Origin: a virus
Direction: 5' to 3' (one strand)
DNA length: 26,689 nt
Virus record (IMG/VR): IMGVR_UViG_3300035703_000376
Location: 1 to 26,689 of that record
Part shown: positions 1 to 26,689 of the stretch, piece after piece
Layout of the letters: each line of letters opens with the position of its first letter
How positions within the stretch are numbered: the first letter of the stretch is position 1
Notes under the pieces: generated by a model
What the model was told of the DNA's origin: nothing
The model's input: only the letters and a program-made list of their open reading frames with translations
Database searches by the model: none
Translations under genes and position numbers: made by a program

Positions 1-140
1 GATTTAGGGGAATTAATTTTCATTGGAGAAAATATAGACAATACACCTGGCAAGAAGTTGCAGGAAAACTCCATATTGTTAGATATGAAGAGCTTGATGA
101 AATGCTTTCAATTCCTTATGCAAAATTCCTTACTAAATAA
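1..140 (+). CDS. C-terminal end of an unidentified phage gene (partial)
   Basis: The window opens inside a gene. The frame beginning at base 3 reads 45 codons to a TAA at 138-140. The peptide is rich in aromatic and charged residues (it includes TWQEVAGKLHIVRYEEL) and looks like real protein. A second open frame starting at base 1 gives a less protein-like product. It lies on the same strand and just upstream of the baseplate genes, so a structural or assembly role is possible, but I do not recognise the family. Confidence 0.55.
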   Translation, partial: FRGINFHWRKYRQYTWQEVAGKLHIVRYEELDEMLSIPYAKFLTK

Positions 141-158
141 ATAAAAAACTCCTATCAA

Positions 159-166
159 TATAAATG
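159..166 (+). promoter_or_regulatory. Late promoter box for the baseplate genes
   Basis: TATAAATG matches the T4-type late promoter consensus TATAAATA at 7 of 8 positions. It lies about 60 nt before the gp48-like start and after the stop of the preceding gene. Such boxes are recognised by the phage gp55 sigma factor with the gp33 co-activator, which fits late expression of structural genes. Confidence 0.5.
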
Positions 167-225
167 TCTCATACTCTACAAAAAATTGAGATAATTATTC
201 CCATTCAAGATGGAGATAAATTTTA

Positions 226-1554
226 ATGGCAAAAAGAGTATTGATAGAAAGCAAACCATCTATCACAAAAGTCGGACCTCAAGGAACCCCATTAGAATAT
301 TATGTTCAAACTGAATATCAAGTAGATAATAACGGAAAATTAATTGCGGGAACACAAAAATCATATATTGCTTATAATAATTCTACACTCCTCGGAAAAA
401 ACTGGGTTCAAGCAGCAGAAACTTCCAATGGAGGTGCTAGTTGGACTTTCAAAAATGGGATAGATGGAAAACCTATTTTTGGCGCTGATGCACAAAAATC
501 TCTAAAAGAAGGTGCTTTAAAAACAGATACTCAAAACGCAATTTCAAGTTCTGCACAAAAAGCATCCCAACCATTATCAAATGAAGACCAAAAACAGTTA
601 GCGGCAAGTACCAAAAACCAGGCACCAGATACAGTAAATACAGAAGAATCTCAACGTGCTTTAGGTGAAGAATTAGAAAAATCAAAAACATTGTCAAGAA
701 GATCCTTTCCACAAAACTTAAAATATCCAGCAGATCTTCAAATTGAACACCAAGATGTAATAAAATTTAATATGCTGGAATATGTTCCAAAAAAAATAGA
801 TAAAGCAGCAAATGAAGGATTAGGTGGGTTTGAAAAAAGAAAACCTTGGAATGAAAGAATAATAGGAAATGTATATCTACCAATACCAGGAGGAATTAGT
901 GATACAAACTCTGTTACGTGGGGAGGTGATACATTAACTCCATTGCAAGCAAATCTAGCAGGAATTGCAGATTCAATAATTACTGGGGGAGCAGAGGCTG
1001 GAGCAGAAACTACAAGAAATATTATTAATAGAATAACTCAAAATTCGGGAGATGTACAAAATTTATCAAGAGCATATTTTACTGAAGCAGCAATAGGTGC
1101 ATCAAATATTCTTTCAAGAACTCAAGGGGCAATTCAAAATCCAAATATGGAGTTGCTATTCTCTGGTCCAACATTAAGACCATTTACCTTTACGTTCAAA
1201 CTATCTGCAAGAGGAACTAAGGATAGAGATGCAATTCGCCAAATTATAAGATTTTTTAAACAAGGTATGGCGGTACAAAGAACACAATCTCAATTATTCT
1301 TAAAAGCACCTCATACATTTAAGATCCAATATCTACATAAAACTAAAGATCATTCGTATTTAAACCTAATTAAAGAGTGTGCTTTACAATCTTTTACTGT
1401 TAATTATACCCCAGAAGGAAATTATATGACCTTTGCTGATGGTATGATGACTTCTTATGAAATTAGTATGCAATTCCAAGAACTTGAACCAATATTTAAT
1501 GATGACTATGGAAACCTTGATGGAAAATCAATAGATACTAATATAGGTTACTAA
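226..1554 (+). CDS. 48: Baseplate tail-tube cap protein, gp48-like
   Basis: This is a 442-aa protein. The C-terminal quarter (about residues 305-430) has the layout of T4-type tube-cap proteins: a stretch that reads as 'FSGPTLRPFTFTFKLSARG', then a helix (DRDAIRQIIRFF), and near the end 'LQSFTVNYTPEGNY..FADG..TSYEISMQFQELEPI'. That ending resembles the 'IRFDKTPNGNF ... FTLEITMREI' end of T4 gp48. The protein is longer than T4 gp48 (about 364 aa), with a Gln/Ala/Ser-rich region at residues 85-160. The ATG has a GGAGAT ribosome site about 10 nt upstream. The gp53-like gene follows after 1 nt. In the family this protein caps the tail tube on the baseplate. gp54 is the main alternative assignment. 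Confidence 0.65.
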   Translation: MAKRVLIESKPSITKVGPQGTPLEYYVQTEYQVDNNGKLIAGTQKSYIAYNNSTLLGKNWVQAAETSNGGASWTFKNGIDGKPIFGADAQKSLKEGALKTDTQNAISSSAQKASQPLSNEDQKQLAASTKNQAPDTVNTEESQRALGEELEKSKTLSRRSFPQNLKYPADLQIEHQDVIKFNMLEYVPKKIDKAANEGLGGFEKRKPWNERIIGNVYLPIPGGISDTNSVTWGGDTLTPLQANLAGIADSIITGGAEAGAETTRNIINRITQNSGDVQNLSRAYFTEAAIGASNILSRTQGAIQNPNMELLFSGPTLRPFTFTFKLSARGTKDRDAIRQIIRFFKQGMAVQRTQSQLFLKAPHTFKIQYLHKTKDHSYLNLIKECALQSFTVNYTPEGNYMTFADGMMTSYEISMQFQELEPIFNDDYGNLDGKSIDTNIGY

Positions 1555-1555
1555 A

Positions 1556-2248
1556 ATGGCAAATCAGTATTTTAGAAAAGTTCCAAATTTTGAATATGTA
1601 AATAGACTACCAAATTCAAAAATTGGAGACTATATCCAAGTTAAAAACTTTTTTAAAAAAGGTAAAATAAGAAGTGATATAATTGATAATCTAGTTTTCT
1701 TTGACAAATATAAAATAATAGGTAATGATAGACCAGATAATGTTTCTTTTGATTTTTATGGAGATTCCAATTTAGATTGGATAGTTCTTTTATCTAATAA
1801 TATTATCAATATTCAAACAGAATGGCCATTAACACAAGAATCTTTTGATAGATATTTGTTTGAGAAATATGGTATTCCAGGAGATAGTGAATTAGATACT
1901 TACAATAGAATTTACAATGATATTCACCACTACGAAACAACCGAAGTTAAAAATAGTTCGGGTGTAACTATCCTAAAAGCAGGCATACAAGTAGAAGAAG
2001 ATTTTTCTATATCTTATTATGATAATCTAACAGAAAATGTTGTTACATTAAATTCAGTAATTGGAGTGACTAATTACGAATATGAAGAAAAAATTGAAGA
2101 GAATAAAAGAAATATATTTTTACTTAAACCAAAATATTTGAATATTATTATTGATGATATGGATGATATTATGAAATACGAAAAAGGTTCCGGTCAATTT
2201 AAAACCGAAACCTTAAAGACTGCAGATAATATTAGAATTTATCTATAA
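1556..2248 (+). CDS. 53: Baseplate wedge subunit, gp53-like
   Basis: This 230-aa protein starts one base after the stop of the gp48-like gene, so the two are surely co-transcribed. It resembles T4 gp53 in its order of features: an N-terminal region (YFRKVPNFEYVNRLP), a 'DRPDNVSFDFYGDSNLDWIVLLSNNI' block matching the T4 'RPEELANAIYGNPQLYWVLLMCNDN' block, and a C-terminal acidic 'NIIIDDMDDIM' region. In the family gp53 joins baseplate wedges around the hub. The stop at 2248 abuts the stop of gp32 on the other strand with no gap and no visible bidirectional terminator. Confidence 0.75.
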   Translation: MANQYFRKVPNFEYVNRLPNSKIGDYIQVKNFFKKGKIRSDIIDNLVFFDKYKIIGNDRPDNVSFDFYGDSNLDWIVLLSNNIINIQTEWPLTQESFDRYLFEKYGIPGDSELDTYNRIYNDIHHYETTEVKNSSGVTILKAGIQVEEDFSISYYDNLTENVVTLNSVIGVTNYEYEEKIEENKRNIFLLKPKYLNIIIDDMDDIMKYEKGSGQFKTETLKTADNIRIYL

Positions 2249-3199
2249 TCAACTATCAACCAGTTTTTGGAAGTATGAAAGTGCATCATCTTCGTCATCA
2301 TCATCGGAAGAAATTTTAGGAAGAGAAGGAGTCTTTGAACGAGCATAAGATTGCTCTAGTTCCTCTGCAATACGACTCTCTGTAGAAGGTTTTTCTACAT
2401 AAGATTCATATTCTTCCTCTTCTTCCATTACAGCACGAGAGTGCGTAGGAGAAGAATTTTTAACACCAAGAACCATATTCATACGACGCTCAAGTTCTCC
2501 ATAAGACTTGAATTGATCAGGTGCAGTAATTGCTGCTAGCGAATACTGCTTCTTCCAGATGGATTCAAGAGCATCATCATCGTCCAACAGTGGTGCAACT
2601 CGATCAAACTCTGATTTGTCGTAGTTCCAATACCCATCTTTCTTTACGATTTTGAGTTTAAAGTTAGCACCTTGCCAGAAGTCAAAAGGATTGATAGGAG
2701 TTTCATCCTCAAATTCTGGTTGCATTGCTTCCATAATTTTATCAAAGATTTTCTTACCATACTTAAAGAGAAAAACTTTTCCTTCATTTTGAGGATTTGC
2801 AGGATCCTTTACAACGTAAATATTGCTGTAATAGTTAAGCTTACGCTTTTGCTTACGAACAATTTCTTTATTCGTTTCAGATCCAGTATTCCAAAGTTCT
2901 CGGTTATATTCACCAAGAGGATCTTTTTGACCAATAGTAGTCAAGGAATTTTCAATATACCATCCACCAGGTCCTTGGAAAGCGTGAGAATACATTTTTG
3001 CCCAAGGAAGTTCTTCTCCTTCAGGTGCAGGAAGAAACCGAATCACTGCAGATCCTACTCCATCCTTTCCCATCTCAGGTTTCCATAGACGATCATCGGC
3101 ACCACCAGAAGTAGTAGCACTCATTTTTTCAACCTCTTTCACAAGTTTTTGCGTAAGAGAACCAAGGGAAGATTGTTTTTTAAGAGATTCAAAAGACAT
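2249..3199 (-). CDS. 32: Single-stranded DNA-binding protein gp32
   Basis: This 316-aa protein matches T4 gp32 in length and layout. A short basic N-terminus is followed by the core with 'GSAVIRFLPAPEGEELPW', then the conserved block 'YYSNIYVVKDPANPQNEGK' and 'FKYGKKIFDKI'. The C-terminal tail is acidic and Ser-rich (residues 255-316, with a DDDDEDD run). The tail normally contacts replication partners such as gp59. Where T4 gp32 has its zinc-binding cysteines, this protein reads 'IGQKDPLGEYNRELWNTG' with no Cys, so the zinc site is absent. The basic KQKRK patch just before the core block matches the T4 KRKTS position. An AAGG ribosome site precedes the ATG. A sigma70 promoter sits about 70 nt upstream. 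Confidence 0.93.
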   Translation of the reverse strand: MSFESLKKQSSLGSLTQKLVKEVEKMSATTSGGADDRLWKPEMGKDGVGSAVIRFLPAPEGEELPWAKMYSHAFQGPGGWYIENSLTTIGQKDPLGEYNRELWNTGSETNKEIVRKQKRKLNYYSNIYVVKDPANPQNEGKVFLFKYGKKIFDKIMEAMQPEFEDETPINPFDFWQGANFKLKIVKKDGYWNYDKSEFDRVAPLLDDDDALESIWKKQYSLAAITAPDQFKSYGELERRMNMVLGVKNSSPTHSRAVMEEEEEYESYVEKPSTESRIAEELEQSYARSKTPSLPKISSDDDDEDDALSYFQKLVDS

Positions 3200-3266
3200 T
3201 TAGATTACCTTTATAAATTGTATTTGGCTTTTGTGACTTTGCTTAAGGGATTGTCTAGCCCAACAT

Positions 3267-3295
3267 ATTCTAGCAGTCAGAACCTGTTTTGTCAA
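3267..3295 (-). promoter_or_regulatory. Sigma70 promoter for gp32
   Basis: On the minus strand TTGACA (3295-3290) is followed after exactly 17 nt by TAGAAT (3272-3267). The -35 box lies inside the last codons of the DUF1825-like gene and the -10 box begins with that gene's TAG stop. Transcription would start near 3260 and give a leader of about 60 nt before the gp32 ATG. Confidence 0.75.
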
Positions 3296-3614
3296 TCTGT
3301 TCTTTCATAACCTCAAGCAGTTTAGACATATTATTCAAAATAATATTCATATCAGTTCCTTTTGGCATTCCCATCATAACAGCAGATTCTGTCACACGTT
3401 CTTTCATCTCAATTGCTTCTGGGTCATCAGATAAACTCAAACGAGTATAAAGAACCTTTTGTTTTTCTAAAAGTTTTTCAAGAACTTCAACATGCTCAAG
3501 TTTTTCTTCTTTAGTCATTGTAGGAAACTTAAAAATGTTTCCGTAAATATGTTCTTGAAGTTCTGCAATTTCAGTCATTTCTGAACGAACAACTTCTGAT
3601 TTAAAAAAACTCAT
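3270..3614 (-). CDS. DUF1825-like conserved protein between gp59 and gp32
   Basis: A 114-aa, mostly helical protein starting MSFFKSEVVRSEMTEIAELQ. It continues with 'KEEKLEHVEVLEKLLEKQKVLYTRLSLSDDPEA', a Met-rich loop (SAVMMGMPKGTDM) and a final helix. The pattern resembles the cyanobacterial DUF1825 family, which is shared by cyanobacteria and cyanophages and has no known role. Its ATG overlaps the gp59 stop as ATGA. Its own stop region carries the gp32 promoter. The position within the replication block suggests a replication or recombination accessory role, but that is inference. Confidence 0.75.
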   Translation of the reverse strand: MSFFKSEVVRSEMTEIAELQEHIYGNIFKFPTMTKEEKLEHVEVLEKLLEKQKVLYTRLSLSDDPEAIEMKERVTESAVMMGMPKGTDMNIILNNMSKLLEVMKEQIDKTGSDC

Positions 3615-4207
3615 TTATCCTCCAAAATAACGTTCTTTAAAATTTTTTTATATTTAAATATATCTATTTGAATAAATGGATTATATTTTTTAATCCGACG
3701 ACTTACAGTTTCCCAAACTGGATCTTGGAGTTTTTTATCAAAGTTCTTTGAATAATTAAAGATTTTATCATAAAGAACCATTGTTTCTAGTGATACTTTA
3801 TCACTCAAAAATTTTTTAAGAAGTGGAGGATGCCCCTTTGAGCAATTGAAAACATCATCAAATTTGTTTTCTTCGAATAAAGACTGACTTTCTTCTTTAA
3901 AGACATAAGAAAGAGATTGAACCTTCCTTTGCCAGGTTTGATATCTTTCTTCACCTTCTTTAATAATTTCACCTATCCAAAGAGTTTCTGGATCGGGACA
4001 AGATGCAAAATTAGCAACAAAAAATTCTACTACTTCTTGCTCTGATTTTTGTCTTGCTAATTTTTCAAACCAGAATCTGTCCTTACGTTTGTAGAAAGAT
4101 TGAACTGTTGCTCTTACCTTTTTATTATATTTAAAATAATCATAACTATTTTTAGTAAAATGGTTTTTCAGAGCAAGATATTCTCGGTAAGCATCGAATG
4201 GCATCAT
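3611..4207 (-). CDS. 59: Loader of replicative helicase, gp59
   Basis: This 198-aa, Lys/aromatic-rich, largely helical protein lies in the T4 gene order 33-59-32. The start 'PFDAYREYLALKNHFTKNSYDYFKYN' is typical of gp59, as are 'FYKRKDRFWFEKLARQ' and 'VANFASCPDPETLWIGEI'. The T4 protein (about 217 aa) is similar in size. In the family gp59 binds fork DNA and gp32 and loads the gp41 helicase. Its first ATG overlaps the gp33 stop by 1 nt, with a second Met directly after. The stop overlaps the next gene as ATGA. Confidence 0.88.
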   Translation of the reverse strand: MMPFDAYREYLALKNHFTKNSYDYFKYNKKVRATVQSFYKRKDRFWFEKLARQKSEQEVVEFFVANFASCPDPETLWIGEIIKEGEERYQTWQRKVQSLSYVFKEESQSLFEENKFDDVFNCSKGHPPLLKKFLSDKVSLETMVLYDKIFNYSKNFDKKLQDPVWETVSRRIKKYNPFIQIDIFKYKKILKNVILEDK

Positions 4208-4461
4208 TAAAAGATCAATTTTGCACGGGAGGTTTTTTTGAGAAAATTAAGTTCCATCGCCTCATATTTAATCTTCTCTTTCAAAGGTTTTGATATAAGT
4301 TTAGGAATAGATTCTAAATCAATAGTGTTTTCTTCACAATAAAATACTATTGCATCAATGTAATTAATTTTTTGACTTGATACTATTTTTTCAATTTCTT
4401 CAGAAAATTTTGCAGAAGAAATGAATTTATTTTCAAGTGCCTTTTCTAACTCATTCTCCAT
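4207..4461 (-). CDS. 33: Late transcription co-activator gp33
   Basis: An 84-aa acidic helical protein from the ATG at 4461 (MENELEKALENKF). An upstream in-frame TTG at 4485 is possible but less likely. It contains 'INYIDAIVFYCEENTIDLESIPKLISKPLKEKIKYEAMELNFL', the conserved segment of cyanophage gp33. It is directly followed by gp59, as in T4. In the family gp33 binds the RNA-polymerase beta flap and the sliding clamp to activate late promoters, so it should act on the NATAAATA boxes in this window. A sigma70 promoter at 4511-4539 would express it early. Confidence 0.78.
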   Translation of the reverse strand: MENELEKALENKFISSAKFSEEIEKIVSSQKINYIDAIVFYCEENTIDLESIPKLISKPLKEKIKYEAMELNFLKKTSRAKLIF

Positions 4462-4510
4462 TTGACCCAGTATTGTGATGTACAAATTCTTTAATGTAAC
4501 GAACTAATAT

Positions 4511-4539
4511 ATTTTAGTTAATTTGATTTTATCTGTCAA
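4511..4539 (-). promoter_or_regulatory. Sigma70 promoter for the gp33-gp59-DUF1825 genes
   Basis: TTGACA (4539-4534) and TAAAAT (4516-4511) on the minus strand are separated by exactly 17 nt. The -35 box overlaps the end of the endonuclease gene at 4529. The predicted start is about 45 nt before the gp33 ATG. The endonuclease therefore sits just upstream of this transcription unit without separating it from its promoter. Confidence 0.72.
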
Positions 4540-5191
4540 GGTAAATGCAATTTTTTCTTATCATATGATAAGAAATTTGATTTTCTTTCATTGCTTCTTT
4601 TATAGAAGAATATTCTTTTTCATTAAAAATAATTTTTTTTGCATTTGGATTTCCACCATCATTATATTTTTCAAATTTAATTCCTTTATTCCAAGGAGTT
4701 TTTCCTTTCATACTTTGGGATTGTTTTTTAGAAACTTCACATCTTTTCATTGGGTTATTATTTTTCATTCTTTCACTTTGTTCTTTTTTCCAAATTTCAG
4801 TATGACATTTACCATAAAAAGAATGTTCTTCTTTTGGTCTTCGATTGGGATTATTATTTCCTAACCACTTTTTTATGTTTATTCTTTTTTGGTTTTCATT
4901 GTGGTTTAAACCAAAAGTAGAAAATCCTGTTGAAGTTTGTCTTGCTTTATTTGCAAAGTGTGGATTTAAATCAACTTGGTAAAAAGTATGTAGTAAAACT
5001 TCCGAATTTAACATATCAATATTATTATCAAAAGTTTCTAAAATAATCTTTTGAGTTGGATTAAAACTTCTATCCTTAAAACTACCAAAATATTTTATAT
5101 CATTTTCTGGAAGACAATTGCAGATTCTACTTCCAATGTATCCTCTACCATATTCTTCATAAGAATAATAAACATAAAAATATTTTAACAT
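4529..5191 (-). CDS. GIY-YIG homing endonuclease with NUMOD3 and NUMOD1-like modules
   Basis: A 220-aa protein. The N-terminal catalytic motif is YFYVYYSYEEYGRGYIGSR (residues 4-22, 'VYY...YIG' with the following Arg). Residues about 108-165 hold NUMOD3-type repeats (NNNPNRRPKEEHSFYGK, NNNPMKRCEVSKKQSQSMKG, WNKG). The end (NAKKIIFNEKEYSSIKEAMKENQISYHMI) looks like a NUMOD1 helix-turn-helix. Such free-standing nucleases cut a related phage genome lacking them and so spread their own locus. It lies between the exonuclease gene and gp33, either of which may carry the target. Upstream are a late-type box 23 nt before the ATG and a long-range inverted repeat. Confidence 0.85.
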   Translation of the reverse strand: MLKYFYVYYSYEEYGRGYIGSRICNCLPENDIKYFGSFKDRSFNPTQKIILETFDNNIDMLNSEVLLHTFYQVDLNPHFANKARQTSTGFSTFGLNHNENQKRINIKKWLGNNNPNRRPKEEHSFYGKCHTEIWKKEQSERMKNNNPMKRCEVSKKQSQSMKGKTPWNKGIKFEKYNDGGNPNAKKIIFNEKEYSSIKEAMKENQISYHMIRKNCIYLDR

Positions 5192-5196
5192 TTTTC

Positions 5197-5276
5197 GAAT
5201 GAGTGGTTATATTAATTTATCATAGCACAAAGGAGTGAAATAATCCACTCCTCCATGAAAAAAAACCCACTCATTC
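5197..5276 (-). promoter_or_regulatory. Control region of the first endonuclease: inverted repeat, hairpin, late-type box
   Basis: A perfect 10-bp inverted repeat has arms at 5267-5276 (GAATGAGTGG on the minus strand) and 5197-5206 (CCACTCATTC), the latter just before the ATG at 5191. Between them lie an inner hairpin (GGAGTG/CACTCC around 5232-5253) and GATAAATT at 5221-5214. That box matches GATAAATA at 7 of 8 positions and would start RNA near 5208. A read-through RNA could pair the two arms and hide the ribosome-binding region, while an RNA from the inner box lacks the upstream arm. Confidence 0.5.
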
Positions 5277-5285
5277 AGGGAATTT

Positions 5286-5960
5286 TTATTTATTCATAAT
5301 TTCTAATTTATCTTCTACAAATTTTTTAATATAATGAGTTAAAAGTTTTAGGTATTTCTTTTTATCATTCTCCACATAAACAACACAATCACCATTTTCA
5401 CACGACATAATGATTACAAATTTTTTAACAATCAATCCAGTAAGTTCATAGAGCATTGCGGCATAAGCAGCACATTGAACAAAATACCCATCAATCCATT
5501 CTCTTGGTTTTGGTTCTTTTGATGTTTTAAAATCAATAATCGCCAACTCACCATCAAAGTTTGCAATACAATCACAAGTACCAGCTATTCCAAGAATTTC
5601 ACTATATAGTGCCCCTTCAAGAGCATAGATATTATTTATTCGATTTAAATCTTTTTTTGCAATTTTAAATAAATGTTCTGATATTGGTTGAACTGAAGGA
5701 AGATCTTTATTGTACAAATAATTTTCAACAAGAGTGTGCATATCAGTTCCACGACTTGTTGCTTTTTTTGTAATTTTATCCGCTTTTTCTACACCAATTC
5801 TTTTTCTCCAAGCAGTAAAAAAATCTTTTTTATAATGACTAATAACCGAGGTAATAGATACTAATTTTTTATTTCCTGAAGGTAACTTATAATATCTCAC
5901 TCCATCTATTAATTCTCTTTCAAGAAGTGGTAAGTTTAGATTATGATGAATAAATGTCAT
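5286..5960 (-). CDS. PD-(D/E)XK exonuclease, RecB/Cas4-like
   Basis: A 224-aa nuclease. Residues 36-62 give 'VISHYKKDFFTAWRKRIGVEKA', typical of the cyanophage exonuclease family. The catalytic motifs are visible: an early Glu with 'GALYSE', then 'GIAGTCDCIANFDGELAIIDFKTSKEPK' (Asp of motif II and the D-x-K of motif III), and 'QCAAYAAMLYELTG' as the downstream helix. In T4-like cyanophages such enzymes are thought to process DNA ends in recombination or host-DNA breakdown. It overlaps phoH as ATGA, indicating translational coupling. Confidence 0.85.
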   Translation of the reverse strand: MTFIHHNLNLPLLERELIDGVRYYKLPSGNKKLVSITSVISHYKKDFFTAWRKRIGVEKADKITKKATSRGTDMHTLVENYLYNKDLPSVQPISEHLFKIAKKDLNRINNIYALEGALYSEILGIAGTCDCIANFDGELAIIDFKTSKEPKPREWIDGYFVQCAAYAAMLYELTGLIVKKFVIIMSCENGDCVVYVENDKKKYLKLLTHYIKKFVEDKLEIMNK

Positions 5961-6712
5961 AGATTCAATTCAGTTTTTGCTACGATATACTCTTTAACTA
6001 GTCCTGAGCGAACAATATCTTCAATACCAAATTCAATAATATCAAATGACGGCATTACACGAAGAATCTTCATAAAGTCAATTATACCATTCTTTTCATT
6101 AGTTTTAATTAGATCACTTTGAGTTGCATCGCCACAGAACATGATTTTACTATCTTCACCAACCCGAGTAATAATAGAATCCAATTCATGGAAGTTAAGA
6201 TTCTGAAATTCATCAACGATAATAATTGCTTTGTCTAGAGTAGTTCCGCGAATAAAAGAAGTACTCCAAAAACTAATTGTACCTTGAGTCTTAAGGTTTC
6301 CATAGAGCATCTCAAAAGATGGGTCATCTGGCATATTAAACATGTACTTTACCATATTCTTATATGGAATTTGATAAAGAGAAGACTTATCTTCATGATC
6401 TCCTGGAAGAAATCCAATCTCGCGGGTTGCTACAAGAGACCTAACGATATAAATTTTTTCGTAAGGAGACCTTTCATCTAAAACTTCTTGAAGTGCATTA
6501 TAGAGAGTGATGAATGTTTTACCCGTACCTGCTGCACCGTAAGCAACGATGTTTTGTCCTGATTCATATGCTTTGAATAAAATCTTTTGATTTTCGGTGA
6601 GAGGTTCAACATCTCTCATCAAATCGGTACTAATTGGTTTCTTTCTCTTTATTTGTCTCGCCGTCATACCAACACCAATCGGTTGATCATCTACTCTTTT
6701 TCTTCTTGCCAT
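5957..6712 (-). CDS. phoH: PhoH-like P-loop ATPase
   Basis: A 251-aa protein. It has the Walker A motif GAAGTGKT (about residues 58-65, 'NIVAYGAAGTGKTFITLYNAL'), the Walker B motif 'AIIIVDEFQNL' and sensor-like 'IMFCGDATQSD', which are diagnostic of PhoH. The N-terminus is basic (MARRKRVDDQPIG). phoH is among the most widespread cyanophage auxiliary genes. Its cellular task is unresolved (phosphate stress and RNA metabolism have been proposed). It is directly followed by the overlapping exonuclease gene and preceded by a small gene with its own late box. Confidence 0.95.
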   Translation of the reverse strand: MARRKRVDDQPIGVGMTARQIKRKKPISTDLMRDVEPLTENQKILFKAYESGQNIVAYGAAGTGKTFITLYNALQEVLDERSPYEKIYIVRSLVATREIGFLPGDHEDKSSLYQIPYKNMVKYMFNMPDDPSFEMLYGNLKTQGTISFWSTSFIRGTTLDKAIIIVDEFQNLNFHELDSIITRVGEDSKIMFCGDATQSDLIKTNEKNGIIDFMKILRVMPSFDIIEFGIEDIVRSGLVKEYIVAKTELNL

Positions 6713-6721
6713 ATAAAAAAA

Positions 6722-6970
6722 TTAAACTGGTTTTACTTTTGACCCTGGCATTTTGCTTGCACGATGCAAGACATCATTCCATCCGGGATGAGACTTCTTT
6801 AATTTATCATAAACTTCACCTATTTCTCCAGATGCTGGACAAGTTGATGGATCACTCCAATCCCTATCCCATTCTGGATTATCTTTTTTCCATTGATCCC
6901 ATTCATGAACACTGAGAACAATCTCTTTTTGTTCCCCAGTGACCTTATTATAAACTGGATAAGTTGCCAA
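6722..6970 (-). CDS. Conserved small cyanophage protein upstream of phoH
   Basis: An 82-aa protein beginning MATYPVYNKVTGEQKEIVLSVHEWD, then 'KKDNPEWDRDWSDPSTCPASGEIGE' and 'KKSHPGWNDVLHRASKMPGSKV'. The arrangement resembles FmdB-type small proteins (short beta-hairpin, 'E/W-x-NP-x-W', Pro/Lys-rich tail) but lacks the two CxxC pairs. It is a familiar cyanophage conserved hypothetical next to phoH. The gene at 7000-7158 looks like a distant paralogue. A late box (AATAAATA) ends 27 nt before the ATG. Confidence 0.75.
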   Translation of the reverse strand: MATYPVYNKVTGEQKEIVLSVHEWDQWKKDNPEWDRDWSDPSTCPASGEIGEVYDKLKKSHPGWNDVLHRASKMPGSKVKPV

Positions 6971-6996
6971 CTTTATTCCTCCATAGTATATGAGAA

Positions 6997-7004
6997 TATT
7001 TATT
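6997..7004 (-). promoter_or_regulatory. Late promoter box before the small gene at 6970
   Basis: AATAAATA on the minus strand fits NATAAATA exactly. Its spacing (predicted start near 6991, about 20 nt before the ATG) is good. It overlaps the stop of the preceding small gene, so chance similarity through 'GAATAA' stop context cannot be excluded. Confidence 0.5.
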
Positions 7005-7158
7005 CAATCGTAACAGATGGAGGATCAATGCATTCAATGCAGTCAATACACTCACTAACATTTGGATTTTTTTGAAAAAAATTATCAAGTTCTTCTTGAG
7101 TAAGAATAACTTTAAAAATATGTCCGGTTAAATGATCTTTTAAGCACCAAGTTTTCAT
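7000..7158 (-). CDS. Small Cys-rich protein, 52 aa
   Basis: Starts with ATG 6 nt after the thyX stop and ends at TAA (7002-7000). The protein reads MKTWCLKDHLTGHIFKVILT, then 'QEELDNFFQKNPN', then a Cys-rich tail (SECIDCIECIDPPS). The 'TG-hydrophobic strand-E-aromatic-xKNP' pattern is shared with the next gene (MATYPVYNKVTGEQKEIVLS...KKDNPEW), suggesting a duplicated small family. The CxxC-x2-C tail could bind metal. Function unknown. Confidence 0.6.
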   Translation of the reverse strand: MKTWCLKDHLTGHIFKVILTQEELDNFFQKNPNVSECIDCIECIDPPSVTIE

Positions 7159-7164
7159 TTTAGT

Positions 7165-7917
7165 TTAAGGCGAAAGACGTGCTTTATGAAGACGTTTCTC
7201 TTCATAATATTTCCAAACGTGTGGAGCCCACTTTTCAAGTTGAGGTGCAATTTGCTCACAAAGTGCTTGAATTTCAAGTTGAGCATCCATCTTTGCTCTC
7301 AAATCTAAAAGGTGTAAAACTGAACGAAGATTAAAAGAAACTACGAAGTTTTGACGAATTGCTTGTGCAAGATAGTCACGAATATGTTCTTCGCACATTC
7401 CTTTCTCATATTTTGCAGCATAACGCTTACATCCTTCTAGAATCCAATTTAGTTCATCTACATAATCATCTTCTGTCCAATCATACTTTTTACCGTAACG
7501 ATTAGTATAAAACCCCGGAGGACGAACATAAAATACATCTTCTGGTTTTAGTTCTCCACTAGCAACTTTAATGACTCGTTTTCCAGTATATCGTTGTGAC
7601 TGAACATCAAAGCTAACACCCACTCTATGGGTCCTTGCTTGCATTGAAACGTTATGAACATACCCAGACACAGAAAAAGTAATTGAAGGGTGTTCTAGAG
7701 GTCCCCAGTGTCCTTTCTCATTGCTTAAAAGACGTTCTACAACCCACTCGCCACATTCACTTGGTTTAGGAATTTTTTGATTATGAATTGGTGTTTCTGA
7801 ATAGTCACATTTTCCTGCTTGATAGATCACTTGTTCTGGAAGTGAATAACACTGAAGCATTACTACTTCAAGATTTTTATCCAGTTCAAGAAGATCTTTT
7901 GCTTTAATAGGTTTCAC
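7165..7917 (-). CDS. thyX: Flavin-dependent thymidylate synthase ThyX
   Basis: A 250-aa enzyme making dTMP from dUMP with FAD and methylene-tetrahydrofolate, supplying phage DNA synthesis. The ThyX region is 'QARTHRVGVSFDVQSQRYTG' (about residues 92-111), preceded by 'EHPSITFSVSGYV'. The usual RHR-x7-S signature appears here as R-T-H-R-x8-S, a variant with one extra residue. The C-terminal 'FVVSFNLRSVLHLLDLRAKMDAQLEIQ' contains the conserved R/N-rich helix for nucleotide and flavin binding. It starts at a GTG that overlaps the upstream TGA (GTGA), with GGAG 7 nt before it. Confidence 0.93.
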   Translation of the reverse strand: MKPIKAKDLLELDKNLEVVMLQCYSLPEQVIYQAGKCDYSETPIHNQKIPKPSECGEWVVERLLSNEKGHWGPLEHPSITFSVSGYVHNVSMQARTHRVGVSFDVQSQRYTGKRVIKVASGELKPEDVFYVRPPGFYTNRYGKKYDWTEDDYVDELNWILEGCKRYAAKYEKGMCEEHIRDYLAQAIRQNFVVSFNLRSVLHLLDLRAKMDAQLEIQALCEQIAPQLEKWAPHVWKYYEEKRLHKARLSP

Positions 7918-8150
7918 AGTCCATCTCCATCATCATCGTTTGTAAGTTTGTATTTTTGATTTACTCTTGAATTATTGAATAAATCTTCCTCTTCATCATA
8001 AAACACTTCATCATAATCATCAATATAAGGAGAGACCTCTTCATATTGTGGTTTATAAGAATTTTTATCAGAATAAACTTCTGATTTCAAACAATCCACA
8101 AGAGACTCAAGATTTCTGATGATTAATTTAAGCTTTTCTTTATCCATCAT
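7914..8150 (-). CDS. Small acidic hypothetical protein upstream of thyX
   Basis: A 78-aa protein from the ATG at 8150 (MMDKEKLKLIIRNLESLVDCLKSEVYSD). An N-terminal amphipathic helix is followed by a very acidic, Tyr-rich tail (DDYDEVFYDEEEDLF...NDDDGDGL). An in-frame TTG at 8165 is possible but lies at the predicted transcription start. It is coupled to thyX by GTGA and has its own promoter at 8171-8199. I do not recognise it. Confidence 0.6.
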   Translation of the reverse strand: MMDKEKLKLIIRNLESLVDCLKSEVYSDKNSYKPQYEEVSPYIDDYDEVFYDEEEDLFNNSRVNQKYKLTNDDDGDGL

Positions 8151-8170
8151 GATTAACCCCCACAAAGGTA

Positions 8171-8199
8171 ATTATACATAAAAAAAGAGGGGGAGTCAA
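8171..8199 (-). promoter_or_regulatory. Sigma70 promoter whose -35 lies in a terminator loop
   Basis: On the minus strand TTGACT (8199-8194) is followed by a 17-nt spacer and TATAAT (8176-8171). The -35 box is the loop of the terminator hairpin, and the spacer is its 3' arm plus T-tract. The start would be near 8164, giving a short leader to the ATG at 8150. Confidence 0.7.
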
Positions 8200-8210
8200 G
8201 TCCCCCTCTT
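8179..8210 (-). terminator. Strong intrinsic terminator of the riboswitch module
   Basis: On the minus strand a perfect 10-bp stem (AAGAGGGGGA, 8210-8201, with TCCCCCTCTT, 8194-8185) closes a 6-nt loop. It is followed by a run of T residues (8186-8180). It lies just after the stop of the 32-aa gene and separates that unit from the thyX unit. Confidence 0.88.
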
Positions 8211-8213
8211 ATG

Positions 8214-8312
8214 TTATTTTGCTGCCAATAAAGTGGCAAGCGATGCTTTTTTGCGCCTCTCTTCTTTTTGCTTTTGCTCTTTTATGAGTTGCAACACATT
8301 AAGTTTCTTCAT
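8214..8312 (-). CDS. Tiny basic protein, 32 aa, second gene of the riboswitch module
   Basis: Starts at ATG 8312-8310, which overlaps the TGA of the upstream gene by one base. A perfect AAGGAGG ribosome site lies 10 nt upstream. The product starts MKKLNVLQLIKEQKQKEERR and ends KKASLATLLAAK: one long amphipathic, Lys/Arg-rich helix. Its size and charge recall small basic inhibitors such as cyanobacterial glutamine-synthetase inactivating factors, but I see no sequence match to them and only suggest this from context. The terminator follows immediately. Confidence 0.68.
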   Translation of the reverse strand: MKKLNVLQLIKEQKQKEERRKKASLATLLAAK

Positions 8313-8449
8313 CACTTATGCCCCTCCTTTACGAACTTAACACCACGATAGGTTTCATTGTATTGTTGAGGTTGTTGCATCATTTGCTGTTGATACTCAA
8401 GACGCTTTTGAGTATCATACTCTACGCCTCTATATACGATTTTTGCCAT
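8312..8449 (-). CDS. DUF4278-like small protein (45 aa) downstream of the riboswitch
   Basis: ATG at 8449 with AAGGAG about 9 nt upstream; TGA at 8314-8312. The protein starts MAKIVYRGVEYDTQKRL and near its end repeats the motif as 'NETYRGVKFVKEGHK', with a Gln/Met-rich middle (YQQQMMQQPQQ). The paired YRGV motif is the signature of DUF4278, a family of very small cyanobacterial and cyanophage proteins. The leader carries a glutamine-riboswitch-like RNA, a context reported for such small genes in picocyanobacteria. I infer a link to nitrogen or glutamine control; the biochemical role is unproven. Confidence 0.75.
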   Translation of the reverse strand: MAKIVYRGVEYDTQKRLEYQQQMMQQPQQYNETYRGVKFVKEGHK

Positions 8450-8483
8450 TGTTTTTGCTCCTTAAGAAATGAGATGTTTAAGT

Positions 8484-8536
8484 CCCGTTCCTTTGGGCGG
8501 CGTTTCCGTTTGCTATTCGCAAATAGCAAATGAACG
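8484..8536 (-). ncRNA. Second, divergent aptamer-like fold of the leader
   Basis: Directly after the first aptamer (4 nt between them) the minus strand again has CGTTCATT (8536-8529) and ends with GGAACGGG (8491-8484), which can pair as CGTTC/GAACG. Inside is a perfect 9-bp hairpin (TTTGCTATT/AATAGCAAA, 8530-8522 with 8517-8509) and a GGAAACGCC segment where the first copy has AAGTAGG. The same frame with an altered core suggests a tandem but diverged aptamer, or a decayed copy. Confidence 0.5.
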
Positions 8537-8540
8537 AAAT

Positions 8541-8588
8541 TGCGTTCCGCGTCGTCCTACTTGCGTCTCATTTAATGAGATGAACGTA
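8541..8588 (-). ncRNA. Glutamine riboswitch (glnA / Downstream-peptide family) aptamer
   Basis: The minus strand reads CGTTCATC (8586-8579), a hairpin TCTCATT/AATGAGA, then GACGCAAGTAGG (core AAGTAGG at 8562-8556) and GGAACGCA (8548-8541). These are the hallmark blocks of the cyanobacterial glutamine-binding glnA/Downstream-peptide RNAs: a CGUUC/GGAACG closing helix around a conserved AAGUAGG core. The predicted transcription start (about 8587) falls at its first base. The 100 bases 8481-8580 are 48% GC by count in a clearly AT-rich genome, as expected for a structured RNA. Family assignment rests on memory of the consensus; a covariance-model search would settle it. Confidence 0.75.
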
Positions 8589-8593
8589 GAAGT

Positions 8594-8622
8594 ACTATAG
8601 ACTTCTATAGTAATTTAGTCAA
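8594..8622 (-). promoter_or_regulatory. Sigma70 promoter of the riboswitch module
   Basis: TTGACT (8622-8617) and TATAGT (8599-8594) on the minus strand are separated by exactly 17 nt. Transcription from here would start at about 8587, the first base of the aptamer. The leader from there to the DUF4278-like ATG is about 138 nt. Bases 8623-8659, up to the endonuclease stop, hold nothing I can identify. Confidence 0.75.
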
Positions 8623-8659
8623 GTAGGTTTGTAAAATGTTATACTATTTTACTATTTCT

Positions 8660-9301
8660 TTATCTTTCATTATTAATAGCAAAATAACCTTTATGGTGTT
8701 TTCTTTTTCCATTCAATACCTTTATAATATGACTTACCGATAAATTATGTTCTTTACAAAAATGCGATATATTTTCAAGGACATATATTTCACCATCAGG
8801 AGATATTACAGTATTAAAATCTCTTTTTTTAATAGTAGTTTCTGGCAATTTCCAACCTTTATGCGATTTTAATTTTCCAGAAATTACTCTAGATAAAACA
8901 TGATTTGTTAGATTATTTTCTCTACAAAATTTAGTAACATTTTCACCTTCATAAATTTTTCCAGTAGGATCCATTATTACAAATTTTTTCCATCTATTAG
9001 GATTACAATATTTTTCTCCACCTAATGTGGAATTGTATCCAAATTTAAAGGTAGAAAAATGTTCTATCCAATATTTTTCTCTTTCATCAAGTTTTTCTAT
9101 ATTAACTTCTTCAATTATCCCCCAAACAAAATTATCAATACCATATTTTTTTATTGCGGAATAAAATTTATTTCTTTTTTTATATTTCAATGCGGCAGTT
9201 TTATGCTTACTTTTTCTTGCATTCAAATTATTAATTGTTTGCCCGATATATTTTTTTCCACTAATAATACAATGAGCACAATAAATTATCCCTTTAGACA
9301 T
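8660..9301 (-). CDS. GIY-YIG homing endonuclease with duplicated C-terminal modules
   Basis: A 213-aa product from ATG 9301 (MSKGIIYCAHCIISGKKYIGQT). An in-frame ATG 7 codons upstream (9322) would be cut off in a transcript from the late box at 9326-9333, so 9301 is preferred. The GIY-YIG motif is 'GIIYCAHCIISGKKYIG', followed by 'NARKSKH' and the helix 'AIKKYGIDNFVWGIIEEV'. The C-terminal half holds two copies of a DNA-binding module: 'DPTGKIYEGENVTKFCRENNLTNHVLSRVISGKLKSHKGW' (quoted in parts: DPTGKIYEGENVTKF, RVISGKLKSHKGW) and 'SPDGEIYVLENISHF..VLNGKRKHHKGY'. It lies between speD and the riboswitch module. Confidence 0.87.
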   Translation of the reverse strand: MSKGIIYCAHCIISGKKYIGQTINNLNARKSKHKTAALKYKKRNKFYSAIKKYGIDNFVWGIIEEVNIEKLDEREKYWIEHFSTFKFGYNSTLGGEKYCNPNRWKKFVIMDPTGKIYEGENVTKFCRENNLTNHVLSRVISGKLKSHKGWKLPETTIKKRDFNTVISPDGEIYVLENISHFCKEHNLSVSHIIKVLNGKRKHHKGYFAINNER

Positions 9302-9325
9302 TTTATTTTTTGAGTTCGGCATTTA

Positions 9326-9333
9326 TATTTATA
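9326..9333 (-). promoter_or_regulatory. Late promoter box of the second endonuclease
   Basis: TATAAATA on the minus strand is an exact match to the T4 late promoter consensus. With the usual start about 6 nt downstream, RNA would begin near 9320, inside the upstream ATG, leaving a leader of about 19 nt before the ATG at 9301. Confidence 0.72.
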
Positions 9334-9334
9334 T

Positions 9335-9365
9335 TAAAAATGAGAAGAGAATAATCTCTTCTCAT
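9335..9365 (-). terminator. Intrinsic terminator after speD
   Basis: A perfect 11-bp stem ATGAGAAGAGA/TCTCTTCTCAT (9365-9355 and 9350-9340) has a 4-nt loop and is followed on the minus strand by TTTTT. It ends the speD transcript and insulates the downstream endonuclease. Confidence 0.85.
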
Positions 9366-9404
9366 AATGCCTTAAGTTTTGCCGAACTCTAAAGGCATCA
9401 TTAT

Positions 9405-9731
9405 TTATCTATCAACATACTTAAGATCGTGAGATTGTGAATGCAATTGCTCAATAATTATATCCACACCTATTTTTGGATTGCAATTTCCACAAGTAAA
9501 AATATCCACATAACAATTACCTAATTCTGGATATGTATGGATTGAAATGTGAGACTCTTCTAAAAGACATAAAACAGTGACTCCCTGTGGTTCAAACTTT
9601 TTAGAAATAGTCTGAATCACAGTAGCACCACTTGCAACTGCCGCGTTTTCTAATAAGTCTATGAGACAACGCTCGTCGTCCAAAAGAACAAACGAGCATC
9701 CATACAAGTTAAGTAGATAATGCTTTCCCAT
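9405..9731 (-). CDS. speD: S-adenosylmethionine decarboxylase
   Basis: A 108-aa bacterial-type SpeD, the proenzyme that self-cleaves to form a pyruvoyl group and decarboxylates SAM for spermidine synthesis. The cleavage motif 'EESHISIHTYPE' (Ser about residue 60) and the following 'GNCYVDIFTCGNCNP' are intact. The start 'GKHYLLNLYGC' is typical (usual length about 110-130 aa). speD is a common cyanophage auxiliary gene. It begins 1 nt after the stop of the preceding small gene. Confidence 0.95.
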   Translation of the reverse strand: MGKHYLLNLYGCSFVLLDDERCLIDLLENAAVASGATVIQTISKKFEPQGVTVLCLLEESHISIHTYPELGNCYVDIFTCGNCNPKIGVDIIIEQLHSQSHDLKYVDR

Positions 9732-9732
9732 T

Positions 9733-9924
9733 TTACAGTGGATTCTCCTCCGCTTCTTTGATTAAGGAACTCACAATCTCTTCTGTCCCATCTAGTGTTT
9801 TGATAGCGTAGAGAGATGATTTTTGATATTTTTTTACTTTTTTATATTGCTTTAAAAGTTTATTTAAATCGTTTTTAGGAAGTTCAAATTCAACTTCAAA
9901 ATCATTGTTAAATCCTTTATTCAT
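9733..9924 (-). CDS. Small hypothetical protein upstream of speD
   Basis: A 63-aa protein from ATG 9924 (MNKGFNNDFEVEFELPKNDLN), chosen because this ATG overlaps the upstream TGA as ATGA with a purine-rich AAAGAGAAA before it. An in-frame ATG at 9960 would give 75 aa with a longer overlap. Features are a Lys-rich middle (KQYKKVKKYQK) and an acidic end (IKEAEENPL). I do not recognise it. Confidence 0.65.
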   Translation of the reverse strand: MNKGFNNDFEVEFELPKNDLNKLLKQYKKVKKYQKSSLYAIKTLDGTEEIVSSLIKEAEENPL

Positions 9925-10271
9925 TTTCTCTTTTTCTTTTCTGACTTTTGATAACCCCATAGTTTAGGATTTGTTCTCCCATACCCAAAATCAATTTTTT
10001 TAACAGATCCAGAACCATACTTATCATAATACATATCAAAGATACGGACTCTAGATCCTCTGACTAGATCAATAAAAGATTTTCCATCCACTTCATACCA
10101 AATTAAATACGCATCATTAGGAAAAGAAGGATCTTTTACTTTATCGATAGATGTATTTTGAAGAAGAATATCACAACCATATTCTTGAGGGAAAACTTGC
10201 TTTTCATTATTTGAAGATTCTGTCATAGATTTCCCCTGTGCTCTTTTTACAACATCATGCAATTTACTCAC
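9921..10271 (-). CDS. Conserved cyanophage hypothetical protein
   Basis: A 116-aa protein if it begins at GTG 10271, which overlaps the upstream TGA as GTGA. An ATG at 10286 would add five residues (MGWAF). It contains 'YGCDILLQNTSIDKVKDPSFPNDAYLIWYEVDG', 'DLVRGSRVRIFDMYYDKYG' and 'VKKIDFGYGRTNPKLWGYQ', then a basic tail (KSEKKKRK). Mixed alpha/beta, soluble. Similar proteins occur beside speD in cyanomyoviruses; function unknown. Confidence 0.75.
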   Translation of the reverse strand: MSKLHDVVKRAQGKSMTESSNNEKQVFPQEYGCDILLQNTSIDKVKDPSFPNDAYLIWYEVDGKSFIDLVRGSRVRIFDMYYDKYGSGSVKKIDFGYGRTNPKLWGYQKSEKKKRK

Positions 10272-10834
10272 GAACGCCCACCCCATTGAATATCAGGATA
10301 TGCTTCACTCACAATTTCTTTAGTAATTTTATACTTAGTTTGAAGTTTTTTGTCTTTTACAAGACAAACAATTTCTGCTTCAAGTGGATGAAGTCCCTGT
10401 AGAATGTTAATAAACATAGTTTCTCTACGAAGAGAACTTAATCCATCATTACCACCTTTTACAAAATTATAAAACATATGGTATTCTTTTCTAATTGAAG
10501 ATTTACCTTGGTCCATAGATCCAAGAGAATTTGAATTCATTTCTTCCATTTTAGAAACTGCATCTTCAATTTTTCCACTTAATGTTCCACTGTAAGAAGT
10601 CTGCTCTCCCGTGCTTGCATAGGGAACATCTCCCTCAGGAAGTAAAGAAATTACAGTCTCATCAAAGTTCCAAATCAAAATAGTTTTCAAGGATAAATCA
10701 TCATATTTCTTTAGGACTTCTACTTTTTTAGAATTTGATCTTTGTTTTGAAACTAAATTTAGAATTTCAAATATAAAAGGATTTGAAGGTAAAGTTTCAA
10801 TTGTTGCTTTAGGTTTTGTTTTAGTTATCGCCAT
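10268..10834 (-). CDS. Conserved cyanophage protein of unknown function
   Basis: A 188-aa protein. After a basic N-terminus (MAITKTKPKATIETLP) come 'SNPFIFEILNLVSKQRSNSKKVEVLKKYDDLSLKTILIWNFD' (quoted in parts: FIFEILNLVSKQ, KTILIWNFD), a Ser/Gly-rich middle, and 'FINILQGLHPLEAEIVCLVKDKKL', ending in 'YPDIQWGGRS'. The 'ILQGLHPLEAEIVCLVKDK' block is strongly conserved in T4-like cyanophages (possibly the DUF6433 family). The role is unknown. It heads the speD unit, preceded by a late box 40 nt upstream. Confidence 0.8.
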   Translation of the reverse strand: MAITKTKPKATIETLPSNPFIFEILNLVSKQRSNSKKVEVLKKYDDLSLKTILIWNFDETVISLLPEGDVPYASTGEQTSYSGTLSGKIEDAVSKMEEMNSNSLGSMDQGKSSIRKEYHMFYNFVKGGNDGLSSLRRETMFINILQGLHPLEAEIVCLVKDKKLQTKYKITKEIVSEAYPDIQWGGRS

Positions 10835-10873
10835 AATTTTTAATACAAATCAGTTTAACATAGTGATTTTGGT

Positions 10874-10881
10874 TATTTATT
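10874..10881 (-). promoter_or_regulatory. Candidate late promoter box for the 10834-9405 unit
   Basis: AATAAATA on the minus strand fits the late consensus and lies 40 nt before the ATG at 10834. It overlaps the TAA stop region of the upstream gene, so it may be fortuitous. Confidence 0.4.
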
Positions 10882-11128
10882 AATCTTCTTCATTTTCATC
10901 ATCACCTTCATATTCTTCATCATCAAAAAATCCCTCTTCAAAACGAACAGCTAATACTTCATCGGGAATTATATTTCCATTATTATCAAGAAATTCTGGA
11001 TGAATATTGCGAATACCGTAAATTCTTTCTACTTGATATTGTTTAAAAATCCAACCACCAATTAAACCGATGAAAAGGAACATTACGCAAAATAAAGTTG
11101 TAAAGGTCAAAATGATTGATAGTTCCAT
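10880..11128 (-). CDS. Small membrane-anchored protein with acidic tail
   Basis: An 82-aa protein. Residues 4-30 form one strong transmembrane helix (ILTFTTLFCVMFLFIGLIGGW). They are followed by a soluble part 'YGIRNIHPEFLDNNGNIIPDEVLAVRFE' and a highly acidic end (FFDDEEYEGDDENEED). The 'NIHPEFLD..GNIIPDEVLAVRF' block is familiar from cyanophage hypotheticals. Probably an inner-membrane protein; role unknown. Confidence 0.72.
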   Translation of the reverse strand: MELSIILTFTTLFCVMFLFIGLIGGWIFKQYQVERIYGIRNIHPEFLDNNGNIIPDEVLAVRFEEGFFDDEEYEGDDENEED

Positions 11129-11146
11129 TTGCTTTCTCCAGAGAGT

Positions 11147-11350
11147 TTATTTTTTTCTAATATCGAAATGAAATTCTATAAAAAAATGAAACTCTCTACG
11201 AAAAAGAGAAATCATCTTACCAAATTTCATTTGAAACGTTTTTGGTGTAGATTCTTTCCTCCTATTTCGTAGTAATAATTCAATACCTCGATTAATTTGA
11301 GGTTCATTTTTATTTAGTTTTCTTTTTTTATCTTCATTATCATTTACCAT
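11147..11350 (-). CDS. Small basic hypothetical protein
   Basis: A 67-aa, very basic protein (MVNDNEDKKRKLNKNEPQ; 'LLLRNRRKESTPKTFQMKFG') with an aromatic C-terminus (REFHFFIEFHFDIRKK). It fills the gap between the membrane protein and glutaredoxin on the same strand. No family recognised; a modest chance it is not translated. Confidence 0.5.
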   Translation of the reverse strand: MVNDNEDKKRKLNKNEPQINRGIELLLRNRRKESTPKTFQMKFGKMISLFRREFHFFIEFHFDIRKK

Positions 11351-11366
11351 GATATATTTTTATTCA

Positions 11367-11603
11367 TTAAACTAAATTTTGTTCTTTAAGATATTGAATT
11401 GTATCCACACATCCTCCAATATGATTATCATCTACTATAACTTGGGGGAAAGTAGAACCTTCTCCAAACTCAGAGTAAAACTCATCTTTAGTAAAATCAA
11501 CATTTAGTTTATATGTTACATACGAAAGAGATGCTAATTCTAAAACTTGTTGAATTTTAGTACAATATGGACATCCATCTTTAGAATAAACTGTAAATTT
11601 CAT
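11367..11603 (-). CDS. grx: Glutaredoxin
   Basis: A 78-aa monodomain glutaredoxin with the active site CPYC at residues 10-13 (VYSKDGCPYCTKIQQVLE), the cis-Pro region 'STFPQVIVDDNHIGGCVDT' and the glutathione-binding GG. It reduces disulfides using glutathione, probably serving phage or host ribonucleotide reductase during infection. Length and motifs are complete. Confidence 0.93.
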   Translation of the reverse strand: MKFTVYSKDGCPYCTKIQQVLELASLSYVTYKLNVDFTKDEFYSEFGEGSTFPQVIVDDNHIGGCVDTIQYLKEQNLV

Positions 11604-11624
11604 AACTTTTTAATAAATCGAAAA

Positions 11625-11933
11625 TTATTTAGCGTTTATTGGAATTCTTTTATCTTCATTAAGTCTCAGTACTCCAGCATCCAAAAGTTGTTGTTTTCTT
11701 GGAGCACATCCGGTTTCTTTCATATTTGAAAAACCTATATTAGATGTTGGAAGTTGTTTTGGTATTTCTACATCTACAACTTGCCCCATAAGAAATTTAT
11801 TACGAATATAAGTTCTGTTATGCGGATTGAATGAAACCATGGTAAGAGCATCTATCTCATCGCCACAGTCAGCGATTTTTTTGCCAGTTTTACTATCAAT
11901 AACTGAAAAATACTCTTCATTATATTTTTTCAT
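11625..11933 (-). CDS. Hypothetical protein after the glycosyltransferase
   Basis: A 102-aa protein from ATG 11933 (MKKYNEEYFSVIDSKTGKKIADCGDEID), overlapping the upstream gene by 14 nt. An in-frame TTG at 11948 is a less likely start. It includes 'DALTMVSFNPHNRTYIRNKFLMGQVVDVE' and an end with 'APRKQQLLDAGVLRLNEDKRIPINAK'. Cyanophages carry similar small genes near glutaredoxin. Function unknown. Confidence 0.68.
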   Translation of the reverse strand: MKKYNEEYFSVIDSKTGKKIADCGDEIDALTMVSFNPHNRTYIRNKFLMGQVVDVEIPKQLPTSNIGFSNMKETGCAPRKQQLLDAGVLRLNEDKRIPINAK

Positions 11934-12777
11934 TATTAGAATATCCAAAGATTTTATTTAAAGACATAGTTTTTCCGGTATTTTGCCACCAATTTAATAT
12001 TTCATTTCTGGAATAATCTCTAAAATCAATTTCCCAGTGAGTACTATTATACCCCCTTTCGCGGTCTTCTACAAATAAAGGAAAAGTATATACTTTTGTT
12101 TCTGATGAAAAATTAGTACATATGATTGTTTCTACACTAGGAGCAGCAAACTCATCATGCCTCATATCTTTATCATATCCTCTATATTCATAGATAAATG
12201 TTTTTCCATTATAGTACGTATCAAGAAGATTTTTTACATGCTTTCTTGATATTAAGTAAGCGGCAGATGACCAATCACACCAACACCGATTTCGAAAATG
12301 AACATTCGGTTGAAAAAAATTAAACATCGTACCGGAATATCTAAGTAAGCACAATTGAATAATATCCCAATTTTCAGGCAAACGTTCAAAAAATTCTTCC
12401 CAAGTAAAGTTCCAATATTCAATAGTTTCAAAGCTCAAATCATCTTCACAAACAAAAATATAAGGTTCATCCGTATTATTATACCATTCATATAATACTT
12501 TTAAGTGAGAAGTAAAACACCCAAAATGTCCCTGAGGATATCCTCTGTCATAATGAGGACTAAAAAATCTTACGTCACAGTCTCCATGTCTATATTTTTT
12601 AAATATATGCGGAATAACCTTAGATATTTTAAAATCTTTGAGCATAGAAATAAATCCACTCACCCTATCCAACCTATCATCAATTCCAATAAAATGAATT
12701 GATGGAAAATTATTTAATTTTTGTTCAGTAGATAAAGACCTATTAGATCTTGCTTTAACAGTAAAACCTCTTGCCAT
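11920..12777 (-). CDS. Glycosyltransferase family 25 protein
   Basis: A 285-aa protein of the LPS beta-galactosyltransferase type (GT25). Visible motifs are the start strand 'SIHFIGIDDRLDRVSGF', 'GHFGCFTSHLKVLYEWY' (G-x-x-x-SH), the nucleotide-sugar/metal motif 'YIFVCEDDLSF' (EDD) and 'WSSAAYLISRKHVKNLLD'. It would add a sugar to a surface glycan or phage structural protein. Its C-domain is clearly related to the second half of the next gene: both share 'EDDLSFE..KYWNFTWEEFF..LP..W' (here EYWNFTWEEFF). Confidence 0.87.
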   Translation of the reverse strand: MARGFTVKARSNRSLSTEQKLNNFPSIHFIGIDDRLDRVSGFISMLKDFKISKVIPHIFKKYRHGDCDVRFFSPHYDRGYPQGHFGCFTSHLKVLYEWYNNTDEPYIFVCEDDLSFETIEYWNFTWEEFFERLPENWDIIQLCLLRYSGTMFNFFQPNVHFRNRCWCDWSSAAYLISRKHVKNLLDTYYNGKTFIYEYRGYDKDMRHDEFAAPSVETIICTNFSSETKVYTFPLFVEDRERGYNSTHWEIDFRDYSRNEILNWWQNTGKTMSLNKIFGYSNNEKI

Positions 12778-12778
12778 T

Positions 12779-14185
12779 TTATAAATTTATAAGTTGATTT
12801 AATGAAATATTTTTACCCTTAGTTTCCCACCAATTTAGAATTTCTTTGTGGGATTTTAAATTTACAGAATTTGGAGTTTGATTTTCGGAAGAATATTCTA
12901 ACCAAGTAGAATTGAAACAAATATTTTCTAAAAACAAGGGGAAACTATACATTTCAACATTACCAAAACAAGAATAAACTAAATTCTCTATAGTAGGAAG
13001 AAGAAAATAATAAGAATAGAATTCTAGTTCTCTACACCATTTATCTTTTCCTTTGTATTCTAAAATTATAGATTCTTCTGGATAGTAATTTTCAACTAAG
13101 GATTTAGCATGTTTTCTATTAATCAAATATGCACATCCAGACCAATCATCAAAACAGCGATGCCTAAATTTAACCTCTGGATTATAAAATAAAAACATAT
13201 CTTCTCTAACAACACACAATTGGACACATCCCCAATCATCAGGCAATTTATCGAAAAACTCCTCCCAAGTAAAGTTCCAATATTTTACACTTTCAAAGCT
13301 TAAATCATCTTCACAAAAAAATGCATATTCTTCTTCAGTGTTTTCATACCACTCTTTAATTGCCTTCAAATGAGAAGTAACTGGACCTTTTCCTGGAGTA
13401 AGCATTTTTAAGGGACCCTCAATTATTTGACAATCTCCTTCCTCATATTTTTTATAGACATGAGCAGTGATATTTTCAATTCCATATTTTTGAAAATTTT
13501 GATATAACAAGTCTCTCCTATCTTCAGATTCCTCTATACTTATAAAATTAACTGGAGGAAAATTTTTTAATTTTTCTGAGGTAAAGATTATACTTTTATT
13601 TTCAAAAGCCCAATCATATTCGTGTAGAGAATCTACCTTTGTATATCCCATACCCACCATCATATTAAGAATTGCTTTTTCATAATAACCTAGATGAAGA
13701 TGTTCAAATTCAATTCTTTTTATTTTATATTTCTGCCAATCAAAAGTGAGTAAAATTTCAGCATCAATACCTTCGATATCCAAGCATAACCAATCAAGTT
13801 CTTCTATTTCATACTTAGAAAATAATTCTTCAAGAGTCATACAAGGAACGGTAAAAGATTTTATTTCACCTTCACCATTTCTCCAAAGATGCGGACACCA
13901 TAAATGATTTTTAATGTGTTCAACATTACAAGATGCTAACTGATAATATGGATAATCATTCGTATGATAATATATTTCAAGAATATTATTTTTTTGTAAT
14001 GGAGTTCTAATCGCAATATTTTCTATATTGATATTATTATATTTTCCATAACATTCCCTTATACTATCAATATGTAAGATATTAGGCTCCACAAATAAAC
14101 CAAAGTCAAGAGTTTCATAATTTGTAATAAGATACTCCGATAAATCGTCAAATGCCCTATTGGTTCCTATCTGAACTATTCTCAT
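12779..14185 (-). CDS. FkbM-type methyltransferase / GT25 glycosyltransferase fusion
   Basis: A 468-aa two-domain protein. Residues 1-200 are an FkbM-like methyltransferase unit (MRIVQIGTNRAFDDLSEYL; 'FVEPNILHIDSIRECYG' with the acidic SAM residue; 'WLCLDIEGIDAEILLTFDW'; 'RIEFEHLHLGYYEKAI'). Residues about 210-450 are a GT25 domain ('FISIEESEDRRDLLYQNFQKYGIE', 'GKGPVTSHLKAIKEWY', 'AFFCEDDLSFESVKYW', 'WSGCAYLINRKHAKSLVE'). The first half is nearly the same as the next upstream gene, the second half resembles the downstream GT25 gene. It may methylate and extend a surface glycan. Confidence 0.87.
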   Translation of the reverse strand: MRIVQIGTNRAFDDLSEYLITNYETLDFGLFVEPNILHIDSIRECYGKYNNINIENIAIRTPLQKNNILEIYYHTNDYPYYQLASCNVEHIKNHLWCPHLWRNGEGEIKSFTVPCMTLEELFSKYEIEELDWLCLDIEGIDAEILLTFDWQKYKIKRIEFEHLHLGYYEKAILNMMVGMGYTKVDSLHEYDWAFENKSIIFTSEKLKNFPPVNFISIEESEDRRDLLYQNFQKYGIENITAHVYKKYEEGDCQIIEGPLKMLTPGKGPVTSHLKAIKEWYENTEEEYAFFCEDDLSFESVKYWNFTWEEFFDKLPDDWGCVQLCVVREDMFLFYNPEVKFRHRCFDDWSGCAYLINRKHAKSLVENYYPEESIILEYKGKDKWCRELEFYSYYFLLPTIENLVYSCFGNVEMYSFPLFLENICFNSTWLEYSSENQTPNSVNLKSHKEILNWWETKGKNISLNQLINL

Positions 14186-14193
14186 ATTGTATA

Positions 14194-14790
14194 TTAAGTC
14201 AATTTTTTTATTTCAAAAGCCCAATCATTTTGATGCAGAGAATCAACTTTATTATAACCCATAGAAATCATCATATCATAAATTATATTTGATTTTTCTC
14301 CTAAATGTAAATGTTCGAACTCAATTCTTTTTATTTTATATTTTTCCCAATTAAAAGTAAGTAAAATTTCAGCATCAATACCTTCAATATCCAAGTACAA
14401 CCAATCAAGTTCTGATATCGAATATTTATCGAACAATTTTTCCAGTGTCATACAAGGAACCGTAAAAGATTTTATTTCACCTCCAATGAGTGAAGATCCT
14501 GTCCAAAATATATGGGAAATAATATGATTAATATTACAAGAGGATATTTCATAGTTAGTATCCTTTGTGTGATAATAAATCGTTATATTATTTTCTTTAT
14601 ACGAAGGAATTTTTACTGCAATATTTTCTATATTGATATTATTATATTTTCCATAACATTCTTTTATACTATCAATGTGCAAAATATTTGGTTCTACAAA
14701 TAAACCAAATTCAAGAGTTTCATGATTTGCAAGAAGATAATTTGATAAATCATCAAATGCTCTATTGGTTCCTATCTGAACTACTTTCAT
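14194..14790 (-). CDS. FkbM-family methyltransferase
   Basis: A 198-aa stand-alone copy of the FkbM-like domain. It begins MKVVQIGTNRAFDDLSNYLL and has 'FVEPNILHIDSIKECYG', 'GGEIKSFTVPCMTLEKLFDKY' and 'LDWLYLDIEGIDAEILLTFNW'. It is highly similar to the N-terminal half of the following fusion protein, including long near-identical DNA stretches, which points to tandem duplication. FkbM enzymes O-methylate sugars using SAM. It heads the glycan cassette, with a strong sigma70 promoter just upstream. Confidence 0.85.
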   Translation of the reverse strand: MKVVQIGTNRAFDDLSNYLLANHETLEFGLFVEPNILHIDSIKECYGKYNNINIENIAVKIPSYKENNITIYYHTKDTNYEISSCNINHIISHIFWTGSSLIGGEIKSFTVPCMTLEKLFDKYSISELDWLYLDIEGIDAEILLTFNWEKYKIKRIEFEHLHLGEKSNIIYDMMISMGYNKVDSLHQNDWAFEIKKLT

Positions 14791-14809
14791 CTTTCAACGT
14801 GTTTTGAAT

Positions 14810-14838
14810 ATTATAAAGTGTTTAAGTTTTTCTGTAAA
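14810..14838 (-). promoter_or_regulatory. Sigma70 promoter of the glycan cassette
   Basis: TTTACA (14838-14833) and a perfect TATAAT (14815-14810) on the minus strand are separated by exactly 17 nt, and lie about 20 nt before the ATG at 14790. This is early, host-polymerase-type expression. Confidence 0.75.
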
Positions 14839-14875
14839 TAAATCTCTACAAAATCACAAGATTTTTCTAAAATAT

Positions 14876-15247
14876 TTACGATGCATTATTTCTTCTTGGA
14901 CGATATGAATAAAGATTAGATGGTTTGGGTGGTTTCATCCACTCTTCTATTATATCAAATTTATTTTCACAATAAAAATCTTGCTGAACATACCATAACT
15001 TCCAGTGCTCATGTCCTTTTGATTGATTGCAAGATTTACAGCAACATACTACGTTTCTTGTAATATCCAATCCACCTTTTGATTGTGGAATAACATGGTC
15101 CAAAGTTAAATCTTCTTCTGAATCACAATAAGCACATTTATGATTCCAACTTTCTTTTATTTGTTTTCTCCATAATCGTTTTGCTTCGGATTGACTTGTT
15201 GCTTGTAAATTGAACAAGTATTCTTGAGGCGACTGGAGAGGTCCCAT
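14876..15247 (-). CDS. HNH endonuclease
   Basis: A 123-aa protein from ATG 15247 (MGPLQSPQEYLFNLQ). A TTG at 15259 would lie almost at the predicted RNA start. It has an HNH domain with zinc-type cysteines: 'HKCAYCDSEEDLTLDHVIPQSKGG', 'NVVCCCKSCNQSKG', the catalytic His in LDHV, and a C-terminal His/Trp region. A likely free-standing homing or nicking nuclease; its target is not evident. A late box AATAAATA lies 21 nt before the ATG. Confidence 0.85.
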   Translation of the reverse strand: MGPLQSPQEYLFNLQATSQSEAKRLWRKQIKESWNHKCAYCDSEEDLTLDHVIPQSKGGLDITRNVVCCCKSCNQSKGHEHWKLWYVQQDFYCENKFDIIEEWMKPPKPSNLYSYRPRRNNAS

Positions 15248-15266
15248 AAGTTTTTGCAACTTAGAA

Positions 15267-15395
15267 CTATTTATTTTTAGTTTTGATTACTTCTATCAAT
15301 TCTCTAAAAGTAATATAAATGTAATGCCATTCATCATATGCCGTAATATCTTGATCTCTTTCAAGAAAGTTTTGAATTCTTTTTAGCACACTCAT
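15267..15395 (-). CDS. Small hypothetical protein, 42 aa
   Basis: ATG 15395 to TAG 15267. The product starts MSVLKRIQNFLERDQDITAY and continues DEWHYIYITFRELIEVI with a Lys tail. The composition is protein-like, with two amphipathic helices around an aromatic core. It overlaps the last 35 nt of the Cys-motif gene in another frame and has only a weak ribosome site. No family recognised. Confidence 0.5.
   Translation of the reverse strand: MSVLKRIQNFLERDQDITAYDEWHYIYITFRELIEVIKTKNK
15268..15275 (-). promoter_or_regulatory. Late promoter box of the HNH endonuclease
   Basis: AATAAATA on the minus strand is an exact NATAAATA match. RNA would start near 15262, leaving about 14 nt before the ATG at 15247, the same geometry as the other endonucleases here. 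It overlaps the end of the 42-aa gene. Confidence 0.58.
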
Positions 15396-15558
15396 TTCTT
15401 GCCCAAGAACGACTTAAACTATTTACATAAGAACAAGGTTTATTCTTCTTTCCACAATGTGGACAAACGGCATCTGGAGGATCTAGAAGATATCCATCAG
15501 GGGTGTACATCCTTTTCTTCTTTTGATTTCTCGCTTGCTTGTGTTTTCGGTGATTCAT
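15361..15558 (-). CDS. Small protein with CPHCGKKNKPC motif
   Basis: A 65-aa basic protein. The N-terminus is very rich in Lys/Arg/His (MNHRKHKQARNQKKKRMYTP) and is followed by 'DPPDAVCPHCGKKNKPCSYVN' (quoted in parts: AVCPHCGKKNKPC) and a late Cys (NECAKK). The four Cys could bind zinc. A second ATG at 15510, preceded by AAAAGG, would give a shorter 49-aa form without the basic tail. It overlaps small genes at both ends. Function unknown. Confidence 0.55.
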   Translation of the reverse strand: MNHRKHKQARNQKKKRMYTPDGYLLDPPDAVCPHCGKKNKPCSYVNSLSRSWARNECAKKNSKLS

Positions 15559-15628
15559 ATCTATAAAGATTTGGCCAAGTATCTCTAATAATTTCTGAAA
15601 GTTTATAAGGGGTTTCAGATGTAATCAT
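15497..15628 (-). CDS. Small hypothetical protein, 43 aa, coupled to the phosphoesterase
   Basis: ATG 15628 overlaps the phosphoesterase TGA as ATGA. The protein starts MITSETPYKLSEIIRDTWPN, which looks genuine, and ends in a charged tail (EKSKEEKDVHP). The last third overlaps the Cys-motif gene in another frame; if that gene really starts at 15510 the overlap shrinks to about 14 nt. No family recognised. Confidence 0.48.
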   Translation of the reverse strand: MITSETPYKLSEIIRDTWPNLYRYESPKTQASEKSKEEKDVHP

Positions 15629-16332
15629 TTATATTTTTCAAGAGAGTACATTCCATTTTTTTCAACAATTGCCGTACAAGAATCGCACCAATCACCACAG
15701 CACATATACAATAGTTTGTTGAAGTATCTTACATTACCATGATGAATATGCCCACAAATTACTCCATTATATTTTCTATCTCTCTGAACACAGAAAGATG
15801 AAATATCAGTCTCATAACGATTAATATAGTTTTTACCTCTTACTGTATTCTTAAGAGCATAAACCAATGAGAATCTAAAGAACTTTTCCAGAAATAAACT
15901 TAGAGGTGTAATCAGTTCATATCCTTTATTGAACATCAACTGTTTCCAGGAACCAGAAGAATACTCAGAATACTTATCCCCATGAACACAAAGGAACTTG
16001 TTTCCTTTTGAATCTTCATGAACATATTCATCAACCATTCGGAAGTTCTTATGTTTGAAATCACAATACCGACGAATCTGACCTTCGTGATTTCCAAGAA
16101 TATAAATGACCTCTGTACCTTTCTTGATTAGATTCATAATCTGATGGACACATTCAGTATGTTCTTTTGTCCAACGAGTATTATATTTTTCCATGCAGGC
16201 AATATCAATAATATCGCCCACTAAAACTAACTTTTTTGTTTTTAGGTTTTTAATGAACTTATAGAATCTTTCCGTATCACATCTAGGAGTCCCCAAATGA
16301 ACATCAGAAATAAAAACTGTATCGTAAGTCAT
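15625..16332 (-). CDS. Calcineurin-like metallophosphoesterase
   Basis: A 235-aa enzyme from ATG 16332 (MTYDTVFISDVHLGT). All family metal-binding motifs are present in order: D-x-H (ISDVHLG), GD-x-x-D (LVGDIIDI), GNHE (YILGNHEG), the single His (CVHGDKYSEY) and GH-x-H (VICGHIHHGNVR). Layout and length resemble LpxH-like UDP-diacylglucosamine phosphohydrolases and relatives. The substrate cannot be told from sequence. A role in nucleotide or lipid-A-like metabolism is only a guess. Confidence 0.88.
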   Translation of the reverse strand: MTYDTVFISDVHLGTPRCDTERFYKFIKNLKTKKLVLVGDIIDIACMEKYNTRWTKEHTECVHQIMNLIKKGTEVIYILGNHEGQIRRYCDFKHKNFRMVDEYVHEDSKGNKFLCVHGDKYSEYSSGSWKQLMFNKGYELITPLSLFLEKFFRFSLVYALKNTVRGKNYINRYETDISSFCVQRDRKYNGVICGHIHHGNVRYFNKLLYMCCGDWCDSCTAIVEKNGMYSLEKYK

Positions 16333-16334
16333 AA

Positions 16335-16496
16335 TCAATATCTTGATGGCGTATATTCAAGGTCTCCAAGAATATCTTCCAACATTACTCCATATTCTTT
16401 AAATCTTTTGTCTCCGGCAATAAAACATCTTTGACGCATCCATACCGCATCGGCAAGAAGTTTTACTTGGTCTTCTGTGAGTGTTATGGTTTTCAT
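16335..16496 (-). CDS. Small hypothetical protein, 53 aa
   Basis: ATG 16496 to TGA 16337-16335, ending 2 nt before the phosphoesterase ATG. It begins MKTITLTEDQVKLLADAVWM and continues 'RQRCFIAGDKRFKEYGVMLEDILGDLEYTPSRY'. Two helices with good hydrophobic periodicity look like a genuine small protein. No family recognised; operon position suggests co-expression with the phosphoesterase. Confidence 0.6.
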   Translation of the reverse strand: MKTITLTEDQVKLLADAVWMRQRCFIAGDKRFKEYGVMLEDILGDLEYTPSRY

Positions 16497-16526
16497 CGGT
16501 AAAAAGCAACCTCTTTATGTATGAGG

Positions 16527-16607
16527 TCAGTAATTTTGTGTTAGGGATATAAGAAAAAGGAAGACTCCGAAGAGTTGGAAGAGGAGAAGGATTAGAAGGA
16601 AAGTCAT
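16527..16607 (-). CDS. Possible 26-aa single-pass membrane peptide
   Basis: ATG 16607 overlaps the TGA of the third endonuclease as ATGA, the coupling style used throughout the window. The product (MTFLLILLLFQLFGVFLFLI, then SLTQNY) is almost entirely hydrophobic, like a one-helix membrane subunit. I cannot match it to known photosystem small subunits. No independent ribosome site is visible, so it may be chance. Confidence 0.4.
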   Translation of the reverse strand: MTFLLILLLFQLFGVFLFLISLTQNY

Positions 16608-17275
16608 TTTAGTTTTGAGAATACTTCTAAAAGATGAGGAATACCTTCTGGTTTTATAAGTTCAGTTGTAGAATGACTGGAATATCTCCAACCGTTTTCT
16701 TTTGCATATTTTAGTTGTTCTTGTTCTATATCAAAACATTCGCCCAATGTAGATTTATAAACATCTACAATTGAAACCAAATGTTTTTTAAGTCTTTCTT
16801 GTAAATTGCGAACTGTTATACCCAACTTAAAATGAGTTCCTTCATCATCAATATAACGAACCAAATATAAAGAACAAGGAAGTTCTCTTTGCTCTTCTGT
16901 TGGCAATCTACCATATCCACCAAATCCATCCCAACCTTCCTCTAATTTCTTTTTCCAAGAATTGCTTATATTTTTTGCTCTTTCTGGAGAACAAGGAACT
17001 CTTGCGGATGGATTTGGTTTTCCTTTTCTTGAAGATGTATAAACTCCTTTCAATCCTTTATTCCAAGCAACTTGTGCTCCCTTTAATCCTTTATTCCAAG
17101 GTTCTTTTCCTTTTTGCCATTCAGACCAGTTGCGAGTAATACCACATTTTTGCAAATACTTATATACTGTTGGTTTAGGAATATTAAGTTGCCTTGCAAT
17201 TTCGTGAGATGATAATCCAGAAATATACATTTTTTCCCAAATCTTTTTTTGCTCTTGTGTATATTTTTGATTCAT
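16604..17275 (-). CDS. HTH-NUMOD3-GIY-YIG-type endonuclease beside psbA
   Basis: A 223-aa protein from ATG 17275 (MNQKYTQEQKKIWEKMYISG). A GTG at 17287 lies 2-3 nt from the predicted RNA start. Residues about 5-45 are a helix-turn-helix (SSHEIARQLNIPKPTVYKYL). Residues 50-100 are NUMOD3-like (two WNKGLKG, then RKGKPNPSARV). The C-terminal part 'SLYLVRYIDDEGTHFKLGITVRNLQERLKKH' is a GIY-YIG-type nuclease of the KLGIT variant. The order (DNA-binding first, nuclease last) is the reverse of I-TevI. It sits just after psbA, a site where cyanophage homing enzymes such as F-CphI are known. Confidence 0.78.
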   Translation of the reverse strand: MNQKYTQEQKKIWEKMYISGLSSHEIARQLNIPKPTVYKYLQKCGITRNWSEWQKGKEPWNKGLKGAQVAWNKGLKGVYTSSRKGKPNPSARVPCSPERAKNISNSWKKKLEEGWDGFGGYGRLPTEEQRELPCSLYLVRYIDDEGTHFKLGITVRNLQERLKKHLVSIVDVYKSTLGECFDIEQEQLKYAKENGWRYSSHSTTELIKPEGIPHLLEVFSKLK

Positions 17276-17295
17276 TTTACTGCTCACGGTTACTT

Positions 17296-17303
17296 TATTT
17301 ATA
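17296..17303 (-). promoter_or_regulatory. Late promoter box of the third endonuclease
   Basis: TATAAATA on the minus strand is an exact late consensus directly after the psbA terminator. RNA would start near 17290, giving a leader of about 15 nt to ATG 17275. Confidence 0.72.
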
Positions 17304-17304
17304 T

Positions 17305-17335
17305 TAAAAAAGAGACCTTAAAAGGGTCTCTCCTT
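17305..17335 (-). terminator. Intrinsic terminator after psbA
   Basis: A 7-bp stem AGAGACC/GGTCTCT (17331-17325 and 17317-17311) with a 7-nt loop is followed on the minus strand by TTTTTT. It lies just downstream of the psbA stop. Confidence 0.82.
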
Positions 17336-17341
17336 ATTATA

Positions 17342-18421
17342 TCACCCAATGGTTGGAGCAGTCAAAGCAACAGGAGTTGCTTCAATGGATGCTAAATCCA
17401 ATGGAAAGTTATGTGCGTTCCGTTCATGTTGAACTTCAATCCCCAAATTTGCCCTATTGAGCATATCTGCCCAAGTAGGAATTGGACGACCTTGATGGTC
17501 AAGAATTGATTCATTAAAATTTAGACCGTTCAAGTTAAAAGATGAAACTGCAATACCCATAGCAGCACACCAAATACCAAATACTGGAAGTGCAGCAAGG
17601 AAAAAGTGAAGACTACGGGAGTTATTAAAGGAAGCATATTGGAAAATAAGACGACCGAAATACCCGTGTGCAGCAACTATTGAATAAGTTTCTTCTTCCT
17701 GCCCAAACTTATATCCATAATTTTGAGATACTTGTTCGGTAGTTTCACGAACAATAGAAGAAGTCACGAGAGAACCGTGCATTGCTGATGCCAATGCACC
17801 ACCAAAAACACCCGCAACACCTAACATATGAAACGGATTCATAAGAATATTGTGTTCAGCAGAAAATACAAGCATATAATTAAAAGTTCCAGAAATACCA
17901 AGAGGCATTCCATCACTAAAACTTCCTTGACCAAAAGGATAAATTAGGAATACAGCAGTTGCAGCAACCGCAGGAGCACTATAAGCAACTGCAATCCAAG
18001 GTCTCATACCCAAACGGTATGAAAGTTCCCATTCTCGACCAAGATAACACCAGACACCAATCAAAAAGTGAAATACCACTGCTTGATATGCCCAACCATT
18101 ATAAAGTGCTTCATCAATAGAAGCAGCATCCCAAAGATTATAGAGATGCAAACCAATAGCATTAGAAGAAGGAACAACAGCACCAGAGATGATGTTGTTT
18201 CCCCACATTAAAGACCCAGCAACGGGTTCTCTTATGCCATCAATATCTACAGGGGGATTTGCAATAAAAGCAATAATAAAAACTGAAGTAGAAACGAGAA
18301 GGCAAGGAATCATCAGGGTTCCGAACCACCCCACATAAAGACGGTTGTTCGTTGAAGTAACCCACTGGCAAAACTGTTCCCAGGGATTAGTATAATTACG
18401 TGTAGCAATTGTAGCAGTCAT
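17342..18421 (-). CDS. psbA: Photosystem II reaction-centre protein D1
   Basis: A complete, uninterrupted 359-aa D1. It has five transmembrane helices and all key residues at standard numbers: Tyr161 (TyrZ), Asp170, Glu189, His190, His198, and His332, Glu333, Asp342 and Ala344 of the Mn cluster. The C-terminal extension after Ala344 is 15 residues ([15 protein letters not shown]), to be removed by the CtpA protease. Residue 130 is Glu, as in the high-light D1 form of cyanobacteria. Phage D1 replaces the fast-decaying host protein so photosynthesis continues during infection. No intron is present. An early sigma70 and a late box overlap upstream. Confidence 0.98.
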
Positions 18422-18446
18422 TTTTCGTTAAAGGGTAAATAAAGTC

Positions 18447-18531
18447 CAGGGGGAACTGGATAGTATAATATTCCCCACAACACCCTCCATTGTGGGTATG
18501 AGAGACTGTGTTTAACCTCCCCATAGGTCTC
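18447..18531 (-). promoter_or_regulatory. Structured psbA leader with competing hairpins
   Basis: The 5' leader (about 18586 to 18422) contains GAGAC/GTCTC (18531-18527 with 18506-18502), CCCACAA/TTGTGGG (18496-18490 with 18480-18474) and GGGGAA/TTCCCC (18476-18471 with 18455-18450). The last two share bases 18474-18476, so they exclude each other. PhotoRC RNA motifs are known upstream of cyanobacterial and phage psbA; this leader could contain such an element, which I cannot confirm by eye. Confidence 0.45.
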
Positions 18532-18587
18532 GGTTAGGTAGAGGAACAATGTTAAGAAATATGAGAATTCCGTAACATTTGTTTACC

Positions 18588-18621
18588 TATTTATCATAGC
18601 ATTGTCAGGAAACCCTGTCAA
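18588..18621 (-). promoter_or_regulatory. Overlapping sigma70 and late promoters of psbA
   Basis: A perfect TTGACA (18621-18616), a 17-nt spacer and TATGAT (18598-18593) form a strong sigma70 promoter. The minus-strand run TATGATAAATA also contains the late box GATAAATA (18595-18588). psbA could thus be read both by unmodified host polymerase and by the late complex. Bases 18622-18679, up to the fibre gene stop, hold only a palindrome CCTAATTAGG before T residues, possibly a weak terminator. Confidence 0.8.
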
Positions 18622-18679
18622 TAGGTACTATTACTTGCTGAAAAATTAATACCAATTAAAAATCTTTTATAATTAAAAC

Positions 18680-21517
18680 CTAATTAGGATTACTAGAAAT
18701 ACCAACTATATTTTCTATCTCATTAATTCTACGTACTAATTCTTGATTCTCGGCATCTAATTCTTTTACTGCATTTACCAGAATTGGAATTAAATATTCG
18801 TGAGTCAGCCCAAGATGATCTGGATTAGAATCATCAACAATGATATTATTTTCTCCTTCTAAGGAAAGTATTTCCTGAGCACTAAATCCATATCTGATTT
18901 TATCTTCTTTTAATTCACCAGTTTGTTTATCTTTAAAACTATACTTAATTGGTTTAACACCTCTTAGAAAATCTCTTCCATGAGGAACATCACCATAAAC
19001 ACACTTGTAACGAATATCAGAAGGAGTTGTCCAAGCAATCTGAATACAAGCAGTTGTATGAAAACTATTTCCCATCACAATATAATTTCCACAAGAACAA
19101 AGATTCACAAGTCCATCTGGTTCCCCACAGCAACCAAATCCAGACCCAGATCTCCAACCAATTGCAATATTATTGGACGCATTATAGTTAAATCTACCAC
19201 TATTATTTCCAATAAAAACATTGTTGCATCCAGAAAAATTTCCAGAACCAGCATAAGTACCAAAAAAATTATTATCACTTGCATAGCAACCACCATAAAA
19301 ACTATACCCTGCAGCATAACCAATAAAATTATTTCTATATGAATTGTTGGCACTATATCCTGCTGCATCACCTAAAAACACATTACAAGATCCATTAATG
19401 ATAAAATATCCAGCACTACGTCCAATAAAAGTATTTTTACTTCCAGCCATATTACAACCTCCAGCACTGCGACCGAAGAAATTATTATAACTTCCAGTAG
19501 CATTCCAATGACCAGCACAACTTCCAAAGAAATTATTATGACTTCCAGTAGCATTCCAATAGCCAGCATACCCTAAGAAATTATTACAACCACCGGTAGT
19601 ATTGGAAAATCCTGCAGTCTCACCAATAAAATTGTTACTGCTTCCTTCGGTATTGCAACTTCCAGCATAATAACCAAAAAAGTTATTAATCATTCCTGAG
19701 GTGGTAGATTTTCCAGAAGATAGTCCAAAGAAATTATTAGCAAATCCAATTGTGATATTTGAACCAGCGGATTTACCCATAACAATATTATGGGATCCAG
19801 TAGTACAAGCAGTTCTTGTTGCACTTCTACCTGAACACTCACCTAAGTAAATATTATTATCACCTTGATTCCAATATCCTGCATTTAGTCCTATTGCAAT
19901 TGAGTTGCTTTGAGTGGTGTTGCAGTATCCTGAAAATTCACCAAAGAAGTTATTACATGATCCGGTGGTGTTGAATCGTCCTACATTGCTACCAAAGAAG
20001 TTATTACTACCTCCAGTGGTGTTAACTAGTCCTGCCCCAAGTCCAAAGAAGTTATTATCATTTCCAGTGGTGTTGTTGCGTCCTGCAAAACAACCAATGA
20101 AGATATTATTACATCCAGTGGTGTTGGCGCATCCTGCAGAATATCCAAAAAAGTTATTATTAGTTCCAGTGGTGTTGCAGTATCCTGAAAATTCACCAAA
20201 GAAGTTATTACATGATCCGGTGGTGTTGAATCGTCCTACATTGCTACCAAAGAAGTTATTACTACCTCCAGTGGTGTTGCAGCATCCTACATTGGCACCA
20301 AAGAAGTTATTATTATTTCCAGTGGTGTTGTTGCATCCTGCTCGATTTCCAAAGAAGTTATTACGGCTTCCAGTTGTGTTACTTCTTCCTGCATAAAAAC
20401 CAAAAAAATTGTTTTCACATCCAGTAGTTAAAGAAGAACCAGCACCACAACCAACTAAGAAATTATTGGCTGATTTAGTAATAAAACTTATTGTAGTATT
20501 GCAAGATAAGAAATTGGAAGTACAACAAGCACTAATTGTTGTAGAACCACCGCTAGCAGCAGCCCATTCAATTCCAGTACCAGTAGATTTCAATACTTGA
20601 CCATTAGTTCCTGCACTATTATTAACATCATAAAGTTCTCCTCGTAATCTTAAGGCACCATTAATATCAAGTTTTTGTGTTGGATTTGTGGTTCCTATAC
20701 CGACATTACCCTCTCTAGAAATACGAACTTTTTCTGAAATTACATTATTATTTTGAGTACCAAAAGTTAAAAATGTATCACCCCATGCAGTACCACTTTG
20801 AATTTCACTGTAAATATATGATCTACCTTCAGTCAATTCAAGTTTGCCATAATCTCCATATGATGATGATCTACCTACTCTAATAATTGATGTTGCACCA
20901 CCTTGTACATCTAAATTTGCTAATGGATTTGTTCTGCCAATTCCAAGAATACCACTAACATAAGCCCCACCAGTAACCTGAAGTGGTTGTGATGCAGTTC
21001 CTGTATCTGTTTGAGAACCAATTAATAAATTTCTGTTTGAATTAATTCTTACTGCAGAATTATTTCCAATATAAAAATCATGATAAGCATTTGAATGGTA
21101 TTGTATATCCCCGATTGCACCAACACTAAATCCATATTGCTCTGTCCCACTATTATAAAGATAAATTTTTAGTTTATCTCTTGTAGCTCCATTAGAAAAA
21201 TTAATTCCAAGATCAATATATGATGGAGTTGAACTTGATCCACTAATACTGGTTCCTAATAAAATATTATTATTTGATATTAAACTGCTGGCAGTTAATG
21301 AACCAGTCTTAGTTTGATTAATATCACTTCTCAAAAACTGAGAGCTGCTAAGTCCAGAAAGAGTTCCAGCATTATCAAGAGATATAATGTTTTGACTTTC
21401 TCTTACATAAATTTTCTTATCAGCAGAATTAATAGCAAGTTCTCCATCAACCAAATCACTTATAGTTGGAATAGATGATGCAGTGCTAGATCTTTTTGGT
21501 TTGAATATATTTGCCAT
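18680..21517 (-). CDS. Tail fibre/adhesin with 17-residue repeats and S74 chaperone
   Basis: A 945-aa fibre protein. The N-terminus (MANIFKPKRSSTASSIPTIS, then 'DLVDGELAINSADKKIYV') resembles Mtd-type N-terminal attachment domains. Residues about 50-330 hold beta-rich segments with 'LGIGRTNPLANLDVQGG' and 'GNVGIGTTNPTQKLDINGAL'. Residues about 349-784 are roughly 25 repeats of a 17-residue unit, N-N-F-F-G-x-x-x-G-x-x-N-T-T-G-x-x, with about 30 Cys in the protein. From Ser833 (PSDIRYK) to the end is the intramolecular chaperone (peptidase S74), with 'GFSAQEILSLEG' and a coiled-coil end, which trimerises the fibre and cleaves itself off before the Ser. Likely host-receptor binding. Confidence 0.9.
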   Translation of the reverse strand: MANIFKPKRSSTASSIPTISDLVDGELAINSADKKIYVRESQNIISLDNAGTLSGLSSSQFLRSDINQTKTGSLTASSLISNNNILLGTSISGSSSTPSYIDLGINFSNGATRDKLKIYLYNSGTEQYGFSVGAIGDIQYHSNAYHDFYIGNNSAVRINSNRNLLIGSQTDTGTASQPLQVTGGAYVSGILGIGRTNPLANLDVQGGATSIIRVGRSSSYGDYGKLELTEGRSYIYSEIQSGTAWGDTFLTFGTQNNNVISEKVRISREGNVGIGTTNPTQKLDINGALRLRGELYDVNNSAGTNGQVLKSTGTGIEWAAASGGSTTISACCTSNFLSCNTTISFITKSANNFLVGCGAGSSLTTGCENNFFGFYAGRSNTTGSRNNFFGNRAGCNNTTGNNNNFFGANVGCCNTTGGSNNFFGSNVGRFNTTGSCNNFFGEFSGYCNTTGTNNNFFGYSAGCANTTGCNNIFIGCFAGRNNTTGNDNNFFGLGAGLVNTTGGSNNFFGSNVGRFNTTGSCNNFFGEFSGYCNTTQSNSIAIGLNAGYWNQGDNNIYLGECSGRSATRTACTTGSHNIVMGKSAGSNITIGFANNFFGLSSGKSTTSGMINNFFGYYAGSCNTEGSSNNFIGETAGFSNTTGGCNNFLGYAGYWNATGSHNNFFGSCAGHWNATGSYNNFFGRSAGGCNMAGSKNTFIGRSAGYFIINGSCNVFLGDAAGYSANNSYRNNFIGYAAGYSFYGGCYASDNNFFGTYAGSGNFSGCNNVFIGNNSGRFNYNASNNIAIGWRSGSGFGCCGEPDGLVNLCSCGNYIVMGNSFHTTACIQIAWTTPSDIRYKCVYGDVPHGRDFLRGVKPIKYSFKDKQTGELKEDKIRYGFSAQEILSLEGENNIIVDDSNPDHLGLTHEYLIPILVNAVKELDAENQELVRRINEIENIVGISSNPN
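19913..20278 (-). repeat. Exact 111-bp duplication within the 51-bp fibre repeats
   Basis: Bases 19913-20023 are identical to 20168-20278. The offset is 255 bp, exactly five 51-bp (17-codon) units. The copies encode the same 'GGSNNFFGSNVGRFNTTGSC' segment and what follows it. Identity at every third-codon position shows a recent copying event inside an older, diverged repeat array. Confidence 0.92.
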
Positions 21518-21535
21518 TATTATACTTTAAAAGAT

Positions 21536-21763
21536 TTATGAACTAAAATCAACTACATCATCTTTATTTTTTCTAGTTTGTGATTTTTTTAATTTTTGAT
21601 TTTCATCTTGTAATTCTAAATTCTCTGCATTTAATTTTTCAATAATATTTGTTGCTGCATTAACTTTTGCTTCTGCAGCAATAAGTTGTGTCATGAACTC
21701 ATTTAATTTTGTTTGATATGCTTTAATCACATCAGCATATTCAATACTATATTCATAAGACAT
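21536..21763 (-). CDS. Small coiled-coil protein between fibre genes
   Basis: A 75-aa protein (MSYEYSIEYADVIKAYQTKL) that is one continuous helix. The heptad-rich region 'EAKVNAATNIIEKLNAENLELQDENQKLKK' (quoted in parts: ATNIIEKLNAENLELQDENQ) is a clear coiled coil, followed by a basic-acidic tail. It lies between two fibre genes with gaps of 2 and 18 nt, so it is probably a virion accessory or fibre-assembly chaperone. No family recognised. Confidence 0.7.
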   Translation of the reverse strand: MSYEYSIEYADVIKAYQTKLNEFMTQLIAAEAKVNAATNIIEKLNAENLELQDENQKLKKSQTRKNKDDVVDFSS

Positions 21764-21765
21764 AA

Positions 21766-22977
21766 TCAGTACGATCCACCATCAAAAACTAAATTGACTG
21801 CTTGTTTTGAACTATTTATTACCTCATCTCCTGCTGAAATTCCACCAATATATAATCCACCAGAAGCAATTGGAGCATAAGAAGAAACTGAAATCTGAGG
21901 ATTGGAAGTACCTTCATTTGCAGATTCAGAAACCGATGCAACCATTGCCATAAATTGATTATCTAACCAAATTACACCAGATTTTTTGGACTGTCCTTCG
22001 TCCTGTGGTCTTTGATAATTAAATAAAATACCAGTATCCCAAGTTGTGCTTGATGATGGAGCAGACCCATTTACAAGACCAAGCTCAATAATTCTATCTT
22101 CTACTTTAACAGTCTGAGTTTCAAAAGTTACTGCTGTTCCCACAACTCTTAAATTGCCAGTAACAGTCAAGTCTTGAGCAATAGTAACAGTATCGGGAAG
22201 TCCAAATGTTACTGTTCCCTGAGAATAAGCAACATCAACTTCGTTTGCAGTACCAGAAAATGTAATAGTACTGTTTAAACCTACTGGGTTAGAAACTGCA
22301 CCGATCGCAAGGTTAAAAGAAGTACTGAGTCCAAGATTGGTTCTTGCATCTGCAGCACTAGTTGCTCCTGTACCACCATCAGAAACTGCCAGTGTTCCAG
22401 TAATTGAAGTTGCACTCAAATCAACAGCAAGTGCTCCACTTTCAATTACAAGACCACCATTTGTTTTTCTTTGAGCAGAAAAAGTGACCGTATTGTTAGT
22501 AACGGCAGTATCAATGCCATCTCCACCAGTAAAAGTTAATGTTTGACCTGTACTAAAAGTATCTGTTCCAGTATCACCAGAAACCGTAAAATCAGAAGGA
22601 GCTGGAGCAGCAAAAGATAAATTTCCATTCCCATCAGTTTTTAATAAGTCTCCAGCAGCACCATCTACTCCTGGAAGAACAAATATTTTAGATGCAGCAA
22701 CTGATGAAGGTGCAGATAATTGAACATAATGATTTCCATTGTCTGTATCCTCATAAAATTTAACACTTCCACCAGCACTGGAAGATGCTGCTGTCAATAA
22801 CTCAACAACTGTACTATATGCGGTTGCACTTGCAACTGCACTTCCTGCCCCACCACCTGCTCCACCATCATTACCTAAATATAAAACTTTATTTGTTTTA
22901 TCGTATATTGGTTCTCCTTCATAAAAAACAGTTCCAGGTGCTCCACTTCCTCTTTTAAATTGAAGTCTATTTGCCAT
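21766..22977 (-). CDS. Tail fibre-like structural protein
   Basis: A 403-aa protein. The N-terminus 'NRLQFKRGSGAPGTVFYEGE' and 'PIYDKTNKVLYLGNDGG' is the Mtd-N-like domain common in cyanophage fibres. The rest is Ser/Thr/Gly/Val-rich beta structure with 'LSVSDGGTGATSAADARTNLGLS'-type segments (seen as AVSDGGTGATSAADARTNLG), typical of phage fibre shafts. The C-terminal part ('VKVEDRIIELGLVNG', 'WDTGILFNYQRP') is shared with cyanophage structural proteins. A tandem late box precedes the ATG by 16-20 nt. Confidence 0.83.
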   Translation of the reverse strand: MANRLQFKRGSGAPGTVFYEGEPIYDKTNKVLYLGNDGGAGGGAGSAVASATAYSTVVELLTAASSSAGGSVKFYEDTDNGNHYVQLSAPSSVAASKIFVLPGVDGAAGDLLKTDGNGNLSFAAPAPSDFTVSGDTGTDTFSTGQTLTFTGGDGIDTAVTNNTVTFSAQRKTNGGLVIESGALAVDLSATSITGTLAVSDGGTGATSAADARTNLGLSTSFNLAIGAVSNPVGLNSTITFSGTANEVDVAYSQGTVTFGLPDTVTIAQDLTVTGNLRVVGTAVTFETQTVKVEDRIIELGLVNGSAPSSSTTWDTGILFNYQRPQDEGQSKKSGVIWLDNQFMAMVASVSESANEGTSNPQISVSSYAPIASGGLYIGGISAGDEVINSSKQAVNLVFDGGSY

Positions 22978-22992
22978 TTTTTTACGAAGTTT

Positions 22993-23004
22993 TATTTATT
23001 TATC
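22993..23004 (-). promoter_or_regulatory. Tandem late promoter box
   Basis: The minus strand reads GATAAATAAATA, two overlapping NATAAATA boxes in register by 4 nt, in the gap between two fibre genes and close before the ATG at 22977. Confidence 0.68.
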
Positions 23005-24909
23005 TTATGGAGTTTCGTAGGTTCCAAAATCATCAATATTTGGATCGGAATTATAATCATTATTAATTCCAAAGTATGTTTTAGGATTAACAAATTTAAA
23101 TCCAGAAATACTTGGATCATACACCATTAGATAATCTGTACTAATTCCAGTTAAATTACTGGTATCAATATCTTCCAATTGACCAAGTTGCATATGAATA
23201 TTTGATCCCTGAATATTTGTAACATTTGAACCATCACCAGAAAATGAAGTTGCAGAAACATCAGAAAAAATTGAAGATGTTCCAGTTCCAATATATCCAA
23301 GTGCAGTAATAATTCCAGTATAATTTGCACTACCATCAGAGTTGACTAATTGAACTTCCCCAGATTTAATTGAGCCACTTTCAGGATCAAGAGTAATTGA
23401 AGCAGTACCGATTGAGAGAATTCCAGTTACCCTAGCATTACCATAAACAAGAAGACTATTCCCAGGATAAGGACTTGTTTCTATTGCAGTTGTTCCAATT
23501 CCAACTTGAGCCAAAGTAAACGGACCATCAACACCGTCGGCCCATGCATCATTTGTTATATCAACATCAGTAAATTCAAACTTTTTAATTGCATGATTAT
23601 ATTTCAAATATTTACCATCATATGCAGATGGATTAGTGGCAATTCCAACAATATCATCAAGATACTGAAGTCTTGTCTCACCACCACCACCAAGTGATGC
23701 AAGTTGTTGCTGAACACGATTAATAAAAACTCGATAATGTTCTTGAAGTTGATCTAATGTAACAAATTTTTGATCTAATGGAGTAAGTGGGTCTTCCGTC
23801 TTTACTGACTCAGGAGGTACTTCCTCATTTAACAATTGTTTAGAAGTTTTATTTTCAATACTTTCATAAAGTTCTTCAAGTTCTCTAACTTTTACTTTAA
23901 TGTTTTTATTTTCTTCAATAATGTCATAAATTTTTAAATCTTGAATAGTATCATAAATTTCTTTTTGAATTGTCTCTAATTCTTTGGTTTGCTTTTTAAT
24001 ACGATTTTCATTTATTACAACTTCTGATTCTATCCTAACAACTTTATCAAAAATAGTTTTTTTAAATGAACCCAATGCAGAATTCTTTAAGTAACTTTCA
24101 ATATATTCAATTCTTTTATCTTGTTGATCATCAATAGATTTATTTTCTGTTATACTTTGTACAACTGCATTAAGATTTGATGTCGTTTCAACCAAAACAA
24201 CATCAGTAATTTTTTTTAAATTTTCTTGAATCTCCTCAAACTTTTTCCTAGATTCAAGTTTTATTTTTTGAAGTTCTATATTATTTGCATTTGTCTCTTC
24301 ACCTAAAAGATTTTCAATGGACTGAATACTTTCATAAACTTCATTTTTTACTTTTTGAATATCTAGTGTTCTTTTACCTATTTCAATAAGTTGATCTTCA
24401 ACATTATTTTGAATTAAAGAAACACTTTCATTAATCGGGGAAATCTTTTGACCAATTAAATCTTCAATTCTACTATCAGTTCTAATCTCAAAATCTACAA
24501 GATTTTTTTTATATTTGGGTATATCTTTATCAATAAAATTTTCAACTTTTTTCAATAAAAACCCAGTATCTTCACGAATTTCACTTAATTTTTCTTCATT
24601 AATAGTTTTAACATTGTTCTCTATATTTGAAATTGCTTCGTTAACATAAAGAAGTTGAGAAAAGATGCTACTATCCAAATCTTCTTTTTTAATTGTTTTT
24701 TGAAGTTCGTCTTTAAGAAGAACAACTTGTTCAGAAAGAGAATTTAAAGTATTTAATTTATCCTCAAAATCATTTAAATACCCCTTATAATTATTAAAAA
24801 CATCAAAAACATTATTAAATTTTTCTTCTGAAATTTTTACCGATAAAGAATTTACATCATTAAAATTAGGTTTCTTATTAAAGAAATCAGAGGGTTTCTT
24901 CAATGGCAC
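23005..24909 (-). CDS. Long coiled-coil virion structural/fibre protein
   Basis: A 634-aa protein starting at GTG 24909, with GGAG 8 nt before it. Residues about 20-350 are helical with many heptads (LNSLSEQVVLLKDELQKTIK, 'ENIKVKVRELEELYESIENK' region), a long coiled-coil stalk. Residues 380-634 are a beta-rich fibre part ('EHYRVFINRVQQQLASLGGG', 'TRLQYLDDIVGIATNPSAYD', 'TAQVGIGTTAIETS'-like repeats, 'ATSFSGDGSNVTNI'). The 'LGGGGETRLQYLDDIVGI' block is widely shared by cyanomyovirus structural proteins. It heads the fibre unit. Confidence 0.83.
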   Translation of the reverse strand: MPLKKPSDFFNKKPNFNDVNSLSVKISEEKFNNVFDVFNNYKGYLNDFEDKLNTLNSLSEQVVLLKDELQKTIKKEDLDSSIFSQLLYVNEAISNIENNVKTINEEKLSEIREDTGFLLKKVENFIDKDIPKYKKNLVDFEIRTDSRIEDLIGQKISPINESVSLIQNNVEDQLIEIGKRTLDIQKVKNEVYESIQSIENLLGEETNANNIELQKIKLESRKKFEEIQENLKKITDVVLVETTSNLNAVVQSITENKSIDDQQDKRIEYIESYLKNSALGSFKKTIFDKVVRIESEVVINENRIKKQTKELETIQKEIYDTIQDLKIYDIIEENKNIKVKVRELEELYESIENKTSKQLLNEEVPPESVKTEDPLTPLDQKFVTLDQLQEHYRVFINRVQQQLASLGGGGETRLQYLDDIVGIATNPSAYDGKYLKYNHAIKKFEFTDVDITNDAWADGVDGPFTLAQVGIGTTAIETSPYPGNSLLVYGNARVTGILSIGTASITLDPESGSIKSGEVQLVNSDGSANYTGIITALGYIGTGTSSIFSDVSATSFSGDGSNVTNIQGSNIHMQLGQLEDIDTSNLTGISTDYLMVYDPSISGFKFVNPKTYFGINNDYNSDPNIDDFGTYETP

Positions 24910-24944
24910 TTATTTTCTCCCTACTATAGTCGTTGCATAATTAA

Positions 24945-24952
24945 TATTTATT
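24945..24952 (-). promoter_or_regulatory. Late promoter box of the fibre unit
   Basis: AATAAATA on the minus strand, 36 nt before the GTG at 24909. It is one half of a divergent late-promoter pair. Confidence 0.62.
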
Positions 24953-24976
24953 ATATACTAAGCAATCAAAATTTTC

Positions 24977-24984
24977 AATAAATA
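24977..24984 (+). promoter_or_regulatory. Late promoter box of the exported-protein cluster
   Basis: AATAAATA on the plus strand, 27 nt before the ATG at 25011. Its centre is only about 32 bp from the opposite box, so the 24910-25010 gap is fully used as a divergent late promoter. Confidence 0.65.
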
Positions 24985-25010
24985 ACTAAGAGTTTATTTT
25001 CACCAAAAAA

Positions 25011-25472
25011 ATGAAAAGATTAGCACTGGTCTTTTCGTTATTCTTCACTACTCCAACTTTTGCCTCTGAAATCACATCAAAAATCGTTGATTCCGTACAA
25101 TTAAATGTTCAGGGTGCAGCTGTACAATCAAATAGAGTAGGAGGTTCCTATTCAGTCTCAGGTACAAATATTAACGTTACAACTCTCGGTGGAGTTGGTA
25201 ATGCTGGTTCTTATAACATTAATACAAATGGTGCAGCATTTACTTTTTCTGAAACATCAGTCACTGCTGATACTGTTGTCACCACTCAGTCGGCAGCTTC
25301 TGGAACAATCGCTTCTCCCAACCTTTATAGCAACTCTACTACTCAGTTAGGTGGAGATAAAGGTACTCTCGCAGGTTCTTTATCAACAACTGGTGCTCCT
25401 ACTGTCACTGCAGGTGGTTCAGGAACTACAGCAACCGCACAACGTAGTGTAGAACTGAGTGTATTCAAGTGA
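25011..25472 (+). CDS. Exported cyanophage protein, first of a related pair
   Basis: A 153-aa protein with a clear signal peptide (KRLALVFSLFFTTPTFA, cleavage before SEITSK). The mature part is Ser/Thr/Gly/Ala-rich beta structure: 'SVQLNVQGAAVQSNRVGGSY', 'SVSGTNINVTTLGGVGNAG', 'NTNGAAFTFSETS'. It ends in ELSVFK. The same ordered motifs recur in the next protein, so the two are paralogues. Such proteins are conserved in T4-like cyanophages, but no role is known. Transport to the periplasm or outer surface is unusual for a virion part and suggests action on the host envelope (inference). Confidence 0.78.
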   Translation: MKRLALVFSLFFTTPTFASEITSKIVDSVQLNVQGAAVQSNRVGGSYSVSGTNINVTTLGGVGNAGSYNINTNGAAFTFSETSVTADTVVTTQSAASGTIASPNLYSNSTTQLGGDKGTLAGSLSTTGAPTVTAGGSGTTATAQRSVELSVFK

Positions 25473-25831
25473 GACACATAACTCCCGTTCTGCTAGCAGC
25501 AGCGGGATTTATATCTCCCTGCTATGCTGCTCCCGTCACTCCTAACTTTACAAGTGGCACAATTACTTCTGAGACTAAAACTCGCACCGAAGTGATTGAA
25601 GTTATCAAACAAATAGAATATACCACTGGGACATCTTATACAGTCACTGGCACAAACATCAATATCCCTGCTCGTCCAGAGCCAGGAGCGAACTACACCA
25701 TCATCAATCAAGGTGCTCCGTTCCAGTTTAGTGAGACTCATCTGACTCCTGGAATTGCCAAAGAAACATGGATAGATCGCAAAACTACCGAAGATTCGGT
25801 AACAAACTCAATATCTGTCTTTACACAATAA
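25469..25831 (+). CDS. Exported cyanophage protein, second of a related pair
   Basis: A 120-aa protein starting at a GTG that overlaps the previous TGA (GTGA). The signal peptide is 'RHITPVLLAAAGFISPCYA', cut before APVTPN. The mature part has 'TEVIEVIKQIEYTTGTSYTV', 'TGTNINIPARPEPGANYTI' and 'NQGAPFQFSETHLTPG', ending SISVFTQ. These match the preceding protein's SGTNI, GAAFTFSET and SVFK blocks in order. Likely a duplicated secreted family. Confidence 0.75.
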   Translation: MRHITPVLLAAAGFISPCYAAPVTPNFTSGTITSETKTRTEVIEVIKQIEYTTGTSYTVTGTNINIPARPEPGANYTIINQGAPFQFSETHLTPGIAKETWIDRKTTEDSVTNSISVFTQ

Positions 25832-26409
25832 CAGGAATACTATTATTAACTCTTATAACTTCCTCAAAAAGTAGAGCGCAGCAAGCACCATCTAATACAA
25901 ATATTGCAGGACCTCAAGCATCTGCTACTGGAAATGTAACCAACCAGGCAGTGCAGGTGCTTCAGGGTCCTTATGCTATGAATACTTATGGTAATGGTTC
26001 CAGTTGCCAAGGACCATCACTCAATCTAACCACTTTTGGATATAACAGTTTATCCAATAATACAGATCCAACATCATATCAACAAAATTCAACTAATGCT
26101 GGGATTTCTGCTGGTTTTTCATTACCTCTTGATGGTTCATTACAAGAACTATGCAAAGAAAGAGTTCGTGTAGAGATTGAAAGGCAACGAGCAGAAGCAG
26201 CAAAAGCAAGACTTGATTTTGAACTTGTAAGATTACTAAAATGCGGAGAAGCAAAAAAATCAGGAGTTGATTTTCACCCAAACAGTCCATATTCAAAAGT
26301 ATGTTCTGATATTATTACACAACCACCAAAAATTGTTACAGTTGACCCCACAGGTACAATAAATAAGAAGTTACCAGTAAAACAGGCAAATGGCAAAGTC
26401 AGCAAATAA
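25768..26409 (+). CDS. Exported conserved cyanophage protein
   Basis: A 213-aa protein whose only usable ATG overlaps the previous gene by 64 nt. N-terminal extension, then signal segment 'ICLYTITGILLLTLITSSKS' with likely cleavage near SRAQ/QAPS. The mature part has 'NQAVQVLQGPYAMNTYGNGS', a Cys pair, 'GISAGFSLPLDGSLQELCKE', a charged helix (ERQRAEAAKARLDFELVRLL) and 'GVDFHPNSPYSKVCSDI'. The pattern is conserved in cyanomyoviruses. Several Cys suggest disulfides in the periplasm. Function unknown. Confidence 0.75.
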   Translation: MDRSQNYRRFGNKLNICLYTITGILLLTLITSSKSRAQQAPSNTNIAGPQASATGNVTNQAVQVLQGPYAMNTYGNGSSCQGPSLNLTTFGYNSLSNNTDPTSYQQNSTNAGISAGFSLPLDGSLQELCKERVRVEIERQRAEAAKARLDFELVRLLKCGEAKKSGVDFHPNSPYSKVCSDIITQPPKIVTVDPTGTINKKLPVKQANGKVSK

Positions 26410-26503
26410 AGGGAAAAAAGGATCTGCTGGTGGAAAGCAATCCAAACAAAACCAAGGTAATGCGACTGCCAAAAAAGCAAAAAATGGTGGTAAGAAAAAA
26501 TGA
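26390..26503 (+). CDS. Tiny lysine-rich protein, 37 aa
   Basis: ATG 26390 lies within the end of the exported-protein gene; TGA at 26501-26503 overlaps the next ATG (ATGA). The product starts MAKSANKGKKGSAGGKQSKQ and ends in a KKAKNGGKKK tail: about one third Lys, the rest Gly/Ala/Asn/Ser. It is probably disordered and binds nucleic acid or another polyanion. The precise coupling on both sides supports translation. Confidence 0.6.
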   Translation: MAKSANKGKKGSAGGKQSKQNQGNATAKKAKNGGKKK

Positions 26504-26688
26504 TTGAACTATTATTAGTTCTTTTTATTGGAAATTTAATTACTAACATAACAATTGATAATATTGAATGCAACTCAAATTATGTTGGAGATCAACATGA
26601 TGGCGACACAGGAATAATCTACATTTGTAAATATGCCAAGAGAATGGAACACTCCAAAGAGGGAGTGTTGGAACTCCCCAATCCATAA
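26500..26688 (+). CDS. Small membrane-anchored protein at the end of the cluster
   Basis: A 62-aa protein. Residues 2-17 (IELLLVLFIGNLITNI) are an N-terminal hydrophobic anchor or uncleaved signal. They are followed by a hydrophilic part with two Cys (NIECNSNYVGDQHDGDTG, 'IYICKYAKRMEHS'). It is coupled to the lysine-rich gene by ATGA and complete, its TAA ending one base before the window end. Function unknown. Confidence 0.62.
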   Translation: MIELLLVLFIGNLITNITIDNIECNSNYVGDQHDGDTGIIYICKYAKRMEHSKEGVLELPNP

Positions 26689-26689
26689 T

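Follow-up and report, generated by a model that had tools for sequence, protein, structure and literature searches.

A putative glutamine-type riboswitch of two interlocked aptamers ahead of two small genes in T4-like cyanophages

Introduction

What kind of RNA stands in front of two very small genes in a T4-like cyanophage, and what could it tell the phage about its host? We pursued this question in a 26.7-kb virus record (26,689 nt, analysed as a whole and henceforth referred to as the window), where the original prediction had read a self-contained module (promoter, glutamine aptamer, two tiny genes, terminator) through which the phage would sense host nitrogen status. Glutamine-type RNAs are not new to phages: a glutamine riboswitch has been annotated in cyanophage S-CREM1 (PMC9964418), and both phage-borne and tandem glutamine riboswitches are on record (PMC9964418, PMC9004378, PMC9481103). 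In the reading that we favour, with a probability of about 0.7, the 101-nt leader of the phage transcript is one composite glutamine-type riboswitch controlling two microproteins, for which we infer ligand, switching, sign and targets.

Results and Discussion

Locus and transcript

Genes recognised by reading the translations of the window (psbA, thyX, phoH, gp32/gp33-like and speD) are those of a T4-like cyanophage, and the riboswitch module lies wholly on the minus strand (Table 1). The matching locus order, i.e. riboswitch, small genes, a conserved DREKLKLI..-type protein, thyX, phoH and exonuclease, was found in S-PM2, Bellamy and S-SRM01, and in syn9, P-SSM7, P-RSM4 and S-IOM18 the composite element described below is located between nrdB and talC. 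A manA RNA adjoins it in P-SSM4 (L451, 1476-1661) and P-RSM6 (L459, 2456-2641), with scores of 184 and 188 bits. Elsewhere in the window, a PhotoRC-II RNA (18554-18460, 75.3 bits) is found just upstream of psbA (17342-18421), and positions 18680-21517 encode a 945-aa protein with many cysteine-rich NNFFG-type repeats, the C-terminal part of which resembles a tail-fibre peptidase.

The signals of the predicted transcription unit were all recovered: a sigma70-type promoter, a Shine-Dalgarno sequence ahead of each gene, two genes with one base in common (A8312) and a strong terminator. The proposal that the RNA begins with the first base of the aptamer was also borne out, the -10 box ending 7 nt before C8586. 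This self-contained layout, from promoter to terminator, is general among related modules. Ninety of 128 carry a promoter matching the consensus in at least 9 of 12 positions with its -10 box 3-12 nt away from the aptamer (most often 7 nt), against 2.8 expected for random positions. On its two sides, the module is bordered by a GIY-YIG-like homing endonuclease frame immediately upstream of the riboswitch promoter (8660-9322) and by a strong promoter serving the thyX side (TTGACT-N17-TATAAT, 11/12, 8199-8171), whose -35 box falls within the hairpin loop of the module terminator.

Table 1. Features of the riboswitch module in the window, in order of transcription.
Feature	Positions	Strand	Remarks
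Promoter, sigma70-type TTGACT-N17-TATAGT	8622-8594	minus	10/12 consensus match
Composite (interlocked) glutamine-type double aptamer	8586-8486	minus	101 nt
Outer P1, 5' strand CGUUC	8586-8582	minus	pairs with 8490-8486
P2a hairpin UCUCAU-UAA-AUGAGA	8580-8566	minus	empty here; gene-bearing in many relatives
Long-range P3, 5' strand GGACGACG	8557-8550	minus	covariation
Inner P1 hairpin GAACG-CAAUUU-CGUUC	8547-8532	minus	compensatory change in L157/L158
P2b hairpin UUUGCUAUU-UGCG-AAUAGCAAA	8530-8509	minus	empty here; gene-bearing in many relatives
Long-range P3, 3' strand CGCCGCCC	8502-8495	minus	covariation
Outer P1, 3' strand GAACG	8490-8486	minus	
Shine-Dalgarno AAGGAG, gene 1	8463-8458	minus	inside presumed expression platform 8485-8450
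Gene 1, 45-aa ORF	8449-8312	minus	two YRG motifs, DUF4278-like, phrog_5049
Shine-Dalgarno AAGGAGG, gene 2	8329-8323	minus	
Gene 2, 32-aa ORF	8312-8214	minus	basic, probably helical, pI 10.5
Intrinsic terminator	8210-8185	minus	10-bp stem, then T run

Two matches below threshold, one rearranged element

As to the RNA itself, the original prediction was right about a glutamine-type RNA ahead of DUF4278-like small genes, a host-like arrangement, but there are two interlocked copies of the aptamer and not one. The Rfam Glutamine model (RF01739, gathering score 35 bits) gives two adjoining placements in the window, at 8588-8539 (33.1 bits; E 1.1e-3 against all Rfam, 2.6e-7 for the single model) and 8538-8482 (28.7 bits; E 0.018 and 4.3e-6), and the Glutamine-II model (RF01704) scores 27.1 bits on the first half, below its gathering score of 33. 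No half therefore yields the above-threshold hit that had been expected, a shortfall apparently due solely to the rearrangement of the element; among 19 public phage genomes, only DSL-LC02 (35.6 bits) and P-TIM68 (35.4 bits) pass the RF01739 cut-off. A family model built from 31 relatives, with the window left out, retrieves the window at 8586-8486 with 93.7 bits (E 2e-20), and the match to the glutamine-type family is not due to chance.

The P1, P2 and P3 helices of RF01739 are all present in the window, in a composite topology. The first Rfam placement holds the canonical 5' half, ACG[CG]AAGUA, and lacks GAAGG, while the second has [GA]AAGG and lacks GUA; the strand that follows AAGUA in copy 1 is complementary to the one preceding [GA]AAGG in copy 2, and the inner P1 joins the 3' half of aptamer 1 to the 5' half of aptamer 2. 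RF01739 has the strands ACGGAAGUA and GAAGGAACG flanking P3, and the outer domain of the window has ACGCAAGUA and AAAGGAACG in their place, with one substitution each (G to C and G to A), both variants being common in the family. Throughout the 128 modules, canonical sequence is kept in the outer strands and not in the inner ones. In the proposed fold, the 5' half of aptamer 1 and the 3' half of aptamer 2 would thus make up one canonical type 1 (glnA) aptamer, comprising outer P1 and P2a, a P3 formed by long-range pairing, and ACGCAAGUA and AAAGGAACG as the strands beside it. The remaining halves, with the inner P1 hairpin and P2b, would form a second domain within the P3 arm that resembles an aptamer in circular permutation and is devoid of the GUA and GAA residues that flank P3.

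Scores below threshold and the loss of these residues from the inner domain would also suit a glutamine riboswitch that has degenerated into a relic, no longer binding a ligand and acting merely as a structured leader. We consider this unlikely, given that the outer strands ACG[CG]AAGUA and [GA]AAGGAACG occur in 128/128 modules (in part because the search pattern selects for them) and are seen again in phage genomes identified by other means, and that the element has been kept together with its promoter and the YRG gene across many phage genera.

Exchange of the P3 strands

The long-range P3 was assessed in 128 distinct viral modules and the 19 public phage genomes, parsed with a pattern that left P3 complementarity free, save that one scan fixed some letters of the P3 5' strand. 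Pair 8 of P3 was always paired in the 95 distinct cores of equal length, as G-C (26), U-A (54), A-U (14) or U-G (1), and ranks second for covariation among all column pairs (0/1000 shuffles); the covariation of pair 1 is likewise high. Two-sided changes affect three of the six standard P3 pairs and 99.4% of the cells are paired, whereas slid strands give no signal. The pair count tells the same, with 13 pairs showing two-sided changes and never more than 4 in the slid controls. At P3 positions 3 and 6, conserved mismatches (A.C/C.A) take the place of pairs. The swapped P3 has at least five of its eight positions paired in all 128 composites, and a local P3 has at most two pairs; the pattern is reversed in 16 ordinary viral tandems, with 3.7 contiguous pairs for the local P3 vs 1.0 for the swapped one. 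Among named phages, P3 reads AGUCG/CGACU in Bellamy, syn9, S-CAM1, S-TIM5, S-IOM18 and ACG-2014g, as well as in ACG-2014f, which the search pattern missed, and AUUCG/CGAAU in P-RSM4. Covariation establishes this architecture: as judged from the sequences, P3 links the 5' half of aptamer 1 with the 3' half of aptamer 2, and these are not two independent aptamers.

A competing reading is an ordinary tandem, in which both glutamine aptamers have a P1 and a P2 to themselves and would exert pseudo-cooperative control as known tandem glutamine riboswitches do. Such tandems are common (157 doublets, PMC9481103), Rfam does place two neighbouring matches here, P1 is nearly invariant across modules so that its strands permit both pairings, and covariance models of the composite and tandem folds nearly tie on the window (93.7 vs 93.3 bits). 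Given this tie, the choice of fold rests on covariation, on energies and on a single compensatory event in P1. Each half lacks a local P3 and the full set of flanking strands, so that none of the 128 modules has a pair of complete aptamers with separate P3 helices, and the P3 strands covary between the halves. The composite has the lower energy in 44/44 comparisons (window, -21.9 vs -14.0 kcal/mol), with unconstrained minimum-energy folds lying below both models and differing from both. Finally, in L157/L158 the inner P1 changes from GAACG/CGUUC to CAACG/CGUUG, a change compatible with the two P1 helices of the composite and disruptive to the two of the tandem; it is the only informative P1 change, the other listed variants fitting both topologies or looking like alternative strand placements. 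Two tandem aptamers are, on balance, improbable.

Because the strands of P1 are four copies complementary to one another, both pairings are open in nearly all modules except L157/L158, and the RNA might itself be the regulatory toggle, with P1 paired as in the tandem fold in one state and P1 and P3 as in the composite in the other. We saw no sign of a populated tandem state, and only the composite pairing is intact in L157, for which reason we give little credence to such a toggle.

The microproteins and their possible role

The first ORF downstream of the composite encodes a protein of 28-56 aa, with YRG motifs in 125 of the 126 modules. The 45-aa protein of the window matches PF14105 (DUF4278) with 19.6 bits (E 0.0012), under the Pfam gathering score of 25.3, and all 12 of its phage YRG homologues examined match at E <=0.01 (best 1.6e-6). 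The YRG family is homologous to the host DUF4278 (hhalign probability 95%, E 3e-8), the alignment covering the first YRG motif only (17 columns). Host glutamine riboswitches are known ahead of DUF4278-type genes such as gifB/IF17 and PMM1846 (PMC6316151). In agreement with this review, we found the ordinary aptamer of cyanobacteria to precede YRG proteins, proteins of IF17 type (YRG plus basic) and IF7-like proteins. The exact composite pattern was found in 0/386 cyanobacterial genomes, with the ordinary aptamer detected in 38 of them by a comparable pattern, a result that is no proof of absence given that an exact pattern misses variants. PirA, a PII-interacting protein, was considered as a relative of the YRG proteins and dropped, its paper mentioning neither DUF4278 nor YRG.

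The YRG and basic proteins probably work together, because they are fused in other phages in either order (YRG-basic in S-CREM1, basic-YRG in Bellamy). It had been proposed that the two small proteins act on glutamine synthetase, and a phage glutamine-synthetase inactivating factor would be compatible with the composite RNA. In the host, IF17 is indeed made under a glutamine riboswitch and joins a DUF4278 part to a basic part of IF7 type, and the phage pairs a DUF4278-like protein with a basic peptide, sometimes in one chain. The comparison of the 32-aa basic peptide family with IF7 by hhalign, however, detected no similarity (probability 0.2), and the 45-aa protein resembles DUF4278, the N-terminal part of IF17, which has been called dispensable for IF17 function (PMC6316151). 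Furthermore, control by inactivating factors is thought to be absent from marine picocyanobacteria (PMC6316151). As the basic part shows no detectable IF7 similarity, inhibition of glutamine synthetase is no more than a possibility, and we regard it as a doubtful one.

Tiny basic proteins (27-65 aa, several unrelated-looking families) were also seen after glutamine-type aptamers in many other viral contigs (L010-L129), and one of these families also stands behind an aptamer in the genome of a SAR11-type host (L281).

Genes nested inside the aptamer loops

The window is the empty form of the element, with neither P2a nor P2b bearing a gene. Relatives often differ in this, 84 of the 128 modules having 101 inserts that extend P2b (59 modules), P2a (42) or both (17) to segments of 139-224 nt (e.g. 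L006 2821-2973, L007 2825-2992, and those of L450-L462 and L330-L449). An open frame is present in every one of the 101 inserts, and its ATG is complete no later than 9 nt into the P2 segment, in or beside the stem. These nested frames are conserved and encode 50-69 aa, and many run into the aptamer: most P2b frames, as read from the sequence, terminate like GAC GCA AAA GCC GAC UGA, i.e. in bases of the aptamer core, and one P2a group ends with GGA CGG AAG UAA. Apart from these core-encoded ends, the frames are under purifying selection, with median dN/dS values of 0.17 and 0.22 and pN below pS in every comparison.

Public phage genomes annotate the nested genes as hypothetical (gp196/gp197 in syn9, 169.2/169.3 in P-SSM4, 179/180 in P-HM2), and their families correspond to PHROGs 504 and 6471, which have no assigned function. 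The proteins are hydrophobic at the N-terminus and share two conserved cysteines, and the P2b family is related to one of the P2a families (hhalign 95%). The predicted fold of a nested P2b protein is helical (mean pLDDT 74) and its best PDB match is no better than E 3.6, so we claim no function for it. A larger insertion separates the aptamer copies by about 550 nt in L167, L168, L171 and L172 (around 1700-2350); in L168 a GIY-YIG-like homing-endonuclease frame fills the loop of the inner P1, and its C-terminus is encoded by the second aptamer.

Judging by the geometry, ligand binding and translation of the nested genes would be mutually exclusive. A broader picture can be drawn from this, in which the riboswitch of T4-like cyanophages, built of two interlocked aptamers of the glutamine type, offers its hairpin loops to genes as landing places. 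The RNA would then choose which proteins are made, either the nested ones, whose N-termini resemble secretion signals, or the YRG microproteins encoded downstream, with the window as its empty form. We hold this picture tentatively, at slightly less than even odds.

Regulation

If the first 101 nt of the transcript fold into a single composite riboswitch, the ligand would presumably be glutamine, as suggested by sequence and host precedent. By analogy with the host, its binding would alter access to the adjacent downstream ribosome-binding site, making the control translational, and would tie the output of the 45-aa DUF4278-like and 32-aa basic microproteins to host nitrogen status. An ON switch is what the host systems lead one to expect. 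Computed exposure of the Shine-Dalgarno sequence with and without the forced aptamer showed no change when calibrated on host ON-switches, so no ON or OFF sign is claimed from thermodynamics.

Significance and comparison with known systems

An aptamer built of two exchanged halves, reminiscent of domain-swapped proteins, is a natural riboswitch form apparently undescribed in the open literature searched. We found no report of exchanged P3 strands, permuted glutamine aptamers or genes inside an aptamer in open-licence publications, a scope that leaves the primary glutamine-riboswitch papers outside. The element is present in such well-studied phages as S-PM2, P-SSM4, P-HM2 and syn9, where it has seemingly been overlooked, since the aptamer is interrupted by genes and escapes Rfam. 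Protein genes within aptamer loops would, if true, represent a new coupling of metabolite sensing to translation, and if glutamine binding holds, phages of abundant photosynthetic bacteria would have a route to read the nitrogen status of their hosts.

Compared with the type 1 glutamine riboswitch (glnA RNA, RF01739), the composite shares P1, P2, the ACGNAAGUA and GAAGGAACG strands around P3 and the place before DUF4278-type small genes, but its P3 spans two aptamer copies, the second of them permuted, degenerate and lodged inside P3. Tandem glutamine riboswitches of bacteria and other marine phages also have two copies side by side, yet each retains its local P3 (16/16 here) in place of exchanged strands. 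Glutamine-II (Downstream-peptide, RF01704) of picocyanobacteria resembles it in the small DUF4278 genes downstream, the nitrogen link and the weak match to the first half, whereas the conserved P3-flanking strands of the composite are type 1. The glutamine riboswitches reported in phages (S-CREM1; Melnitz tmRNA) are likewise viral glutamine-type RNAs, and the available excerpts of these reports describe neither an interlocked fold nor genes within the aptamer. The cyanobacterial gifB/IF17 module similarly places a glutamine riboswitch before a YRG (DUF4278) protein; unlike it, the phage module encodes a basic peptide that is not detectably IF7-like and supplies its own promoter and terminator.

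Follow-up and report, generated by a model that had tools for sequence, protein, structure and literature searches.

Late, overlapping genes for exported proteins in cyanophages: a candidate lysis or envelope-disruption module

Results

Organization of the locus

The stretch of DNA analysed here (the window) comprises 26,689 nucleotides of the IMG/VR virus record IMGVR_UViG_3300035703_000376. Its gene content, which includes psbA, tail fibres and, by reading, phoH-, thyX- and speD-like genes, and its closest match at the DNA level, the freshwater Synechococcus phage DSL-LC03, in which the gene order is identical, identify the window as a fragment of a T4-like (Kyanoviridae) freshwater cyanophage. 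Five overlapping open reading frames (g1 to g5) occupy the end of the window, on the plus strand, downstream of one late box:

23005-24909, minus strand: tail-fibre-like gene, by sequence match to tail fibre
24945-24952, minus strand: divergent late box AATAAATA, 36 nt before the tail-fibre-like gene, read directly
24977-24984, plus strand: late box AATAAATA upstream of g1-g5, a match to the NATAAATA motif
25011-25472, plus strand: g1, exported protein of 153 aa; phrog_564, T4-GC237, "OMP1"
25469-25831, plus strand: g2, exported protein of 120 aa with a GTG start, paralogue of g1; phrog_650, Pfam DUF6322, T4-GC236
25768-26409, plus strand: g3, exported protein of 213 aa with four invariant cysteines; phrog_848/1755, T4-GC235, "gp165"
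26390-26503, plus strand: g4, Lys-rich mini-protein of 37 aa, a single-copy floating gene of freshwater cyanophages
26500-26688, plus strand: g5, 62-aa reading frame with an N-terminal hydrophobic stretch, weakly conserved
26649-26668, plus strand: terminator-like inverted repeat ACACTCC-N6-GGAGTGT, within the 3' end of g5

An earlier reading made from the sequence alone had described these five genes as overlapping in series, and all its starts, coordinates and overlaps were reproduced: 4 nt between g1 and g2 (GTGA), 64 nt between g2 and g3, 20 nt between g3 and g4, and an ATGA junction between g4 and g5. The 4-nt g1/g2 overlap, of ATGA/GTGA type, recurs in 50 loci.

Elsewhere in the window, inspection by eye found a 945-aa protein (18680-21517, minus strand), probably a long tail fibre, that bears many repeats of the NNFFG/NTTG type and whose C-terminus looks like an intramolecular chaperone. 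Two neighbouring, clearly related proteins (12779-14790, minus strand) have an N-terminal region (MK/RIVQIGTNRAFDDLS...) in common, with a glycosyltransferase-like part fused to the longer of them, and two further proteins (4529-5191 and 8660-9322, both minus strand) resemble GIY-YIG-type homing endonucleases.

Late promoter and export signals

The late box AATAAATA, located 27 nt before the ATG of g1, matches the published late motif of cyanomyoviruses, NATAAATA (PMC2984593). In 64 of 79 loci the pattern [AC]TAAATA begins 16 to 40 nt before g1, with a peak at -31, against a background of 0.7% of random 31-nt windows; chance is thereby ruled out as the source of the late box noted in the sequence-only reading.

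Signal peptides and transmembrane (TM) segments were scored by simple rules (an h-region followed by AxA, and hydropathy, respectively). The signal peptides initially read on the first three proteins were borne out, the h-region and AxA being present in 56/56 g1, 73/75 g2 and 61/62 g3 relatives and in 17% of control frames. The g3 protein presents exactly four cysteines, invariant among 86 sequences, a pattern that suits a protein exported and oxidised. The proposed paralogy of g1 and g2 likewise holds once their signal peptides are removed, with a profile-profile comparison returning a probability of 95% (E 2.9e-8).

Both g1 and g2 are polar and Thr/Ser-rich in composition. A structural model of g2 (pLDDT 82, fair confidence) predicts two strands, each of about 24 residues, that pair as a hairpin and carry a small head. 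Its weak matches are to stem hairpins of ring-forming proteins and to phage collar proteins (lowest Foldseek E 2.7e-3; highest Z 4.4, for 56 residues aligned at 6.6 A), and the fold is generic, so that the predicted resemblance to ring-forming stem hairpins is suggestive only. A transmembrane barrel is not claimed for g2, because the hairpin strands are Thr/Ser-rich and lack strong hydrophobic alternation. In the g3 model (pLDDT 63, low confidence), a signal helix is followed by a disordered stretch, then by a short hairpin and a helix of 42 residues; this model was too uncertain to enter the argument. Searches against Pfam, PHROGs and PDB sequences returned no function for g1, g2 or g3.

Overlapping reading frames of g2 and g3

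The g3 gene lies in the same shifted frame relative to g2 in 103 of 109 pairs. In 96% of 103 distinct pairs this frame runs without a stop through at least 60 nt of g2, against 24% under synonymous codon reshuffling, an excess that marks the overlap as true double coding, g3 starting within g2 in another frame. Several public records (e.g. L002 8874-9389 and L136 5784-6239) place the g3 start downstream of the overlapping frame, which hides the g3 signal peptide, and in ACG-2014j (L003) g2 carries no annotation.

Gene families and their spread across cyanophages

Profile searches assigned g1 to phrog_564 (E 4e-27), g2 to phrog_650 (E 1e-25) and g3 to phrog_848 (E 2e-52), families present in 266, 375 and 462 phage records, respectively, essentially all of them cyanophage-like; the g1 family is named "OMP1" in the annotation of S-RSM2. 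Sullivan et al. (2010) described T4-GC218, 219, 234, 235 and 237 as one cluster of hypotheticals, found in 15 of their 16 cyanophages, all but S-PM2 (PMC3037559). The families, their order and their neighbours (T4-GC218, 219 and 234) in that T4-GC235/236/237 cluster are those observed here, and the cluster was described as hypothetical genes only (PMC3037559). The literature found holds no report of the module's export signals, late box, overlap coding, or presence in T7-like phages and P-HS2. The initial impression that nothing had been described thus stands for function, for which no description was found in the literature, and fails for the genes themselves, which belong to the known families T4-GC235/236/237, "OMP1" and DUF6322.

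Conservation of the gene neighbourhood, which the sequence-only reading had named as a check, proved strong. In contigs fetched with g3 as bait, g1 and g2 not being used as such, the g1-g2-g3 order was fixed in every viral contig holding the three. The trio or its g2-g3 part is found in T4-like phages, in T7-like phages and in P-HS2, a 38-kb phage that is not T4-like and that presents DUF6450, g1, g2 and g3 overlapping in series, with T4-GC234 convergent to the series. The T7-like phages NATL1A-7, S-RIP1, P-RSP2 and P-SSP7 contain DUF6450-g2-g3, and a T4-GC234-like tail (a weak match) lies directly upstream of this block in NATL1A-7 and S-RIP1. From these gene orders, the exported set is not specific to T4-like phages and crosses phage morphotypes, a spread over three kinds of phage that would be unexpected for a virion part of one morphotype.

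When 84,980 genomes were scanned for g3 with a single conserved peptide pattern, 14 loci came up, all apparently cyanophage contigs within SAGs, MAGs and one isolate assembly, and no host source of g3 was found. A weak match resembling g2, in a giant protein of MED4-213 (E 3e-4), was dropped, as inspection revealed repetitive tail-fibre-like sequence. Assemblies labelled Nonlabens xiamenensis (a 188 kb contig), Formosa, Lewinella and Bacteroidetes (L105, L100, L102 and L104) also hold cyanophage genes, likely through contamination or misbinning.

Association with the two-TM protein DUF6450

Of 127 distinct DUF6450 (T4-GC218) proteins, 120 have a pair of TM-like segments under the hydropathy rule. 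DUF6450 was found in 16/16 records with g2 and g3 and in 1/7 records without them (Fisher p 7e-5, relatedness between records being ignored). In S-PM2, S-SZBM1, S-CREM2, S-SRM01, S-CRM01 and Syn5, neither g2 and g3 nor DUF6450 was detected above the cut-off.

The gene order in P-SSP7 is tail fibres, 042 (one TM), 043 (DUF6450), 044 (g2), 045 (g3), 046 and the small terminase; the record of 043 notes "2 transmembrane regions", and 044 has a signal peptide. In T7, the tail fibre is followed by the class II holin, the small terminase and Rz/Rz1. In both P-SSP7 and NATL1A-7, DUF6450 directly precedes g2-g3 between tail fibre and small terminase, and, by gene order, the block occupies the location of the T7 class II holin. 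Like that holin (T7 17.5), DUF6450 is small, has two TM segments and a charged tail, and follows the tail fibre in T7-like phages; no sequence similarity was shown between the two, and none of the family libraries searched names DUF6450 a holin.

The T4-GC234-like proteins (L136 4740-5105, which is P-SSP7 042, and L015 6678-7325) are rich in proline and have a single hydrophobic segment, located C-terminally, together with a basic tail. If oriented N-out/C-in, these proteins would fit the alternative i-spanin imagined by Kongari et al.

The genes g4 and g5

The 37-aa g4 protein is Lys-rich and highly cationic, and contains no I, L, V, F, W or Y in MAKSANKGKKGSAGGKQSKQNQGNATAKKAKNGGKKK. Its 119 distinct DNA copies vary almost wholly at third codon positions, a bias that is partly ascertainment, given that the search pattern was a back-translation. 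Among 155 loci, which are not independent phages and some of which overlap, 68 copies start on or just after the DUF6450 stop codon, 14 come after g3 and 73 are in other places, many of these behind a late box of their own. The three matching annotated genomes hold one copy each, after g3 in DSL-LC03, after DUF6450 in DSL-LC02 and alone in S-SRM01, which has g4 without g3 or DUF6450; the context differs even between the same-lake phages DSL-LC03 and DSL-LC02 (window 26390-26503; L011 7104-7205; L012 4002-4103). At the sensitivity of the search pattern, g4 was absent from the marine phages tested.

These data indicate that g4 is a real and very conserved gene of freshwater cyanophages, a floating late gene that favours both halves of the module and is inherited separately. 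Of the claim that a Lys-rich protein of 37 aa is the fourth member of the cluster, the gene has therefore been retained and its fixed membership abandoned, given the three contexts. As a very short, highly cationic late protein, g4 is reminiscent of disruptin (phiKT gp28) and of cationic outer-membrane-active tails. Disruptin-like lysis peptides are defined as cationic and amphipathic, and g4, which lacks a hydrophobic face and hence does not look amphipathic, was rejected as one of them.

For g5 a single relative was identified (L020, 69% identity), with differences distributed over the three codon positions as 8/3/16, making it a weaker gene than g4. For the membrane anchor ascribed to it, which is plausible, the protein offers only a short N-terminal hydrophobic stretch. 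The ACACTCC-N6-GGAGTGT repeat is found downstream of 12 of 126 distinct g4 copies, usually at 119 nt, which suggests that g4 and the terminator-like hairpin move together.

Discussion

A late, exported and overlapping set of genes that is tied to a holin-like gene in spanin-less phages favours a lysis module. We propose, with confidence that stops somewhat short of even, that g1-g2-g3 constitute the exported half of a cyanophage-specific late lysis or envelope-disruption module, whose membrane half would comprise the two-TM DUF6450/T4-GC218, the one-TM T4-GC234 (phrog_570) and T4-GC219, and whose task would be to open the envelope as infection ends. In the inner membrane, DUF6450 would play the part of a class-II-type holin. 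Exported through Sec, g1 and g2, the latter perhaps assembling as rings or fibres, would act from the periplasm on peptidoglycan or the outer membrane, and g3, probably stabilised by disulphides, would act there with them, the three taking the place of the spanins missing from these phages. The oligomerisation, outer-membrane target and lysis role of the module are what we infer.

The sequence-only reading had suggested an envelope-directed function, with a lysis aid, a superinfection block or outer-membrane modification as options. Late expression, export and an envelope role are well supported, and among the options the lysis aid is favoured by the co-occurrence and synteny with DUF6450, by the T7 holin location of the block in podoviruses and by the lack of spanins in the carriers. 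A published survey classes P-SSP7, Syn9, S-SM1, P-SSM2, P-HM2, Syn1 and S-SSM5, among others, as spanin-less; it gives the route of outer-membrane disruption in such cyanophages as unknown and asks about another route (PMC6139136).

Several observations speak against a lysis role of the module. Kongari et al. considered that cyanobacterial outer membranes may need no active disruption (PMC6139136). S-PM2 and Syn5 lyse their hosts without g2 and g3, and the module is hence not universally needed. In most T4-like genomes DUF6450 lies some genes off, on the opposite strand; in the T4-like phages the endolysins are located elsewhere and a holin is proven in none. Tests of neighbouring genes in P-HS2, NATL1A-7 and S-RIP1 revealed no endolysin beside the module.

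Two-component spanins (lambda Rz/Rz1 and T7 18.5/18.7) offer a parallel, as they too are a late exported pair in which the second gene starts within the first in another frame; a further common point, in T7-like cyanophages, is that the module adjoins a gene resembling a class II holin and lies between the tail fibre and the terminase. In contrast to spanins, g1 and g2 have no lipoprotein signal, a lipobox near the N-terminus being absent from all 60 g1 and 82 g2 sequences (142 together) and present in 2 of 86 g3 sequences, and the partner is beta-rich. The N-terminal hydrophobic segment of g3, checked as a possible i-spanin anchor, carries an AxA cleavage-like motif in 61 of 62 sequences, so that g3 looks cleavable by signal peptidase I and is less likely anchored. 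The module therefore corresponds to no known spanin type. A more specific scheme, in which a DUF6450 holin, a g1/g2 hairpin pair and an overlapping, disulphide-bonded g3 would accomplish lipoprotein-free outer-membrane disruption across cyanophage morphotypes, with g4 as an accessory in freshwater lineages, is doubtful as a whole.

An unlikely alternative to the lysis module, although the strongest of those considered, is late surface remodelling, whereby the exported proteins would coat or modify the outer membrane and block either superinfection or the adsorption of sibling phages to the dying cell and its debris. Export, the older outer-membrane-like annotation "OMP1" and the presence of the genes in unrelated cyanophages with common hosts fit this explanation, and abundant small beta proteins would suit a coat. 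Nonetheless, T4-type superinfection exclusion genes are early, whereas a late promoter precedes the set in nearly all relatives, making superinfection exclusion less likely; nor would remodelling predict strict co-occurrence with a two-TM holin-like gene.

It is more improbable still that g1 and g2 polymerise outside the cell or on particles as curli-like fibres or adhesins that aid attachment or aggregation. The long two-stranded hairpin predicted for g2 and its weak fold matches to ring/stem hairpins and phage collar proteins would agree with fibres, and pelagimyophages, marine T4-like phages, bear a comparable exported cluster whose role is unknown, a curli-like operon with CsgG/CsgF (PMC7029224). 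However, the g1-g3 profiles gave no match at E 1e-3 in positions 1-50000 of HTVC008M, which hold that operon, and in view of this lack of detectable homology a curli link was rejected. The proteins are also common to T4-like, T7-like and other phages, and signal peptides are unusual for virion parts; this distribution and these export signals make a virion role for g1-g3 less likely. As weak evidence in the same direction, several neighbours of the genes in S-TIM5 are labelled "virion structural protein and packaging" and g1-g3 "hypothetical". The virion proteomics tables of S-SZBM1 and S-CREM2 are uninformative on this point, as both phages lack the genes. A periplasmic aid to nutrient uptake or photosynthesis during infection, in the manner of pstS and psbA, is very improbable: the trio does adjoin psbA or pstS/hsp20 in many genomes, but these neighbours vary while the trio and DUF6450 are constant, T7-like phages hold the module between tail fibre and terminase, and all the loci from the single-pattern g3 scan resembled cyanophage contigs.

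The genes of the putative lysis module were already known; their cross-morphotype spread, their co-occurrence with DUF6450 and the T7-holin-like position of the block are new here. The lysis of Prochlorococcus and Synechococcus by phages accounts for a major carbon flux in the ocean. With most marine cyanophages placed as spanin-less (PMC6139136), the module provides a named candidate for the alternative route, covering families annotated as hypothetical only in hundreds of genomes. Were the more specific, lipoprotein-free scheme correct, cyanophages would possess a third-step lysis machinery of a new kind in place of spanins.
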